DNA of 64,000 nt from assembly GCF_031458235.1 (NCBI RefSeq), contig NZ_JAVDYB010000001.1, positions 7,899,001 through 7,963,000 on the forward strand. The letters are read 5' to 3'. A program made the translations under genes and the position numbers. The notes beneath the pieces were generated by a model. It did no database searches. It was not told the origin of the DNA and saw only the letters and a program-made list of their open reading frames with translations. Positions 1 through 64,000 of this stretch are shown here, one piece after another. The DNA comes from Catenuloplanes atrovinosus (GTDB lineage: Bacteria; Actinomycetota; Actinomycetes; Mycobacteriales; Micromonosporaceae). Every line of letters starts with the position of its first letter. The stretch's first letter is position 1.

Positions 1-3000
1 TCGCGGGCCTGCGGCAGCAGCTCGGCCAGCGGTTGCAGCGGACCCGACGCGCCACCGGCCAACTCGTAGTCGTCGACCAGCACGAACAGCTCCGGGCCGG
101 TCCACCACGAGCGGTCGCGCAACTGCCGGGCGGTCACGTCCGCGCCGGGCAGCCGCCGGCGCAGTGACTCGGCCGCGCCCTCGACCATGGTCCGCGCGGC
201 CGCGGCGGTGGAGGCGTGCCCGAGCAGGTGGTCGGTCTCCACGGCGCCGAGCAGCGTACGGCGGAAGTCCACGATGACCAGCCGGGCCTCCGCCGGCGCG
301 AACCGCGTGGTGATCGTGGTGACCAGCGCGCGCAGGAACGACGTCTTGCCGCACTCACCGTCGCCGAAGAGCAGGAAGTGCGGATCGGCCGCGAAGTCCA
401 GCACGGCCGGGGAGAGGTCGGTCTCCACCACGCCGACCGGCAGCCGCAGCCCGGTCTCGCGCACGTCCCGTACCGCCGCGTAGGGCAGTTCGGCCGGGAG
501 CCGGCGCACCGGCGGCGCCGGCGGCCCGGTCCACGCCTTCGCGATCTCCTCCGGCGCGACGCCGGGCAGCGCGACCAGCAGGTGCATCGACTCCGCGGTG
601 ATGCCCCGGCCGGGCGCACCGGCCGACACGTTCGCGGCGGAGCGGCGGGAGACCGTGGAGTCGGCCGGGTCGCCCAGGCGCAGCTCCAGGCGGGCGCCGA
701 GCAGGTCGCGGAACGCCGGGCGAAGGTCCATCCAGCGGCCCGCGGAGACGACCACGTGCACGCCGTACGACAGCCCGCGCTGCGCCACCTCGACCACCAG
801 TGGCTCCAGGTCGTCGAAGTCGGCGCGCAGCGTCGCCCAGCCGTCCACCACCAGGAACACGTCGCCGTACGGATCGTCCTCCACCTCACCGGACGCGCGC
901 CGGGCCCGGTAGTCGGCCATGCCGTCCACGCCCAGCGCCGCGAACCGGGCCTCCCGCTCGGTGAGCAGCGCCCGCACCTCGCCGACCGTGCGCCGCACGC
1001 CCACCGGGTCCAGCCGCCCGGCCACGCCGCCGACGTGCGGGAGCCGCTGCGCCTGGGCCAGCGAACCGCCGCCGAAGTCCAGGCAGTAGATCTGCGTCTC
1101 CTCCGGCGTGTGGGTCAGCGCCAGCGCGGTGATCAGCGTGCGCAGCGCGGTGGACTTGCCGCTGCGCGGGCCGCCGGCGACCGCGACGTGCCCGGCCGCG
1201 CCGGCGAGGTCCAGCCACAGCGTCTCCCGGCGCTGGTCCAGCGGCCGGTCCACCACCGCGACCGGCACGCGCAACGCGCCGCGCAGCGCCGGGTCGGCCA
1301 CGGTCAGGCCGCGGCGCGGGTCCACGTGGACCGGCCCGAGCAGCTCGGCGAGGGGTGGCGCGTCGCCGAGCGGCGGCAGCCACACCCGGTGCGCGGCCGG
1401 CCCGGCGCCCTCCAGCGCGTCCACCATCAGGTCGAGCAGGCTTCTGGTGGCCGGCTCGCGTGCGATCTGCGCGCGCGGGCGCGGCACCCGCGGCGCCGCC
1501 ACCGTGCCGGTGGTGTACGGCACCACCCGGGCCGTGGGCGCCGGCTCGGCGACCGGTGGCCCGGCCGCGGGCCGGTACGGCCCGGAGGCGTACGCGGCCC
1601 GGAACCGCACCAGCGGCTCGGTGCCGAACCGCAGGTAGCCGTGGCCGGGCGAGCGCGGCAGCTCGAACGCGTCCGGCACGCCCAGCACCGCGCGGGACTC
1701 CAGCGAGGAGAACGTGCGCAGCCCGATCCGGTACGACAGGTGCGTGTCCAGCCCGCGCAGCCGCCCCTCCTCCAGCCGCTGGCTGGCCAGTAGCAGGTGC
1801 ACGCCGAGCGACCGCCCCACCCGGCCGATCTGCACGAACAGGTCGATGAAGTCCGGCTTCGCGGAGAGCAGCTCGGAGAACTCGTCGCACACGATCAGCA
1901 GCGAGGGCAGCGGCGCGAGCGCGGCGCCGGCGGCGCGGGCCCGGTCGTACTCGCGCAGGCTCGGGATGTTCCCGCTGCGCCGCAGCAACTCCTGGCGGCG
2001 CAGCAGCTCTCCGTTGATCGCGTCGACCATGCGGTCCACCAGCGGCAACTCGTCCGCGAGGTTCGTGATCACCGCAGCCGTGTGCGGCAGCCGGTCCAGC
2101 GACGCGAACGTGGCGCCGCCCTTGAAGTCCACCAGCACGAAGTTGAGCGTCTCCGACGAGTGCTCCGCGGCCAGCCCCAGCACCAGCGTGCGCAGCAGCT
2201 CCGACTTGCCGGAGCCGGTCGCGCCGATCAGCAGCCCGTGCGGGCCCATGCCGTCCTGCGCGGACTCCTTCAGGTCCAGCTCCACCGGGCGGCCGTCGGC
2301 GCCCACGCCGATCGGCACGCGCAGCCGGTCGCGCGGCGGCCGGGGCCGCGACCAGCGCTCGGCCGGACGCAGCCGCGCGGGGTCGCCCAGCCCGAGCAGT
2401 TCCGCCAGTCCGGCCTCCGCGCCGCTCTCCCCGGTGCGTGGCGCCTCCACGGCCGCGAGCCGCAGCGGTGCCAGCCGGCGCGCGACCGCCTCCGCCTCGG
2501 CCACGGTCAGCGAGTCCGGCACGCCCACCTCGGTCTCCGACTCGGTGGTACGGCTGATCAGCCGCCGGCCGCCGGTCAGCACCAGCGTGGCGCGGTCCGG
2601 GCTGCGCGGCGGCGGCGTGTCCAGGTCCAGCACGGTCACGCCGGAGCCGGCCGGCCGGGCCGCTCCCGCCTGATCGGCGCCGTCCAGCACCAGGACCAGC
2701 TGGGCCCGGTCGGTACGGTCGGCGAGCAACGGCTCCAACTCCGCCAGCGCCGGCGCGACCAGCCGGAGCGGGCCGGCCGCGTCCGTCCGGGTGCGGTGCA
2801 GCGCGTGCGGCAGCCACTTCACCCACTCCCAGTCCGCGCGCCGGTCCGGCCCGGCGCAGACCGCGATCACCAGGTCGTCCGGCGCGTGGAAGACCGCGAG
2901 CTGGGCCAGCATCGCGCGGGCCACGCCGGGCGCGCCGCGCAGGTGGATGCGGCCGAACGCGCGCAGCGACACCGCCACCGGCAGGTCGGGCACCAGGGAG

Positions 3001-3587
3001 TACGCGTCCAGGAACCGGCGCAGCGCGCCCGCGCACATCGGCTCCAGCTCGGCCAGCGGCCTGGTCACCGGCGGCACCAGCGGCGTGGCCAGCGCCTGCG
3101 GCCCGAGCGCCACCCGCACGATGCCGAAGTCCGGATCGGACGCGCGCCGCTCCCACAGCCGGTGGCTGTCCACCGTGGACCACAGCCGGTCCGGGTCGGG
3201 GTGCCGGTAGCGCAGGCCGTCCCGCTGCGCCAGCGCGGTCTGCCGGGCGCGGCGGCGCAGCGCGGCCAGCCGGCGAAGGTACTCCCGGCGCGCGGCGGCG
3301 ACCTCCGCGCGCGTGGGCTGGCCGGCGCCGCCCCAACTGGTCACCAGCATCGCCAGCGAGGAGACGCCGAAGAGCGCGCCGACCACGTACGAGTAGGTGC
3401 CGCCGCCGCGGCCGAACATCATCGCCATCGCGACCGAGCCGCCCAGCATCGGCAGCGCGGTCATCAGCGTCCGCCATCGCCCGCCGGTCGGCTCCGGCAG
3501 CTCCGGCGGCGCGTCCACGACCAGCTCACCGGCGGGTATCTCGGGCGCCGCGCGACGCGGCGGACGCCGCACGATCACGGTCGCCAA
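1..3587 (-). CDS. eccC: EccC, ESX type VII secretion ATPase (3' end outside window)
   Basis: This is the membrane-anchored FtsK/SpoIIIE-type motor of a type VII (ESX) secretion system, which drives export of WXG100 substrates. About 1195 residues are visible and the C-terminus runs off the window; full EccC proteins are usually around 1300 residues. The N-terminus has the basic-proline stretch VRRPPR typical of EccC, then two hydrophobic segments at about residues 38-85. Three ATPase domains are visible: GATGSGKSE (Lys461), GGPRSGKST (Lys811) and GDGECGKTS (Lys1081), so EccCa and EccCb are fused. The TTG at 3587 is chosen because GAGGAG lies six bases upstream. The gene is divergent from eccD, as expected for an ESX locus. 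The other reading frames here are arginine/alanine-rich shadows. Confidence 0.93.
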   Translation of the reverse strand, partial: MATVIVRRPPRRAAPEIPAGELVVDAPPELPEPTGGRWRTLMTALPMLGGSVAMAMMFGRGGGTYSYVVGALFGVSSLAMLVTSWGGAGQPTRAEVAAARREYLRRLAALRRRARQTALAQRDGLRYRHPDPDRLWSTVDSHRLWERRASDPDFGIVRVALGPQALATPLVPPVTRPLAELEPMCAGALRRFLDAYSLVPDLPVAVSLRAFGRIHLRGAPGVARAMLAQLAVFHAPDDLVIAVCAGPDRRADWEWVKWLPHALHRTRTDAAGPLRLVAPALAELEPLLADRTDRAQLVLVLDGADQAGAARPAGSGVTVLDLDTPPPRSPDRATLVLTGGRRLISRTTESETEVGVPDSLTVAEAEAVARRLAPLRLAAVEAPRTGESGAEAGLAELLGLGDPARLRPAERWSRPRPPRDRLRVPIGVGADGRPVELDLKESAQDGMGPHGLLIGATGSGKSELLRTLVLGLAAEHSSETLNFVLVDFKGGATFASLDRLPHTAAVITNLADELPLVDRMVDAINGELLRRQELLRRSGNIPSLREYDRARAAGAALAPLPSLLIVCDEFSELLSAKPDFIDLFVQIGRVGRSLGVHLLLASQRLEEGRLRGLDTHLSYRIGLRTFSSLESRAVLGVPDAFELPRSPGHGYLRFGTEPLVRFRAAYASGPYRPAAGPPVAEPAPTARVVPYTTGTVAAPRVPRPRAQIAREPATRSLLDLMVDALEGAGPAAHRVWLPPLGDAPPLAELLGPVHVDPRRGLTVADPALRGALRVPVAVVDRPLDQRRETLWLDLAGAAGHVAVAGGPRSGKSTALRTLITALALTHTPEETQIYCLDFGGGSLAQAQRLPHVGGVAGRLDPVGVRRTVGEVRALLTEREARFAALGVDGMADYRARRASGEVEDDPYGDVFLVVDGWATLRADFDDLEPLVVEVAQRGLSYGVHVVVSAGRWMDLRPAFRDLLGARLELRLGDPADSTVSRRSAANVSAGAPGRGITAESMHLLVALPGVAPEEIAKAWTGPPAPPVRRLPAELPYAAVRDVRETGLRLPVGVVETDLSPAVLDFAADPHFLLFGDGECGKTSFLRALVTTITTRFAPAEARLVIVDFRRTLLGAVETDHLLGHASTAAAARTMVEGAAESLRRRLPGADVTARQLRDRSWWTGPELFVLVDDYELAGGASGPLQPLAELLPQAR

Positions 3588-3679
3588 CAGAAACTCCTCG
3601 ATGGTACGGACTGCGACGCGCCGCTCATCCTAGGTAAGGTGCCATGGTTTCGCAGCCCGCCGGAGTGAGGGGGACGTCG

Positions 3680-5083
3680 ATGGGTGCCGGTCTCGCGCGC
3701 GTCACGATCGCCGCCCCGCGCCGCCGCGTCGACCTGGCGCTGCCGGACCAGATCCCGCTCGCCGAGCTGCTGCCCGACCTGCTCCGGCATGCCGGTGAGT
3801 CGCTGGCCGACGAGGGCGAGCGGCACGGCGGCTGGCTGCTGCGCCGGCCGGACGGCGCGCCGCTGCTCGGTGGCCGCCCGCTGCGCGCGCAGGGCATCCG
3901 GGACGGGGAGATCCTGCACCTCACGCCGGCCCGCGTGCGGTGGCCGGAGCCGGAGTACGACGACGTGGTGGACGTGATCGCGGGCGCGCCACGGCGGACC
4001 GGCCCGTGGTCCCCGGCCGCGACCCGGCTGGCGACCCGCGCGGCGGCCGTGGCGCTGATGCCGTCCGCGTTGCCGCCGCTGCTGCTCGCGCCGCCGTCCC
4101 CGGCCGGCGCGTACGCCGCGGCAGCGCTCGCCGTCGCGCTGCTGCTGGCCGCGGTGACCGCGTCCCGTGCGTACGGCGACGCCGGCACCGCCGCGGTGCT
4201 CGGCGCGCTGTCGATCCCGTTCGCCGGGGCGGCCGGCGCGCTGCTCACCGCGCTGGACCGGCCGGCACCGCCCGGCTTCCCGGGCTGGTGGGGCACGCCG
4301 GAGACGCTGGTCGCCGCGGTCGCGGTGCTGCTCGCCGCGCTGATCGCCGCGGCCGGCACGGCGGTGCACCCGCGGGTGCCGGTCGCGTTCGCGTCCGCGG
4401 CGGTGCAGGCCGTTCCCGCCGCCGCGCTGGCGCTGGTGGTGCCGCCGGTGCACGCGGCCGCGGTGCTGGTCACGGCCGCGGCCTGCACGCTCGGGCTGCT
4501 CCCGCTGGCCGCGATCCGGCTCGGGCGGCTGCCGATCCCGGCGATCGCGCTGCCCGCGCCGGTCCCGGATCCGGACGACCCGGGCCGGGACGGGCTGGCG
4601 GAGGCGCGCCGGCGACCGCCGCGCGCGGCCGTGCTGGCGGCGCTGAGCAGGACCGACGAGTTCCTCACCGGGCTGCTCGCCGGGCACGCCCTGGTGATCA
4701 CGGTGGCCGCGCCGGTTCTGGCGCTGCACGGCGGTGCGGTGGCGCGTGTGCTGGCCGGCGCGGTCGCGGTGAGCCTGCTGCTGCGCACCCGCGTGTTCGG
4801 CACGGCGCACCACCGCGTGCCGCTGCTCGCGGCCGGCGTCGTCACGCTCGCGGTGCTCGCGTTCACGGTGTCCGTGGCGGTGCCCTCGCCGCTGCTCACG
4901 GTGCTGCCGGCGGCGGTGGCGGTGGCCGTGCTGGCGGCCGGCGCCGCCTGGTCGCGGCGCCCGCCGTCGCTCTACCTGGCCCGGGGCGCCGAGCTGCTGG
5001 ACACGCTGGCGCTGGTCTCGCTCATCCCGCTGGCCTGCGTGATCCTCGGCCTCTACGCGAACCTGCGGAACCTCAACGGCTGA
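3680..5083 (+). CDS. eccD: EccD, ESX type VII secretion membrane channel protein
   Basis: EccD is the polytopic inner-membrane core subunit of the type VII secretion complex. The first ~90 residues form the ubiquitin-like cytosolic domain (RVTIAAPRRRVDLALP, then GGRPLRAQGIRDGEILHL). They are followed by about eleven hydrophobic helices from residue ~115 to the C-terminus, and the 467-residue length fits the family. The ATG at 3680 is preferred because the family usually begins shortly before RVTI and a GAGGGGGA stretch precedes it. An in-frame ATG at 3644 sits seven bases after TAGGTA and could be a leaderless alternative. It is divergent from eccC. No eccB, eccE, mycosin or esx genes are inside the window, so the rest of the locus is expected to the left. 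Confidence 0.9.
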   Translation: MGAGLARVTIAAPRRRVDLALPDQIPLAELLPDLLRHAGESLADEGERHGGWLLRRPDGAPLLGGRPLRAQGIRDGEILHLTPARVRWPEPEYDDVVDVIAGAPRRTGPWSPAATRLATRAAAVALMPSALPPLLLAPPSPAGAYAAAALAVALLLAAVTASRAYGDAGTAAVLGALSIPFAGAAGALLTALDRPAPPGFPGWWGTPETLVAAVAVLLAALIAAAGTAVHPRVPVAFASAAVQAVPAAALALVVPPVHAAAVLVTAAACTLGLLPLAAIRLGRLPIPAIALPAPVPDPDDPGRDGLAEARRRPPRAAVLAALSRTDEFLTGLLAGHALVITVAAPVLALHGGAVARVLAGAVAVSLLLRTRVFGTAHHRVPLLAAGVVTLAVLAFTVSVAVPSPLLTVLPAAVAVAVLAAGAAWSRRPPSLYLARGAELLDTLALVSLIPLACVILGLYANLRNLNG

Positions 5084-5092
5084 GAACGGGAA

Positions 5093-5120
5093 AGCGCGCC
5101 GGACCGGGGTCCGGCGCGCT
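5093..5120. terminator. Hairpin terminator between convergent eccD and ppa
   Basis: A perfect 13-bp stem (5093-5105 with 5108-5120) lies between the two convergent genes. It is GC-rich with no T tract, as is common in high-GC actinobacteria, and could serve both strands. Confidence 0.75.
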
Positions 5121-5137
5121 CACGTCAGCGACCGTCG

Positions 5138-5644
5138 TCAGTGGGCGTCGTCGCCCAGCTCGAGGGCCCGCTGGTGACGCAGGATCGAGTTGCGGACCTC
5201 CTGCTCGGCCTCCACCCGGCCGGTCCAGGTCGCGCCCTCGACGGACTTGCCCGGCTCGAGGTCCTTGTACACGGTGAAGAAGTGCTGGATCTCCATCCGG
5301 TCGAACTCGCCCAGGTGGTGGATGTCCCGCAGGTGCTCCTGACGCGGGTCCTCGAACGGCACGCAGAGGACCTTGTCGTCGCCGCCCATCTCGTCCTTCA
5401 TCCGGTACATGCCGATCGCGCGGCACCGGATGAGGCAGCCCGGGAACGTCGGCTCCTGCACCAGCACGAGCGCGTCCAGCGGGTCGCCGTCCTCGCCCAG
5501 GGTGCCCTCGATGAAGCCGTAGTCCGCCGGGTATTGAGTCGCGGTGAAGAGCGTGCGGTCCAGCCGGATGCGACCGGTCTTGTGGTCCACCTCGTACTTG
5601 TTGCGGTGACCCTTGGGGATCTCAACCGTAACGTCGAAATCCAT
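5138..5644 (-). CDS. ppa: Inorganic pyrophosphatase (family I)
   Basis: This soluble enzyme hydrolyses pyrophosphate to phosphate and so pulls biosynthetic reactions forward. The 168-residue product has the family I signature and metal-binding acids: ADYGFIEGT, then [11 protein letters not shown], and later [15 protein letters not shown]. The ATG at 5644 is chosen because GAGGGAG lies seven bases upstream and the protein then begins [12 protein letters not shown], as in actinobacterial homologues. A 15-residue upstream extension lacks family support. It is divergent from the PBP4-like gene, matching the Rv3627c/Rv3628 arrangement in M. tuberculosis as recalled. Confidence 0.97.
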
Positions 5645-5779
5645 ACTCACGCTCCCTCGTTCGCCCACGCTGGCTAACGGAACTCGCACAGCTCACGCCA
5701 CACCCCGGGCACGGCATATGCAGTCTCGGACCCCGTTAGTCTCCTCTAAAGCGGCGGGCGAGGACGAGGAGGGGCCGGG

Positions 5780-8143
5780 ATGGGGAGGCAAGATTCACAC
5801 AACGGCAACGAAAACGGTGATCAGCACCGGGACGGGCCGGGCTCGGACCCGTCCAGCCCGGCGGACAAAAGCGACATAACCTCCGGCGCGAATGTCACCG
5901 AGAATACCCAGGTATCCGCCACACCCGCCTCGGACCAGCCGGAACGCGCCGGCGCGCCGCATTCCACGCCGCCTGAACCCGCAGCCCCGCACCGTCCGGC
6001 CCCGAATCCGCCGTCCTCCGCGCCCGCCATCCCATCATCCGGACCTTCGGTCCCAGAAACCAAAACCCAGACCACGCCGGGGTACGCCGAGCAGCCGCGT
6101 CGCGCCGACCGGCCGCCCGCGCTCCGGCCGCCCGCGACCATCCGCCCCACGCTGTCGCACCCCGGCGGAACCCGGGAGAAGCCGTCCCCGACCCCCTCTC
6201 CGACCCCGCGTACCCCGGCATCGGGATCTCCGGCTTCGGACCGTGCGCCGGCGCAACGTCCGCAGGACGATCAGGCGACCGTGGTGATGCCGCGCGTGGA
6301 GAGGGCGCCGGACGGCGGGTCCGGGACGCCGGGACGCTCGCAGGACGCGGGTGGGCAGCCGCAGCGACCGGTGCCGCAGGACGATCAGGCGACCGTGGTG
6401 ATGCCGCGTGCGACGCAGGCCGGGCCGGCCGGTAGTGCGGCGGTCGGGGTGGCGGGTGCGGCGTCGCCCCGTCCCGCGCCGGTCAACGCCGCGGGCGCGG
6501 CCCCGGCGGCCGGGGGTGACGCCGGGGCGCGCGGGAGTGCGGTGGTGTCGCCCGCGGCGTCGGTGGGTGGGCGCGCGACGGTGGGCGGCGGTGGAGCGCC
6601 GGGCGGGCCGTCGGGGGTCTCGGTCGTACCGGCTGATGGTCTTGAGAAGGACGGCGGGGCGGGAGCGGCCGGCGCGGCCGGTGGCGGTGCGGAAGCGGCG
6701 CCGTGGCGGTCGCGGAAGGTGCTGATCGGGGCCGGGGCGGCGGTGCTGGCGCTGGTGGTGTTGGGCGTGGCGGTGCTGGCCGGGCGGCCGGAGCCGGCGG
6801 AGGAGCCGGTGGCCGCGCCGAGCGCGGCGCGGAGCACGGAGCCGGCGCCGCGGCCGGTGCTGGTGGCGAACACGGACCAGGCGCCGATGCCGACCGCCGC
6901 GGGCGTGGCGGCCGCGATCGCGCCGCTGGTCACCCGCGGTGACCTGGGGCCGGGACTGCACGTGTCCGTGGTGGACGTGGCGACCGGGACCGAGCTGTAC
7001 GGGTACGAGCAGACCGAGCCGGCCACGCCGGCCTCGACGACGAAGCTGGTCACGGCCGCGGCGGCGCTGGCGGCGCGCGGGGCCGGCTACCGCATCCCGA
7101 CGCGCGTGGTGGCCGGTTCCGCGCCCGGCGAGGTGGTGCTGATCGGCGGCGGCGATCCGACGCTGGCGATCGGCGAGACCGCGGCCTACGACGGCGCGGC
7201 GCGACTGGACACGCTGGCGGAGCAGGTGAAGCGGGCGCTGGGCGGCGCGCCGGTGTCCCGGGTGACCGTGGACTCGTCGCTGTTCACCGGCCCGCTGACC
7301 GCGCCGGGCTGGGACTCGGACGCGGTGTCGTCCGGGTACGGCGCGCCGATCACCGCGCTGATGACGGACGGCGCCCGGGTCAACCCGAAGGCGACCGGCG
7401 GTGCGCGGCGCCACGCCGCGCCGGACCTGGCGGCGGGTAAGGCGTTCGCGGCGCTGCTGGGGACGAATGTGACGGTGGGGCGCGGCGCGAGCCCGAAACC
7501 GGGCACGCCCGCGCCCGCGGCGTCGAGCGCGCCGGCGGCGGCCGGCCCGGTGCCGGGGACCGAGCTCGGCCGCGTCGAGTCGCCGATCATGTTGCGGCTG
7601 GTCGAGGTGATGCTGACCGAGAGCGACAACGTGGTGGCCGAGGCGCTGGCGCGGCAGGTGGCGATCGCGGTCGGCCGCCCGGCCTCGTTCGAGGGCGGCG
7701 CGTCCGCCACCCGCGAGCTGATCGCCGGGTACGGGCTGCCGGTGGACGGGTTCGGGCTGACCGACGGCAGCGGGCTGTCCCGGGACAACGGGATCAGCCC
7801 GGCGCTGCTGACCTCGCTGGTCCGGCTGGCCGGGGACGGCTCGCACCCGGAACTGGGCGCGCTCTTCTCCGGGCTGCCGGTGGGCGGCTGGTCGGGCACG
7901 CTGGACACCCGGTTCCGGGACCCCGCGCCGCCGGAGTCGCGCGGCGGCGCCGGATCGGTGCGGGCCAAGACCGGGTCGCTGGACGGCGTCACCGCGCTGG
8001 CCGGCGTGCTCACCACCGCGGACGGGCGGCTGCTGGCGTTCGCGCTGCTGGCGGACGAGGTGCCGTACCGGACGGTGAGCCCGTGGCAGGCCGAGTGGAA
8101 ACTGGACCGGATCGCGTCGGAGCTCGCCGCCTGCGGCTGCTAG
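5780..8143 (+). CDS. dacB: D-alanyl-D-alanine carboxypeptidase, PBP4/S13 family, with long cytosolic tail
   Basis: This 787-residue protein is a membrane-anchored penicillin-binding protein of the S13 (DacB/PBP4) family, which trims peptidoglycan stem peptides outside the cell. Residues 1-310 are proline/alanine-rich and look disordered. A single helix follows at about 313-335. The catalytic region carries the serine motif STTK (about residue 418), SDN (about 614) and KTG (about 730) in the expected order. GAGGAGG lies upstream of the ATG at 5780. The cytosolic tail contains the identical 11-residue motif QDDQATVVMPR twice, at residues 162 and 200. The family is usually 450-500 residues without the tail. 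Rv3627c is the syntenic homologue in M. tuberculosis, as recalled. Confidence 0.92.
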   Translation: MGRQDSHNGNENGDQHRDGPGSDPSSPADKSDITSGANVTENTQVSATPASDQPERAGAPHSTPPEPAAPHRPAPNPPSSAPAIPSSGPSVPETKTQTTPGYAEQPRRADRPPALRPPATIRPTLSHPGGTREKPSPTPSPTPRTPASGSPASDRAPAQRPQDDQATVVMPRVERAPDGGSGTPGRSQDAGGQPQRPVPQDDQATVVMPRATQAGPAGSAAVGVAGAASPRPAPVNAAGAAPAAGGDAGARGSAVVSPAASVGGRATVGGGGAPGGPSGVSVVPADGLEKDGGAGAAGAAGGGAEAAPWRSRKVLIGAGAAVLALVVLGVAVLAGRPEPAEEPVAAPSAARSTEPAPRPVLVANTDQAPMPTAAGVAAAIAPLVTRGDLGPGLHVSVVDVATGTELYGYEQTEPATPASTTKLVTAAAALAARGAGYRIPTRVVAGSAPGEVVLIGGGDPTLAIGETAAYDGAARLDTLAEQVKRALGGAPVSRVTVDSSLFTGPLTAPGWDSDAVSSGYGAPITALMTDGARVNPKATGGARRHAAPDLAAGKAFAALLGTNVTVGRGASPKPGTPAPAASSAPAAAGPVPGTELGRVESPIMLRLVEVMLTESDNVVAEALARQVAIAVGRPASFEGGASATRELIAGYGLPVDGFGLTDGSGLSRDNGISPALLTSLVRLAGDGSHPELGALFSGLPVGGWSGTLDTRFRDPAPPESRGGAGSVRAKTGSLDGVTALAGVLTTADGRLLAFALLADEVPYRTVSPWQAEWKLDRIASELAACGC
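6263..6409 (+). repeat. Two copies of a 33-bp repeat in the PBP4-like tail
   Basis: The copies lie at 6263-6295 and 6377-6409, 114 bp apart. They encode QDDQATVVMPR twice in the disordered cytosolic tail and differ only in the last base. An acidic stretch followed by a lone threonine is the kind of context favoured by actinobacterial Ser/Thr kinases, but phosphorylation is only an inference. Confidence 0.85.
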
Positions 8144-8179
8144 CCGACGCGGGTACGGGTCGTGCTGGTGATGCGCGGG

Positions 8180-8185
8180 TACGTT
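8180..8185 (+). promoter_or_regulatory. -10 hexamer for leaderless DUF2342 gene
   Basis: TACGTT ends seven bases before the ATG at 8193, and there is no Shine-Dalgarno sequence. Transcription would start at or next to the start codon. Confidence 0.55.
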
Positions 8186-8192
8186 GGATTTC

Positions 8193-9290
8193 ATGACGCA
8201 GTTCGTGGACTGGGATCTGGCCGCCGCCACCGCGGGTGCTCTGGGCAAGTCCGGGCCACGGGTGACCTATGACGAGGCCGCCGCGGTCGTCGCGGACCTG
8301 CGGCGGCTCACCGACGAGGCCGCGGGGCACGTCGCGGCGTACACCGGGCTGACGTCCCGGGTCGACCACCCGCCGGTGCGGATCGTGGACCGGCGGGACT
8401 GGGCCCAGGTCAACATCGAGGGCCTGCGCACCGTGATCGCGCCGCTGCTCGGCCGGCTGACCGGCGACCGGACGCCGAGCGCGTTCGCGGACGCGATCGG
8501 TTCCCGGGTGACCGCGGTGCAGGCCGGCGGCGTGCTGGCCTACCTGTCCGGGCGGGTGCTCGGGCAGTACGAGGTGTTCTCCGGCGAGCACGGCCGGCTG
8601 CTGCTGGTCGCGCCGAACATCGTGGAGATCGAGCGGAAGCTCGGCGCCGACCCGCGCGACTTCCGGCTGTGGGTGGCGCTGCACGAGGTGACGCACCGGA
8701 CGCAGTTCACGGCCGTGCCGTGGATGCGCGGCTACTTCCTCGACCAGGTGCGCGCGTTCGTGGACGCGTCCCAGTCCGCGGAGGACCCGCTGGTGGAGCG
8801 GCTGCGCCGGGCGGTCGGCACGCTGTCCGACGCGGTGCGCGACCCGGAGAGCCGGTCGTCCGTGCTGGACCTGGTGCAGACGCCCGCGCAGAAGGAGGTG
8901 CTGGACCGGCTGACCGCGCTGATGACGCTGCTGGAGGGCCACGCCGAGTTCGTGATGGACGGCGTCGGGCCGGAGGTGATCCCGAGCGTGGAGACGATCC
9001 GCGCCCGGTTCAACCGGCGTCGCGAGGCGGGCAACCCGCTGGAGAAGGCGGTCCGCCGGCTGCTCGGCGTGGACGTGAAGATGCGGCAGTACGCGGAGGG
9101 CCGCAAGTTCGTGCACGGCGTGGTGGAACGGGTCGGCATGGCCGGCTTCAACGAGATCTTCCGGTCGCCGGAGACGTTGCCGCTGGTGTCCGAGCTGAGC
9201 GATCCGGATGCCTGGGTGAGCCGGGTGCGCCCGGCGCCCCCGACGCCCGCCCGCGAGTCCGGCCCGGCCTCCCCGCCGGACGGCGACTGA
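8193..9290 (+). CDS. Zinc-dependent metalloprotease-like protein, DUF2342 family
   Basis: This 365-residue soluble protein belongs to the actinobacterial DUF2342 (zincin_2) family, sometimes labelled F420-biosynthesis-associated although no such role is established. The zinc motif HEVTH is visible at about residue 168, inside WVALHEVTHRTQF, and a helical region containing HAEFVMDG follows. The ATG at 8193 gives MTQFVDWDLA, the usual family start; an in-frame TTG at 8184 lies inside the presumed promoter. It sits directly upstream of tilS, as Rv3626c does in M. tuberculosis. The substrate is unknown. Confidence 0.88.
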   Translation: MTQFVDWDLAAATAGALGKSGPRVTYDEAAAVVADLRRLTDEAAGHVAAYTGLTSRVDHPPVRIVDRRDWAQVNIEGLRTVIAPLLGRLTGDRTPSAFADAIGSRVTAVQAGGVLAYLSGRVLGQYEVFSGEHGRLLLVAPNIVEIERKLGADPRDFRLWVALHEVTHRTQFTAVPWMRGYFLDQVRAFVDASQSAEDPLVERLRRAVGTLSDAVRDPESRSSVLDLVQTPAQKEVLDRLTALMTLLEGHAEFVMDGVGPEVIPSVETIRARFNRRREAGNPLEKAVRRLLGVDVKMRQYAEGRKFVHGVVERVGMAGFNEIFRSPETLPLVSELSDPDAWVSRVRPAPPTPARESGPASPPDGD

Positions 9291-9295
9291 CCGGT

Positions 9296-9301
9296 TAGCG
9301 T
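9296..9301 (+). promoter_or_regulatory. -10 hexamer for leaderless tilS
   Basis: TAGCGT ends six bases before the tilS ATG. The spacer is a run of T followed by CC, with no ribosome binding site. Confidence 0.5.
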
Positions 9302-9307
9302 TTTTCC

Positions 9308-10339
9308 ATGGCTCGGATCGCGCCGCCGGTCGCGGAGATGCGGGTGGCGGTGCGTCGCGCCCTGACCGGCTTTCCCCCCGACGGACTGGTGCTCACGGCC
9401 TGCTCCGGCGGCGCCGACTCGCTCGCGCTGGCCGCGGCCGTGGCGTTCGTCGCACCGCGGCTCGGCCTGCGCGCCGGGCTGGTCACGGTCGACCACCGGC
9501 TCCAGGACGGCTCCGCCGACCGCGCCGCCGCCGTGGCCCGGTGGGCGGGCGAGGCCGGACTGGACCCGGTCGAGGTCGCGGCCGTGACGGTCGCGGGCCG
9601 GCCCGGAGGCCCGGAGGCGGCCGCGCGGGAGGCCCGCTACGCCGCGCTGGCCGACGCCGCACGCCGGCACGGCGCCGCCGCGGTGCTGGTCGGGCACACC
9701 CGGGACGACCAGGCCGAGACCGTGCTGCTCGCGCTCGCGCGCGGTGCCGGGATAAAGGGCCTGGCCGGGATGCGCGAGCGCCGGCCGCTGCCCGGCGCGG
9801 ACGACGTGCTGCTGGTACGCCCGCTGCTGGAGATCACCCGGGAGCAGACGCACAAGGCCTGCGTGGCACTCGGCCTGCACCCGTGGTCCGACCCGCACAA
9901 CGCCGACCCGGCGTACGCGCGCAGCCGGGTCCGGGCCGACGCGCTCCCCGCCCTGGTCGCCGCGCTCGGCCCGCGGGTGGTCGGCAACCTGGCGCGCACG
10001 GCCGGGCTGCTGGCGGCGGACGCGGCCGCGCTGGACGGGCTGGCCAGGACCGCGCTGGCCGAGGCGCGGCGCGGCGGCCCCGGCGGCGGCGCGCTGCGGG
10101 TGCGGAGCCTGTCCGGGCTGGACCCGGCGATACGCAGCCGCGTGCTGCACCTGTGGGCGCGCGAGCTCGGCGCGCCGGGCACCGCGCTGTCCCAGCGGCA
10201 CGTGTCCGCGCTGGACGCGCTGGTGGTGGACTGGCACGGGCAGGGGTCGGCCTACCTCCCGGGGGGGATCGCGGTACGCCGTTCCGGTGACGCGCTGGCG
10301 GCCGTGACCACCGACACAGAAGTGGATCAAACCGGGTGA
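9308..10339 (+). CDS. tilS: tRNA(Ile)-lysidine synthetase TilS
   Basis: TilS attaches lysine to C34 of the CAU-anticodon tRNA(Ile), changing its decoding from AUG to AUA and its charging from Met to Ile. The PP-loop ATP-binding signature ACSGGADSLAL is at residues 31-41 and the conserved GHTRDDQAETVLL follows at about 130. At 343 residues it is the short actinobacterial form without the long C-terminal extension of E. coli TilS. The next gene, hpt, follows after 160 bp, and this pairing is conserved in many bacteria. Confidence 0.95.
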   Translation: MARIAPPVAEMRVAVRRALTGFPPDGLVLTACSGGADSLALAAAVAFVAPRLGLRAGLVTVDHRLQDGSADRAAAVARWAGEAGLDPVEVAAVTVAGRPGGPEAAAREARYAALADAARRHGAAAVLVGHTRDDQAETVLLALARGAGIKGLAGMRERRPLPGADDVLLVRPLLEITREQTHKACVALGLHPWSDPHNADPAYARSRVRADALPALVAALGPRVVGNLARTAGLLAADAAALDGLARTALAEARRGGPGGGALRVRSLSGLDPAIRSRVLHLWARELGAPGTALSQRHVSALDALVVDWHGQGSAYLPGGIAVRRSGDALAAVTTDTEVDQTG

Positions 10340-10486
10340 TCGACGGCGTGCCTCCCGCGTACCAGCGCCGGGTTTGTGGGTTTCACGGGTTTTCTGTCCG
10401 TATGTCATGCGGAGAACGTGACCGTTCCACGCCTGAATGCGCCCGGAAACGCCCGGGCCGGGCGACGGGTCGTAACCTTCATGCGG

Positions 10487-10492
10487 CAGGCT
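10487..10492 (+). promoter_or_regulatory. Candidate -10 for hpt
   Basis: CAGGCT ends seven bases before the ATG at 10500. It differs from TANNNT at its first base. TAACCT at 10473-10478 is an alternative that would give a short leader. Confidence 0.35.
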
Positions 10493-10499
10493 AGGAACC

Positions 10500-11075
10500 A
10501 TGGCTGACGGGTCCTGGTACGACGCCGACATCGAGCGCGTGATCATCTCTGAGCAGCAGATCCGGGACAAGGTCGCGGAGCTGGCCAAGCAGGTCTCCGC
10601 CGACCACGCCGACGCGCCGGACGGCGTGCTGCTGGTCTGCGTGCTGAAGGGCGCCGTGATGTTCATGGCCGACTTCGCGCGTGAGCTGGGCCGGCTCGGC
10701 CCGTCCAGCGAGATGGAGTTCATGGCGGTCTCCTCCTACGGGCAGGGCACCACCTCGTCCGGCGTGGTCCGCATCCTCAAGGACCTGGACCGCGACATCG
10801 CCGGCCGGCACGTGATCGTGGTCGAGGACATCGTCGACTCCGGCCTCACGCTCTCCTGGCTGCTGAAGTACCTGGAGTCGCGCGGTGCCGCCGCGATCGA
10901 CGTGGTCGCGCTGTTCCGCAAGCCGGAGGCGGTCAAGGTCCCGGTCGACGTGCGCTACGTCGGGTTCGACATCCCGAGCGAGTTCGTGGTCGGCTACGGC
11001 CTGGACTTCGCGGAGCGGTACCGCGAGCTGCCGTACGTCGGTGTGCTCAAGCCCGAGGTGTACGCGCGCGGCTGA
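10500..11075 (+). CDS. hpt: Hypoxanthine phosphoribosyltransferase
   Basis: This enzyme salvages hypoxanthine and guanine to IMP and GMP using PRPP. The 191-residue product contains the PRPP-binding loop VVEDIVDSGLTLSW at about residues 102-115 and the LKGAVMFMADFAREL segment near residue 53. Length is normal for the family. It lies between tilS and ftsH, an order conserved across Gram-positive bacteria. Confidence 0.96.
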   Translation: MADGSWYDADIERVIISEQQIRDKVAELAKQVSADHADAPDGVLLVCVLKGAVMFMADFARELGRLGPSSEMEFMAVSSYGQGTTSSGVVRILKDLDRDIAGRHVIVVEDIVDSGLTLSWLLKYLESRGAAAIDVVALFRKPEAVKVPVDVRYVGFDIPSEFVVGYGLDFAERYRELPYVGVLKPEVYARG

Positions 11076-11374
11076 GTGGCCGATTACGCCCTGAGCTGAG
11101 TCGTGTCGGTGGGGTGAAGCTTCAGCGCACTCTCAGAAAACCGGACTACCGTGCTGATCGGCGCGCGTGGGCGCGCTGCGGGAACCGGGTATTCACGGGG
11201 CTCGCAACCTCACCCGTCGCACCTACGGTGTACCGTCGAATGACCGATGGCGCCGCCCGCCGGCGTCCGCGGTTGTCACGGCGCCTCCCTGGGTAGGGAG
11301 GACGCGGGGGCAGCGTTGGTGGTAGACAAGCCGGACGATCAGGAGGGTGCGGGCGCCAGGCGCTCGACAACAGT
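11076..11374. other. hpt-ftsH intergenic region (299 bp)
   Basis: No gene is seen here. TACGGT and TACCGT hexamers near 11222-11236 are possible -10 elements for ftsH. A consensus AGGAGG at 11341-11346 lies 28 bases upstream of the ftsH ATG, too far to serve it, and abuts an out-of-frame GTG. Confidence 0.4.
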
Positions 11375-13402
11375 ATGGAACGCACGCGTTTGTTCCGCCG
11401 CCCGGTGGTCTGGATCATTCTGGTGATCGCCGCCGCGATCGCCGCCAGCTCCTTCTTCACGGGCGGCCCCAGTTATCACCGGGTCGAGACGTCGGTCGCA
11501 CTCGACAGGCTCAACGCGGGCGGCATCAAGACCGCCGTCTACGAGGACAAGGAGCAGACGCTCCAGCTCGAGCTGACCGAGAAGGCCACCTTCGACAAGA
11601 CGACCACCGACCGGATCGAGACCCAGGTCCCGTACGAGGTCAGTGACGACATCTGGGCCGCAGTGGTCCAGGCCAAGGCGGCCGGCAAGATCACCGGCGC
11701 GATCGACGCCAAGGTGACGCGCGACAACATCCTGGTGACGCTGGCGCTCAACCTGCTGCCGATCATCATTCTCGTGGTTCTGCTGCTGCTGTTCATGTCG
11801 CAGATGCAGGGCGGCGGCTCGCGGGTGCTCAACTTCGGCAAGTCCAAGGCCAAGATGATCACCAAGGACACGCCGAAGACGACGTTCGCGGACGTCGCCG
11901 GCGCGGACGAGGCCGTCGAGGAACTGCACGAGATCAAGGACTTCCTGCAGAACCCGTCGAAGTACCAGGCCCTGGGCGCCAAGATCCCGAAGGGCGTGCT
12001 GCTGTTCGGCCCGCCCGGAACCGGTAAGACGCTGCTGGCCCGCGCGGTCGCCGGCGAGGCCGGCGTCCCGTTCTACTCGATCTCCGGCTCGGACTTCGTC
12101 GAGATGTTCGTCGGTGTCGGTGCCTCCCGCGTCCGTGACCTGTTCGAGCAGGCCAAGGCGAACGCGCCGGCCATCGTCTTCGTCGACGAGATCGACGCGG
12201 TCGGCCGGCACCGCGGCGCCGGCATGGGCGGCGGTCACGACGAGCGCGAGCAGACGCTCAACCAGCTGCTCGTCGAGATGGACGGCTTCGACACGAAGGG
12301 CGGCGTCATCCTGATCGCCGCGACGAACCGGCCGGACATCCTCGACCCCGCGCTGCTGCGCCCCGGCCGCTTCGACCGGCAGATCGCGGTCGACGCCCCC
12401 GACATGGAGGGCCGCAAGGCCATCCTCCGCGTGCACGCCAAGGGCAAGCCGTTCACGCCGGACGTCGACCTCGACTCCGTCGCGCGGCGCACCCCCGGCT
12501 TCTCGGGCGCGGACCTGGCCAACGTGATCAACGAGGCGGCGCTGCTGACCGCGCGGCACGAGAAGCGCGCGATCTCGAACGAGTACCTGGAAGAGTCGAT
12601 CGACCGGGTGATCGCCGGGCCGGAGCGCCGGACCCGCGCGATGAGCGACGGCGAGAAGAAGATCACCGCGTACCACGAGGGTGGGCACGCGCTGGTCGCC
12701 TGGGCGCTGCCGCACTCCGCGCCGGTGCACAAGGTGACGATCCTCCCGCGCGGCCGCTCGCTCGGCCACACGCTGGTGCTGCCCACCGAGGACAAGTACA
12801 CGCAGACGCGCGCCGAGATGATCGACACGCTGGCGTACGCGCTGGGCGGCCGGGCCGCGGAGGAACTCGTCTTCCACGAGCCCACCACCGGTGCCGGCAA
12901 CGACATCGAGAAGGCCAGCGGACTGGCCCGCGCGATGATCACCCAGTACGGCATGAGCTCGAAGCTGGGCGCGGTCAAGTACGGCACCAGCAACGACGAG
13001 CCGTTCCTCGGCCGCACCATGGGCCACGAGCGGGACTACTCCGACTCGGTCGCCGCAGAGATCGACGCCGAGGTGCGGGCGCTCATCGAGCTCGCGCACG
13101 ACGAGGCGTGGGAGATCCTGGTGGAGTACCGGGACGTGCTGGACAACATGGTGCTGGAGCTGATGGAGAAGGAGACCATCTCCCAGCAGGACATGGCCCG
13201 CATCTGCGCCCGCGTGCAGAAGCGCCCGCCGATGGCGCCGTACAACGGCTTCGGCAAGCGCCGCCCGTCCACCGACCCGCCGGTGCTCACCCCGGCCGAG
13301 AAGGACAAGCTCAAGGCGCAGGCCGCCGCGGACGGCGCCGAGGCGACCGTCGGCACCGGCGCGTCCAGCGAGTCCACCAACAACTCGGACGGCACACACT
13401 GA
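11375..13402 (+). CDS. ftsH: ATP-dependent zinc metalloprotease FtsH
   Basis: FtsH is a membrane-anchored AAA+ protease that degrades damaged membrane proteins and selected regulators. Two N-terminal transmembrane helices (residues ~9-26 and ~115-137) flank a small external domain. The AAA module follows with Walker A GPPGTGKT (about residue 213), Walker B IVFVDEID and the SRH region. The protease zinc site HEGGH is at about residue 433. The C-terminal ~60 residues are a variable tail. The 675-residue length is typical. The ATG at 11375 gives [10 protein letters not shown], the usual actinobacterial start, although a good ribosome site is not obvious. Its stop lies just upstream of folE. Confidence 0.97.
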
Positions 13403-13455
13403 GTTCCAACGGCCTACGCCCCGACCCCGTCGACGAGGAGAACTCGTCGGCGGGG

Positions 13456-14082
13456 TTGGACTATCTCGCCGCCCGGCTCGTCGACGGCAAGCTCAGCGGC
13501 ACGCCCGTCGAGGACGCCGTCGACCTCCCCCGGATCGAGAACGCGGTCCGCGAGATCCTCCTCGCGCTCGGCGAGGACCCGGACCGGGACGGTCTCAAGC
13601 GCACGCCGGCCCGGGTGGCCCGCGCCTACGCCGAGCTATTCGCCGGCCTCCGCGTCGACCCGGCGCAGGTGCTCACCACCACGTTCGAGGCCAACCACGA
13701 CGAGCTGGTGCTGGTCCGCGACATCGACGTGATGTCCCTCTGCGAACACCACCTGCTGCCGTTCCGCGGCGTCGCGCACATCGGCTACATCCCCGGCACG
13801 CACGGCCGGATCACCGGGCTGTCCAAGCTCGCCCGCCTGGTCGAGGTGTTCGCCCGCCGCCCGCAGGTCCAGGAGCGGCTCACCTCGCAGATCGCCGACC
13901 TGCTCACCGAGAGCCTCGACCCGCGCGGCGTGATCGTCGTGATGGAGTGCGAGCACATGTGCATGGCGATGCGCGGCATCCAGAAGTCCGGATCCAAGAC
14001 CATCACCTCCGCGGTACGCGGCGGCCTGCAGACCGACGCGAAGTCACGCGCCGAGGCGATGAGCCTGATCCTGGGCCGCTAG
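13456..14082 (+). CDS. folE: GTP cyclohydrolase I FolE
   Basis: FolE converts GTP to dihydroneopterin triphosphate, the first step of folate synthesis. The conserved zinc and catalytic segments [22 protein letters not shown] and [11 protein letters not shown] are all present. The start is uncertain. The reading frame is open back into ftsH, but the only in-frame candidates after the ftsH stop are this TTG at 13456 (208 residues, GAGGAG 15 bases upstream) and a CTG at 13399 that overlaps the ftsH stop. The TAG stop lies inside a CTAG that is the insertion site of the adjacent inverted-repeat element. The other folate genes lie 13 kb downstream. Confidence 0.94.
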
Positions 14083-14244
14083 GGCGTGTCTGGTGGATCT
14101 CGTCGAGCCGAGGCGAGGTCCAGGTGTCGTCTGGGTGTGCGGCGCGGAAGTCCGCATACCGGTGTTGTATGTGGGCTTTCGCGACGTGCGGCCAGACGAC
14201 ACCTGGGCCACGCCGCAGGCCGGCGAAGATCCACCAGACACGCC
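14083..14244. mobile_element. MITE-like inverted-repeat element with CTAG target duplication
   Basis: This 162-bp element has terminal inverted repeats beginning GGCGTGTCTGGTGGATC. Including the flanking CTA(G), the perfect match is 21 bp (14080-14100 with 14227-14247). A second perfect 15-bp inverted repeat lies inside (14120-14134 with 14192-14206), and the centre also pairs imperfectly, so the whole element can fold into one long hairpin. It is flanked on both sides by CTAG (14079-14082 and 14245-14248), a four-base target duplication of the kind made by IS5-family transposases. It encodes nothing recognisable. It separates the convergent genes folE and 14245-14877, and each takes its TAG stop from one CTAG copy. 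Confidence 0.82.
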
Positions 14245-14877
14245 CTAGCCCAGCAGCGCGAGCACACCGACGCCGGCACAGGTCACCAGGCTCGGGGCGG
14301 CACAGACCAGCAGACCCAGCGCCGGGGTACGGTCCGCGCGCCCGTTGTCGCCGCGCGGGAACGCCAGCCCGATCGCCACCCAGCCCAGCGCGAACGCCAG
14401 CGCCGGCAGCGCCACCCCGAACAGCAGCGCGAACGCGGGCAGCGCCTCCGGGCTCGCGGTCGTGTAGAGCGCCAGCTGGACCACCAGCACGGCCACGGCC
14501 AGCGCGCCGTAGACGACCAGGTTGCGAATCCACACCGGCGTCCGCGGCGGGGCCGGCCGGTGCGGCGGCAGCTTCGTCTCCGCCGCCTCCACCGTGTCGC
14601 GTGCCCGCTGGAGCGCGGACCGGATCGCGGCCGGGCCCTCGCCCATGCCCACGGACACCGCGGTCACCTCGTCCAGCGTCGGGATCAGCGCGGACTCCTC
14701 CGCACCCAGCTCGCGCAGGCGGGTGCGCTGGGTGACCAGCCGGGCGCGGACCACCGCGAGGTCGTCGTGGGCGGCGCGGACCGGGCGGTCCAGGCCGGCG
14801 GCGACGGTGGCGTCCCGGCGGGCCACGTCCAGCTCGCGGGCGGCCTCGAGATAGGCGGCCCAGGCGTCGTCGGTCAC
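14245..14877 (-). CDS. Small membrane protein paired with FtsK-like ATPase
   Basis: The 210-residue product is not assigned to a named family. Residues 1-95 are charged and probably helical or coiled-coil (ARELDVARRD, VRARLVTQRTRLRE). About four hydrophobic segments follow from residue ~117 to the end, with a short polar loop FPRGDNGRAD. The GTG start overlaps the TGA stop of the upstream FtsK-like gene (GTGA), so the two are probably translationally coupled. Its TAG stop is formed by the right-hand CTAG copy at the mobile element. It could anchor or regulate the ATPase at the membrane, which is an inference from coupling alone. Confidence 0.75.
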   Translation of the reverse strand: MTDDAWAAYLEAARELDVARRDATVAAGLDRPVRAAHDDLAVVRARLVTQRTRLRELGAEESALIPTLDEVTAVSVGMGEGPAAIRSALQRARDTVEAAETKLPPHRPAPPRTPVWIRNLVVYGALAVAVLVVQLALYTTASPEALPAFALLFGVALPALAFALGWVAIGLAFPRGDNGRADRTPALGLLVCAAPSLVTCAGVGVLALLG

Positions 14878-17876
14878 GTCTCCCTCGCCTCCGCGGGCCG
14901 TACCGTGCTCCTCGGCGCGGGCAGGAGTGGCTCGGTCCTGGTGTCCGTTCCGGTCTTCGTGACTTCCGGCTTCGTGGTTTCCGGCTTCGTGGTCCGCGGC
15001 TTCGCGGGTTCCGTGCGGAAGGGGATGAAGGCGGTCGTGGTGCCGGTGCGGCGGTCGTGGAGCAGCGCGCCGGCCTGCTCGCCGGGGTCGCCGACCAGCG
15101 CGGTGACCTCGTCCGCGGGCAGGTCCAGCAGGGCGAGCCCGTCGATCCGCGCCGCGGCGCCGCTCAGGTCGCCGGTGAGCCGGTGGGTTCCCCGCCACCA
15201 GGACAGCAGGTGCACGCCCTTGGCCGGCCCGGTGCGCAGCAGGTGCGTGAGACGGTCCGGCGGGAGCGTCACCCGGTCACCCGCGTCCAGCCCGAAGACC
15301 ACCAGGTAGGCCGGCTCGTCCAGCTCCAGCGCCTTGGTCAGGCCCGCGGCGTCCAGCTGCTCCACCTCGTGCCGGCGGGCCAGCGCCGCCGTCAGCGCGT
15401 CCGCGTGCCGGTCCGCGTCCGGAATCAGCGGGCAGACCAGGAACCGGGCCGTACCGGGCGCGTGATGGGCTGACAGGCTGCGGGTGGCGGCGTGCAGCAG
15501 GTCCGGGGCCTGCGGCGCCGAGCCAATGATCGCCAGATGCCGGCCCGGCCCGCCACCCAGCGGGAAGGCCACCGGCGGAGGCGGCGTGGCGGCGTCCCGC
15601 GGGACCGCCGGACGGCCGAGGAGGACCGCGGGCGGCTCCGCGGCGCGGGCGTGGAGGCGGCTGTGAAGCTCGCTGAGCGCCTTCCGGTCCGCCCGCGGGT
15701 TCGGGAAGCGGACCAGGCGCTCGTGGCCCCTGGTGGCGTTCCGGGGGCCGCCGAGCCCGCCCGCGGTGTTGATCACGGCGGTGCCGGCCGGCAGGCTCTG
15801 CGCGGACTCGTTCGTCGGTTCCAGCACGCCACCACCGCCGGGCAGCGCGATGCGTACCGTCCACTGGGCGAAGAGGCCGTCCCGCTCGTGCAACGCCGGA
15901 ATGGCGCGCGGCGTGCGGGTGGTCAGCACCAGGTGGATGCCGCACGATCGCGCGCCGCGCGAGATGGCCGTCAGCGGCTCCAGCAGCCCGGGCCGCGCCT
16001 GGAGCAGCGGCACGAACTCGTCGATCACGCAGACGATGCGCGGGAGCGGCTGCACGGCCCGCAGGTCGGCGAAGCGCGTCGTACCGTGGCGGGCGGCCAG
16101 CGCGGCGCGGCGGTCCAGTTCCTCGACGAGCCGGTCGAGAATGTCGTCGCCGGTCGCTCTGACGTGCGGGGGCGGACCTTCGCCGGTCTGGTCGCCCGCG
16201 TGGCCGGTCTGGTCGCCCGCGTGGCCGGTCGGCTGAACCAGGTAGAGGGCGAGGTCGTCCGGGGAGTAGCGGGCGGTCAGCCCGGCCAGCGCCGCGGTCA
16301 GGAACGCGGACTTGCCCGCGCCCGCGCGGCCGCCGATCAGCCAGTGCGGTGCCAGATCGTTCAGCTGCACCGCCACGGTGCGCTCACCGTCCCGGCCCAC
16401 GACGGTGGCCAGCCCTTCGGTGGCATCCTCCGCCCACAGCTCGGCCGGGAGCAGATCGCGCAGCGAAGGCCGCTCGAAGGCGAGGAACCCGGCCGCCAGG
16501 CGGCGGCAGACCGCGGCCAGCATCTCCGCAGGGGGGTCGCCGTCCAGCAGGACCGGAGAGTTGAGGCCCACGTCGTTCGGCTGCGCCGCGAACGAGTCAC
16601 CGGGCGGGTCGCCCACTATCGCGTACGCCTCGCGGAGCGTGATCGGCGTGCTGAGCGGGAGCGGCTGGGCGGGCAGGCCGGTCGCCAGCGCGGGCGGTGG
16701 CCAGCCGGCGACCAACAGGTGCAGGCCCGCGGCCGGCCCGCGCGTGGCCAGGTCGCGGAACCGCAGCAGATCGATCGGATCCGCACCGGCCGGAAACGAC
16801 GCGACGATCACGATGAGCAGCCGGTTGTCGTCCCGTTTCCGCTGCTCCGGCCTGCGCGCGTCGCCGCCCCGCAGGTCTGTGGGGCGTGTGTCCGGCATCC
16901 GGGCGTCCGCGCTGAGGCCTACCGGGACGTGGCCCTCGTGGCGTCGTGGCCCCGCCCCGCGAGTGTCCGCGTTCCGCGCTTCGAGCCGTTGCCCTTCGTG
17001 GTGACGCGCTCCCGCAACGCGGGTGCCTGCGCCGTGAGCCTCCGGCTCTACCTCGGTGGCGTGGCCCTCCGTGCGGTGCGGCTCCGGCCCTTGAGCCTCA
17101 TGGCGGCGAGCGTCCGTGGCGCGGGTCTCGGTGTCCCGAGACTCCACACGCCGGGCGGCGCCGACTTCGGCGTTGCGGCTCCGGGGGTGGACGTCCTCCC
17201 GTGGCTCCGGATGACGGACCTCAGGGCTGCGCGCGTCAGCGCGGCGCGTCTGGGATTGCGCCTCCCGGCCACGCGTATCCTGCCTGCGGGCCTCCGGCGT
17301 TCGCGCCTCCGGCGTGCGAAGGCGAATCCACTGCTCGGCCTCGTCCAGAATCGCGCGCAGCCCCGCCGGATCCGTCGCCGGCGGCGGCATCAACCCCGCG
17401 TCCGCCAGCGGCGCGAAGGCCGCGAACACCGCCTCGTCCGCCCCGTCGACCGCCCGGACCAGCAGCGAACCCGGCGCCGCGGACGCCACCAGCCGCAGCA
17501 ACACCGCCCGCAACAACGCCGCCGTCCGCGGATCACGCCCGTCCGCGTCCACGGTCAGATGCCCGGCCCCCGCCAGCGGCACCACGGCCGGAAAGCCCGC
17601 CTCCGGCAACGGCCGCGCCGTCCCCACCCGCACGAACGCCGGCACCCCGGGCGACGGCTCCGCCGGCACCCGCCCCGTCGCGAGATTGGCCCCCAACCAC
17701 CCCGGCGCCAACAACGCCGCCGCCTTCGACAGCCGCTCCGCCAGACTCCGCTGCGCCTGCAGATCCGACGGCGCCGGCGTCAGCGCGTGCAACCCCGCAT
17801 CCGCCGCCGCCAGCACCGCCGCAGCCTGCCGGTGCAGGGCGGCGGCCCGGCTGACGTCCGTCTCGTCGTCGGCCAT
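14874..17876 (-). CDS. FtsK/SpoIIIE-domain ATPase with repetitive insert
   Basis: This 1000-residue protein carries an FtsK/SpoIIIE-type P-loop ATPase domain: Walker A GGRAGAGKSAF at about residue 515 and Walker B RIVCVIDEFVPLL at about 610. An N-terminal domain of ~185 residues begins with a helical region (AAALHRQAAAVLAAADAG). It is followed by a hydrophilic low-complexity insert (about residues 186-345) built from degenerate units such as DARRHEGH and EARNADTRG. No transmembrane helix or EccC-like triple ATPase is seen, so it is neither chromosomal FtsK nor EccC. It may act as a coupling or pumping ATPase with the downstream membrane protein and perhaps with the nearby type IV secretion-like operon. 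Direct evidence for that partnership is lacking. Confidence 0.8.
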   Translation of the reverse strand: MADDETDVSRAAALHRQAAAVLAAADAGLHALTPAPSDLQAQRSLAERLSKAAALLAPGWLGANLATGRVPAEPSPGVPAFVRVGTARPLPEAGFPAVVPLAGAGHLTVDADGRDPRTAALLRAVLLRLVASAAPGSLLVRAVDGADEAVFAAFAPLADAGLMPPPATDPAGLRAILDEAEQWIRLRTPEARTPEARRQDTRGREAQSQTRRADARSPEVRHPEPREDVHPRSRNAEVGAARRVESRDTETRATDARRHEAQGPEPHRTEGHATEVEPEAHGAGTRVAGARHHEGQRLEARNADTRGAGPRRHEGHVPVGLSADARMPDTRPTDLRGGDARRPEQRKRDDNRLLIVIVASFPAGADPIDLLRFRDLATRGPAAGLHLLVAGWPPPALATGLPAQPLPLSTPITLREAYAIVGDPPGDSFAAQPNDVGLNSPVLLDGDPPAEMLAAVCRRLAAGFLAFERPSLRDLLPAELWAEDATEGLATVVGRDGERTVAVQLNDLAPHWLIGGRAGAGKSAFLTAALAGLTARYSPDDLALYLVQPTGHAGDQTGHAGDQTGEGPPPHVRATGDDILDRLVEELDRRAALAARHGTTRFADLRAVQPLPRIVCVIDEFVPLLQARPGLLEPLTAISRGARSCGIHLVLTTRTPRAIPALHERDGLFAQWTVRIALPGGGGVLEPTNESAQSLPAGTAVINTAGGLGGPRNATRGHERLVRFPNPRADRKALSELHSRLHARAAEPPAVLLGRPAVPRDAATPPPPVAFPLGGGPGRHLAIIGSAPQAPDLLHAATRSLSAHHAPGTARFLVCPLIPDADRHADALTAALARRHEVEQLDAAGLTKALELDEPAYLVVFGLDAGDRVTLPPDRLTHLLRTGPAKGVHLLSWWRGTHRLTGDLSGAAARIDGLALLDLPADEVTALVGDPGEQAGALLHDRRTGTTTAFIPFRTEPAKPRTTKPETTKPEVTKTGTDTRTEPLLPAPRSTVRPAEARET
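16182..16230 (-). repeat. 21-bp tandem repeat inside the FtsK-like gene
   Basis: Two complete copies (16182-16202 and 16203-16223) and seven bases of a third encode a duplicated GHAGDQT heptapeptide between the Walker A and Walker B regions. It is in frame and so alters only loop length. Confidence 0.85.
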
Positions 17877-18030
17877 GCGCTCACCTCCCTACGGACACAG
17901 ACCGTATCCCAGAAGAGGAGGAAATCCGGCATGTCCCGGCCCCCAGGGTGACGAACCCACCCCCTTCCACCCGATCGGCGCCTCCACCCGTCCTGCTTGG
18001 AGCGTCACGCCAGGGTCTTGCCGCGACCGA

Positions 18031-18036
18031 TAGGCT
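18031..18036 (+). promoter_or_regulatory. -10 hexamer for leaderless gene at 18043
   Basis: TAGGCT ends six bases before the GTG at 18043, with no ribosome site between. The same hexamer is used before several other genes in the window. Confidence 0.6.
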
Positions 18037-18042
18037 CAAGAC

Positions 18043-18600
18043 GTGGACCACAGCCAGCCGGACGAACCAACCCCACCCCCGGCCAGGCCGGACGCGCCAG
18101 CCGGCGAGCAACCGGACGTCCCGCAGCCTTCAGCGCAGCCGGCAGCCAAGAAACGGCGCTCCTGGAAGACGGCTCTGCTAGTGGTGGCTTCTGTGCTGGG
18201 AGTGCTTTGTTCCGGCACCGTCGGCTATGGGCTCTGGTGGTATAACGAGGAGTCTAAGCCTGATCGCAGCGCCCCGGATGTTGTGGTCTCTAATTATCTA
18301 CGCGCGCTATTGGTCGAGCGTAACGATGTCCAGGCTGGGCTTTACGTATGTGAGAGCGCGGCTCTGAAGGAAATTCTCGATTTCAGAAATGACATCGTGA
18401 ATCGGGAGCGCACTTATGCGATTTCGATCCGAGTATCGTGGTCCGGGTTGGCTGCAGCGGACGAGGCTAGCGGTAAGTCGGTGCAGACGACCATCCGCCG
18501 ATCGATAACTGATGGCAGTGAAAGCGACAAGAGTACCTGGAAGTTTGCAGTGGTTGACGAAGGTGGCTGGCGGGTCTGCTCGGCCAGTAGAGTTCCTTAA
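18043..18600 (+). CDS. Single-pass membrane protein with extracytoplasmic domain
   Basis: The 185-residue product has a proline-rich cytosolic tail (residues 1-38), a basic KKRR stop, one transmembrane helix at about 43-65, and an external domain of ~115 residues beginning VVVSNYLRALLVERND. That domain resembles small NTF2-like folds of actinobacterial membrane proteins, but this is a guess from pattern only. Two cysteines (YVCES and RVCSA) could pair outside the cell. The 3' two thirds use many A- and T-ending codons, unlike neighbouring genes, which suggests foreign origin. It is divergent from the FtsK-like gene and convergent with the type IV secretion-like operon, ending five bases from that operon's last gene. 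Confidence 0.7.
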   Translation: MDHSQPDEPTPPPARPDAPAGEQPDVPQPSAQPAAKKRRSWKTALLVVASVLGVLCSGTVGYGLWWYNEESKPDRSAPDVVVSNYLRALLVERNDVQAGLYVCESAALKEILDFRNDIVNRERTYAISIRVSWSGLAAADEASGKSVQTTIRRSITDGSESDKSTWKFAVVDEGGWRVCSASRVP

Positions 18601-18605
18601 CCTAG

Positions 18606-19211
18606 TCACTCCAGCCACGCTAAGTGAACCGGAACTTCCATTGTCTTAGGGAGTTGGCCGGTCCAGGCCCACCGGTACCAGTCCAGTTCTGCGGCGACCC
18701 GAACGCAGATGTCCCCCTCCGCGTTGCTGTAGAGATCGGTAACCGCCCGCAGATCACGCCGTTCCACCCCGTCGACCATCTGCACCACTCGCCGTCCCAG
18801 CACATTCGGCGAGTCGATGACCGGCACCGGATCCCGGCGTCCGGGCGCGTCCAGCGACACGAGCCGGGACAACAGGTCGCGCGGACCGTCCGACGCCGGT
18901 GTGGAACCGATCGTCTCGATCCACACCCGCTCCTGCGGCACCAGGGGCGCGAAGACCTCGATCTGCTCCGCCTCGGCCCGGTACCACTCCTGCTCCTGCA
19001 TGATCGGTACATAGGTCCGGCTGCCCTGCACCACCCGCTCGTCGGCGCGCAGGTCGGCGCGCCACCCGAGCCCGGGCAGCCCGGTGATCACCCGCCGTCC
19101 GCGCAGGTCGCCACCGGCGGTGGCGGGCACGGGCACGATCGCCCGCGGCGGCTTCGGCGCCCAGTCCGGCTGCCCGGCGAAGGGATCCTCGGGCAGCGGC
19201 TCGCGGCTCAC
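18606..19211 (-). CDS. Last gene of the type IV secretion-like operon, unknown function
   Basis: The 201-residue product has no signal peptide or transmembrane helix and no family I can name. It begins with a proline-rich segment (EDPFAGQPDWAPKPPRA), followed by a mixed alpha/beta sequence with several tryptophans near the end (ELDWYRWAWTGQLP). Its ATG overlaps the stop of the wall-hydrolase gene (ATGA), so it is probably co-translated with it. A cytosolic accessory role in the secretion machine is inferred from position only. Confidence 0.72.
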   Translation of the reverse strand: MSREPLPEDPFAGQPDWAPKPPRAIVPVPATAGGDLRGRRVITGLPGLGWRADLRADERVVQGSRTYVPIMQEQEWYRAEAEQIEVFAPLVPQERVWIETIGSTPASDGPRDLLSRLVSLDAPGRRDPVPVIDSPNVLGRRVVQMVDGVERRDLRAVTDLYSNAEGDICVRVAAELDWYRWAWTGQLPKTMEVPVHLAWLE

Positions 19212-20347
19212 TGGCCGCCGTCCAGCGACGCGCCCTGGTCTTTCATGAAGGCCACCGGATTGACCGCGCCGGACGAGGAGCGGTCGTTGTTCAGGTGCAC
19301 CTCGAAGTGCAGGTGCGGGCCCGACGAGTTACCACTCGACCCCACCCGCCCGATGACCTGCCCCGCCGTGACCACGTCGCCCACCTTCGTGGACGGTCGC
19401 TCCACCATGTGGCAGTACCGGGTCATGATGTTGCCGGCGTGCTGGACCTCTACGAACCAGCCGCAGCCCAGCTTCCCCGGATAACCGTCGACGTTGCAGC
19501 TACGGCCGGAGTTGTCGTTGTCGCAGGCCGCGACCGTGACGATGCCGCTGGACGCGGCCCAGATCGGCGCGCCCTTGCCGACGATCAGGTCCACGCCGTC
19601 GTGGTCCGGCCGCTCGGAGGTCCGGAAACCGGAACCGACCAGCGCCTTCACCGGAATGGTCCACCCCGATGCGGCGACCTCGCCGGCGGCGGCGCACCGT
19701 AGGTCGGTGCTGCTCCCGATCGCGCGCGCGGCGCCGTTCGCGAGCAGGTTCACGATCTGCGTCGCGATCGGCTCATGCTTGGCGTACGCGTCCGGGTAGG
19801 CGCTGCGCTGCACCTCCTGCGCCGCCACGGTGAGCGCCATGTCCTCCCAGCCCGCCACGGTGATCAGCTTCTCGTAGAACTTCGTGGACGCGTACTCCGG
19901 GTTCTGCAGCTGTTCCGGCGTGCCCCAGCCCATGCTGGGACGCTGCTGGAACAGGCCGAGCGAATCGTGATCGTTGCGATCGCCCAGGTTGCCCAGGTTG
20001 GACAGCCGGGACTCCTGCATCGCGGTGGCGACCGCGATGACCCAACCGCGCGGCGGTACGCCCATCTTGGAGCCCACGTTGATGATTATCGCGGCGTTGC
20101 GCACCTGCACCTTGCCGTACGGGCCGATCGCCGGAAGGTTGCCGTCCGCGCTCACCGGCCCGCCCTCACCGCAGCCGTACGCGCTCAGCGTCATGGTGTT
20201 GTCGTCGATGCCACCGAGACCGCCGAGGAAGAACGCGCTGACCGTGCCGCCGCAGCAGACGAGCGCCAGCGTGGCGGTCAGCGCGACCGCGAGCGCGATC
20301 CGCCGTATTCGCAGCTTCGGTCGCGGCGCGCCGTCGAAGTCGGTCAT
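19208..20347 (-). CDS. Membrane-anchored wall hydrolase with SLT-like and M23 domains
   Basis: The 379-residue protein has an N-terminal membrane anchor (residues ~15-43). A lysozyme/transglycosylase-like domain follows (about 70-190), with AMQESRLSN as the probable catalytic glutamate region and SLGLFQQRPS after it. A C-terminal M23 (LytM) endopeptidase domain has zinc-ligand motifs PDHDGVD and GPHLHFEVH. Cutting both glycan and peptide bonds would open peptidoglycan for an envelope-spanning machine, which is the VirB1 role in type IV secretion. It sits between the VirB8-like gene and an unknown gene in the same operon and overlaps the latter by ATGA. The M23 residues look intact. Confidence 0.85.
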   Translation of the reverse strand: MTDFDGAPRPKLRIRRIALAVALTATLALVCCGGTVSAFFLGGLGGIDDNTMTLSAYGCGEGGPVSADGNLPAIGPYGKVQVRNAAIIINVGSKMGVPPRGWVIAVATAMQESRLSNLGNLGDRNDHDSLGLFQQRPSMGWGTPEQLQNPEYASTKFYEKLITVAGWEDMALTVAAQEVQRSAYPDAYAKHEPIATQIVNLLANGAARAIGSSTDLRCAAAGEVAASGWTIPVKALVGSGFRTSERPDHDGVDLIVGKGAPIWAASSGIVTVAACDNDNSGRSCNVDGYPGKLGCGWFVEVQHAGNIMTRYCHMVERPSTKVGDVVTAGQVIGRVGSSGNSSGPHLHFEVHLNNDRSSSGAVNPVAFMKDQGASLDGGQ

Positions 20348-20405
20348 TCAGGACGATCCTCTGAGCCGTGGGTACGCCGTACCTGCAGCCGATCCGCCGA
20401 TCCGC

Positions 20406-20963
20406 TCATGCCCGCTCCCAGTCGACGCTGTCCACCAGCCAGTGTCCGTCCGGCGCCACCAGCGTGAGCCGCAGCGTGCCGGAGTCCACCGGGACGGTCA
20501 CGTCCACCACGCTCTCCGCGTACGACACGACGACCGGGTCGCCGGTGATCCGGTCCGCCGGAACGCCCACCGGGTCGACGCCACGCAGCTTCTCGGCCAG
20601 CGACTCGGTGGCGTGCGGCAGCAGCCGGTCGTACCAGACCTCGGCGGACGTGTTCTGGTGATCGACCCACGCGGCCGCGAACGCGTACCCGACCGCGTCC
20701 GGCTGGGCGCCGCCCGGGCTGGTCGACGGCGTCGGCGGCGTCAGCGAGGAGACGGGACCGTCGTAGTTGTAGCTCGGGTCGATCGACGGCCCCGCGACCG
20801 TGGCCGTACCGTCGGCGATCACGGTCGGCCCGCGGTCCGTGGCGTTCCCGGAGAAGCCGCGGGCGACCCCGACGATCAGCAGCACGATCGCGAACAGCAC
20901 GATCGCCACCCCGGCCCGGGATCGCAGCAGACGCTTGACGATCAGGTCGAGGAATCGGCGCAC
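20406..20963 (-). CDS. VirB8-like bitopic membrane protein
   Basis: The 185-residue product has one N-terminal transmembrane helix (about residues 17-37), a serine/proline/threonine-rich linker (about 45-85) and a C-terminal external domain of ~95 residues with the pattern of an NTF2-like fold (AFAAAWVDHQNTSAEVWYD, ending LVDSVDWERA). That architecture matches VirB8/TcpC-type assembly factors of Gram-positive conjugation machines. The similarity is structural reasoning, not a confirmed match. The GTG at 20963 has a GAGGTGAGAG site upstream and lies seven bases after the stop of the VirB6-like gene. Confidence 0.72.
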   Translation of the reverse strand: MRRFLDLIVKRLLRSRAGVAIVLFAIVLLIVGVARGFSGNATDRGPTVIADGTATVAGPSIDPSYNYDGPVSSLTPPTPSTSPGGAQPDAVGYAFAAAWVDHQNTSAEVWYDRLLPHATESLAEKLRGVDPVGVPADRITGDPVVVSYAESVVDVTVPVDSGTLRLTLVAPDGHWLVDSVDWERA

Positions 20964-20970
20964 CCCGCTC

Positions 20971-22929
20971 TCACCTCGCCTCGGCACGCACCCGCGGCGT
21001 CTGCGGGGTCTGCGGCGCGGTCGTGGTCTGCCCCGTGTCCGGTCGATAGATCGCGAACGACGCCGGCGCCTCGGCCACCTCCGGCTCCGTCCACTGCGCG
21101 GGCCGCCGTGTTCGCCGCGGCGCCGGACCGCCACCGCTCTCGCCGCCCCCACCGGCCACGACCGGCTCCGAGTCCGCCACGTGTTCGGCACCGTCCGGCC
21201 GCGTGCGCACCTGCGGCGCAGTGGTGGTCTCCGCACGCGGGCTGGCGTGCGCCGGATCCTCCAGCCGCGCCTCGGGCCGGATGTTGATCTGCTCCACCGT
21301 GACGTCCCGCTGCTTGATCCGCCGGCTGCCCCGATCGTCGCTCTCGTCCGCGCCGATCCTGGACGCCTCCCGCAGATCCCGGAACACCCGCCGCGACCAC
21401 GAGTCCGACGCCGCGTTGTTCTTCCCACCCAACTGCGTGATCCGACGGTACGGACGGAGCAGCATCCAGCCGACCACACCACACAGGAAGACCAGCACGA
21501 CCTGCAGCCACCCCGGCAACGTCGCCGTGCTCATAATCAGATCCACCGCGAACAGGTAGATCGCCGCACCCGTCCCGAAGATCGCGATATTGAACACCGC
21601 CGCCACAACCGCATTCGCCAGCCGCCGCAGCCCTTCCCCCGCCGGCCGCAACAACCCCACAGTCCCCAAAATCGGAGCCGCGATAACGGCCCACCGGAAA
21701 ATTAGGAACCCAAGCAGAACCAAGACCGCAGCTGTGATGTCAAACAGCGCGAAGAGCACCGCCGCCAACATCGCGATAAAGCCCGCCCCGATTCGCTCCA
21801 TCCCCTTGGTGCCCTGGAGATACTCGTAGGCTTCAGGATCCTCAGTCTTGATCTGTTCCGCAACCTTCATCCACTGCCGATTCTTGGCTGCAATGGTGGC
21901 GTCTCTATCATTTGGGTTAGATCGAAGGCGCTCGGCCTCCTCCCATGATAGGGATCTGGCATCGTAAAGGGCGAGCCCGTACTTCTTTGCTGTCTCGGTA
22001 TCCGAAGAGCCGAGAACGCCTCGAACCCAGTTCTTGTAGAGCATGGACTCCGTTACGGTGTCGCTTGCGCGAACGGCGGGCGGGCGGTGGTCCTTGCAAG
22101 CTTCAGTGCCGCCGAGACGACATTGCTCTGCCGGTCGGTCCTCGGCACGTGGGCCTACGGCGTCATGAACTACCCCAAGGGTAGTGATCAGAGTTGAGTC
22201 GGCCATATTGGCCGACTTGACAGGCCATGCCGCGAGAGCGGTAATGGCTACCATGACTAGCAAGGCCCACCCTGCTGTAGTCATGAGGTTGCTCATGTCT
22301 GCCTGCCGTGACCGCCAGAGCAGGTAAAGCCCAATAACCGCTAAGGTCAGAATTCCGAAAACCGTAAAGACTTTCTCGTAAACGGCTCGAGTGGCTTGCT
22401 CTACAAGTGGATCCGCCCAACCCCACATTGACTCGGGATTCCAGGCTCGTTCTCGTAGGGCATTTGAGGCGCCGATGATTGCAGTGGCGATCATAAATTC
22501 GCCGTTCGCGACTGTGGTTTCGAACCTATACTCAGGTGCAATCAACGTAGACATGCAGCCGCCGTCGATATCATACGTTGTATAGCTATAGCCGGCGTAG
22601 CCGTACTCGCTATAGATTCCTTGCGGACCCGGCTCGTTCGCTGATGTCGGCTTACTAGAGAACCATCCTGCGAGGCCTGAGTCAGGAGACCCGGGCTTCG
22701 GGGCGGTCAGGCACTGAGCTCGTTGCTCGCTTACATCCGTGAGCTTGTCTACGCACGACCGGAAATCCGCCTGCCACTCCGCCGTTGTGCACAGATCACC
22801 CGGTGCGGCAGCCGTCGCCGACGCTCGGGTAGCTAAGGCTGGAGACGCGAAGGGCCAGCTGACTGTTCCCATGGCGAGGATCAGGACTGCCAGGATTACC
22901 GCGCCGATTCGTTCGCCGGAGCGCGTCAT
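20971..22929 (-). CDS. Polytopic VirB6/TrbL-like membrane protein
   Basis: The 652-residue protein starts with a signal or first helix (residues 8-27). A cysteine-containing external region follows (C47, C59, C73, C125), then six further helices at about 187-205, 216-236, 380-400, 401-422, 436-462 and 473-492. The last ~155 residues form a charged, proline-rich tail. This is the layout of VirB6/TrbL channel subunits in type IV secretion systems. It starts two bases after the VirB4 stop with GGAGG overlapping that stop, so the genes are coupled. The 5' part (about 21700-22800) is clearly richer in A and T than the 3' part and the flanking genes, suggesting a mosaic or recently acquired segment. 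Confidence 0.78.
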   Translation of the reverse strand: MTRSGERIGAVILAVLILAMGTVSWPFASPALATRASATAAAPGDLCTTAEWQADFRSCVDKLTDVSEQRAQCLTAPKPGSPDSGLAGWFSSKPTSANEPGPQGIYSEYGYAGYSYTTYDIDGGCMSTLIAPEYRFETTVANGEFMIATAIIGASNALRERAWNPESMWGWADPLVEQATRAVYEKVFTVFGILTLAVIGLYLLWRSRQADMSNLMTTAGWALLVMVAITALAAWPVKSANMADSTLITTLGVVHDAVGPRAEDRPAEQCRLGGTEACKDHRPPAVRASDTVTESMLYKNWVRGVLGSSDTETAKKYGLALYDARSLSWEEAERLRSNPNDRDATIAAKNRQWMKVAEQIKTEDPEAYEYLQGTKGMERIGAGFIAMLAAVLFALFDITAAVLVLLGFLIFRWAVIAAPILGTVGLLRPAGEGLRRLANAVVAAVFNIAIFGTGAAIYLFAVDLIMSTATLPGWLQVVLVFLCGVVGWMLLRPYRRITQLGGKNNAASDSWSRRVFRDLREASRIGADESDDRGSRRIKQRDVTVEQINIRPEARLEDPAHASPRAETTTAPQVRTRPDGAEHVADSEPVVAGGGGESGGGPAPRRTRRPAQWTEPEVAEAPASFAIYRPDTGQTTTAPQTPQTPRVRAEAR

Positions 22930-22930
22930 G

Positions 22931-25900
22931 TCAGGCCTCCACATCGCCGGCGAGGTCGAGTGCTGCGGTGGCGCCCGCCGAGGCGGCGGCCGCGGCGGGT
23001 GTCGTGTCGAGGTAGTCGAGCAGGCCCTCGACGTAGCTGACGTCGACCCGGACCTTCTGCACCCGGCCGTCCACGTCGCGCATGACGAACTCGCGGAAGC
23101 CGAGTCGGGTGGCCGAGGAGGAGTCGACGTTGGACAGTGAGGCCAGCGTCGCCTCGTAGCCGTCGTTGACCGGGACGCGGAGCAGCCGCAGCGCCTCCGA
23201 GGCGATCTCCTGGTCCTCGGCGATCCGGCCGACGAAGACGGTGGAGACCAGGTTCTGCACGTCGAGGCCGAGGATGTCGCGCGGGTTCTGCGAGGCGACC
23301 AGCGCGGCCAGGTTCCACTTACGGGAGTCGCGGGCGAGCCGGACCAGGAAGGAGCGGCCGGAGCGCCACCCCTCCATGAAGTGTGCCTCGTCCAGGCCGA
23401 CCAGTTTCCGGGTGGACATCGACCCGCCGTACGCGCGCCGGACCGCGAGCCGGTGTGCGGTGTGCAGCATCGGCAGCGCCAGCGCCTCCTCCGCCGACCA
23501 GTACTCGCGCTCGATCTTGAGGTCCGGAAGCCGCAGCCCGGCCATGGTGATCACGGTGAGCGCCGCGTCCGACCCGAGTGCGTCCGGCGGCGGGGAGCCG
23601 AAGAAGAGCAGCGCGAGCGGCATCTCGGCGGTGTCGAGGAGCAGGTTGGCCAGCTCTTTGCCGTCGTCGTTGTCGAGCTGGGAGAGCGTCTGGACGACGT
23701 CGTCGAGCGTGGACGTCTCCTCCGCGGGGACCTGCCGGACCGCGTGCCGCAGCAGCGTGGCGGTGGAGGCCTGGCGCGCGACCTGCGGCGGGACCAGCAT
23801 CGAGCAGATGTCTTGGACCAGCATGCGGCGCTCGGCCCGGGCGTTGGAGACCGCGATCTCGTACTCCCGGTCGCCGGCGGCGCCGGGCGCGAACTCGCCG
23901 CGCCGGGGCGTCGGGATCAGCGCGTACGGTGCCAGCGTCCCCTGCTCGGAGCCGGTCAGGTTCAGCACCCGCGAGTACGGGCGCAGCTCCGGCATGGCGC
24001 AGAGCCGGGCCAGCGGGCCGGACGGGTCGAGCAGCGTCACCTGCACGCCGCGCCGCGCGGCGAGGTAGCCGAGCGCGCCCATCAGCGTGGACTTACCACC
24101 ACCGGGCTCGGCGACGAAGACGGCGAGACCGGACCGCTCCCGGATCTCCATCGGGAAGTGCAGGTCGAGGAAGACCGGCCGGCGGCAGGTGCCGGCGGTG
24201 CGCCCGATCAGGTCGCCGCGCCGGTCGCCGACCGTGGACGCGGCCTGCGGGAGCGCGGCGGCGAGCAGCCGGACCGGCATGCGCCGGACGTACCCGGTGT
24301 TCGCGATCGGCTCGCCGGGGATGAACTCGCGGGCCAGCCAGTCCTGGTTCTTCGGGTGCTGCAGCGAGATGCGCAGCTCGCGCGAGTACATCTGGATCAG
24401 GCGCCGGGCCCGCTCCAGGCACTCCTCGCGGGTGCGGCCGCCGACCGCGATGCGGTGCCAGCCGTGCGCGCGGGCGGACTCGACCGGCAGGCCGGTGGTC
24501 ATCTCGTCGCCGATGTGCAGTGCGCGCTTGGCCAGGCGCTCCAGCTCCGGCGGCGCGTCGATGCCGTGCTCCGCGTAGTCGAGCTGCTGGGAGCGGATCA
24601 TCCGCAGCCGGTGCTCGAGATTCCGGAACGAGTCGTTCGGCCCGAGGATGTCGATCCGCGAGGAGAGCTCCATCGGCCAGGGCAGCCGCTCGTGGAAGTG
24701 CATCCACGGCTCGTGCCGCTCCGGGATCTCCAGCGGCTCCATCCGGCCGACGGAGAGCACGGCGACGTGCCGCTCCTCGCCGGTCATCCGGTTGACCAGC
24801 TTCACGGTCGAGCCGTACGGCGTGCGGTAGCGCTCGATCTGCTCGGTCAGCGAGAGCATGTCGCCGCGCTCCCACTGCCCGTTGGTGACCGGGGAGAGCG
24901 GGCCGGGCGGTGACATGCAGAGCGCGACCGACCGGTACAGCAGCCACTCCAGCTCGCCGGGTGTGACCTGCCGCCCGCGCATGCCGAACGCGTTGAGCAC
25001 CTCGTCGAACTGCTCGACCGTGCGCCCGAGCTTCTTCCGCTCGCCCTCGGCGACGCCGCGGCCGAACAGCCGCAGGATCCGCTCGCTGAGCGAGTCGCCG
25101 AGCGAGCGCCGCGCGAACGTGACGCCCAGGTAGGTCTGGCCCTCGGAGTGGTTGACCGACATCAGGTGCCGCTGTGCGGAGACCAGGTGGTCGGACCAGG
25201 AGGTGCCGCCGGGCACGTCGGGCAGCGGGCGCAGCGTGTTGGTGTCGATGGTGCGCGCCCACTCGTCGGCCGGGAACGGCCGGTTGGTGCGCCGCAGGTG
25301 CAGCCGGAAGCCGGCCAGGCCCGCGTACTGTTCGGAGATCGCGGAGAGCAGCGCCTCGCGCTCCGCGTCCGGCCGGAACGCCCACCGCACCTCGGGCAGC
25401 CAGTACCAGGCGGTCACCGTGTTCGGCGTGAACGTCAGGTGCCCGGCGATCTCGGTGATCGCGAGTTCGACGGCGGGGTCGCGGTCGTTGAACTTCTTCG
25501 GCGCGCGGGCCGGGATGACCAGCTGCGACTGCTTCTTGTCCTTGGCCTCTTTCCGCGCGGGCCGCCGGTCGCCCTGCCGGACGGCCGGCAGGTTGCGCGA
25601 CTCGCGCGGCGCCGGGTCACGGTCCGTGGCCGGCTTCAGATCCGTGCCGGGCGGCTGCGCCGCCTCGGCGTCATGCGGCGGAGCCGCCTCAAGAGCATGA
25701 TCAGCCGGTACGGGTAGCCGCGCGCCGGCCCCGATGGACGCGCTCGGCCCGCCCGTTCCGAGCGGCGTGGCCGGGCCCGGACGCGACGGGCGCCCCGGGG
25801 CGCCGCCACGGCCGGCGGGCGGGCGGCCGCCCGCGCCGTTCTGCCGCTCACGCGCGGGCGCGGCCGGCGTGCTCGCGGACGCCCGCCGGTCGCGGGTCTG

Positions 25901-26389
25901 CCACCGGTCGCCCGGGTGCTGCGGCGCGGGCGGCCTGCCGCCCTCCGGCCGCGCGGACGCACTCGGCGACCCGACGCCGGCCGGCTCGCCGCGCGTCACC
26001 GAGGACGGCTGCGCCACGGGCGACGGCTGCGCCACGGGCGACGGCTGCGCCACCGGGGCCGGCTGCGCGGGCGGCGCCGCGGGAGTGGACGGCTGCACCG
26101 GTGACGGCGCGGCCGGTACGTGCGTGCCGTCACCGGGCGTACCCCCGAAGAGATCGAGGAACGGCGAGTCGATGTCGGCGTTGTCGCCGCCGCGGGCCAT
26201 GGTGGGCCGGCCTCTCACGGGCTGGGGCGCCTGGAAACGCGCGACGGAGCCGTGCCCGGGGTTGGTGATGAAGTCGGACTCGGCGGCAAGATCGGGCGCA
26301 TCGTAGCCATGCTGCTGCTTACCGTTACCGATGATGCCGTTCTGATCTGCGGCCGGGCGCGCTGAGCCCGGCTGGGACGACCGCGTCAT
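22931..26389 (-). CDS. VirB4-like type IV secretion ATPase with long disordered N-terminus
   Basis: This 1152-residue protein is the energising ATPase of the secretion-like operon. Residues 1-290 are proline/alanine-rich and probably disordered. Residues ~300-740 correspond to the VirB4 N-terminal domain. The ATPase domain has Walker A AEPGGGKSTLMG at about residue 760 and Walker B KLVGLDEAHFMEG at about 985, followed by SQNPRDIL. No transmembrane segment is visible. It is flanked by genes for small membrane proteins upstream and the VirB6-like protein downstream, the usual order in Gram-positive conjugative systems. A role as VirD4-type coupling protein is less likely, because the conserved N-terminal domain and gene order fit VirB4. 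Confidence 0.87.
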   Translation of the reverse strand: MTRSSQPGSARPAADQNGIIGNGKQQHGYDAPDLAAESDFITNPGHGSVARFQAPQPVRGRPTMARGGDNADIDSPFLDLFGGTPGDGTHVPAAPSPVQPSTPAAPPAQPAPVAQPSPVAQPSPVAQPSSVTRGEPAGVGSPSASARPEGGRPPAPQHPGDRWQTRDRRASASTPAAPARERQNGAGGRPPAGRGGAPGRPSRPGPATPLGTGGPSASIGAGARLPVPADHALEAAPPHDAEAAQPPGTDLKPATDRDPAPRESRNLPAVRQGDRRPARKEAKDKKQSQLVIPARAPKKFNDRDPAVELAITEIAGHLTFTPNTVTAWYWLPEVRWAFRPDAEREALLSAISEQYAGLAGFRLHLRRTNRPFPADEWARTIDTNTLRPLPDVPGGTSWSDHLVSAQRHLMSVNHSEGQTYLGVTFARRSLGDSLSERILRLFGRGVAEGERKKLGRTVEQFDEVLNAFGMRGRQVTPGELEWLLYRSVALCMSPPGPLSPVTNGQWERGDMLSLTEQIERYRTPYGSTVKLVNRMTGEERHVAVLSVGRMEPLEIPERHEPWMHFHERLPWPMELSSRIDILGPNDSFRNLEHRLRMIRSQQLDYAEHGIDAPPELERLAKRALHIGDEMTTGLPVESARAHGWHRIAVGGRTREECLERARRLIQMYSRELRISLQHPKNQDWLAREFIPGEPIANTGYVRRMPVRLLAAALPQAASTVGDRRGDLIGRTAGTCRRPVFLDLHFPMEIRERSGLAVFVAEPGGGKSTLMGALGYLAARRGVQVTLLDPSGPLARLCAMPELRPYSRVLNLTGSEQGTLAPYALIPTPRRGEFAPGAAGDREYEIAVSNARAERRMLVQDICSMLVPPQVARQASTATLLRHAVRQVPAEETSTLDDVVQTLSQLDNDDGKELANLLLDTAEMPLALLFFGSPPPDALGSDAALTVITMAGLRLPDLKIEREYWSAEEALALPMLHTAHRLAVRRAYGGSMSTRKLVGLDEAHFMEGWRSGRSFLVRLARDSRKWNLAALVASQNPRDILGLDVQNLVSTVFVGRIAEDQEIASEALRLLRVPVNDGYEATLASLSNVDSSSATRLGFREFVMRDVDGRVQKVRVDVSYVEGLLDYLDTTPAAAAASAGATAALDLAGDVEA
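26004..26057 (-). repeat. 18-bp tandem repeat in the VirB4-like N-terminus
   Basis: Three consecutive 18-bp units (26004-26021, 26022-26039, 26040-26057) encode a repeating PVAQPS hexapeptide in the disordered region. Copies one and two are identical. Confidence 0.85.
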
Positions 26390-26447
26390 GCGCTCGCCCT
26401 GCCCCGGAGCGTGCGCCGTGGGCCGGGGAACGGACGGAAAATGATCG

Positions 26448-26810
26448 TCATACCAGCTCCTCCCGAACGCGGACGCGGACGGCGACGAGGCGGGGGTCCC
26501 GCTGCTCGACGGCCGGCTCGCGGGTGCGGCGCCAGTCGGTCAGCGCGGTGCGGATGACGGCCCGGGCCGGTCGGTCCGGGTCGACGTACCGGAAGATGAA
26601 CGAGGTGGTGACCATGGCGAGCGCGATCTCCCACGCGGGGAACGCCTCGACCTGGAACGTCACCAGCCAGTGCAGGAACATGTAGAACGGCACCAGCAGA
26701 ATGAAGACGCCGTACTGCGCGTAGGGCAGGTGGACCGGGAGCGTGTAGCCCGGCGGGCCGAGGTAGACGAGCCTCGCCCGGTAGATGTCGTCGTCAGTCC
26801 GCAGTCTCAT
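26448..26810 (-). CDS. Small two-helix membrane protein, PrgI/VirB3-like candidate
   Basis: The 120-residue product has two adjacent hydrophobic helices (about residues 31-50 and 58-75) and a basic cytosolic C-terminus. Its size, topology and place directly before the VirB4-like gene match PrgI/TcpE/VirB3 subunits, which contact VirB4 at the membrane in Gram-positive conjugation systems. Sequence identity to any named family is not claimed. The ATG follows the pilin-like gene by 15 bases. Confidence 0.68.
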   Translation of the reverse strand: MRLRTDDDIYRARLVYLGPPGYTLPVHLPYAQYGVFILLVPFYMFLHWLVTFQVEAFPAWEIALAMVTTSFIFRYVDPDRPARAVIRTALTDWRRTREPAVEQRDPRLVAVRVRVREELV

Positions 26811-26825
26811 GCTCTGCCCCGCGGC

Positions 26826-27125
26826 CTACTGGAACATCAGGTCGATCAGGGACTCGCCCACGAAGAACAGCGTCGCCGCGCCCGCGATGAACCCCAGGCC
26901 GACGATGGCGATGGCGGAGCTGGTCAGCACCTTCGAGATCTCACCCTTGCTGGCCCGGCCGATGAAGATGATGCCGAGGGCCGCCAGGAGGATGGGAGCG
27001 ATCTTGCTGGCGAAGAAGCCGACGATGCCGTCCGTGTTGATGCCGGGCTCGGCCGGCTCGGCGGCGAGGTGCGAAGCGCTGGCGAGCGCGTCGACCGTAT
27101 GCGTGACGAGCTCTATGGTGATCAT
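26826..27125 (-). CDS. Small two-helix membrane protein, VirB2/TrbC-like pilin candidate
   Basis: This 99-residue protein has an N-terminal segment of ~40 residues and two helices (about 35-52 and 66-90) separated by a short positive loop RASKGEIS. That is the pattern of VirB2/TrbC pilins. No clear cleavable signal is present, so it could instead be an accessory inner-membrane subunit. The ATG at 27125 is set by GGGGAGG nine bases upstream. It is the first gene of a seven-gene co-directional operon running to 18606. Confidence 0.7.
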   Translation of the reverse strand: MITIELVTHTVDALASASHLAAEPAEPGINTDGIVGFFASKIAPILLAALGIIFIGRASKGEISKVLTSSAIAIVGLGFIAGAATLFFVGESLIDLMFQ

Positions 27126-27154
27126 TGGAGAACCTCCCCGGTCCGCGGCCGGCG

Positions 27155-27168
27155 TGTGCCGCGGCACA
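27155..27168. promoter_or_regulatory. 14-bp perfect palindrome upstream of the secretion-like operon
   Basis: TGTGCCGCGGCACA is self-complementary. It lies between a consensus -35 (TTGACA on the minus strand, 27180-27175) and the operon's first start codon at 27125, a suitable place for a repressor operator. Confidence 0.5.
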
Positions 27169-27174
27169 GCAGTT

Positions 27175-27180
27175 TGTCAA
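27175..27180 (-). promoter_or_regulatory. -35 element (TTGACA) for the secretion-like operon
   Basis: A perfect TTGACA on the minus strand lies 50 bases upstream of the first start codon. No good -10 is seen at 16-18 bp spacing, where the palindrome lies, so the promoter may need an activator or be weak. Confidence 0.4.
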
Positions 27181-27361
27181 CCTTGCGAGAACGCCGGGCG
27201 GCCGTGATGACCGTCCGCTCAACGTTTCGGTGTCGCCCCTGCGGGTGACCTGGGCGTTTTAAGTATCTTGCCCCGACTCCTCAAGATTCGACGTCTGAAT
27301 GCTGCGCAATTGCAAAGCGTACGGCTCGTCCCCGTCGTGAACAAGCTTCCCAGTCCGTTAC

Positions 27362-27410
27362 CCGTGGTGCCCACGTGATTGAACGTGAGTCACCGTGATC
27401 GTACACGTGT
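27362..27410. repeat. Helically phased array of five NCGTG repeats
   Basis: CCGTG or ACGTG pentamers begin at 27362, 27373, 27383, 27393 and 27405, spacings of 11, 10, 10 and 12 bp. Three share the longer form NCGTGANT. The array lies between the divergent secretion-like operon and folP, so a protein binding one face of the helix could act on either. Confidence 0.5.
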
Positions 27411-27509
27411 TCTAAGAAAATCGGGACAAGATCCAACTTTCCACCCGGTACGCCGAGGCCCGATGGTATGACGTCGACGGGCCCGCCGGGTGCTCGTTCA
27501 CCCACTCGC

Positions 27510-27515
27510 TACCGT
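27510..27515 (+). promoter_or_regulatory. -10 hexamer for leaderless folP
   Basis: TACCGT ends six bases before the GTG at 27522, with no ribosome site between. Confidence 0.55.
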
Positions 27516-27521
27516 TTGGCT

Positions 27522-28373
27522 GTGACTGATCTGCACGCCCTCCAGGGCCCGGTCGTGATGGGAATTCTGAACGTCACGCCGGACTCGTTCTCCGACGGCG
27601 GCCGGTACGCCGACCGGGACGCCGCGGTCGCGCACGGCGTGGCCATGCGCGCGGACGGCGCGGCCCTGGTGGACGTGGGCGGCGAGTCCACCCGTCCGGG
27701 CGCGGCCCGGGTCGACGCGGAGGAGGAGTCCCGCCGGGTGCTGCCGGTGATCCGCGAGCTCGCCGCGGCGGGCGTGCTGGTCAGCATCGACACCACGCGC
27801 GCGTCCGTGGCCGCCGCCGCGATCGCGGCCGGCGCGGTCGCGGTCAACGACGTCTCCGGCGGGCTCGCTGATCCGGAGATGGCCAAGGTGGTCGCGGCCG
27901 AGGGCGTACCGTGGGTCCTGATGCACTGGCGCGGCCACTCGCAGCGGATGCAGCAGCTGGCGGTCTACGGCGACGTGGTGGCGGAGGTGCGTGCGGAGCT
28001 GTCCCGGCGGGTGGACGACGCGCTGGCCGCGGGCGTGGCCGCCGACAAGATCATCATCGATCCCGGCCTGGGGTTCGCCAAGGACGCCGCGCACAACTGG
28101 GAGCTGACCCGCCACCTCGGCGCGCTGCTGTCCCTGGGCTTCCCGCTGCTCTTCGCGTCCAGCCGCAAGTCCTACCTGGGCAGCCTGCTGGCGGGTCCGG
28201 ACGGCACGCCCCGGCCGGCCGGCGGGCAGCGCGACGCGGCCACCGTGGCGACCAGCGTGCTCGCGGTCGCGGCCGGCGCCTGGGGCGTCCGCGTGCACCA
28301 GGTCCGGGACACGGTGGACGCGATCGCGGTCTGGAAGGCCTCCGGCGCACCCCGGCTGAGGGAGACGGCATGA
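27522..28373 (+). CDS. folP: Dihydropteroate synthase FolP
   Basis: FolP condenses para-aminobenzoate with 6-hydroxymethyl-7,8-dihydropterin pyrophosphate and is the target of sulfonamides. The signatures [15 protein letters not shown] (from residue 13) and [11 protein letters not shown] are present, and the TIM-barrel segments follow to ASSRKSYLG near residue 225. The GTG at 27522 (283 residues) is chosen because the first signature then falls at the usual distance from the N-terminus. An in-frame ATG at 27468 would add 18 residues that cover the candidate promoter. It overlaps folB by four bases (ATGA). Confidence 0.96.
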
Positions 28374-28732
28374 CCGACCGGATCACGCTGCGCGGCCTGC
28401 GGGTGCGCGGCAACCACGGCGTGTACGACTTCGAGCGCGCCCAGGGGCAGGACTTCCTGATCGACGTGGATCTGGAGCTGGACCTGGCCCGCGCCGCCGC
28501 CTCCGACGACGTGGCGGACACCGTGCACTACGGCGAGTTGGCCGAGCGGCTGGTCGCGATCACGGCCGGCGAGCCGGTGAACCTGATCGAGACGCTGGCC
28601 GACCGCCTGGTCACCGCGTGCCTGGACGACGCCCGGGTGAGCGCCGCGACCGTGACCGTGCACAAGCCACAGGCGCCGATCCCGCACGAGTTCGCGGACG
28701 TGGCGGTCACGCTGCGCCGGAGCCGGCCGTGA
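28370..28732 (+). CDS. folB: Dihydroneopterin aldolase FolB
   Basis: FolB cleaves 7,8-dihydroneopterin to 6-hydroxymethyl-7,8-dihydropterin and glycolaldehyde, two steps before FolP. The 120-residue product has the conserved [16 protein letters not shown] start, the catalytic-region segment VHYGELAE, and the IETLADRL helix. The ATG overlaps the folP stop and its own stop overlaps the folK start, so the three folate genes are translationally coupled. Confidence 0.96.
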
Positions 28733-29256
28733 CTCGCGCGCTGCTGTCGATCGGCGGCAATCTGGGCGACCGGCTCGCGCACCTGCGCGCGGCCGTGGCC
28801 GGGCTCGGCGACACGGTGCTGGTGGTGTCCGGTGTCTACGAGACACCGCCGTGGGGCGATGCGGACCAGCCGTCCTACCTGAACGCCGCGGTGATGGTCG
28901 CGGCGCCGGACCGCGGCCCGCGCGACTGGCTGGAGACCGCGTGGCGGCTGGAGGCGGAGGCCGGGCGCACCCGCGACCCGGAGCGCCGGTTCGGACCGCG
29001 CACGCTGGACGTGGACGTGATCGCGGTGTGGGCCGACGACGGCACGCCGGTGCTCAGCGACGACGAGCGGCTGACGCTGCCGCACCCGCGCGCGCACCTG
29101 CGCGCGTTCGTGCTGCGGCCGTGGATCGACATCGACCCGTTCGGCGCCGTGCCCGGTCACGGCTCCCTCGACGTGCTCCTCCGGGAGGGACCGGCCGCGG
29201 CCGACGCCGGAGGAATCCAGCCACGCCCGGACTTGACGCTAGAGTTCTCAAGGTGA
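28729..29256 (+). CDS. folK: 2-amino-4-hydroxy-6-hydroxymethyldihydropteridine pyrophosphokinase FolK
   Basis: FolK transfers pyrophosphate from ATP to hydroxymethyldihydropterin, making the FolP substrate. The family signatures SIGGNLGDR (residues 7-15), VYETPPWG and [13 protein letters not shown] are intact. Length is 175 residues. The GTG at 28729 overlaps the folB TGA. The end overlaps the DUF3180 start by four bases, extending the coupled chain. Confidence 0.96.
29240..29245 (+). promoter_or_regulatory. Internal -10 hexamer for the DUF3180 gene
   Basis: TAGAGT lies in the last codons of folK and ends seven bases before the GTG at 29253. It may add a leaderless promoter inside the folate operon. 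Confidence 0.45.
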
Positions 29257-29777
29257 GCGAGCGCAGCGAGCAGGCCCCCGATCCGGCGCCCCCGCCGCCG
29301 ACCATGGGCCCGACTCGGGCCTCCACCCTCCTGGTCGCCGCGCTCGCGGCCGCCGCGGTCGGGTGGCTGCTGATCAGTGGCCTCTACTACGGCGAGACCG
29401 GGGTCTCGGTCCCGTGGCTGCCGACCGTCACCATCGCCGCGCTGGCGATCCTGGAGGCGTTCCTGGCGTACAACACGAGGGCGCGGATCGACCGCAAGCC
29501 CGGGCACGACCCGGTCGAGCCGCTGGCCGTGGCGCGGTTCGTGGTGCTGGCCAAGGCGTCCTCGCTGGCCGGTGCGATCTTCGCGGGCTTCTGCACGTCG
29601 CTGCTGGTCTGGCTGCTGATCGAGCAGACCCGGGCGGCGACCGAGGACCGGCCGTCCGCGGCCGGCGGCCTGATCGCCTCCGTGGCGCTGATCGCGGCCG
29701 CGCTCTGGCTGGAGCGCGCCTGCCGCGTCCCGGACCGCCCGGACGACGACGTGCCCGGACCCGGCCGAAAGCCGTGA
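29253..29777 (+). CDS. DUF3180 membrane protein
   Basis: The 174-residue protein has four hydrophobic helices (about residues 26-45, 53-70, 97-118 and 134-152) and matches the actinobacterial DUF3180 family, which is regularly found after folK (Rv3605c in M. tuberculosis, as recalled). Function is unknown. The GTG overlaps the folK stop. An in-frame ATG at 29304, 17 codons later, gives the more usual family N-terminus MGPTRAS. The first codons contain the sequence GTGAGCGAGCGCAGCGAGC, a short motif that recurs in variant form at 31244. Confidence 0.85.
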   Translation: MSERSEQAPDPAPPPPTMGPTRASTLLVAALAAAAVGWLLISGLYYGETGVSVPWLPTVTIAALAILEAFLAYNTRARIDRKPGHDPVEPLAVARFVVLAKASSLAGAIFAGFCTSLLVWLLIEQTRAATEDRPSAAGGLIASVALIAAALWLERACRVPDRPDDDVPGPGRKP

Positions 29778-29916
29778 AATCCCGGTAGTGCAGCGACAGG
29801 GGTGACGGCCGAGCCGCCGCGCGGGTACGGTGCGTCCGAACGGCCCCGCCGAGGCGGAGCCGACGCGACAACGCAGGCACGGGCGCGGTGCCGCGTCACC
29901 ACAGGAGGCGCGCGAG

Positions 29917-31209
29917 ATGGCGTACGACGAGCCGGCCTACCGGCGGCGCGACGGCGAGACCGACTCCACGGACGCGACCACCCGGATGTCCCGCGGCTAC
30001 GGGCAGCCGGAGACCGGATACCGGCCGGAGGGCAGCCACCGCCGCGAGGAGCAGTACGCGCCGCAGTACGCCACCACGGCCGAGACCCGCGTGCCGGACT
30101 ACGCCGAGGCCCCGCGGGTCACGCAGGCCGCGCTGGACGACGCGTTCGACGACCCGGCCCACGGCGAGGTCGGCCGCGACCGGATGGCCGTCCACTTCCT
30201 CTGGGAGTTCGTGCTGCTGCTGGCCGCCGGTGGCCTCGGCTACCTGCTCTACGCCTCGCAGCGCGACGCGGTGACCGGCGCGGCGCTGGACCAGCTCCTG
30301 GTGCAGGGCGCCGCGCTCGGCCTGCTCGCGCTCGGCGCCGCCGCCACGCTGCGCACCGCCGCGCCGAACCTGGCGATCGGCCCGGTCGCGGTCGCGTCCG
30401 CACTGCACTTCGCGGAGAACGGTGACACCGGCGTGCTCCAGGCGGCCGGCGTGGCCCTGGTGGTCGGCCTGGTCGGCGGCCTGCTCCTGGCGCTGCTCGT
30501 GGTCGGCTTCCACGTGCCCGGCTGGGCGGCGAGCCTGGCGGCCGCGCTCGGCGTGATCGTCTACATCCAGCTGCGCCCGGGCCCGGTCGACGTGCAGGGC
30601 GACTACGACCCGACCCGGCACGCGGTCTACCTGTTCGGCGGCTTCGCGGCGCTGACCATCATCGGCGGGCTGCTCGGCCTGATCAAGAACGTGCGGCGGA
30701 CCGTGGGCCGGTTCCGGCCGGTCGGCGACCCGGCGGACCGGCGCGGCGTCGGCGGCGCGGTGGTGACGGCCGGCGCGATCGTGTTCTCCTCCGTGCTCGC
30801 GGTGGGCGCGGGCGTGCTGATCGCGTCCGGGAACGACACACCGGTCGTACCGTCGGTGGGCCTGGAGTGGACCGGGCTGGCGCTCGGCGCGGCGCTGGTC
30901 GGCGGCACGTCCGCCTACGGCCGGCGCGGCGGTGTCCTGGGCACGCTGCTCGCGGTCGCCGTCCTCACCATGTTCCTGCGCTACCAGGACCTGGAGGGCT
31001 GGGACATCTCCACCTACGCCACGGCCGCGGTCGCGGTGGCCGGCGGCCTGGTGGTCACGCGCCTGGTGGAGACGTTCGGCCGGCCCGCGCCCGCGGCGGA
31101 CACGCAGTGGACGGAACCGCCGGCCGCGACGACCTGGCAGGCGCCGCCCGCGGAGCCCGGCCCGGCCCCGCGGACCGACCCGTGGGACAGCAGCCGCTGG
31201 GGATCCTGA
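29917..31209 (+). CDS. Polytopic membrane protein resembling ABC permeases
   Basis: The 430-residue product has a charged, tyrosine-rich cytosolic N-terminus of ~95 residues (with degenerate GYGQPETGYRPEG repeats). About nine or ten hydrophobic helices follow from residue ~98 to ~370, then a proline-rich C-terminal tail. The glycine-rich helices resemble RbsC-type permeases, but no cognate ATPase or binding protein is adjacent, so transport is not established. AGGAGG nine bases upstream fixes the ATG at 29917. Its place after DUF3180 suggests it is the counterpart of the conserved membrane protein at that position in other actinobacteria. Confidence 0.75.
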   Translation: MAYDEPAYRRRDGETDSTDATTRMSRGYGQPETGYRPEGSHRREEQYAPQYATTAETRVPDYAEAPRVTQAALDDAFDDPAHGEVGRDRMAVHFLWEFVLLLAAGGLGYLLYASQRDAVTGAALDQLLVQGAALGLLALGAAATLRTAAPNLAIGPVAVASALHFAENGDTGVLQAAGVALVVGLVGGLLLALLVVGFHVPGWAASLAAALGVIVYIQLRPGPVDVQGDYDPTRHAVYLFGGFAALTIIGGLLGLIKNVRRTVGRFRPVGDPADRRGVGGAVVTAGAIVFSSVLAVGAGVLIASGNDTPVVPSVGLEWTGLALGAALVGGTSAYGRRGGVLGTLLAVAVLTMFLRYQDLEGWDISTYATAAVAVAGGLVVTRLVETFGRPAPAADTQWTEPPAATTWQAPPAEPGPAPRTDPWDSSRWGS

Positions 31210-31230
31210 GCCGCGTGGCCGCGCGCCGGA

Positions 31231-31236
31231 TAGGCT
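31231..31236 (+). promoter_or_regulatory. -10 hexamer in front of a leaderless small ORF
   Basis: TAGGCT ends seven bases before the ATG at 31244, the geometry seen before other leaderless starts here. Confidence 0.55.
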
Positions 31237-31243
31237 CCCTGGC

Positions 31244-31321
31244 ATGAGCGAGCTCGCGAGCGAATCACCGGCGCAGTGCCTCACCGGGCATGGCCGCAGC
31301 CGTCAGGGGACGTCGGCATGA
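31244..31321 (+). CDS. Candidate leaderless 25-residue upstream ORF
   Basis: This small ORF begins seven bases after TAGGCT and encodes MSELASESPAQCLTGHGR plus seven more residues. It ends in a TGA that overlaps the ATG of the next gene (ATGA at 31318-31321). The arrangement implies that ribosomes start on the leaderless mRNA end, translate the short peptide and re-start at 31318. It contains one cysteine and no hydrophobic stretch, so a regulatory role is more likely than a functional peptide. The first codons match a short motif common at actinobacterial gene starts. Confidence 0.45.
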   Translation: MSELASESPAQCLTGHGRSRQGTSA

Positions 31322-31647
31322 CCGGAGCATCCGCCGGGACCGGGGCCGGCGTCGGCGCGAACCACGCCCGGTTCGCGGAGTTGGACGCGCTGCCGACCGA
31401 GGAGCTGCGCCAGCGGGCGTTCGCGCTCGCCCGTGAGCGCCACGATCTGAAGTTCTTCTGGTCGATCTTCGAGCACCTGCCGCACTCGGACGACGCCGCG
31501 GAGCGCGACGATGGCCTCAGCTCGATCGGCCCGACGGTGGATCACGCGGTGGCGCTCTGGCGCGAGTTCACCGGCCACGCCTCGTACGGCGACAACGAGC
31601 CGATCCTGCGCGCCGCCTTCATCGACTATCTGCTCAAAAACGACTAA
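31318..31647 (+). CDS. Conserved small helical protein of unknown function
   Basis: The 109-residue soluble protein begins with a glycine/alanine-rich stretch, then charged helices (FAELDALPTEELRQRAFALA, RHDLKFFWSIFEHLPHS). I recognise it as an actinobacterial hypothetical type but cannot assign a family or function. It overlaps the short upstream ORF by ATGA, so its translation probably depends on it. No Shine-Dalgarno sequence precedes the ATG. Confidence 0.7.
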   Translation: MTGASAGTGAGVGANHARFAELDALPTEELRQRAFALARERHDLKFFWSIFEHLPHSDDAAERDDGLSSIGPTVDHAVALWREFTGHASYGDNEPILRAAFIDYLLKND

Positions 31648-31706
31648 ATCTCGGATATAGGTACGCGTGGTTTGGCCGTGTCCGCGGGCTGGGCACATAC
31701 GCCGGC

Positions 31707-32201
31707 ATGGCTCTCACCAATCGTTACAAATCCGCAACCGGCGCGGGCACGGCCGCCGCGCTCATACTCGTCCTCGTCTTCGGTAGCCCCTGGTACGCGG
31801 GCTGGGTGACGGACAACACCGACCCGGGCACGGCCGGCGGCTGGTTCCTCCAGCTGCTGGCCTGGCCCCGGTGGTACCTGGACAGCGACGACTCGCTGCA
31901 GGACGTGCTCGCCGCGGACCTCAAGGCGATCCTGGTCGTCGCGCTGACCGCGCTGTTCCTCTACCTGCTCCCCGGCTCCCAGCTGGCGCGGGCGCGAGGC
32001 ACGCTCAGCCAGTTCTTCGCGGGCTGGTCGTCGTACGTCTTCGCCGGCGCGTTCGCCGCACTGGTCACCACGCTGGTCCAGTCCAACCCGTCGCTGCTCG
32101 GCGCGTTCAAGGCGGCCGGCGACGGCACCACCTACGGCTTCTTCGTCGGCTGGCTCGTCGGGCTGGTGACGCTCGGCAGCTGGCGCGGCACCCGGAGCTG
32201 A
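31707..32201 (+). CDS. Four-helix membrane protein, unknown function
   Basis: The 164-residue product has predicted helices at about residues 12-30, 68-88, 105-125 and 140-157, joined by short loops rich in aspartate and tryptophan (AWPRWYLDSDDS). No motif links it to a known transporter or enzyme. It is followed by a strong terminator hairpin and is convergent with the ABC ATPase gene. Confidence 0.72.
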   Translation: MALTNRYKSATGAGTAAALILVLVFGSPWYAGWVTDNTDPGTAGGWFLQLLAWPRWYLDSDDSLQDVLAADLKAILVVALTALFLYLLPGSQLARARGTLSQFFAGWSSYVFAGAFAALVTTLVQSNPSLLGAFKAAGDGTTYGFFVGWLVGLVTLGSWRGTRS

Positions 32202-32207
32202 CCGCGA

Positions 32208-32244
32208 CGTGCGGCCGGGCTCCCCAGCCGGGCCCGGCCGCACG
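32208..32244. terminator. Bidirectional hairpin terminator
   Basis: A perfect 13-bp stem (32208-32220 with 32232-32244) and an 11-base loop sit in the 53-bp gap between two convergent genes. Confidence 0.75.
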
Positions 32245-32254
32245 CCGTGAGATC

Positions 32255-33229
32255 TCAGGAGCCCGGCGTCAGCAGCCGGTCGCGGGTCAGCACGCCGAGC
32301 TCGCGCCCGTCCGAGACGATCCGCACCCGGTCGGTGCCGGCGCCGAGCATCCGGGCCAGCACGTCGTAGAGCGTGGTGTCGAGATCCACGTCCAGCAGCC
32401 CGTTCGCCGCGCCGGCCGGCTCCAGCATGTCCCGGCTGACCCGGGTCACGGACAGCCGCCGGATCGCCCGGTCCGTACCCACGAACTCGCGGACGAAGTC
32501 CGAGGCCGGCGTGCCGAGCAACTCGGCCGGCGCCGCGAACTGCTCCAGGTGACCGCCCTGGGAGAGCACCGCGATCCGGTCCCCGAGCCGAACCGCCTCG
32601 TCCAGGTCGTGCGTCACCAGCACGATCGTCTTGCGCACCTCGGCCTGCAGGCGCAGGAACTCCTCCTGCAGCCGGGCCCGCACGATCGGGTCGACCGCGG
32701 AGAACGGCTCGTCCATCAGCAGCACCACCGGGTCGGCCGCCAGCGCGCGGGCCACGCCGACGCGCTGCCGCTGACCGCCGGAGAGCTCCTTCGGGTAGCG
32801 GCCGCCGTGGACGGACGGGTCCAGGCCGACCAGCTCCAGCAGCTCGTCCACGCGCGCCCGGACGCGCGCCTTCGGCCAGCCGAGCAGCGTGGGAACGGTG
32901 CCGACGTTGGTCCGGATGGTCTGGTGCGGGAAGAGGCCGACGTTCTGGATCACGTAGCCGATCCGGCGCCGCAGGTGCACCGGGTCGAGCCGGGTGACGT
33001 CCTCGCCGTCGATCAGCAGCCGCCCGCCGGTCGGCTCGATCAGCCGGTTGATCATCCGTAGTACGGTCGACTTGCCGCACCCCGAGGGCCCGATCAGCAC
33101 CGCCAGCTCGCCGGCCCGCACCTCCAGGCTCAGCTCGCGCACCGCCTTCGTACCGTCGTCGAACGTCTTGCTGACCTGGTCCAGCGTGATGGTGGCGGCC
33201 TTCTGTCCGCCGCCCACGGTAGGTTCCAC
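32255..33229 (-). CDS. ABC importer ATPase, quaternary amine (OpuCA/ProV-like) type
   Basis: This 324-residue ATPase would power uptake of glycine betaine or a similar osmolyte. It has Walker A GPSGCGKST, signature LSGGQRQRV, Walker B VVLLMDEPFSAVD and H-loop THDLDEA. A single CBS-like domain follows at the C-terminus (DVDLDTTLYDVLARML, then GVLTRDRLL), which in this family senses ionic strength. The GTG at 33229 has GAGAGGA upstream, within the start of the divergent permease gene; a GTG at 33217 is an alternative. Its start lies two bases from the permease start on the other strand, unlike the usual co-directional opu operon. Confidence 0.9.
   Translation of the reverse strand: MEPTVGGGQKAATITLDQVSKTFDDGTKAVRELSLEVRAGELAVLIGPSGCGKSTVLRMINRLIEPTGGRLLIDGEDVTRLDPVHLRRRIGYVIQNVGLFPHQTIRTNVGTVPTLLGWPKARVRARVDELLELVGLDPSVHGGRYPKELSGGQRQRVGVARALAADPVVLLMDEPFSAVDPIVRARLQEEFLRLQAEVRKTIVLVTHDLDEAVRLGDRIAVLSQGGHLEQFAAPAELLGTPASDFVREFVGTDRAIRRLSVTRVSRDMLEPAGAANGLLDVDLDTTLYDVLARMLGAGTDRVRIVSDGRELGVLTRDRLLTPGS
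33220..33225 (+). promoter_or_regulatory. -10 hexamer for leaderless permease gene
   Basis: TAGGTT ends six bases before the ATG at 33232 and lies within the first codons of the divergent ATPase gene. Confidence 0.5.
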
Positions 33230-33231
33230 GT

Positions 33232-33939
33232 ATGTCCTCTCGGCAATGGGTGTTATGGAGCGTGCAGTACGCCGATGCACCCGGCAACCCGTGGTTCTCC
33301 TGGCAGTACCTGCGGGACAACTCCGACACGGTGCTGTCCGCGCTCGTCGAGCACGTGACCCTGACCACCCAGGCGGTGGCGCTCGCGGCGGCGGTCGGGC
33401 TCCCGCTGGCGGTGCTCGCCTACTGGTTCCGGCCGCTCACCGGCCCGATTCTCGCACTCTCCGGCGTGCTCTACACCATCCCGTCGCTGGCCCTGCTCGC
33501 GTTCGTCGCCCCGCTGGTCGGCACCACGCGCCCGGCCTCGGTGTTGATCGCCCTGGTCCTCTACGCGCTGCTGCTCATCGTGCGCAACGCGCTGGCGGGA
33601 CTGAACCAGCTTCCGGCCGAGGTCCTGGACGCGGCGCGGGGCATGGGGTACGGACGGGTGGCCCGGCTTTTCCGGGTGGACCTTCCGCTGGCCGTCCCGG
33701 CGATCCTCACCGGCCTGCGCCTGGCCACCGTCTCCACCGTGGCGCTGGTCACGGTCGGCTCGCTGATCGGCTACGGCGGGCTCGGCGATCTGATCCTGGG
33801 CGGTTTCCGGAACAACTTCTACAAGGCGGAGATCCTCACCGGCACCGTGCTCTGCGTGGCGCTGGGCCTGCTGCTGGACCTGCTGCTGGCCGGCGCCGGG
33901 CGACTGCTCACGCCGTGGACGAGAGGGGCCCGCGGATGA
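33232..33939 (+). CDS. ABC importer permease, OpuCB-like
   Basis: The 235-residue inner-membrane subunit has about five helices and the conserved permease EAA-type loop containing LDAARGMGYGRVARLFRVDL, which docks on the ATPase. It matches the first permease of betaine/choline OpuC-type importers. Codon 8 is TTA (33253-33255), very rare in such GC-rich genomes and in Streptomyces a marker of bldA control. The next permease overlaps by ATGA. The second permease, a binding lipoprotein and the divergent ATPase complete the importer. Confidence 0.9.
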   Translation: MSSRQWVLWSVQYADAPGNPWFSWQYLRDNSDTVLSALVEHVTLTTQAVALAAAVGLPLAVLAYWFRPLTGPILALSGVLYTIPSLALLAFVAPLVGTTRPASVLIALVLYALLLIVRNALAGLNQLPAEVLDAARGMGYGRVARLFRVDLPLAVPAILTGLRLATVSTVALVTVGSLIGYGGLGDLILGGFRNNFYKAEILTGTVLCVALGLLLDLLLAGAGRLLTPWTRGARG

Positions 33940-34643
33940 ACGCGATCGACCAGGCGATCGTCTGGCTCAACGACCCGCTCAACTGGACGAACCCCGGCGG
34001 CATCCTGGACCGGCTGGGCGAGCACCTGTGGATCTCGTTCGCCGCGGTCGCGATCGGCTGCCTGGTCGCCTGGCCGATCGGCCTCTGGCTGGGGCACACC
34101 GGCCGGGGCGGCGGCGCGGTGGTGTTGATCTCCAACGTCACGCTGGCCATCCCCACGGTCGCGCTGCTGACCATCCTGCCGCTGACGCCGCTCGGCTTCG
34201 GCCGCCCGCCGGTGATCCTGGCGCTGGCCGTGTTCGCGGTGCCGCCGCTGCTGGCCAACGCCTACACCGGCGTGCGGGAGATCGACCCGGAGGCGCGGGA
34301 CGCGGCGCGCGGCATGGGCCTGTCCGGCCGGCAGTTGCTCACCCGGGTGGAGCTGGCGCTGGCCGTGCCGTACCTGGCGACCGGCTTCCGGACCGCGTCC
34401 GTGCAGGTGGTGGCCACGGCCGCGCTGGCGTCCTTCGTGAACGGCGGCGGCCTCGGGCAGATCATCAGCGCCGGCTTCGGGCTGGGCATGTCGGTCGGCG
34501 GCGGGCAGATCCTGGCCGGCGCGCTGCTGGTGGCACTGCTCGCGCTCGGCATCGAGGGGTTGCTGGCGCTGCTGGAGCGCGCGCTCACGCCGCGCCCGCT
34601 GCGCCGCCCGCGCCGGGTCCGCCGCCGCCCGGCGACGGCCTGA
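33936..34643 (+). CDS. ABC importer permease, OpuCD-like
   Basis: This 235-residue protein is the second permease of the importer, with five to six helices and the docking loop EARDAARGMGLSGRQLLTRVEL. The gene starts in the ATGA overlap with the upstream permease, so stoichiometric translation is likely. It ends in a short basic tail (RRPRRVRRR). A hairpin follows the stop, and the binding-protein gene begins 255 bp further on with its own signals. Confidence 0.92.
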   Translation: MNAIDQAIVWLNDPLNWTNPGGILDRLGEHLWISFAAVAIGCLVAWPIGLWLGHTGRGGGAVVLISNVTLAIPTVALLTILPLTPLGFGRPPVILALAVFAVPPLLANAYTGVREIDPEARDAARGMGLSGRQLLTRVELALAVPYLATGFRTASVQVVATAALASFVNGGGLGQIISAGFGLGMSVGGGQILAGALLVALLALGIEGLLALLERALTPRPLRRPRRVRRRPATA

Positions 34644-34651
34644 CGCGGGTG

Positions 34652-34683
34652 CCCGCTGAGCGAAGAATGACAAGCTCAGCGGG
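34652..34683 (+). terminator. Hairpin after the permease genes
   Basis: A perfect 10-bp stem (34652-34661 with 34674-34683) and 12-base loop begin nine bases after the second permease stop. It could terminate or attenuate transcription before the binding-protein gene. Confidence 0.6.
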
Positions 34684-34898
34684 AATAACGGCGACGATGT
34701 TCCAATCATGAACGCGGACGGGATATGGATCATGACGATCCGGTGACAAGTAACCGCGAAAGTTGTCGTACCCGCCGGTCACGATGTTGGGTGAGACAGC
34801 GCGGGCGGTCCCGATCCTGGTGCATGACCAGGCATCCGTCCGTCGGACACGCGGCCGTCCCCGCCCGGGGGCGCGCCGGGACACGGAAGGCGGGCACA

Positions 34899-35900
34899 TT
34901 GAGATACAAGCGGCTGGCCGTGAGCGCGCTCGGCGCGCTGGCGGCGGCGACGATCCTGAGCGCGTGCGGGGAGGCCGGCTCGTCCGGCACCGAGGCGCCG
35001 GCCAGCGCGGCGGCGGGCGCCGGCTGCGCGGGCGTGCCGGGCACCTCGCTGGTGGTGCTCACCGACGACAAGGCGCTGCAGAACACGGACAACGTGCTCC
35101 CCGCGATCAACAAGGCGGCGGCGAAGCCCGAGCTGGTCGCGGCGCTGGACAAGGTCTCCGAGGCGCTGGACACCCCCAAGCTGATCGCGCTGAACAAGGC
35201 GGTCGACGTGGACCGCAAGACGCCCAAGGTGGCGGCGGACGAGTTCGCGGCGGGCGCGGGCCTGACCACCGGGATCGCCAAGGGCCCGGGCGGCGACATC
35301 AAGATCGGTGCGGCGAACTTCAGCGAGAACCAGACGCTCGCCGAGCTGTACAGCATCGCGCTCACCGCGGCCGGCTACAAGGTCACGGTGCAGCAGATCG
35401 GCAACCGTGAGCTGTACGAGCCGGCGCTGGAGAAGGGCGAGATCCAGGTCGTCCCGGAGTACGCGGCGACGCTCGCCGACTTCCTGAACGGCAAGGTCAA
35501 CGGCAAGGACGCGGCGCCGGTCTCGTCGCCGGACCTGACCGCCACCACGACCGCGCTCGCCGGGCTGGGCGACAAGGTCGGCCTGGCGTTCGGCAAGCCG
35601 TCCGCCGCCCAGGACCAGAACGCGTTCGCGGTGACCAAGGAGTTCGCCGAGAAGTACGAGCTGACCACGCTCAGCGACCTGGCCGCGAAGTGCTCGGGCG
35701 CGGCCACCTCGCTCGGCGGCCCGCCGGAGTGCCCGCAGCGGCCGAAGTGCCAGGCCGGGCTGGTCACCACGTACGGCTTCCAGGCCGGTCAGTTCGTCTC
35801 GCTCGACGCGGGCGGCGCCCAGACGAAGAACGCGCTGAAGACCGGCACGGTCTCCGTCGGCCTGGTCTTCTCCTCCGACGGCGAACTCGCCACAAATTAG
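34899..35900 (+). CDS. Quaternary-amine binding lipoprotein, apparently circularly permuted
   Basis: This 333-residue lipoprotein is the solute receptor of the adjacent ABC importer. The TTG at 34899 has GGAAGG eight bases upstream and starts a signal peptide with lipobox LSAC (Cys23). Residues ~50-125 (SLVVLTDDKALQNTDNVLPA to VAADEF) match what is normally the C-terminal end of OpuC/OsmF/ProX-type receptors. Residues ~134-333 (IKIGAANFSENQTLAEL, YEPALEKGEIQVVPEY, LGGPPEC) match the normal N-terminal and middle parts. The protein ends at VSVGLVFSSDGELATN, the point where the N-terminal segment would ordinarily continue. The segment order is therefore permuted with the fold elements complete. 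Confidence 0.9.
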   Translation: MRYKRLAVSALGALAAATILSACGEAGSSGTEAPASAAAGAGCAGVPGTSLVVLTDDKALQNTDNVLPAINKAAAKPELVAALDKVSEALDTPKLIALNKAVDVDRKTPKVAADEFAAGAGLTTGIAKGPGGDIKIGAANFSENQTLAELYSIALTAAGYKVTVQQIGNRELYEPALEKGEIQVVPEYAATLADFLNGKVNGKDAAPVSSPDLTATTTALAGLGDKVGLAFGKPSAAQDQNAFAVTKEFAEKYELTTLSDLAAKCSGAATSLGGPPECPQRPKCQAGLVTTYGFQAGQFVSLDAGGAQTKNALKTGTVSVGLVFSSDGELATN

Positions 35901-35919
35901 CTCGTTAACCGAAAATTCT

Positions 35920-35965
35920 GATCCGGCGCCATCGCCCCTGCTCAGGGCATCGATGGCGCCGGATC
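35920..35965 (+). terminator. Strong hairpin terminator after the binding lipoprotein
   Basis: A perfect 15-bp stem (35920-35934 with 35951-35965) with a loop that can itself pair (CCC with GGG) starts 20 bases after the stop codon. Confidence 0.8.
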
Positions 35966-36004
35966 GCGCTATCCGAGCCCGTTTCGCTATCCGGCGACTC
36001 TGGG

Positions 36005-36010
36005 TAGGCT
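36005..36010 (+). promoter_or_regulatory. -10 hexamer for the gene at 36019
   Basis: TAGGCT ends eight bases before the ATG at 36019, without a ribosome binding site. Confidence 0.5.
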
Positions 36011-36018
36011 TCACGACC

Positions 36019-38052
36019 ATGCCAGCCCCTGATCCGGTTGCCGAGCGGGCGAACCCACGCCTGGCACAGGGCCTGCTCTGGGCCGGTGTCGGGCTCGCGC
36101 CGCTCGCGGCGTTGTTCCTGCTCTTCGGCGGCGGCACCGGCACGCTCCGGTTCGCCGTCTTCCTCGTGCTCGTGTCGATCGCGCTCATCGGCGCCTCGGT
36201 CACCCTCCGTGGTGGATCAGGTGCGTCGCGAGTCGATCTCGAAGAGGCGATGGTCGAGGAGATGGTGCGGCTGCGCGCCGAGGTGCGCAGCGAGATAGCC
36301 AATGCCACCCGCGTCGGCCAGGCCGCGTCCCAGCAGCGCCTCCAGGCGCTCAGCGCCGCGGTCGACGGCCTCCAAGCCCAGTTCGCCGCGGTGCAGAACG
36401 CGGTGCCCGATCCGGCGCCGGTCGCGATCGCCGCGCCGCCCGGGCGGGCCGCGATCGCCGCGGCCGCGGTCGTGCCGCCGGTCGTCGAGCAGGAGGGCCG
36501 CGTCGCGACCGGCTACGCGCGCGCGTCCGTCGCACCGCCGGCCCCGGCCGAGCGCGACGAGCCCACCGCGTACGGGTCGGCGCAGGACGATACGTACGGC
36601 GGTGACCAGGGTGGATACACCCCGCGCCGGGCGCAGGCGGACGACGGCGGCTACACCGGCCAGCGGTACGCGGAGGCGGACGACGGCAACGCCTACGGCT
36701 ACGGTGCCCGCTCCGGCGACGATCGCTACGGCAGCGACTACGGCCGCGGCGACCACGGCCGCGGCGACGACTACGAGCGGTCCGGCTACGACCGCGACGA
36801 CCGGGACCGGGACGAGCGCCGTGCCCGTCGCGATCGCGACGACGAGTACGACCAGTACGACCGCGGCCGCGGCTACGACCAGGAAGAGCGTCGTGAGGAC
36901 ACCGGGCGCGCCCGGGCCAGCGCCTCCGCGAGCGTGAGCCGCGCCGGTGGCCGCGCGCAGGCCGGCCGCGGCAGCGTCCCCGGCCAGCTGGCCGGCGGCA
37001 TCGTCCGGCACACCGAGACCGTGCACGTCACCACCCGGTCGACCATCGTGGACCCGCGCGGCGACAGCGGCTCCCTCTACGGCGCCGGCGAGTACAACGG
37101 CTCCCGCGGCGACGACTACGGCCGGGACACCGCGGACCGCGGCCGCCGCGCCCGCGGCAGCTTCGACCCGGGCGCCCGCGACTTCGACCCCGGCTACCGC
37201 GACTTCCGCGGCGGCGGCCACGGCACCGACGAGGGCGGCTACCGCGGCGACGACCGGGGTGGGTACGACAGCGACGACCGGGGTGGGTACGGCAACGACG
37301 ACCGCGGCGGCTACGGCTACGGCGGTTACGGCAACGACGATCGGGCGGAGCGCGAGGAGAGCACCGAGGACGTCGGCCGCCGCGCCGCCCGGCCCGGCCG
37401 GCCCAGTTGGGGCGAGCAGGCCAACCCGTACGACCGGCCCGCGCTCGAGTCCAGCTCGTCCGAGCCCAGCTGGTCCCAGATCCGGCAGGCCGGCGACCGC
37501 TACGCCGCGGTCCGGCAGGACGACCGCGGCCAGGAGCTGCGCGTGGGCGAGCGCCGCGCCAGCGTCCGCAGCGACGACAGCGGCACCGAGATGCGCGTCG
37601 AGGACCGGTGGGAGTCGGTCCGCCGCGAGGACCGCGCGGCCAACCCGTACGACCGGGATCGCCGTGGCCCGCAGACCGGGCAGATGCGCCGCGTGATCGA
37701 TCAGGGCCCGTCCACCGGGCAGATCCGCCGGGTCGGCGAGGACCCGCAGCCGTGGCGCACCCAGCAGCGGGGCGGCCGGCGCGAGGAGCCGTGGCGGGTC
37801 GGCCCGGACGACGGCCTGCCCGGCCCGGAGGAGCAGCCGCGCGGCCGGTACGACGACGGGCGGTACGACGGCGGCCGATACGACGACGGCCGGCGCGCCG
37901 ACCGCGGCGGGTACGACTACCGGCAGGACGACCGCGGCCGGTCACCGCAGCGCTTCGACTCCAGCAGCCTCTACGGCGAGGCCAGCCAGTTCACCGGCGA
38001 GCAACGCGCGATCTCCGCCATCGAGTGGGACCGCGACGACTACCGGCGTTGA
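36019..38052 (+). CDS. Membrane protein with ~500-residue disordered Tyr/Asp/Arg-rich tail
   Basis: The 677-residue product has two N-terminal transmembrane helices (about residues 17-38 and 43-62), then a helical or coiled-coil stretch (EEAMVEEMVRLRAEVRSEIA). The rest is low-complexity sequence rich in Tyr, Gly, Asp and Arg, including DDRGGYGNDDRGGYGYGGYG-type repeats near 37250-37350. Towards the C-terminus a motif of the form VRxDDxGxExRVxxRxxSVR is repeated (residues ~500-540). Such tails can self-associate or be phosphorylated. I know no function. It is convergent with nuoD, six bases away. Confidence 0.75.
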   Translation: MPAPDPVAERANPRLAQGLLWAGVGLAPLAALFLLFGGGTGTLRFAVFLVLVSIALIGASVTLRGGSGASRVDLEEAMVEEMVRLRAEVRSEIANATRVGQAASQQRLQALSAAVDGLQAQFAAVQNAVPDPAPVAIAAPPGRAAIAAAAVVPPVVEQEGRVATGYARASVAPPAPAERDEPTAYGSAQDDTYGGDQGGYTPRRAQADDGGYTGQRYAEADDGNAYGYGARSGDDRYGSDYGRGDHGRGDDYERSGYDRDDRDRDERRARRDRDDEYDQYDRGRGYDQEERREDTGRARASASASVSRAGGRAQAGRGSVPGQLAGGIVRHTETVHVTTRSTIVDPRGDSGSLYGAGEYNGSRGDDYGRDTADRGRRARGSFDPGARDFDPGYRDFRGGGHGTDEGGYRGDDRGGYDSDDRGGYGNDDRGGYGYGGYGNDDRAEREESTEDVGRRAARPGRPSWGEQANPYDRPALESSSSEPSWSQIRQAGDRYAAVRQDDRGQELRVGERRASVRSDDSGTEMRVEDRWESVRREDRAANPYDRDRRGPQTGQMRRVIDQGPSTGQIRRVGEDPQPWRTQQRGGRREEPWRVGPDDGLPGPEEQPRGRYDDGRYDGGRYDDGRRADRGGYDYRQDDRGRSPQRFDSSSLYGEASQFTGEQRAISAIEWDRDDYRR

Positions 38053-38058
38053 CCCGGC

Positions 38059-39198
38059 CTATTTGTCGATATCCCCCACCACGAAGAACATCGACCCGAG
38101 GATCGCGATCAGGTCCGGCACCAGGCAGCCCGGCAGCAGCGTGGACAGCGCCTGCACGTTCGCATACGACGCGGTTCGCAGCTTGAGCCGCCACGGCGTC
38201 TTCTCCCCGCGCGACACCAGGTAGTACCCGTTGATCCCCAGCGGGTTCTCCGTCCACGCGTACGTGTGCCCCTCCGGCGCCTTCACCACCTTCGGCAGCC
38301 GCACGTTGACCGGCCCGGTGATCCGGTCCACCCGGTCCAGGCAGGCCCGCGCCAGGTCGAGCGACGCGTACACCTGGTCCAGCAGCACCTCGAACCGGGC
38401 GTGGCAGTCGCCCGCCGTCCGCGTCACCACCGGCACGTCCAACTCGCCGTACGCCAGGTAGGGCTCGTCCCGCCGCAGGTCCAGGTCGAGCCCGGAGGCG
38501 CGCGCGACCGGCCCGGACGCGCCGAACCCGGCCGCCTCCGCCGCGGAGAGCACGCCCACGCCCACGGTCCGAGCCAGGAAGATCTCGTTGCGCCGGATCA
38601 GGTCGTCCAGGTCCGGCATGCGCCGTCGCACCGCGTCGATCGCCTCCCGGGCCCGCCCGGTCCAGCCGTACGGCACCTCCTCCTTCAGCCCGCCGACGCG
38701 GTTGAACATGAAGTGCATGCGGCCGCCGGAGACCTCCTCCATCACCGCCTGCAGCGACTCCCGCTCGCGGAACGCGTAGAACATCGGCGTGATCGCACCG
38801 ATCTCCAGCGGGTACGACCCGAGGAACATCAGGTGGTTGAGCACCCGGTTCAGCTCGGCCAGCGCGGTACGCAGCCAGATCGCGCGCTCCGGCACCTCCA
38901 GCCCCATCAGCCGCTCGACCGCGAGCACCACGCCCAGTTCGTTGGAGAACGCGGAGAGCCAGTCGTGCCGGTTCGCCAGCACGATGATCTGCCGGTAGTC
39001 GCGCACCTCGAACAGCTTCTCCGCGCCGCGGTGCATGTAGCCGACGATCGGCTCGCACTCGACCACCCGCTCGCCGTCGAGGCGCAGCCGTAGCCGGAGC
39101 ACGCCGTGCGTGGACGGGTGCTGCGGCCCGATGTTGAGCACCATGTCCGCGGTGTCCAGCCCGGCCTGCGTCCCGACCGTCACTTCCCGGAGGCTCAT
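38059..39198 (-). CDS. nuoD: Orphan NuoD, NADH-quinone oxidoreductase 49-kDa subunit homologue
   Basis: The 379-residue product is a NuoD/NDUFS2 homologue: [20 protein letters not shown] near residue 20, [41 protein letters not shown] and the terminal VVGDIDK. In complex I this subunit forms the quinone pocket with NuoB. No other nuo gene lies nearby, so this is likely the second, solitary copy known from some actinobacteria rather than part of the main operon. The ATG at 39198 overlaps the stop of the MidA-like methyltransferase gene (ATGA). Quinone-site residues appear conserved by eye, but whether it joins complex I is unknown. Confidence 0.9.
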
Positions 39199-40238
39199 GG
39201 CTCCACAATGCCATCTCCGGAGCCGAACGGGTGCGCCACGCCGACCGGCTGCACCAGCCACCAGTGGCCGCCCAGCCCGGCCGGGTCCAGCAGCTCACCC
39301 ACCGCCGAGGCACTCGCCAGCGCGCGCACGTACCCCGCCGGATCCGTCGAGGCCAGGCCCAGCGGTGGTCGCCTCCCGTCGGCCCCGAGCGCTTTCAGCG
39401 CATCCCGTTGAGACATCAGCCGGTACGGATACCCGCCCGCCGGCCTTCCCGCGAGGGACACGGCGCCCGCGTCGGCCACGGCGTCCATCGCGACGTGTGC
39501 GGTGATGTCGGTCGTGCCGTCCGCCCGCGGTGGCACCTGCCGCCCGTCGCGGTACCCGGTGAGCGTGCCGTCGAGCGGCCGGCCGTCCCGGACATGTCCA
39601 TAGTCGACGGCCAGCGCGACGCCGCGCTCGACCCGCGCGAGCGCGCCGGACCAGGCGAGATCCCGGGTGATCCCCACCTCCGCCCGCGCGCCCGGCGGCA
39701 GCGGCGGATACCAGCGCGCCAGCCACGCCGCGTCCGCGTCGGACACCGGCCCGCCGAGCGTGTCGTCGGTCAGCACGTACCGGAGACCGGACGGGCCCGC
39801 CTCCACCACGTCCACCGGCACGTTGTCCAGCCACTCGGTCGCGAGCAGCACGCCCACGATCCCGTCCGGGACCCGGTCGGTCCAGCCGACGCCGGGCGGC
39901 AGCTCCGCCGGCCGCCCGGCCAGCTCCACCGCGAGCGGCCGCAGCCGGCCGCCGAAATCGGCCCGGTGCCGCCGGGTGATCCGCAGCAGCAGTTCACCGC
40001 GCCCGGCACCCACGTCGACCAGCCAGAACGGGTCCGGATGGCCGAGCGCCGCGTCCACCCGCGCCAGCAGCGGGCGGAGCAGGCGGGCGAACATCGCGGT
40101 GGCGTGCGCGCTGGTCCGGAAGTGCCCGCCGGGACCGGCCGCGCCCGGCCGCGTGAAGAAGCCGTCCGGCCCGTAGAGCGCGGTCTCCATGGCCGCGCGC
40201 CATCGAGGGCTGTTCATGCCGAGTTCAGGATCAGTCAT
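39195..40238 (-). CDS. MidA/NDUFAF7-family SAM-dependent methyltransferase
   Basis: This 347-residue protein belongs to the MidA/NDUFAF7 (DUF185) family. The N-terminus has the family's GPDGFFTRP and [12 protein letters not shown] segments. The SAM-binding motif [16 protein letters not shown] follows at about residue 90, then [12 protein letters not shown]. In mitochondria NDUFAF7 dimethylates an arginine of NDUFS2, the NuoD homologue, during complex I assembly. Here the gene is translationally coupled (ATGA) to an orphan nuoD, a striking match of enzyme and substrate families. The ATG at 40238 follows TAGGGT by seven bases and looks leaderless. It is divergent from the phytase gene. Confidence 0.88.
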
Positions 40239-40245
40239 CGTGGAC

Positions 40246-40251
40246 ACCCTA
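40246..40251 (-). promoter_or_regulatory. -10 hexamer for the MidA-like gene
   Basis: TAGGGT on the minus strand ends seven bases before the ATG at 40238. It overlaps by two bases the plus-strand -10 of the phytase gene. Confidence 0.5.
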
Positions 40252-40255
40252 CGGT
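40250..40255 (+). promoter_or_regulatory. -10 hexamer for the phytase gene
   Basis: TACGGT ends eight bases before the ATG at 40264 and overlaps the divergent -10 at 40246-40251. Confidence 0.45.
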
Positions 40256-40263
40256 CGCGTCAC

Positions 40264-41595
40264 ATGCGAGCTCCTTCCCTGAGGTTCATCGGCGCGGCTC
40301 TCGCCGTACCCACGCTGCTCCTGACGACGACCGCGAATCCGGCGGCGGCCCACGGGCCGCGGCCCGTCGAGAAGGTCGTGCCGGCCGTGGAGACGCCCGC
40401 GCTCTACGACGACGAGGCCGGCGGCGACGCCGACGCGGACGACCCGGCGATCTGGGTGCACCCGGCCGACCGCGCCCGGTTCCGCAAGGGCGCCACCGCA
40501 CAGAGCCGCGGGAGCGCCACCGCACTGAGCCGCGTGATCGCTACCGCACTGAGCCGCGTGATCGCTACCGCGAAGAACGGCGGCCTGCGCGTCTACGACC
40601 TGCGCGGACGTGAGCTGCAGTCGATCGCCACGCCGCCCGCGCCGGGCCCGGACGACGAGGCCGGCCGGTTCAACAACGTGGACATCGTCGAGGACTTCCG
40701 GCTCGGCGGCCGGACCGTGGACCTCGCCGCGGTCAGCGACCGGGGCCGTGACCAGCTCCGCTTCTACGCGATCGACGAGCGGACCGGCCTGCTCACGGAC
40801 GTGACCGCGGCCGACGTGCCGTTCGCCTTCAACGCCACCCAGGCCGAGGTGAACGAGCAGCGCACCGCCTACGGCCTGGACGCCGTCGACGGCGGATATC
40901 TGCTGGTCAGCCGCCGCAGCACACCCGAGGTCGGCACGTTCCGGCTCGTCGAGCGGAACGGCCGGGTCAGCTACCGCCCGGTCGACCGCCTGACGCTCCC
41001 GGCCGAGTTCACGCTGCCCGACGGCACGCACTGGGCGCCCTGCACCGACCCGGGCGACGGCCCGCAGGTCGAGGGCGTGGTGGTCGACGCGGAGAACCGC
41101 ACGGCCTACCTAGCGCAGGAGGACGTGGCGCTCTGGCGGGTGCCGATCCGCGACGGCCGCTTCACGGGCCGGCCGGCCATGGTGGAGCGGGTGCGCGAGT
41201 TTGGCATCCCGGCCACCTACGACGAGGCGACCGAGGAGTGCGTGGTCGACTACGGCGCGGACCCGGGCTTCGGCGGCCGGATCGCCGCGGACGTGGAGGG
41301 CCTGACCATCCTGCCGACCGGCCGGACCGGCGGCACGCTGCTGGTCTCCAGCCAGGGCGACGACACGTTCTACACGTACGACCGGCGCTCGAACCGGCCG
41401 ATCGGGCACTTCGCCGTGGTCGACGGCCCGCGCGTGGACGGCTCGCAGGAGTGCGACGGCGCGGCCGTGACGCCCACGCCGCTGCCCGGCTTCCCCGGCG
41501 GGCTGCTGGTGGTGCACGACGGTCAGAACACGCCGGGCGACGGCGACCGGCCGAACACGAACTTCAAGTTCCTCGATGCGGGATTCCTGTACTGA
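40264..41595 (+). CDS. Secreted beta-propeller phytase
   Basis: This 443-residue exported enzyme would release phosphate from phytate. A signal peptide (residues ~1-30, ending near NPAAA) precedes a beta-propeller with the BPP pattern DADADDPAIWVHP, KNGGLRVYDLRG, RFNNVDIVEDF, GPQVEGVVVDAENRTAYLAQED and DVEGLTI. Calcium-binding acids expected for the family appear present. Between the DDPAIWVHP and KNGGL blocks there is an in-frame insertion of an eight-residue tandem repeat (ATALSRVI units) not usual in the family. It has its own candidate leaderless promoter. Confidence 0.87.
   Translation: MRAPSLRFIGAALAVPTLLLTTTANPAAAHGPRPVEKVVPAVETPALYDDEAGGDADADDPAIWVHPADRARFRKGATAQSRGSATALSRVIATALSRVIATAKNGGLRVYDLRGRELQSIATPPAPGPDDEAGRFNNVDIVEDFRLGGRTVDLAAVSDRGRDQLRFYAIDERTGLLTDVTAADVPFAFNATQAEVNEQRTAYGLDAVDGGYLLVSRRSTPEVGTFRLVERNGRVSYRPVDRLTLPAEFTLPDGTHWAPCTDPGDGPQVEGVVVDAENRTAYLAQEDVALWRVPIRDGRFTGRPAMVERVREFGIPATYDEATEECVVDYGADPGFGGRIAADVEGLTILPTGRTGGTLLVSSQGDDTFYTYDRRSNRPIGHFAVVDGPRVDGSQECDGAAVTPTPLPGFPGGLLVVHDGQNTPGDGDRPNTNFKFLDAGFLY
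40492..40575 (+). repeat. 24-bp tandem repeat inside the phytase gene
   Basis: Three full units (40492-40515, 40516-40539, 40540-40563) and half of a fourth encode an eight-residue repeat close to ATALSRVI. Units two and three differ at a single base, so the expansion is recent. The last copy merges with the conserved strand VIATAKNGGL. Confidence 0.85.
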
Positions 41596-41729
41596 CCCTC
41601 ACCAGCGGCCGTTCGGTTGCCCGCCGGACGGCCGTGGTGAACGTTTTCACACGTGCTTGTATCGGCTCTGAAACACTGGCGCATACTGGCCCCGACCGGT
41701 ACCTACCCTTCGAGGACTGGATCGCTGAC

Positions 41730-42674
41730 ATGGCCGCATCGATGCGCCGCCCGTCCGCCGTCACCGCGCGGACGCCGAACCCCACGCTGACCGTCGGGAT
41801 CGTCGGCGCCGGCCGGGTGGGCGCCACGCTCGGCGCCGCGCTGACCGCGGCCGGGCACCGGGTGATCGCCGCCTCCGGCACCTCCGACGCCACCACCGAG
41901 CGGATCGACCGGATGCTGCCGGACACCGCCCACCTGCCACCCACCCGGGTCGCCCGCGCGGCCACCGACCTGCTGCTGGTCGCGGTGCCGGACGACGCGC
42001 TGGCGGCCGTGGTGCGCGGCCTCGCGGACGAGGGCGCGCTGCGGCCCGGCCAGGTCGTCGCGCACACGTCCGGCGCGCACGGGCTCACGCCGCTGCATCC
42101 GGCCGTCGCGCGCGGCGCCCGCCCGCTGGCGCTGCACCCGGCGATGACGTTCACCGGCCGGCCGGACGACCTGGCCCGGCTGCACGGCATCTCGTACGGC
42201 GTGACCGCCCGCGCGGACGTCCGTCCGTTCGCCGCCCGCCTGGTCGAGCAGCTCGGCGGCGCGGTCGAGTGGATCCGGGACGGCGACCGCGCGCTCTACC
42301 ACGCCTCGCTCGCGCACGGGGCGAACCACCTGATCACGCTGGTCAACGACGCGCTGGACCGGCTGCGCGACGCGGGTGTGCTGCACCCGGAGCGGGTGCT
42401 GGCGCCGCTGCTGCGCGCCTCGCTGGAGAACGCGCTGGCGTTCGGCGACGCGGCGCTGACCGGCCCGGTCTCCCGCGGCGACGCCGGCACGGTCGCGCGT
42501 CACCTGGCCGAGCTGACCGAGGTGGCGCCGGAGTCCGTTCCGGCCTACCGGGCGCTGGCCCGGCGCACCGCCGACCGCGCGATCTCCGCCGGCCGGCTCC
42601 GCCCCGTGGACGCCGAGCCGCTGCTCGACGTCCTCGCCGACGCCCGGGAGGGCACCCCGCATGACGACCTCTGA
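41730..42674 (+). CDS. Rossmann-fold protein with DUF2520 domain
   Basis: The 314-residue protein has an N-terminal NAD(P)-binding fold ([17 protein letters not shown] at about residues 22-38) and a C-terminal DUF2520 helical domain ([20 protein letters not shown]). It is usually found upstream of panC in actinobacteria (Rv3603c, as recalled), and a dehydrogenase role in pantothenate metabolism has been proposed for related proteins without proof. The ATG at 41730 has GAGGA upstream; an ATG at 41742 is possible. It overlaps panC by 14 bases, so the two are coupled. Confidence 0.88.
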
Positions 42675-43503
42675 GCTGGTCAACACGGTCGCCGAACTCG
42701 CGGACGCGCGCGCGAAGCTGACCGGCCGGGTGGCCGTGGTGATGACCATGGGCGCGCTGCACGAGGGCCACGAGTCGCTGATGCGCGCGGCCCGGGAGCG
42801 GGCCGACCGGGTGATCGTGACGATCTTCGTGAACCCGTTGCAGTTCGGGCCGAACGAGGATCTCGACCGCTACCCGCGCACGCTCGACGCGGACCTGAAG
42901 ATCTGCGCGCGGGCCGGCGTCGACCTGGTGTTCGCGCCGTCCGCCCGGGAGATGTACCCGGACGGCCCGCCGCAGGTCCGGCTCAACCCGGGGCCGCTCG
43001 GCGAGGAACTGGAGGGCGCGAGCCGGCCCGGCTTCTTCCACGGCGTGCTCACCGTGGTGCTGAAGCTGCTCCAGCTCACCCGCCCGGACCTGGCGTTCTT
43101 CGGGGAGAAGGACTATCAGCAGCTGACCCTGGTGACCCGGATGGTGCGCGACCTCAACGTACCGGTCGAGGTGGTGGGCGTGCCGACCGTGCGCGAGCCG
43201 GACGGGCTGGCGCTGTCCAGCCGCAACCGCTACCTCTCCGCCGGGGAGCGGGCGACCGCGCTCGCGCTCTCCGCCGGCCTGCGCGCCGGCGCGGAGACCG
43301 CGGCCGCCGGTGGCTCCGCGGCCGACGCGCTCGCCGCCGCGCACGCGCGGATTCGCGACGAGCCCGGCGTGGACCTGGACTATCTGGTGCTGCTCGCGCC
43401 CGACCTCGGCCCGGCACCGGAGCACGGCCCGGCCCGGCTGCTCACCGCCGCCCGGGTCGGCACCACGCGGCTCATCGACAACATTCCGATAGAACTGCGC
43501 TGA
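42661..43503 (+). CDS. panC: Pantothenate synthetase PanC
   Basis: PanC joins pantoate and beta-alanine, using ATP, to make pantothenate for coenzyme A. The 280-residue product carries [14 protein letters not shown] (residues 29-42), [27 protein letters not shown] and DGLALSSRN, the nucleotide- and pantoate-binding motifs. It overlaps the DUF2520 gene. panD, which often follows panC and makes beta-alanine, is not in the window. Confidence 0.97.
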
Positions 43504-43506
43504 GCT

Positions 43507-43566
43507 GCGACGACACGGCAACACCAGGCTCCCGATCGGGGCACGCGGCATGCCGTGTCCCGTCGC
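43507..43566 (+). terminator. Hairpin terminator after panC
   Basis: Inverted arms 43507-43520 and 43551-43566 pair over 14 bp with a two-base bulge. They begin three bases after the panC stop. Confidence 0.6.
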
Positions 43567-43629
43567 GGACGTTACGTTAGGGCTCGGGCTTGATTCGGGT
43601 CCGTGTGGGCGATTGGGGAGGTCTCTCGG

Positions 43630-44544
43630 ATGCGACGCTCGGTGGCGGCGCTGGCGCTCGGCGCCGTGATGGTGGCGGGACTGGCCGGCTGCGGCCTGCC
43701 CGGGGGCGTCGACGGTGAGCTGACCGACGACTGGGCAGGGCTTCCGGCGCCCACGTCGTTCGTGCCGGCCGCGGGTGTCTGCTATGCCACGGACTTCGCG
43801 CCGGTCGCGCCGCGCACGCTGTCGACGCCGGTGGACTGCGCCGCGGACCACCGCACCGAGACCACGTTCGTCGGCACGTTCACCGGCGCGCCGGCCGACG
43901 CGGACAAGCCGCCGGCCCGTGACTCCGACGCGGCGCGCGCCGCGTTCGCCGAGTGCGACAAGCAGTCCGCGACGTACCTCGGCGCCGACTGGCGGCTCGG
44001 CCGGCTCGCGCTCGGTCTCGCGCTCCCGTCCGACAAGGCGTGGACCGGCGGCGCCCGGTGGTACCGGTGCGACGTGACCGAGCGGACGAACGTGGAGGAG
44101 AACGGCACCACCGTGCTCCGCAAGGGCTCGGTCAAGGACGGGCTGAAGGCGGAGAACGCGCCGCTGCGGCTGGGCTGCTACACGATGGACGTGCAGAGCA
44201 CGCTCGAGATCACCAAGATGGCCGCGATCGACTGCGCCAAGGAGCACAACGGCGAGTTCGTCGGCGTCTGGCAGGCCCCGGCGAACACGAAGTACCCGCA
44301 GGTCACCGACATCGCGGCGTGGCAGACGTTCTACAACAACTGCCGCCAGAGGATCGCCGACTACGTGAAGGTGCCGAAGGACGACGATCTCGCGGCGCGC
44401 AGCGGCGTCGCGCCGGTGCTGGCGAACGAGGCCGACTGGAAGACCGGTGACCGCGGCGCCCGCTGCTACGTCTGGCTCCAGGACATCAAGGTCAACAAGT
44501 CGCTGCGCGGTGCGGGGCCGAACGCGCTGCCGATCACCGACTAA
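43630..44544 (+). CDS. Septum-formation-family lipoprotein
   Basis: The 304-residue protein starts with a lipoprotein signal peptide (lipobox LAGC, Cys near residue 21). Two repeated external domains follow, each with a CYATDFAPVAP or CYTMDVQS start, a paired DCAADHRTE or DCAKEHNGEFVG motif and further cysteines. This matches the actinobacterial septum-formation domain family, whose exact role is not established. GGGGAGG nine bases upstream supports the ATG at 43630. It lies between panC and nadB, where M. tuberculosis has panD, so it is an accessory gene in the cofactor cluster. Confidence 0.82.
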   Translation: MRRSVAALALGAVMVAGLAGCGLPGGVDGELTDDWAGLPAPTSFVPAAGVCYATDFAPVAPRTLSTPVDCAADHRTETTFVGTFTGAPADADKPPARDSDAARAAFAECDKQSATYLGADWRLGRLALGLALPSDKAWTGGARWYRCDVTERTNVEENGTTVLRKGSVKDGLKAENAPLRLGCYTMDVQSTLEITKMAAIDCAKEHNGEFVGVWQAPANTKYPQVTDIAAWQTFYNNCRQRIADYVKVPKDDDLAARSGVAPVLANEADWKTGDRGARCYVWLQDIKVNKSLRGAGPNALPITD

Positions 44545-44769
44545 GCACCCGATTTACCCGCTTCCGGCGGGCCGGGGTCCGCATGCCCCCGCGGGCACCG
44601 GCCGGCCGCGCGAGGCAGAGCATTCACGCCGGTCAGGGGCGGGCGGTCGGGGCGGCAGCCGGGCTCCCTGCCGGTTCCGCGGTGCGAGAACCGGAGCGGG
44701 CGAGCGATTAGCCCCACTTTTCGACGGCGGCGCTCCCCAAAGGGTAGGCGGGTCGAGTTGACTGGAGGG

Positions 44770-46413
44770 ATGCGTCCACTCGATCTTCCGGCCCTGCCGA
44801 CGCGTCTCGCCGCCCCGGCGCCGGGCTGGACCGAGACCACCGACGTCATCGTCGTGGGCTCCGGTATCGCCGGGCTTACCGCCGCGTTGCATCTTCGCGA
44901 AGGTGGGCTGCACGTCACCGTGGTCACCAAGGTGAACATCGACGACGGGTCGACCCGGTGGGCGCAGGGCGGGATCGCCGCGGTGCTCGATCCGCTGGAC
45001 ACCCCGGAGTCGCACGCCTACGACACCGAGGTCGCCGGCGTCGGGCTGTGCGACGCGGAGGCGGTGCGCGTGCTGGTGGAGGAGGGGCCGGCGCGGGTCC
45101 GCGAGCTGATCCGCACCGGCGCGGAGTTCGACCGCAACGCGGACGGCTCGCTGATGCTGACCCGCGAGGGCGGCCACCGCGCGAACCGGATCGTGCACGC
45201 CGGCGGCGACGCCACCGGCGCGGAGGTGCAGCGCGCGCTGCACGCCGCGGTCGGGCGCGACCCGTGGATCCGGATGGTCGAGCACGCGCTGGTCCTGGAC
45301 CTGCTGACCGACGCGACGGGCCGGGCCTGCGGGATCACGCTGCACGTGCTGGGCGAGGGCTCGGAGGACGGCGTCGGCGCGATCCTGGGCCGGGCCGTGG
45401 TGCTGGCCACCGGCGGGATGGGCCAGATATTCGCGTCCACCACGAACCCGTCCGTCTCCACCGGCGACGGCGTGGCGCTCGCGCTGCGGGCCGGCGCCGC
45501 GGTGACCGATGTCGAGTTCGTCCAGTTCCACCCCACGTCGTTCGTCTCCGGCGCGGTCAGCGCGGTTCAGCGCCCGCTGATCAGCGAGGCGCTGCGCGGC
45601 GAGGGCGCGCACCTGGTCGACGGCGACGGCAAGCGGTTCATGGTCGGCCAGCACGAGCTGGCCGAGCTGGCGCCGCGCGACGTGGTGGCGAAGGGCATCC
45701 ACCGGGTGCTGCTGTCCGAGGGCTCGGACCACGTCTACCTGGACGCCCGCCATCTCGGCCGGGACTTCCTGGAGCACCGCTTCCCGACCATCCTGGCGTC
45801 CTGCCGGGCCGCCGGCGTGGACCCGGTGACCGACCTGATCCCGGTGGCGCCGGCCGCGCACTACGCCTCCGGCGGCGTCCGTACCGACCTGCACGGCCGC
45901 ACCAGCATTCCCGGGCTGTACGCGTGCGGCGAGGTGGCCTGCACCGGCGTGCACGGCGCGAACCGGCTGGCCAGCAACTCGCTGCTGGAGGGCCTGGTCT
46001 TCTCCCGCCGGATCGCCGACGACATCCGCCGCGACCTGCCGCCGCAGTCCGAGCCGGTGCTGGCCGACGCCAGCGCCCAGTGGGTGGTGGACGAGAACGC
46101 GCGCCCGGACCTGCAGCGCGCGATGAGCCGGGGCGCGGGCGTGCTGCGCTCGGCCGGTTCGCTGGTCGGCACCGCGGCCGCGCTCACCGCCACGGCCGGG
46201 CGCCGCGGCACGCCGCGCACCGCGAGCTGGGAGGCGACGAACCTGCTCACCGTGGCCACGGCGCTGACCGGCGCGGCGTACGCCCGGCAGGAGACCCGCG
46301 GCTGCCACTGGCGGGAGGATTTCGGCGTGGCGGAGGACGAGTGGCGCGGCCACCTGGTCACCGCGCTGGCCGAGGACGGAACACCCACCCACACCTGGGA
46401 GCCGATCGCATGA
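44770..46413 (+). CDS. nadB: L-aspartate oxidase NadB
   Basis: NadB is an FAD enzyme that oxidises L-aspartate to iminoaspartate, the first step of de novo NAD synthesis. The dinucleotide motif VIVVGSGIAGLTAAL is at about residues 25-39. FAD and active-site segments follow: STRWAQGGIAA, EFVQFHPTS, HYASGGVRTD and ACTGVHGANRLASNSLLEG. The 547-residue length is typical. The ATG at 44770 follows GGAGGG with almost no spacing. An in-frame TTG at 44758, seven bases after TAGGCG, is an alternative leaderless start. It overlaps nadC by ATGA. nadA is not in the window. Confidence 0.95.
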   Translation: MRPLDLPALPTRLAAPAPGWTETTDVIVVGSGIAGLTAALHLREGGLHVTVVTKVNIDDGSTRWAQGGIAAVLDPLDTPESHAYDTEVAGVGLCDAEAVRVLVEEGPARVRELIRTGAEFDRNADGSLMLTREGGHRANRIVHAGGDATGAEVQRALHAAVGRDPWIRMVEHALVLDLLTDATGRACGITLHVLGEGSEDGVGAILGRAVVLATGGMGQIFASTTNPSVSTGDGVALALRAGAAVTDVEFVQFHPTSFVSGAVSAVQRPLISEALRGEGAHLVDGDGKRFMVGQHELAELAPRDVVAKGIHRVLLSEGSDHVYLDARHLGRDFLEHRFPTILASCRAAGVDPVTDLIPVAPAAHYASGGVRTDLHGRTSIPGLYACGEVACTGVHGANRLASNSLLEGLVFSRRIADDIRRDLPPQSEPVLADASAQWVVDENARPDLQRAMSRGAGVLRSAGSLVGTAAALTATAGRRGTPRTASWEATNLLTVATALTGAAYARQETRGCHWREDFGVAEDEWRGHLVTALAEDGTPTHTWEPIA

Positions 46414-47303
46414 CCACCAGCCTCAGTGACCCGACGCGGACCGCGCTGGACGAGGCCGGCCTGCCGGTCGCGGAGATCGAGCGGATCGTCCGCACCGCGC
46501 TCGAGGAGGACCTCGGGCCGGAGCACCGCGACGTGACCAGCGAGTCCACCATCCCGGCGGACCAGACGGACACGGCCGACCTGATCGCGCGCGCGGACGG
46601 CGTGGTGGCCGGGCTCGCGGTCGCCGCCGCGGTCTTCGAGCTCTCCTCCGGCCGTACCGTCGAGGTGGTGCTGACCGCGGCCGACGGCGCGCGCGTGACC
46701 CGCGGCGACGTCCTCGCCACCGTGACCGGGCCGACCCGGGCGTTGCTGACCGCGGAGCGCACCGCGCTGAACCTGCTGTGCCGGGCGTCCGGCGTGGCCA
46801 CCCACACCCGCGCCTGGGCGGACGCGCTGGCCGGCACGAAGGCGACCGTGCTGGACACCCGCAAGACCACGCCGGGCCTGCGCGTGCTGGAGAAGTACGC
46901 GGTCCGGGCCGGCGGCGGCACCAACAAGCGGATGGGCCTGTACGACGTCGCGATGATCAAGGACAACCACAAGCTCGCGGCCGGCGGCCTGACCGCGGCC
47001 TACCGGCGGGTGCGCGAGACGTTCCCGGACGTGCCGGTGCAGGTGGAGGTCACCACGGTCGCGGAGGCGGTCGAGTCGGTGGAGGCCGGCGCGGACTTCC
47101 TGCTCTGCGACAACATGAGCCCGGAGCTGCTGCGCGAGGTGGTGGCCGCGGTCGGCGACCGGGCCGAGCTGGAGGCGACCGGCGGCCTGACGCTGGCGGT
47201 CGCGGCCGAGTACGGCGCGACCGGGGTGGACTACCTCTCGGTCGGCGGCCTGACCCACTCCTCGCCGATCCTGGACATCGCCATGGACCTGCGCCCGAGG
47301 TAG
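46410..47303 (+). CDS. nadC: Nicotinate-nucleotide pyrophosphorylase NadC
   Basis: NadC (quinolinate phosphoribosyltransferase) converts quinolinate and PRPP to nicotinate mononucleotide and CO2. The 297-residue product shows EEDLGPEHRDVTSE, the phosphate-binding region DTRKTTPGLRVLEKYAV, GGGTNKRMGLYDVAMIKDNH and VGGLTHSSPILD. The ATG overlaps the nadB stop, so the two enzymes of the pathway are coupled. coaX follows after 25 bp with its own promoter. Confidence 0.97.
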   Translation: MTTSLSDPTRTALDEAGLPVAEIERIVRTALEEDLGPEHRDVTSESTIPADQTDTADLIARADGVVAGLAVAAAVFELSSGRTVEVVLTAADGARVTRGDVLATVTGPTRALLTAERTALNLLCRASGVATHTRAWADALAGTKATVLDTRKTTPGLRVLEKYAVRAGGGTNKRMGLYDVAMIKDNHKLAAGGLTAAYRRVRETFPDVPVQVEVTTVAEAVESVEAGADFLLCDNMSPELLREVVAAVGDRAELEATGGLTLAVAAEYGATGVDYLSVGGLTHSSPILDIAMDLRPR

Positions 47304-47316
47304 ATCGCCTGCTCGC

Positions 47317-47322
47317 TAGGCT
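47317..47322 (+). promoter_or_regulatory. -10 hexamer for leaderless coaX
   Basis: TAGGCT ends six bases before the GTG at 47329. Confidence 0.6.
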
Positions 47323-47328
47323 GCCACC

Positions 47329-48087
47329 GTGCTGCTCTGCATCGACATCGGAAACACGAACACCGTCCTGGCCACGTTCGACGGTGACCAGCTCCGGCAC
47401 TCCTGGCGGGTGAAGACCGACGCCCGGTCGACCGCGGACGAGCTGGGCCTGATGTTCCGCGGGCTGCTGGCCGGTGACGCCGTGGAGATCACCGGGGTGG
47501 CGGCCTGCTCCACCGTGCCGGCCGCGCTGCGCAACCTGCGGGCGATGCTGGCCAAGTACTACGCGTCCGTCCCGAACGTGATCGTGGAGCCGGGCGTGCG
47601 CACCGGCGTGCAGCTCGCCATCGACAACCCGAAGGAGGTCGGCGCGGACCGCGTGGTGAACACGCTGGCCGCGCACAGCCTCTACGGCGGCCCGTCGATC
47701 GTGGTCGACTTCGGCACCACCACGAACTTCGACGTGATCAGCGCGCGCGGTGAGTTTCTCGGCGGCGCGTTCGCGCCGGGCATCGAGATCTCGTTCGACG
47801 CGCTCGCCGCCCGTGCCGCCCAACTGCGCAAGGTGGAGGCCACCAAGCCGCGCTCGGTGATCGGGAAGAACACCGTGGAGTGCCTGCAGTCCGGGCTGTA
47901 CTTCGGTTTCGCCGGTCAGGTGGACCGCATCGTGGAGCGGATGACCGAGGAGATCGGTGAGGTCAAGGCCGTGATCGCGACCGGCGGCCTGGCGCCGCTG
48001 GTGGTCGGCGAGTGCCGCACGATCACGCACCATGAACCCATGATCACGTTGATCGGTCTTCGCATGGTGTACGAGCGCAACGTCTAA
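47329..48087 (+). CDS. coaX: Type III pantothenate kinase CoaX
   Basis: CoaX phosphorylates pantothenate, the first committed step of coenzyme A synthesis, and is the ATP-loose, pantothenamide-resistant type. The 252-residue protein has the ASKHA phosphate motif DIGNTNTVLATFDG at its start, NPKEVGADRVVNTLAAH, VDFGTTTNFDVIS and TGGLAPLV. Start is GTG. With panC upstream it links pantothenate synthesis to its use. Confidence 0.96.
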   Translation: MLLCIDIGNTNTVLATFDGDQLRHSWRVKTDARSTADELGLMFRGLLAGDAVEITGVAACSTVPAALRNLRAMLAKYYASVPNVIVEPGVRTGVQLAIDNPKEVGADRVVNTLAAHSLYGGPSIVVDFGTTTNFDVISARGEFLGGAFAPGIEISFDALAARAAQLRKVEATKPRSVIGKNTVECLQSGLYFGFAGQVDRIVERMTEEIGEVKAVIATGGLAPLVVGECRTITHHEPMITLIGLRMVYERNV

Positions 48088-48256
48088 TTGGAATTGCGGG
48101 TGCGCGCACCGCACCCCGGCGCGGGCGAGTTGATATTCGGCCGGTTCCATTCCGTGACGGACAGCAATCCGCCGGACACGGAACCGGGCGAATCGGTGGC
48201 GGCCTTTATCCTTGCCCTGACTGGCGAGTATGGTTCCGGGGCGAGCTGTCCCTATC

Positions 48257-48276
48257 CGCCCGGCCCGGGCCGGGCG
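48257..48276. repeat. 20-bp perfect GC palindrome
   Basis: A 20-base self-complementary block of only C and G, centred on CCCGGG, lies 170 bp after coaX. It might be a terminator or a binding site. Confidence 0.5.
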
Positions 48277-48582
48277 CCGGCTGTCACAGTGGTGTGGGGC
48301 ATGTCGGTACCGGAGTCCGAAATGCTCCCTTCCCGGCGGCCGGGTGTGACGCGGCGTGACTGCGGACACAACATCCACCTCGCAGTTCGCCAGGTAGCAC
48401 TTGAGCGGTTCGCGGATTTCCGGTCACGATCCGGCCTCGTATCGTGGGTGAATGCCTTCCAAGGGCGCGGCGGAGAATGTCGCTTCGGTTCCTTGCACCC
48501 CGGTTGACCAGGGAATCCCTTCCACATCGGCATTCTGGAAAGCCTCCCCGCCCGGCACGCCACAAGACCCTGCCCATCCTAT

Positions 48583-48612
48583 TGACGGGCGACGCATCTT
48601 TTGAGTTATTGT
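48583..48612 (+). promoter_or_regulatory. lsr2 promoter
   Basis: TTGACG (48583-48588) and TATTGT (48607-48612) are separated by 18 bp and match sigma-70-type -35 and -10 elements. A leader of about 35-40 bases with a GGAAGGA ribosome site precedes the GTG. Confidence 0.7.
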
Positions 48613-48654
48613 TCAGGTATTGCGGGAGAAACTTGCTCGGAAGGATAACGGCCC

Positions 48655-49008
48655 GTGGCCAAGCAGATCATTCACAAGCTGGTCGACGACATCGACGGCG
48701 GCGACGCGGACGAGACGGTCAAGTTCGCCCTCGACGGTGTGCAGTACGAGATCGACCTCTCGAAGAAGAACGCCGAGAAATTGCGGTCCCTTTTCGAGCC
48801 CTACGTCGGCGCCGGCACTAAGGTCGGCCGGGGCGGTGTCGTTGTCGGTGGTCGCGCCGCGCGAGGCCGTGGCGGCGCGGCGGCGGACCGGGAGCAGAAC
48901 AAGGCCATCCGCCTCTGGGCCAAGAAAGAGGGCAAGGAGATCTCCGACCGCGGGCGCATCCCGCAGGAGATCGTCGACGAGTTTCACGCGAAGGGCCCCG
49001 GGCGCTGA
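48655..49008 (+). CDS. lsr2: Nucleoid-associated protein Lsr2
   Basis: Lsr2 bridges and silences AT-rich, often horizontally acquired DNA, as H-NS does in enterobacteria. The 117-residue protein has the N-terminal oligomerisation domain (VQYEIDLSKKNAEKLRSLFE) and the C-terminal DNA-binding domain with the AT-hook-like RGR of SDRGRIPQEIVDEF. A longer-than-minimal basic linker with GRAARGRGG lies between. GGAAGGA precedes the GTG start. It is the natural candidate silencer for the lower-GC parts of the secretion-like block in this window. Confidence 0.97.
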   Translation: MAKQIIHKLVDDIDGGDADETVKFALDGVQYEIDLSKKNAEKLRSLFEPYVGAGTKVGRGGVVVGGRAARGRGGAAADREQNKAIRLWAKKEGKEISDRGRIPQEIVDEFHAKGPGR

Positions 49009-49036
49009 TCACCCCGTAACCCCATCGTTCTACGGC

Positions 49037-49073
49037 CGGAGGCCCGCGACGCGCACCGCGTCGCGGGCCTCCG
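49037..49073 (+). terminator. Hairpin terminator after lsr2
   Basis: A perfect 17-bp stem (49037-49053 with 49057-49073) with a CAC loop is followed by a T-containing stretch, 28 bases after the lsr2 stop. Confidence 0.9.
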
Positions 49074-49097
49074 TGCGTATTTGTGCTGCTCAGCGTG

Positions 49098-49160
49098 TTA
49101 TCCACAGCGACCTGTTGATAACCACAGCCCCTGTGGATAACGTGGCGAACCTGTGGACAA
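49098..49160. promoter_or_regulatory. Cluster of four DnaA boxes
   Basis: Within 63 bp there are TTATCCACA (49098-49106, plus strand) and, on the minus strand, TTATCAACA (49121-49113), TTATCCACA (49140-49132) and TTGTCCACA (49160-49152). Three are perfect matches to the DnaA box consensus TTRTCCACA and one differs at one base. The last three have the same orientation with 19-20 bp between starts, about two helical turns. The cluster lies between the lsr2 terminator and clpC, away from dnaA. Confidence 0.8.
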
Positions 49161-49178
49161 CCGGTGCCCACCTGATCG

Positions 49179-49196
49179 ATTTCGCTGTCCGCGTAG
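49179..49196. promoter_or_regulatory. Possible ClgR-type operator upstream of clpC
   Basis: The 18-bp stretch ATTTCGCTGTCCGCGTAG agrees with the recalled ClgR consensus WNNWCGCYNANRGCGWWS at all but two positions. ClgR activates clp genes in actinobacteria, so position and match are suggestive only. Confidence 0.35.
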
Positions 49197-49441
49197 CGCC
49201 CCTGGCCAGGGAACAGGTGTCCTGCGTGGCAGGTTGGTAAATGCGTCGCCGGCTGCCGGTTCTCGGACAACGTCGAGGAGCGGCGAAGTCGGTCGGCGGC
49301 GATAGAGTGATGGCATGGACATCCTCCGTGGATGTCCGGGCGTGGTTTACAGGCAGGGACGTGGTTTCGCGGGCAGAGGCGCCGCCACGTTGCTCGACTC
49401 ACAAGATCGAGTGCGCACGGCACGTGAGGAGCACGAGGGAT

Positions 49442-51961
<2,520 letters not shown>

Positions 51962-51972
51962 CCGAGCATGTG

Positions 51973-52000
51973 AGAAGGGGCCCCGCGAGGGGCCCCTTCT
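51973..52000. terminator. Bidirectional terminator between clpC and mutY
   Basis: A perfect 12-bp stem (51973-51984 with 51989-52000) and four-base loop lie between the convergent stops, with T-rich flanks. Confidence 0.85.
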
Positions 52001-52017
52001 TCATGTCACGACCCGGG

Positions 52018-52893
52018 TCAGGGCAGGACGAAGTGCTCCGGCAGATCCGGTGCGGTCCGGGCCAGGCCGTCGGTCAGCAGGCCGGCCAGTGCACGCTCGC
52101 GCTGCGCCTCGTCCGGCCACACCAGGTCGATGCGGTGCCGCGACACCGGCGTCTCCGACTGCCGCAGCACCGCCATGATCAGGCCGCGGACGTGCCGGTC
52201 CGTCCCCGCGTACTTCTGCGGGCGCCGCGTCGGCCCGTCCGGCATCGGCCTGCCCGACGCCCGCCACGCGCACCCGGACGCCACCGGGCAGTCCGGGCAG
52301 CGCGGCGACCGGGCCGTGCAGATCAGCGCGCCGATCTCCATGAACGCGGCGCTGGCCCGTGCCGCCCGGGCCGGCTCCTCCGGCAGCAGGGCCTCGCACG
52401 CCACCAGATCGGCGGGCGTGGTCGCCAGGCCCGCGTCCGGCTCGCCCGCCACCGCGCGGGACACGAACCGGCGCACGTTCGTGTCCACGACCGGATGCCG
52501 CTGCCCGTACGCGAACGCGGCCACCGCACGCGACGTGTACACGCCGATGCCGGGCAGCGCCAGCAGCTGATCCAGGTCGTCCGGGACCTCGCCGCCGTGC
52601 CGCTCCACGATCGCGGTCGCGCACGCGTGCAGCCGCAGCGCGCGACGCGGGTAGCCCAGCCGGTCCCACATCCGGATCGCCTCGCCCGGCGGATCCGCGG
52701 CCAGCGCGGCCGGCACCGGCCACCTCGCCATCCAGGCACGCCAGGCCGGGAGCACCCGGACCACCGGCGTCTGCTGCAGCATCACCTCGCTGACCAGGAT
52801 CGCCCAGGGGGAGGCGTCCGGCTCGCGCCAGGGCAGGTCGCGGGCGTGCGTGTCGAACCAGTCGATCGCGGTCTCGGCAATAGTCGTCGTCAT
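52018..52893 (-). CDS. mutY: A/G-specific adenine glycosylase MutY
   Basis: MutY removes adenine mispaired with 8-oxoguanine in base excision repair. The 291-residue product has SEVMLQQTPVVRV (helix including the catalytic glutamate), the HhH motif LPGIGVYTSRAV with the following catalytic Asp in VVDTNVRR, and the [4Fe-4S] ligands spaced C-x6-C-x2-C-x5-C (CTARSPRCPDCPVASGC). The 8-oxoG-recognition C-terminal domain is short, as in actinobacteria. The ATG at 52893 follows GATTGT by six bases. Confidence 0.95.
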   Translation of the reverse strand: MTTTIAETAIDWFDTHARDLPWREPDASPWAILVSEVMLQQTPVVRVLPAWRAWMARWPVPAALAADPPGEAIRMWDRLGYPRRALRLHACATAIVERHGGEVPDDLDQLLALPGIGVYTSRAVAAFAYGQRHPVVDTNVRRFVSRAVAGEPDAGLATTPADLVACEALLPEEPARAARASAAFMEIGALICTARSPRCPDCPVASGCAWRASGRPMPDGPTRRPQKYAGTDRHVRGLIMAVLRQSETPVSRHRIDLVWPDEAQRERALAGLLTDGLARTAPDLPEHFVLP

Positions 52894-52899
52894 CGCGCG

Positions 52900-52905
52900 A
52901 CAATC
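52900..52905 (-). promoter_or_regulatory. -10 hexamer for mutY
   Basis: GATTGT on the minus strand ends six bases before the mutY ATG. Confidence 0.4.
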
Positions 52906-52979
52906 CTGCCCGATCCACGCGGTGTCCCGCACGCTGGACCCTCCGGCGGGGGAACACGCGCGACCGGGACCACATCGGG

Positions 52980-52985
52980 GACACT
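52980..52985 (+). promoter_or_regulatory. -10 hexamer for the ACT-domain gene
   Basis: GACACT ends six bases before the GTG at 52992. Confidence 0.4.
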
Positions 52986-52991
52986 GCTCGG

Positions 52992-53504
52992 GTGCAGGAG
53001 CTAGCGATCACCGTCATCGGCCACGACCGGCCGGGCATCGTCGCCGACGTCGCCGGCGTGCTGGCCGGCCTCGGCGCCAACCTCACCGACTCCACCATGA
53101 CCAGGCTGCGCGGGCACTTCGCGATGACGCTGGTCTGCACCGGCCCGCACGCGCCCGCGGTCGAGGCCGCGCTGGCGCCGCTCACCGCGGACGGGGCACT
53201 GCTGGCCACGGTGCGGGCCGTGCAGCCGGAGGCCACCGGCGAGGTGCGCGGCGAGCCGTACCTGGTGAGCGTGCACGGCGCGGACCGGCTCGGCATCGTC
53301 GCGGCCGTCTGCCGCGTGGTCGAGGAGGAGGGCGGCAACGTCACGGACCTCACCACCCGGCTGACCGGTCCGCTCTACCTGCTGATCGCGGAGGTGGACC
53401 TGCCGCCGGACGCGGCGGACCGGCTCGCGGAGCGGCTGCGCGAGGTCGGGCAGCGGCTGGACGTCGAGGTCACGCTGCGGCGCGCGGAATCGGACCTGCT
53501 GTGA
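52992..53504 (+). CDS. Double ACT-domain protein (GcvR-like)
   Basis: The 170-residue protein consists of two ACT domains, each opening with an aspartate-arginine-x-GIV motif (GHDRPGIVADVAGVL at residue ~10, GADRLGIVAAVCRVVEEEGG at ~96). Such tandem ACT proteins bind amino acids and regulate glycine cleavage or other pathways in trans. No DNA-binding or enzymatic domain is present. The TGA overlaps the GTG of the peptide deformylase gene, so the two are co-translated; the reason for the pairing is not known. Confidence 0.88.
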   Translation: MQELAITVIGHDRPGIVADVAGVLAGLGANLTDSTMTRLRGHFAMTLVCTGPHAPAVEAALAPLTADGALLATVRAVQPEATGEVRGEPYLVSVHGADRLGIVAAVCRVVEEEGGNVTDLTTRLTGPLYLLIAEVDLPPDAADRLAERLREVGQRLDVEVTLRRAESDLL

Positions 53505-54061
53505 CCGCGCCGATCGACGACCTGGCCGGGTGGACGCCCGAGTCACTGGGCGAGCCGGGCGCGGTCCGAGCCGTGGTCACCGCGCCCGACCCGGTGCTCA
53601 GCCGAGCCGGGTCCGAAGTGGACCCGCGCGACCCGGAGGTGGTACGGCTCGCCGCCGACCTGATCGCCACCATGCGCGTCTCGCCCGGCTGCGTCGGCCT
53701 GGCCGCCCCGCAGATCGGCGTGGGCGCCCAGGTCTTCTGCGTGGACGTGACCGGGCACCCCAAGGCGGTGACCGTGCACGGCGCGTTCGCGCTGTGCAAC
53801 GCGACCGTGGTGGAGGCGAGCCGTTGGCGGCCCGGGCGCGAGGGCTGCATGTCGGTGCCGGACCTGACCGGCGACGTGAAGCGGGCCAGCCGGCTCGTGG
53901 TCGAGGGCCAGTTGCCCGGCAGCGGCGTGACCGTCAAGTTCGCGGCGGACGGGTTCGAGGCGCGCGCGTTGCAGCATGAGATCGATCACTGTGCCGGGAT
54001 GCTGTTCCTGGACAGGGTGGCCGGCGCGCATGCGGTGTACCAACGCAAGACCTACCTGTGA
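53501..54061 (+). CDS. def: Peptide deformylase
   Basis: This metalloenzyme removes the formyl group from nascent proteins. The 186-residue product keeps the three catalytic motifs: GCVGLAAPQIGV, REGCMSVPD (metal-ligand Cys) and QHEIDHCAG (two metal-ligand His and the catalytic Glu). The GTG overlaps the preceding ACT gene's stop. An N-terminal extension of ~20 residues precedes the usual start. It may be one of several deformylases in the genome, and all active-site residues appear present. Confidence 0.95.
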   Translation: MTAPIDDLAGWTPESLGEPGAVRAVVTAPDPVLSRAGSEVDPRDPEVVRLAADLIATMRVSPGCVGLAAPQIGVGAQVFCVDVTGHPKAVTVHGAFALCNATVVEASRWRPGREGCMSVPDLTGDVKRASRLVVEGQLPGSGVTVKFAADGFEARALQHEIDHCAGMLFLDRVAGAHAVYQRKTYL

Positions 54062-54121
54062 GGGATACTCACGGCGCGTCGCGTCCGCCGAGCGCGCATC
54101 GCTCGATACGGTGACCCCATC

Positions 54122-54856
54122 ATGAGAATGACGGTTGGACCCCACCCACCCGCCGTCTACTGGCGGAGACGCGCCGTTGTCCTCGGCGCGATACTCGTCG
54201 TCGTCATGGTGATCGCCTACTCGTGCACCAGAGGCGGCGGCACCGACACGCCGACCGGCCAGGGTGCGGGTACCGGCTCGCCGAACGCCGACTCCACCCC
54301 CGCGCCGACGGCCAGCGCCTCCGTGCTGACGCCGCGCACCGACCCACCCGGCCAGGACCAGACGTTCGCCCCCGCGCCCGAGGGCGGCTCGGCCGGCCGG
54401 CCCCAGCCCGAGGACTCGCTGTTCCCGACCGCGGGCGCGGACGGGATCGTGGTCGGCGGCAGCGGCTGCGCCCAGGGCGCCATCACCATCACCGCGGCGT
54501 CCGACAAGCCCAGCGCGGCCCGGGGCGCGGGACTCCAGTTCCAGCTGAGCATCAAGAACTCCTCGACACAGTCCTGCACCGTCGACGTCGGCTCCCGTGA
54601 GCAGGAGATATACCTCAAGCGGGGCGCGGAGACGGTGTGGTCGTCGGACACCTGCGCCGACCCGGGCGCGTCGGACATGCGCACGTTCGCGCCGGGCGAG
54701 CAGACCACGATCGGCACCGTCAACTGGAACGGCAAGTCCTCCGCCAAGTGCAGCGACGGGTCCCCGGCCGGCGACGCCCCGGCCGCCGGCACCTACCAGC
54801 TGTTCGGCCGGTTGTCCCAGCAGACCACCAACGGTGTGACCATAACGCTGAGCTGA
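54122..54856 (+). CDS. Membrane-anchored secreted protein with two cysteine pairs
   Basis: The 244-residue protein has a short basic cytosolic tail, one helix at about residues 19-36, a Ser/Thr/Pro-rich linker (about 40-105) and an external domain with four cysteines (SGCAQGA, QSCTVDV, DTCADPG, AKCSDGS). The domain has an immunoglobulin-like beta pattern (LQFQLSIKNSSTQ, IYLKRG, GTYQLFGRL). Related proteins are common next to disA in actinobacteria, but I cannot name a function. TACGGT nine bases upstream is a possible -10. Confidence 0.8.
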   Translation: MRMTVGPHPPAVYWRRRAVVLGAILVVVMVIAYSCTRGGGTDTPTGQGAGTGSPNADSTPAPTASASVLTPRTDPPGQDQTFAPAPEGGSAGRPQPEDSLFPTAGADGIVVGGSGCAQGAITITAASDKPSAARGAGLQFQLSIKNSSTQSCTVDVGSREQEIYLKRGAETVWSSDTCADPGASDMRTFAPGEQTTIGTVNWNGKSSAKCSDGSPAGDAPAAGTYQLFGRLSQQTTNGVTITLS

Positions 54857-54883
54857 GGAAGGGCCCGCGAGCCGGGCCCTTCC
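54857..54883. terminator. Bidirectional terminator between 54122-54856 and disA
   Basis: A perfect 11-bp stem (54857-54867 with 54873-54883) begins directly after one stop codon and ends next to the convergent disA stop. Confidence 0.8.
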
Positions 54884-54884
54884 G

Positions 54885-56072
54885 TCACACGTACCGCTCG
54901 AGGATGCTGGCCTCGGCCAGGCGGGACAGGCCCTCGCGGACGCTGCGGGCGCGCGCGTCGCCGACGCCGTCCACCGCCTGTAGGTCCTCGACGGTGGCGC
55001 CGAGCAGCCGCTGCAGGCTGCCGAAGTGGTCGACCAGCCGGTCCACCACGCTGCCGGGCAGCCTCGGCACCTTGGCCAGCAGCCGGTAACCGCGCGGGCT
55101 GACCGGCGCGTCCAGCGCGTCGGAGGCCGGCGGGTAACCGATCGACTTCGCCACCGCGACCAGGTCGATCAGCTCGGCGGCGGTGAGCAGATCCAGTTCG
55201 ACCAGCGCCTCGTCCAGCGTGCGCGCCTTGCGCCCGGTCGGCAGGTAGTCGCGGATGACCAGCGTGCGGTCCGCGTCGACGCCGGCCATCAGCTCGTCCA
55301 GCTGAAGCGCCAGCAGGCGACCGTCGGTGCCCAGCTCCACCACGTAACCCGCGATCTCGTCCGCGATGCGGCGGACCATCTCCAGCCGCTGCACCACCGC
55401 GACCGCGTCCCGCACGGTGACCAGGTCCTCGATCTCCAGCGCGGAGAGCGTGCCGGAGACCTCGTCCAGGCGCAGCTTGTACCGCTCCAGCGTGGCGAGC
55501 GCCTGGTTGGCCCGGCTGAGGATGGCGGCGGAGTCGTCCAGCACGTGGCGCTGTCCGTTCACGTACAGCCCGATGATGTGCATGGACTGGCTGACCGAGA
55601 TCACCGGGTAGCCGGTCTGCTTCGCCACCCGCTCGGCCGTGCGGTGCCGGGTGCCGGACTCCTCGGTGTGGATGTCCGGGTTCGGCATCAGGTGCACGGC
55701 GGCGCGCACGATGCGCGTGCAGTCGCTGGACAGCACCACCGCGCCGTCCATCTTGCACAGCTCGCGCAGCCGGGTCGAGGAGAACTCCACGTCCAGCGGG
55801 AAGCCGCCGGTGCAGATCGCCTCCACGGTCGCGTCGTAGCCGAGCACGATCAGCGCACCGGTGCGGCCACGCAGGATGCGCTCCAGCCCGTCGCGGAGCG
55901 CGGTGCCCGGCGCCATCAGGGCGAGGTTGGCCCGGAGCGGGTCACCGGCGGCACTGGACCCGTTCAGCCCGGGGGATCCGTTCGTCACGGCGCGAGCGGG
56001 TGAGCCGACCACGCCGGCGCGCCCGGGCAGGCTGGCGCCAGCGGATCTGCTGGCATCTCGGTCGATCGGCAC
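54885..56072 (-). CDS. disA: DNA integrity scanning diadenylate cyclase DisA
   Basis: DisA makes c-di-AMP from two ATP and slows when it meets branched DNA. The 395-residue protein has the N-terminal DAC domain with the catalytic DGA ([10 protein letters not shown]) and RHR (GTRHRTAER) motifs. A helical spine follows, then a C-terminal HhH DNA-binding domain ([19 protein letters not shown]). The first ~45 residues are a variable extension. The GTG at 56072 is preferred because TAGACT ends six bases before it; an upstream GTG at 56078 abuts that hexamer. It is transcribed in the same direction as radA, conserved across actinobacteria. Confidence 0.95.
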
Positions 56073-56078
56073 CCGCAC

Positions 56079-56084
56079 AGTCTA
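56079..56084 (-). promoter_or_regulatory. -10 hexamer for leaderless disA
   Basis: TAGACT on the minus strand ends six bases before the GTG at 56072. Confidence 0.55.
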
Positions 56085-56162
56085 CGGACCGTCATCCACG
56101 GGCCGCCGTTGCGGTTCGGCCGCAACGGCACACAGTGATCTATCATCACGCTCCGTAGTCGA

Positions 56163-57605
56163 TCACTCGGCGGAGAAGCGGGCCGCCCACTGCAGCGCGC
56201 TGCGCAGATCGCCCACCTCCTCCACCCGCATGCCGTCCGCCGCGACGCCGGTGGACGCCGGCCCGCACCCCGGCGGGACCAGCGCGAACTTGAACCCGAG
56301 CCGGGCCGCCTCGGCCAGCCGCCGCGGCACCGCGCCCACCCGGCGCACCTCGCCGGTCAGCCCGACCTCGCCGATCGCGGCCAGTGTCGGGTGCAGCGCC
56401 AGGTTGAGCCCACCGGACGCGACCGCCAGCGCCACCGCCAGGTCGGCCGCGGGCTCGACCACCCGGATGCCGCCGACCGTGGCCGCGAAGACCTCCTTGT
56501 CGTGCAGCGTCAGCCGCTCGACCCGGCGCTGAAGCACCGCCAGCACCATGGCCAGGCGCGCGCTGTCCAACCCGGAGACCGTGCGCCGCGGCGAGCCGGC
56601 GACCGTGCCGCCGATCAGCGCCTGCACCTCGGTGACCAGCGCGCGCCGGCCCTCCATGGCGACGGTCACACAGGTGCCCGGCACCGGCTCGGTGTAGCGC
56701 GTGAGGAACAGGCCGGACGGGTCGGGCAGGCTGTTGATGCCGCCCTCGTGCATCTCGAAGCAGCCCACCTCGTCGGCCGCGCCGAACCGGTTCTTGATGC
56801 CGCGGACCAGGCGTAGCGAGGAGTGCTTGTCGCCCTCGAAGTGCAGCACCACGTCGACCAGGTGCTCCAGCACCCGCGGACCGGCCACGTTGCCGTCCTT
56901 GGTCACGTGGCCGACCAGCACGGTCGCGATGTTGCGCTCCTTGGCGAGGCTGACCAGCGCGGCCGTGACCGCGCGGACCTGGGTGACGCCGCCGGCCACG
57001 CCCTCGTTCGCACCCGTGGAGATGGTCTGCACGGAGTCGAGCACCAGCAGGCCCGGCTTGACGGCATCCAGGTGGCCGATGACCGCGCCGAGGTCGCTCT
57101 CGGCCGCGAGGTAGAGCTGGTCGTGCAGCGCGCCCATCCGCTCCGCGCGCAGCCGCACCTGACTCACCGACTCCTCGCCGCTGACCACCAGCGACGGCGT
57201 CTCGCCCGCCTCGGCCCAGCGCTGCGCCACGTCCAGCAGCAGCGTCGACTTGCCCACGCCCGGCTCGCCGGCCAACAGCACCACGGCGCCGGGCACCATG
57301 CCGCCGCCGAGCACCCGGTCGAGCTCCGGCACGTGCGTCGGGCGTGCCTTGGCCGGCGCGGCGCTGATCTGCGAGATCGGCCGGGCCGGCTCGGCGGGCA
57401 GGCGGGAGGCGACCACCTTGCCGGAGACCATCGGCCCGGGCGCCGCCTCGATCACCGAGCCCCACTCGCCACACTCCGGGCAGCGGCCGACCCACTTGGG
57501 CGGCTGGTGCCCGCAGGAATCGCACTGGTACGTCGGGCGTGGCTCCCGGGAACCGCCGGAGCGGGGACGGGCCGCGGCGGCGCCGCGCGGAATGGGTCGG
57601 GTCAC
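56163..57605 (-). CDS. radA: DNA repair protein RadA (Sms)
   Basis: RadA is a RecA-like ATPase and helicase that processes recombination intermediates and is modulated by DisA. The 480-residue protein has the N-terminal zinc motif CDSCGHQPPKWVGRCPEC, Walker A GEPGVGKSTLLLD, the RadA-specific KNRFGAADE and a C-terminal Lon-like domain (DLAVALAVASGG). The GTG at 57605 follows TACCGT by seven bases. An upstream ATG at 57635 would overlap that promoter. Gene order lpqE-radA-disA matches M. tuberculosis Rv3584-Rv3586c as recalled, here with all three on one strand. Confidence 0.97.
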   Translation of the reverse strand: MTRPIPRGAAAARPRSGGSREPRPTYQCDSCGHQPPKWVGRCPECGEWGSVIEAAPGPMVSGKVVASRLPAEPARPISQISAAPAKARPTHVPELDRVLGGGMVPGAVVLLAGEPGVGKSTLLLDVAQRWAEAGETPSLVVSGEESVSQVRLRAERMGALHDQLYLAAESDLGAVIGHLDAVKPGLLVLDSVQTISTGANEGVAGGVTQVRAVTAALVSLAKERNIATVLVGHVTKDGNVAGPRVLEHLVDVVLHFEGDKHSSLRLVRGIKNRFGAADEVGCFEMHEGGINSLPDPSGLFLTRYTEPVPGTCVTVAMEGRRALVTEVQALIGGTVAGSPRRTVSGLDSARLAMVLAVLQRRVERLTLHDKEVFAATVGGIRVVEPAADLAVALAVASGGLNLALHPTLAAIGEVGLTGEVRRVGAVPRRLAEAARLGFKFALVPPGCGPASTGVAADGMRVEEVGDLRSALQWAARFSAE

Positions 57606-57612
57606 GCAGGCA

Positions 57613-57618
57613 ACGGTA
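57613..57618 (-). promoter_or_regulatory. -10 hexamer for leaderless radA
   Basis: TACCGT on the minus strand ends seven bases before the GTG at 57605. Confidence 0.6.
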
Positions 57619-57638
57619 GCCACGCGGTACGACAAAAT

Positions 57639-57674
57639 CGAAAGGCCCGCCCGGTGCGCCGGACGGGCCTTTCG
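57639..57674 (-). terminator. Terminator of the lpqE-like gene
   Basis: Inverted arms of about 14 bp (57639-57652 with 57661-57674, one mismatch) lie after the lipoprotein stop and are followed on the minus strand by ATTTTGTCG. Confidence 0.75.
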
Positions 57675-57691
57675 GACGTGCCTGAGCAGCC

Positions 57692-58537
57692 TTACTCGTG
57701 GTGCTCTTCCTCGACCGCCTCGCGCGGCGCCGGCGTCAGCGGGATGTCCACCGGCGTCACCACGGTCAGCAGCGGGCTGGCGCTACCGCCCTCGGTGGCC
57801 TGGAACGTCAGCGTGACCGACATGCCGCTGCGCAGCGCCCCGGCCAGGCCGATCAGCATCAGCCGCTCCGCGCTCTCCGGCGAGAAGACCACCGAGCCGT
57901 TCGCCGGGATCTGCACGGTCGCCGCGCGGCCGGAGACCGGGGCGGAGGAGGTCTGGGACGGCGACGGGCTGCCGGTGCCCGCGGACGGCGAGGCCGGGAC
58001 CGACGCGTTCGGCTCCGCGTTCTGCTCCTGGCCGCCCTCGTCCTCCGAGGCGGAGGAGGCCGTGTTCGGCTCGGCCTGCTGGCCGGTCGGCGACTCCGTG
58101 GTCTCCGGCGACTCGGGCGCGGCGGGGGATCCGGTCGCGGACGGCGACTCGGCGGCCGGGGTCGGGGCCGTCGTCGCGGTCTCGCCGGCCACGATCTGCA
58201 CCGCGCGCGCCGAGGTGGCGGTCGGGTCCGCGCCGTCCGCCGGAGCGGCGACGTCGATCGTGACGGTCAGCGGGTTCGCCCGCTGGTTGATCAGCGTCAC
58301 GTGCAGCGGCGCGTTGCCACCGGCCGGGTAGCCCTCGACGCCCTCGTACGCCACGGCGAGCCCGCGGACCGCCAGCTTTCCGTCCGTGGAGTCGGCGGAC
58401 ACGGTCGCGACCGACGGCGCCTTCATCGCTGTCTCGGCGATCTGCCCGGCACTGCATCCGGTCACCGCCAGCGCGACCGCGGCGGCACCCACCGCGAGGC
58501 GCACCGCCCGGCGGCCTACCGTCATCGAGCGCGTCAC
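57692..58537 (-). CDS. lpqE: LpqE-like lipoprotein
   Basis: The 281-residue lipoprotein has a signal peptide with lipobox VTGC (Cys near residue 28). A beta-rich external domain is split by an acidic Ser/Pro/Glu-rich insert (residues ~125-200). After the insert the domain resumes with AATVQIPANGSVVFSP and LMLIGLAGALRSGMSVTLTF, the pattern of LpqE/PCuAC-type copper chaperone domains. The expected methionine/histidine metal ligands are not obvious, so copper binding is uncertain. GAGGAGG six bases upstream fixes the GTG at 58537. Position next to radA supports the LpqE assignment. Confidence 0.82.
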   Translation of the reverse strand: MTRSMTVGRRAVRLAVGAAAVALAVTGCSAGQIAETAMKAPSVATVSADSTDGKLAVRGLAVAYEGVEGYPAGGNAPLHVTLINQRANPLTVTIDVAAPADGADPTATSARAVQIVAGETATTAPTPAAESPSATGSPAAPESPETTESPTGQQAEPNTASSASEDEGGQEQNAEPNASVPASPSAGTGSPSPSQTSSAPVSGRAATVQIPANGSVVFSPESAERLMLIGLAGALRSGMSVTLTFQATEGGSASPLLTVVTPVDIPLTPAPREAVEEEHHE

Positions 58538-58581
58538 GTCGGTCCTCCTCGAACTACCAGAACGCGAGCTGGCCGGGCTTC

Positions 58582-58587
58582 AGCCTA
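58582..58587 (-). promoter_or_regulatory. -10 hexamer for the lpqE-like gene
   Basis: TAGGCT on the minus strand would start a transcript about 38 bases before the GTG at 58537. Here the leader has a strong ribosome site, in contrast to the leaderless genes. Confidence 0.5.
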
Positions 58588-58634
58588 GTTGGCCGTGATC
58601 GGCTACGTGAGCCGACCCGCCAACTGCCCGGCGC

Positions 58635-59468
58635 TCACCCCACCGAACCGCCGACGACCAGCAGAATCACGTCGATCAGCGCGACCGCGATGACGGACCG
58701 GAACGCGGCGTGCGAGCGGCGCCCACGCGCGGCGGCGGCGCGTCCGGCCAGCCAGCCCGCGGGCAGCGTCACGGCGGCCACCACCACCGCGGCCGTGCCC
58801 ACCCAGGACGGCGGGCCGGGCGGTCCGAACGCGAGCGTCACGGTGGCGCCGAGCAGCAGCGCGGCCGCGGCGATCCGGGACGCGGTCGCGCCGAGCCGGT
58901 GCGGCAGGCCCCGTACCCCGGTGGTCAGGTCGTCCTCCAGATCGGGCAGCACGTTGGCGAAGTGCGCACCGCCGCCGATCAGCCCACCGGCCACGACCAG
59001 CCACGGCGGCGGCGCGGGCGCGCCGGGCAGCGCCAGCACCACGAACGCGGGCAGCGCGCCGAACGAGACCACATAGGGCAGCACGGACAGCGGCGTCCGC
59101 TTCAGCGGCGCGTTGTAGAGCAGGGCCGAGACCAGCGCCAGCGTGATGCAGGCCGCGGCCGGCAGCGTGGTCAGAAGACCCAGCGCGGGTACGGCCAGCG
59201 CGGACACCAGCGCCGCCACGCCCACCGCGGTGCGGCTCACCGCGCCGGTGGCGACCGGCTTGTCCGCGCGTCCCACGGTCCGGTCCCGCGTCGCGTCGAG
59301 CCAGTCGTTGCTCCAGCCCACCGCGGCCTGGCTGGCCAGCACGGTGGCGGTGACCAGCGCACCGCCGGCGAGCGAGTGCCCGGCGCCGGCCGCCAGCAAC
59401 GCGGTGACCGCGGTGACGGCGAGCCCGGGCTCGGGGTGGGCGGCGCGGAAGAAACCTCGGAGGGCCAT
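58635..59468 (-). CDS. UbiA-family prenyltransferase
   Basis: This 277-residue integral membrane enzyme would transfer a prenyl chain to an aromatic or quinone acceptor. It has about eight helices, the first aspartate motif NDWLDATRD at about residue 53 and a second acidic motif VLPDLEDDLT at about 172. Its place opposite a methyltransferase and type III PKS suggests it acts on their product, as AgqD is reported to do in Actinoplanes missouriensis. A generic respiratory quinone role is the alternative. The ATG follows CAGACT by eight bases. Confidence 0.87.
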   Translation of the reverse strand: MALRGFFRAAHPEPGLAVTAVTALLAAGAGHSLAGGALVTATVLASQAAVGWSNDWLDATRDRTVGRADKPVATGAVSRTAVGVAALVSALAVPALGLLTTLPAAACITLALVSALLYNAPLKRTPLSVLPYVVSFGALPAFVVLALPGAPAPPPWLVVAGGLIGGGAHFANVLPDLEDDLTTGVRGLPHRLGATASRIAAAALLLGATVTLAFGPPGPPSWVGTAAVVVAAVTLPAGWLAGRAAAARGRRSHAAFRSVIAVALIDVILLVVGGSVG

Positions 59469-59476
59469 AGACGGTG

Positions 59477-59482
59477 AGTCTG
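59477..59482 (-). promoter_or_regulatory. Candidate -10 for the UbiA-like gene
   Basis: CAGACT on the minus strand ends eight bases before the ATG at 59468. It faces the divergent hexamer at 59504. Confidence 0.35.
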
Positions 59483-59503
59483 GCCCTTCCCGCCGAGTCG
59501 TGC

Positions 59504-59509
59504 CAGGCT
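59504..59509 (+). promoter_or_regulatory. Candidate -10 for the methyltransferase gene
   Basis: CAGGCT ends six bases before the ATG at 59516. Confidence 0.4.
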
Positions 59510-59515
59510 CGACGG

Positions 59516-60235
59516 ATGAGCCCGCCCCGGACAGCGGCGCGCAACGACCCCCGGCAGTACGACGTACTCGCCGGGGAGTGGTGGCGTCCGGGCGGTCTCT
59601 TCGAGCTGCTGCACTGGCTGGCCGCGGCGCGGGCCACGCTGATCCCGCCGGCGTCGCGGGACGGCGCGCTGCTGATCGACGTGGGCTGCGGCGCCGGCCT
59701 GCTCGCCCCGCACCTGGACGGGTACGGCTACCGGCACGTCGGCGTGGACCTCGGCGCGGCCGCGCTCGCCCAGGCCGCCGCGCGGGGCGTGCTCCCGGTC
59801 CGGGCGGACGCGGCCCGGCTGCCGTTCCCGGACGCGGTCGCGGACGTGGTGGTCGCGGGCGAGCTGCTGGAGCACGTGCCGGACCTGGCCGCCACGGTCG
59901 CGGAGCTGTGCCGGGTGCTGCGCCCGGGCGGCCTGCTGGTGCTGGACACGCTGAACGACACGTTCCTGAGCCGGCTGGTCACCATCACCATCGCCGAGTT
60001 CCTGGTGCCGCGGGCGCGCGGCATCCACGACCCGCGCTTCTATGTGGATCCCGCGCGGCTCACTGCGCTCTGCGCCACACACGGTGTACGGCTGCGAATC
60101 CGGGGTATCCGACCGGGCCTGCCCGCGCTCGCCGGCTGGCTGCTTGGCCGCCGGCCGCCGGTCCGTGCCCCCCGCATGCGCCCGATCAGGTCGACCGCCG
60201 TTGCCTACCAGGGATTGGGGCGAAAAGAGTGGTGA
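59516..60235 (+). CDS. SAM-dependent methyltransferase, UbiG-like
   Basis: The 239-residue methyltransferase has motif I LLIDVGCGAGLLAP at about residue 45, GVDLGAAAL, and the post-motif LRPGGLLVLDTLN. This pattern is typical of UbiG-type quinone/phenol O-methyltransferases. The stop overlaps the start of the type III PKS gene (GTGA), so it probably modifies the polyketide phenol or quinone, as AgqB does in the agq pathway. The start at 59516 is preferred over an upstream in-frame codon at 59474 that overlaps the promoter region. Confidence 0.87.
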   Translation: MSPPRTAARNDPRQYDVLAGEWWRPGGLFELLHWLAAARATLIPPASRDGALLIDVGCGAGLLAPHLDGYGYRHVGVDLGAAALAQAAARGVLPVRADAARLPFPDAVADVVVAGELLEHVPDLAATVAELCRVLRPGGLLVLDTLNDTFLSRLVTITIAEFLVPRARGIHDPRFYVDPARLTALCATHGVRLRIRGIRPGLPALAGWLLGRRPPVRAPRMRPIRSTAVAYQGLGRKEW

Positions 60236-61278
60236 TCATCGGTGGGATGGGCGTGGCGCTGCCGCCGTCCGCCAATCAGGACGAGCTGTGGACCGGTTAC
60301 TTCGCCGCGCACTACCAGGGCCGGGTCGCCGCGATCGCGGAACAGATCTTCGCCAACTCCGGCGTGCGTACCCGTCAGGCCGCGGTCAACCCGATGACCG
60401 AGGACGTCTCCGGCTGGTCGACCGAGCAGCGCATGCGCCGCTACCAGGAGGAGGCGCTGCCGCTCGGCAAGGAGGCGGTCGAACGCGCGCTCACCTCGTC
60501 CGGACTGGACGCCGCGGACGTCGGCCTCTTCGCGGTCTGCTCCTGCACCGGGTACGCCACGCCGGGCCTGGACATCCTGCTCGCCCGCGACCTGGGCATG
60601 TCACCGCGCACGCAGCGGCTGTTCGTCGGCCACATGGGCTGCTACGCCGCGCTCCCCGGGCTCGGCGCGGTCTCCGACTTCGTGACCGCGCGCGGCCGCC
60701 CGGCGCTGCTGCTCTGCGCGGAACTGCCCAGCCTGCACATCCAGCCGCCCGCGGCCCGGCTGGAGACGCAGCAGGTGGTCTCGCACGCGCTCTTCGGCGA
60801 CGCGGCCGTGGCCGTGGTGCTGCGGCCGGAGGAGCGGAACCTGCGTGGGTACGCCGTGCGCGAGGTCGCCGCCGTGACCGACCCGACGACCGCGGACCAC
60901 ATGTCGTGGCAGGTCACCGACCTGGGTTTCCGGATGGGCCTGTCCGCCCGGGTGCCGCAGGTGCTGTCCCGGCACGTCCGCCCGATGGTCGACGACCTGC
61001 TCTCCGTCCACGGCCTGACCGTCGCGGACGTGGACGGCTGGGCCGTGCACCCGGGCGGCCCGCGCATCCTGGACACGGTGGAGCGGCAACTGGAGCTGGA
61101 ACCGTCCGCACTGGCCGCGTCGCGTGAGGTGCTGGCCACGTACGGCAACTGTTCCTCGCCGACCGTGTTGCTGATCCTGGACGCGCTCCGCCGCCGCCCC
61201 GAGCCGCCGCGCCGGGTGCTGGCGCTCGCGTTCGGCCCGGGCCTGACGCTCTACGCCGTGCTCCTGGAACTGGCCTAG
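60232..61278 (+). CDS. Type III polyketide synthase (alkylresorcinol/quinone type)
   Basis: This 348-residue enzyme extends an acyl-CoA starter with malonyl units and cyclises the chain to a phenolic lipid. The catalytic triad is visible: Cys137 in VGHMGCYAALPGLGA, His273 in AVHPGGP and Asn306 in YGNCSSPTVLL. The GTG at 60232 overlaps the methyltransferase stop; a GTG one codon earlier is equally possible. With the methyltransferase and divergent UbiA enzyme it resembles agqA of Actinoplanes missouriensis. The monooxygenase (agqC-type) expected for quinone formation is not in the window. Confidence 0.93.
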   Translation: MIIGGMGVALPPSANQDELWTGYFAAHYQGRVAAIAEQIFANSGVRTRQAAVNPMTEDVSGWSTEQRMRRYQEEALPLGKEAVERALTSSGLDAADVGLFAVCSCTGYATPGLDILLARDLGMSPRTQRLFVGHMGCYAALPGLGAVSDFVTARGRPALLLCAELPSLHIQPPAARLETQQVVSHALFGDAAVAVVLRPEERNLRGYAVREVAAVTDPTTADHMSWQVTDLGFRMGLSARVPQVLSRHVRPMVDDLLSVHGLTVADVDGWAVHPGGPRILDTVERQLELEPSALAASREVLATYGNCSSPTVLLILDALRRRPEPPRRVLALAFGPGLTLYAVLLELA

Positions 61279-61427
61279 TGTCGTGAGCCGTTGCCGCGGG
61301 TGCACCATGGGGTGATGGGTTCGAGGATCTGGTCGGCGGTTGTGGTCCGGACGTAGGGCCTGGGGCCGTCGTTCCAGGTCTCGATCCCACCGCGGATCTC
61401 GTTGTCCGGCAGTCCGTGTACGTCCAT
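61275..61427 (-). pseudogene. C-terminal remnant of an IS630-family transposase
   Basis: This 50-codon minus-strand fragment reads LPDNEIRGGIETWNDGPRPY followed by VRTTTADQILEPI, closely resembling the conserved end of IS630-type transposases (the TWN..PRP and T.TADQIL blocks). The DDE catalytic region is missing, so it is a decayed piece. Its TAG stop overlaps the type III PKS stop on the other strand. No inverted repeats of an intact element are seen. Confidence 0.6.
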
Positions 61428-61457
61428 GTGTCCCCATGATGAAGACCGCTCGGTCGG

Positions 61458-62333
61458 CTACCTGCGCGAGGCCTTCGTCACCACGCGCTGCACCGCCTGC
61501 ACGGCGACCTCGGGCTCGTCGAGGTAGATGTAGTGACCACTATTGGCGGCGGTGCGGAAGTCGGCGCGGCACGACAGCCCGAGCCACGCACGCTGCCCCG
61601 CTCCCCACGCCTGCTCCAGGGCGGCCCCGTACTCCGGCACCTCAGCGAGGTAGGGCTTGCCGTGCTGGACGACCTCGACGGGGATGTCCCCCGCGGACCG
61701 CACCGGCCCGTCACCGATCACCAGCCGCTCCGGGTTCTCCCCGCGGAACACGGCCAGCGTCTGCGCCCGCAGCTCCGCCCCGAAGCCGGTGGCTGACTCC
61801 GGAATCGCCCGCTCGACGTCGGCCATCATCGTCGGTGAGGTGGCGTCCATCAGCACGACCCCCGAGACCTCACGCTTGTGGTCCGGCGCGTAACGCGCGG
61901 CGATCAGCCCGCCCAGCGAGTGCCCGGCCAGCACGACCGGCCTGCCACCGGACACCGTCCCGATCACCTTGGTCAACACCGCACCGGTGCTGTCGATGGT
62001 CTGGGGCCGGTCGGGCTGGTCGCTGCGCCCCTCACCGAGGCGGTCGTAGGAGCACACCCGGTTCGACCGGCTCAACGCCTGCTGCAACGCCGCCATCCGG
62101 TCCGTACCGTCACCGAGACCCGCCATCAGGACGACGACCGGCCTGTGCTTCTGCTGCACACCGGAGCAGGACACGTGAACCGACTTGCCGCCGACGTCGA
62201 TCGACCTCTCGGCGGGTGTGGCCTGACCGGCGACCGCGGCCCCGGCGGGTGTGGCCTGACCGGCGATCGCGGCACCGGCGGCGGCGACGGCGACCATGGC
62301 GAGCACAGCGGAGGTCTTGAAGTGGCGGAACAT
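61458..62333 (-). CDS. Secreted alpha/beta hydrolase
   Basis: The 291-residue protein has a signal peptide (residues ~1-25), then an alpha/beta-hydrolase domain with nucleophile elbow LAGHSLGGLIA, oxyanion region VVVLMAGLGDGTDR and the late histidine in NSGHYIYLDEPE. A short tandem duplication (AGQATPAGAAV-type) lies at the signal-peptide end. GGGAGAAG precedes the ATG at 62333. Substrate is unknown; esterase or haloalkane/peptidase-like activity cannot be told apart by eye. A 14-bp inverted repeat lies just upstream. Confidence 0.85.
   Translation of the reverse strand: MFRHFKTSAVLAMVAVAAAGAAIAGQATPAGAAVAGQATPAERSIDVGGKSVHVSCSGVQQKHRPVVVLMAGLGDGTDRMAALQQALSRSNRVCSYDRLGEGRSDQPDRPQTIDSTGAVLTKVIGTVSGGRPVVLAGHSLGGLIAARYAPDHKREVSGVVLMDATSPTMMADVERAIPESATGFGAELRAQTLAVFRGENPERLVIGDGPVRSAGDIPVEVVQHGKPYLAEVPEYGAALEQAWGAGQRAWLGLSCRADFRTAANSGHYIYLDEPEVAVQAVQRVVTKASRR
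62211..62276 (-). repeat. 33-bp tandem repeat in the hydrolase signal region
   Basis: Two adjacent 33-bp copies (62211-62243, 62244-62276), nearly identical, duplicate an 11-residue segment after the signal peptide. Confidence 0.8.
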
Positions 62334-62343
62334 CGCTTCTCCC

Positions 62344-62382
62344 AGCGTTTGCGGTGTTGTCGTTCCTGACACCGCAAACGCT
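62344..62382. promoter_or_regulatory. 14-bp inverted repeat upstream of the hydrolase gene
   Basis: AGCGTTTGCGGTGT (62344-62357) is matched by its exact complement at 62369-62382, with an 11-base spacer. It begins ten bases before the start codon, next to the ribosome site, and could be a TetR-type operator or an mRNA hairpin. Confidence 0.6.
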
Positions 62383-62753
62383 ATGGACTTCATGGATCAG
62401 GATCGTCACCACGCAGCGGGCATGTGCGCGTAGCTCTGGCGGGGGACGTCGTCGACGTGCCGCCGAGGACCCATTGTGACCATGCGGGGTTCGCGCAGGT
62501 CATGGCTCTCGGACCGCTCGGCAGGGCGGGCGGGATCGTTCCTCGGGCGAGACGGCCGGGCGGCGCGGCCGGGTAGTGCCTGCCGCGCAGGTGGCGTGGC
62601 ACGGTGACCGGCGGCGGGACCGGCTCCGACGCGGCGTCCGGAGCGGCGGCGGAGGCCGCCGCGAGGTTGGCCCGCGGGAGCATGCGGGCCGCACCACGCC
62701 GGAAGCGGGAAGATCGAGTTGGGAAGTCTTCGCCCGGCGTAGCGGGCGAGGGC
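62383..62753. other. Gene-free stretch between hydrolase and membrane protein genes
   Basis: I see no convincing gene; the open frames are arginine-rich shadows. A small hairpin (CGCCCG 62731-62736 with CGGGCG 62743-62748) may terminate the minus-strand gene that ends at 62754. Confidence 0.5.
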
Positions 62754-63596
62754 CTACGCGAGTTGTTCGAGCGTCCCGCGGTATTCGTCGGCGGTGGTGG
62801 CGGACGGGATGGTGCGGAGGATCTCGTTGCGCTCGTCGACCAGCAGCACGGCGCCGCCGCCGGCCGGCTCGGGGAGGTCGGACACCGCGCGGAGCGAGCC
62901 GGCCTGGTCGAGCAGGTGCAGCACGCCGGGGGCGGGGCCGCCGGGTGGGCCGGAGGCGGGCGCCCGGCTCACGGCTATCACCCGGACGCCGGGGGGCGTG
63001 GCGCGCAGCGTCTCCTGCAGCAGGCGGTCGCAGGCGCAGCCGTCGGTGATCACGAACACCGCCGGGAGCAGGCCCCGCAGCGGCGTGCTGCTTCCGTCCT
63101 CCGCGACCAGGTCGAGCGCGGGGAGCGTCCGGCCCGAGGTGGGGGTCTGGCCGGCGGGCGTGCGCTGCGCGGTGGGCGTGCGCGGCTGGCCGAGCCAGCT
63201 GACCAGGAACAGGCTGGTGAGGGTGGTGATGATGGCGATGCCCATGATGACCAGCGGGATGCGGAGCGCGGCCTCGTGCGGCGGGGTGAGCAGGCGGCCC
63301 AGGAACGTGCGGCGGCTCACCCGCGGAACGGGCGGGGAGGACCGTTGCCGCTCGCGCAGTTCGCGGCGCACGGCCGCGGCCTCGTCGGCGAGCGCGGAGG
63401 CGTCGTCCGGTATGACTATCGATCGCCACTCGGGAGGCAGTTCCGGCAGGTCACTGTCGTCCGGAGGAGGAACGTCGCCGTTGCCGCCACGCGTGCTCAT
63501 CTGCACCCCCTGACCGCCCGCCGGAAGTGGCTCGGGGTCCGGCTTATAGCGTCTCGCACCCGAGCGTTCACCGCCAGTGGGGCGCGGGGTGGCCAT
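62754..63596 (-). CDS. Membrane-anchored thioredoxin-fold-like protein
   Basis: The 280-residue product has a long charged cytosolic region containing LPPEWRSIVIPDDASALADE, one transmembrane helix (about residues 116-137 of this start) and an external domain. That domain reads like a peroxiredoxin/thioredoxin fold, with VFVITDGCACDRLLQETL giving a CxC pair where redox cysteines would lie. A reductase or metallochaperone role is only inferred. The ATG at 63596 follows CATTCT by seven bases; an in-frame ATG at 63500 would give 248 residues. It faces away from carD. Confidence 0.7.
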   Translation of the reverse strand: MATPRPTGGERSGARRYKPDPEPLPAGGQGVQMSTRGGNGDVPPPDDSDLPELPPEWRSIVIPDDASALADEAAAVRRELRERQRSSPPVPRVSRRTFLGRLLTPPHEAALRIPLVIMGIAIITTLTSLFLVSWLGQPRTPTAQRTPAGQTPTSGRTLPALDLVAEDGSSTPLRGLLPAVFVITDGCACDRLLQETLRATPPGVRVIAVSRAPASGPPGGPAPGVLHLLDQAGSLRAVSDLPEPAGGGAVLLVDERNEILRTIPSATTADEYRGTLEQLA

Positions 63597-63969
63597 CGGC
63601 GATAGAATGGGGCCGCCGCATCGTTGGAGCCACGACCTTCCTGCAAGACCGTGCAAGTTTTTCTGGCCAAGATTTTCTCGCCTCAGCCGAGCCGCTCGGA
63701 CCGCCGCCGGTGCTCCGATTCGTCCCGGATGGGGTAGCTCGATCCAGACGTGCTGATTCGTCCGGCCTTAGCGACTGTCGATCTCGACCGCCGCCGCAGG
63801 CCGGTGATGTATTGGTTACGCTGCGTCAGCGAATCATCTGAATGGCGCGCTGTCAAGCCCGAGAAAGACCTTTCACAGGGTGTCTGAGCTGCGCAAATGG
63901 TCAGGGTCGGGGTGGGACATCGGTGTCCGACCGTGTTACGCTAGACACAGCGAAAGGGGTTTCGAACCT
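63597..63969. other. Intergenic region upstream of carD (373 bp)
   Basis: No gene is seen. The sequence is less GC-rich than average and should hold the carD promoter. GGGACATCGGTGTCC at about 63914-63928 is a short palindrome directly upstream. Confidence 0.5.
63937..63942 (+). promoter_or_regulatory. Candidate carD -10 element
   Basis: TACGCT lies about 28 bases before the carD ATG, with a weak -35 (TGGGAC, 63913-63918) 18 bp upstream. TAGACA at 63942-63947 is an alternative. Confidence 0.45.
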
Positions 63970-64000
63970 ATGGTTTTCAGTGTCGGCGAGACCGTTGTTT
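63970..64000 (+). CDS. carD: CarD-like transcription regulator (start only)
   Basis: Only ten codons are inside the window, MVFSVGETVV, with AAAGGGG ten bases upstream. This matches the start of CarD (MIFKVGDTVV in M. tuberculosis, as recalled), an RNA polymerase-binding factor that stabilises open promoter complexes. Position next to the lpqE/radA region fits the conserved neighbourhood. Confidence 0.75.
   Translation, partial: MVFSVGETVV

Follow-up and report, generated by a model that had tools for sequence, protein, structure and literature searches.

A circularly permuted OsmF/OpuBC/EgtUC-type receptor in Catenuloplanes atrovinosus and further rotations of its family within one phylum

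How can the receptor of an ABC importer begin with the part of the chain that ends its relatives, and what has such a rotation left as it was? The question is raised by a gene of Catenuloplanes atrovinosus (contig NZ_JAVDYB010000001.1) that lies in the 64,000-nucleotide stretch of DNA analyzed here, which we call the window. A sequence-only reading had described the gene at 34899-35900 (+) as encoding a lipoprotein in which the C-terminal segment of OpuC/OsmF/ProX-type receptors comes first, right after the lipid anchor; its coordinates, frame, and lipobox were correct as first noted. Residue numbers throughout are those of the window protein (333 amino acids [aa]). The features are as follows.

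32255..33280, minus strand: ABC transporter ATPase, ProV-like, divergent (profile match; beside the receptor in relatives)
33232..33939, plus strand: ABC permease A, BPD_transp_1 (Pfam; adjoins the receptor in relatives)
33954..34643, plus strand: ABC permease B, BPD_transp_1 (Pfam; adjoins the receptor in relatives)
34899..35900, plus strand: permuted receptor gene, whole, 333 aa, TTG start, TAG stop (full-length collinear relatives)
34899..34967, plus strand: signal peptide with lipobox ILSAC, Cys23 expected to be lipidated (read from the sequence; kept in relatives)
34968..35039, plus strand: low-complexity linker with Cys43, codon 35025-35027 (Cys in 68 of 69 distinct members of the window's form, P1)
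35040..35273, plus strand: tail segment, residues 48-125, which ends the chain in normal-order receptors and here stands close to the N-terminus
35289..35606, plus strand: lobe A segment, residues 131-236, the usual receptor start
35607..35891, plus strand: lobe B segment, residues 237-331, now the C-terminus
35691-35693, plus strand: Cys265 codon, in the lobe B segment
35730-35732 and 35748-35750, plus strand: the older Cys278/Cys284 pair, in the lobe B segment

By eye, GGAAG lies 9 bases 5′ of the TTG start, and two relatives (L006 and L059) have ATG at this place. From the lipobox, lipidation of the receptor is expected at Cys23. The longest ATPase reading frame overlaps that of permease A, and the true start of one of the two probably lies further in. 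Directly behind the receptor gene, at 35953-38052, is an open reading frame of 699 aa that is rich in Asp, Arg, Gly, and Tyr, has repeats in its second half, and is without a Pfam match at E values up to 0.001. Elsewhere in the window, a 24-bp repeat (3.4 copies, 40490-40571) lies within a phytase-family gene (PF02333, 40189-41595).

Segment order of the window receptor

The only Pfam family to match the window protein at E values up to 0.001 was OpuAC (PF04069; E = 6.9e-39; 134.4 bits against a cut-off of 21.2), which places the protein outside the Type I/cluster B sugar receptors. The match falls into two pieces whose order is swapped, the best piece pairing residues 133-331 with profile positions 2-184. 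The same break is seen on the contig, where 7934295-7934906 matches profile positions 2-189 (E = 3.5e-29) and the upstream stretch 7934046-7934249 matches positions 187-255 (E = 1.3e-8). The score against the OsmF equivalog NF049931 was 61.4 bits, below its curated cut-off of 400. Elsewhere in its own genome, three more PF04069 matches (L002, L004, and L005) are distant and have no match to our segment profiles.

We compared the protein by BLASTP with a receptor of normal order (L100). Residues 132-332 correspond to L100 residues 7-207 (54% identity; E = 8e-67), and residues 45-122 correspond to L100 residues 204-281 (51% identity; E = 2e-20). Together the two blocks account for all of L100 residues 7-281; they overlap by four residues where they meet, and no part is lost. 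Protein structures of the family gave the same picture: a profile of the window's order (form P1) matched 27 of 27 chains in two stretches each among the matches listed, whereas a normal-order profile, which found the same family in 27 chains, matched 22 of them as a single stretch over nearly their whole length. The rest were four sensors with inserted GFP, matched in two stretches, and 3o66, matched in one partial stretch.

Because of these two-block matches, we read the front segment as the missing C-terminus and not as a duplicate or an unrelated domain. The chain thus runs tail, lobe A, lobe B instead of lobe A, lobe B, tail, with the cut near residue 125, where the sequence-only reading had placed it. 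These comparisons confirm that the window protein is a circularly permuted OsmF/OpuBC/EgtUC-type receptor with its last ∼78 residues moved to the front.

Distribution of the rotated forms and the operon around them

In named genomes, the P1 order was found at full length in 22 of 23 loci, the remaining one (L028) being cut by a contig end; the scan used the window protein as the query, which favors close kin. Within Micromonosporaceae, the loci come from Catenuloplanes, Micromonospora, Plantactinospora, Phytohabitans, Asanoa, Winogradskya, and others, and outside this family they come from Cellulomonas, Actinotalea, Luteimicrobium, and metagenome-assembled actinobacteria. A full-length collinear P1 match was present in 96 of 121 genomes of the family (one of them, G418, with an internal stop), a count taken from the match table, most loci not being read individually. 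Of the others, one (G457) had part of a match at a contig end, 9 had weaker matches only, and 15 had none at the threshold used. P1 was also found in 17 of 394 genomes of the class, across six family codes, and in at least 2 of 396 genomes of a phylum sample, 151 of which had any match. In a tree of 80 proteins (described below), the Cellulomonas and Actinotalea copies (L015, L017, and L019) nest inside Micromonosporaceae (100/98), which suggests that P1 reached these genera by gene transfer. The sequence-only reading was right about the receptor class but not in calling the order unusual, as P1 is the usual form in Micromonosporaceae and the phylum holds further rotations.

Reading of the loci with odd match patterns (an internal stop, or a second piece upstream) showed from their segment order that the family has been permuted at two further points in the phylum. 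These loci had been candidates for tandem normal-order genes, a reading that we rejected. The second rotation (P2) occurs in at least 12 genomes of the phylum sample, two of them cut by contig ends. Its chain runs from about residue 268 round to about residue 263, so that the cut falls in lobe B between SDLA and the strand before GGPPECP. The third rotation (P3), in at least two genomes of the sample, has its cut near residue 297, likewise in lobe B. P3 was present in 2 of 247 genomes of its class, and two other classes had P2 in 6 of 24 and in 4 of 27 genomes. Two genomes have P2 beside a normal-order copy (G032, on C109 and C116, and G058, on C75 and C7). An outlying P2 member (L071, in G304) is confirmed by a second genome of the same genus (G1063; locus L210). 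The lipobox pattern was recognized in both P3 proteins and in 8 of the 12 from P2. Among the remaining four P2 rows, two are truncated and two have a near miss (GAAC and GTAC). L074 was counted as P2 after its sequence was read, and L082 was dropped as cut by a contig end. Another group suspected of rotation, L075 to L081 (eight genes, L079 having two), proved to be of normal order throughout.

The operon of the window contains a ProV-like ATPase and ProW-like permeases, and two permease genes followed by the receptor, with the divergent ATPase ahead, were found in 22 of 22 named loci (L006 to L027). In the window, folP/folB and nuoD flank the transporter block, and a methyltransferase gene lies farther out. 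Normal-order receptor genes occupy the same operon, and folP, folB, and/or nuoD were near the receptor in 7 of 11 normal-order regions (L182, L183, and L187 to L191). Two of these, L182 and L191, have the flanking neighbors on both sides, with folP turned round in L191. The tracked neighbors were absent from the other four (L184, L185, L186, and L196), of which L186 and L196 are short contigs. Among P1 members, L025 has folP, folB, nuoD, and the methyltransferase gene all around its receptor, nuoD is absent from the stretch read at L015, L017, L019, and L026, and the ATPase/permease block is inverted relative to the receptor and nuoD at L194 (G846:C42; the same as the long-branched P1 member L098). 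As normal-order genes share the operon and often the neighbors, the permutation to P1 probably occurred in place.

One normal-order locus (L079; G236:C3:54200-57700) carries a tandem pair of receptor genes downstream of permease B; neither encodes the cysteines at 278 and 284. From such an arrangement, a rotation would follow once the two copies fused and their outer parts were lost. Since no remnant of a lost receptor copy was seen (one tail match per locus), the duplication route draws on the general model and on the L079 tandem.

Fold, ligand pocket, and added cysteines

An AlphaFold2 (AF2) model of the window protein had a mean pLDDT of 84.3, with values below 50 for residues 1 to 32 and a value of 92 for the block 41 to 50. 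By superposition, residues 130 to 333 lie on chains of OpuBC, OpuCC, Archaeoglobus fulgidus ProX (ProX-Af), OsmF/YehZ, and EgtU (root mean square deviation [rmsd], 2 to 4), the rows for OpuBC-type chains covering residues 124 to 333 and not the placement of the tail. Bacillus subtilis OpuAC aligns over a different range, residues 37 to 263 (rmsd, 4.3). Absence from the structure listing was not used to exclude any family. In the model, the P1 and P2 cuts lie at the passage from a helix to the strand that follows it; the P3 cut is where strand 296-301 begins.

We then mapped the ligand residues of ProX-Af, as listed in PMC10087775, onto the window protein. By alignment, Y63 corresponds to Y188, D109 to D239, Y111 to N241, R149 to R281, and Y214 to T63; Y190 corresponds to F324 on our reading through the EgtUC alignment. 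Only one of the four tyrosines of the aromatic cage is thus kept. The quaternary-amine binding named in the sequence-only reading is accordingly uncertain, with Y63 retained (as Y188) and Y111, Y190, and Y214 replaced (by N241, F324, and T63). Across all orders, positions Y188, D239, N241, and R281 are largely conserved (Y188 is F in P3), and because of this the alignment indicates that the permutation did not remake the pocket.

The P1 form differs in its cysteines. Cys43 in the linker and Cys265 in lobe B are both present in 73 of 74 P1 rows (68 of 69 distinct sequences), L025 being the sole member without either, and they occur in none of 68 other proteins (54 of normal order, 12 P2, and 2 P3). 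The alignment row of L098 is shifted by one column and holds both extra cysteines, so the column counts read 73 and 72 of 74. The Cys278/Cys284 pair is found in all orders (48 of 54 normal, 74 of 74 P1 rows, 11 of 12 P2, the twelfth being truncated there, and 2 of 2 P3). We propose a putative disulfide that would join Cys43 to Cys265 and pin the N-terminus to lobe B. In the AF2 model of L025, pLDDT rises above 50 about 8 residues before the tail strand, compared with about 18 in the window protein; this fits the disulfide weakly but could simply reflect the alignment. Because L025, which lacks both extra cysteines, branches early, their gain may have come after the permutation. In the tree, L098, whose placement is unsure, branches earlier than L025 and has both cysteines; if it is truly the first branch, an early gain of the pair was followed by its loss in L025.

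As the best explanation, to which we give a probability of about 0.84, we propose that the gene supplies a ProVWX/OpuB-type ABC importer with its lipid-anchored solute receptor, rotated by an in-frame circular permutation that moved its last ∼78 residues to the front. The receptor gene would have been duplicated in tandem within the operon, and the tail of the first copy would then have been fused to the start of the second, with loss of the outer parts. The product would fold as a two-lobed flytrap of the usual kind in which one hinge strand is interrupted, with the Cys43-Cys265 disulfide pinning its new N-terminus to lobe B, and would still hand its solute to two permeases and an ATPase.

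Whether the new N-terminus brought any gain is a separate matter. Fused tandem duplicates that still fold might lose their ends at any outer loop by neutral drift, an account to which we give slightly less than even odds. The repeated cuts would then express no more than a tolerant fold and common duplication, and a linker cysteine would pair with any surface close by. This account agrees with the modeled position of the cuts at passages from helix to strand (P3 at a strand start), which would be permissive places, with the existence of tandem receptor genes (L079), and with the mostly unchanged pocket. It agrees also with three normal-order receptors of 54 (L052, L104, and L111) that have a linker cysteine and a cysteine in the first helix of lobe A, a pair that could pin the linker to lobe A; in view of these, we softened an earlier reading of the P1 pair as the repair of a cut hinge. 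Against drift, the presence of P1 in 96 of 121 family genomes and the near fixation of its cysteine pair suggest selection on the new N-terminus.

A further possibility is a repeated re-siting of the lipid anchor from lobe A to lobe B, on which three or four lineages would have converged. The N-termini of P2 and P3 begin inside lobe B, and that of P1, at the hinge, would be tied by the disulfide to the loop 264-268; this loop is where the P2 N-terminus begins, and Cys265 lies at the P2 cut. We consider this convergence rather unlikely as a whole, the more so since normal-order members also have linker cysteine pairs. If it is true, the lobe that is held near the membrane would matter for the meeting of receptor and permease.

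Number of rotations and comparison with known systems

For the tree, sequences were rotated to one order. Loci L001, L003, L083, L084, and L028 were set aside as duplicate or partial, and L061, L082, and L105 were not classed. Removal of nine near-duplicates reduced 101 rows to 92; the cysteine count left out the same duplicates, together with L150 and L082. The tree of 80 proteins left out 52 of 74 P1 rows and a further 10 rows (L081, L079 [two], L077, L148, L149, L151, L033, L110, and L074). The normal order is taken as the old one because it is that of the solved family members.

P1 formed one clade (85/63; 88% of bootstrap trees) among the normal-order receptors of its class. Its single origin has moderate support in this alignment because of the long-branched L098. 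P3 formed one clade (100/98), and P2 appeared in three places. The approximately unbiased (AU) test rejected a single clade of all permuted forms (P = 1.4e-72; log likelihood worse by 239), of P2 plus P3 (P = 0.00011), and of P2 alone (P = 0.00075). A clade of P2 without L071, a grouping defined post hoc from the tree, gave a P value of 0.079. Since the first two groupings are rejected, the sequences imply at least three permutation events. There were probably four, with one cut used twice. In tail and lobe A, L071 most resembles the normal-order receptors found in its own class (best, L042, L049, and L080), and its lobe B part is about equally close to both groups, the start of lobe B being uninformative; it is possible that its lobe B piece was acquired by transfer.

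One might still imagine a single ancient permuted receptor, from which the other cuts and the normal orders arose by later re-permutation, recombination, or transfer. The P2 cut does turn up, with start motifs that resemble one another, in widely separated branches, and both the P value of 0.079 for P2 without L071 and the ambiguous lobe B of L071 would suit this history. We nevertheless judge it highly improbable, given the rejection of all permuted forms and of P2 plus P3 as clades and the affinity of the L071 tail and lobe A to normal-order receptors of its class. A sequencing or assembly rearrangement, or an unrelated domain fused before a truncated receptor, is rejected, as the same order recurs across many independent genomes and the front segment shares 51% identity with the genuine C-terminus of a normal-order receptor.

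One family in one phylum offers its original order and three rotations, together with normal-order versions in the same operon and sometimes in the same place. This opens to direct test which loops tolerate new termini, whether a shifted anchor alters the working of a flytrap receptor, and whether a disulfide can compensate for a cut hinge. There is also a practical warning, in that a profile built on one order reports a permuted protein as two pieces.

The domain dislocation of periplasmic binding proteins attributed to Fukami-Kobayashi (1999) reportedly concerns changed strand connectivity in the superfamily, as is seen in the window protein too, but is said to be an ancient divergence of receptor types, whereas the window protein is rotated within a single family. 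Compared with OpuBC, OpuCC, OsmF, ProX-Af, and EgtUC (PF04069), the window order is rotated at the crossing from lobe B to lobe A, and the protein has one of the four cage tyrosines and two extra cysteines. ProX, OpuBC, and OpuCC are called subcluster F-III (PMC9732360). A permutation between ProX and OpuAC, adduced as a precedent in the sequence-only reading, was not confirmed: the accessible part of a paper on Lactococcus lactis OpuAC mentions none and calls Escherichia coli ProX similar in fold to OpuAC (PMC2861598). The different range over which B. subtilis OpuAC aligns with the model may bear on this precedent. No paper on a permuted receptor of the OpuBC/OsmF/ProX-Af/EgtUC family was among the literature matches listed, in a search that covered few subscription journals.

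A clear parallel is the Treponema pallidum protein TpMglB-2 (Tp0684), an ABC-importer receptor and lipoprotein with a natural permutation; its authors suggest, in the portion available, that anchoring may favor permutation (PMC4990184). Both are permuted lipoprotein receptors of ABC importers, the lipidation of the window protein being predicted from its lipobox. By the same partial account, TpMglB-2 belongs to another receptor class (Type I/cluster B, for glucose), carries the first three strands of its N lobe at the C-terminus, and represents one permuted topology, not three. A permuted lipoprotein receptor was thus already known in another class; the surprising part here is that rotations within one family are repeated and differently cut, with one cut probably used twice.
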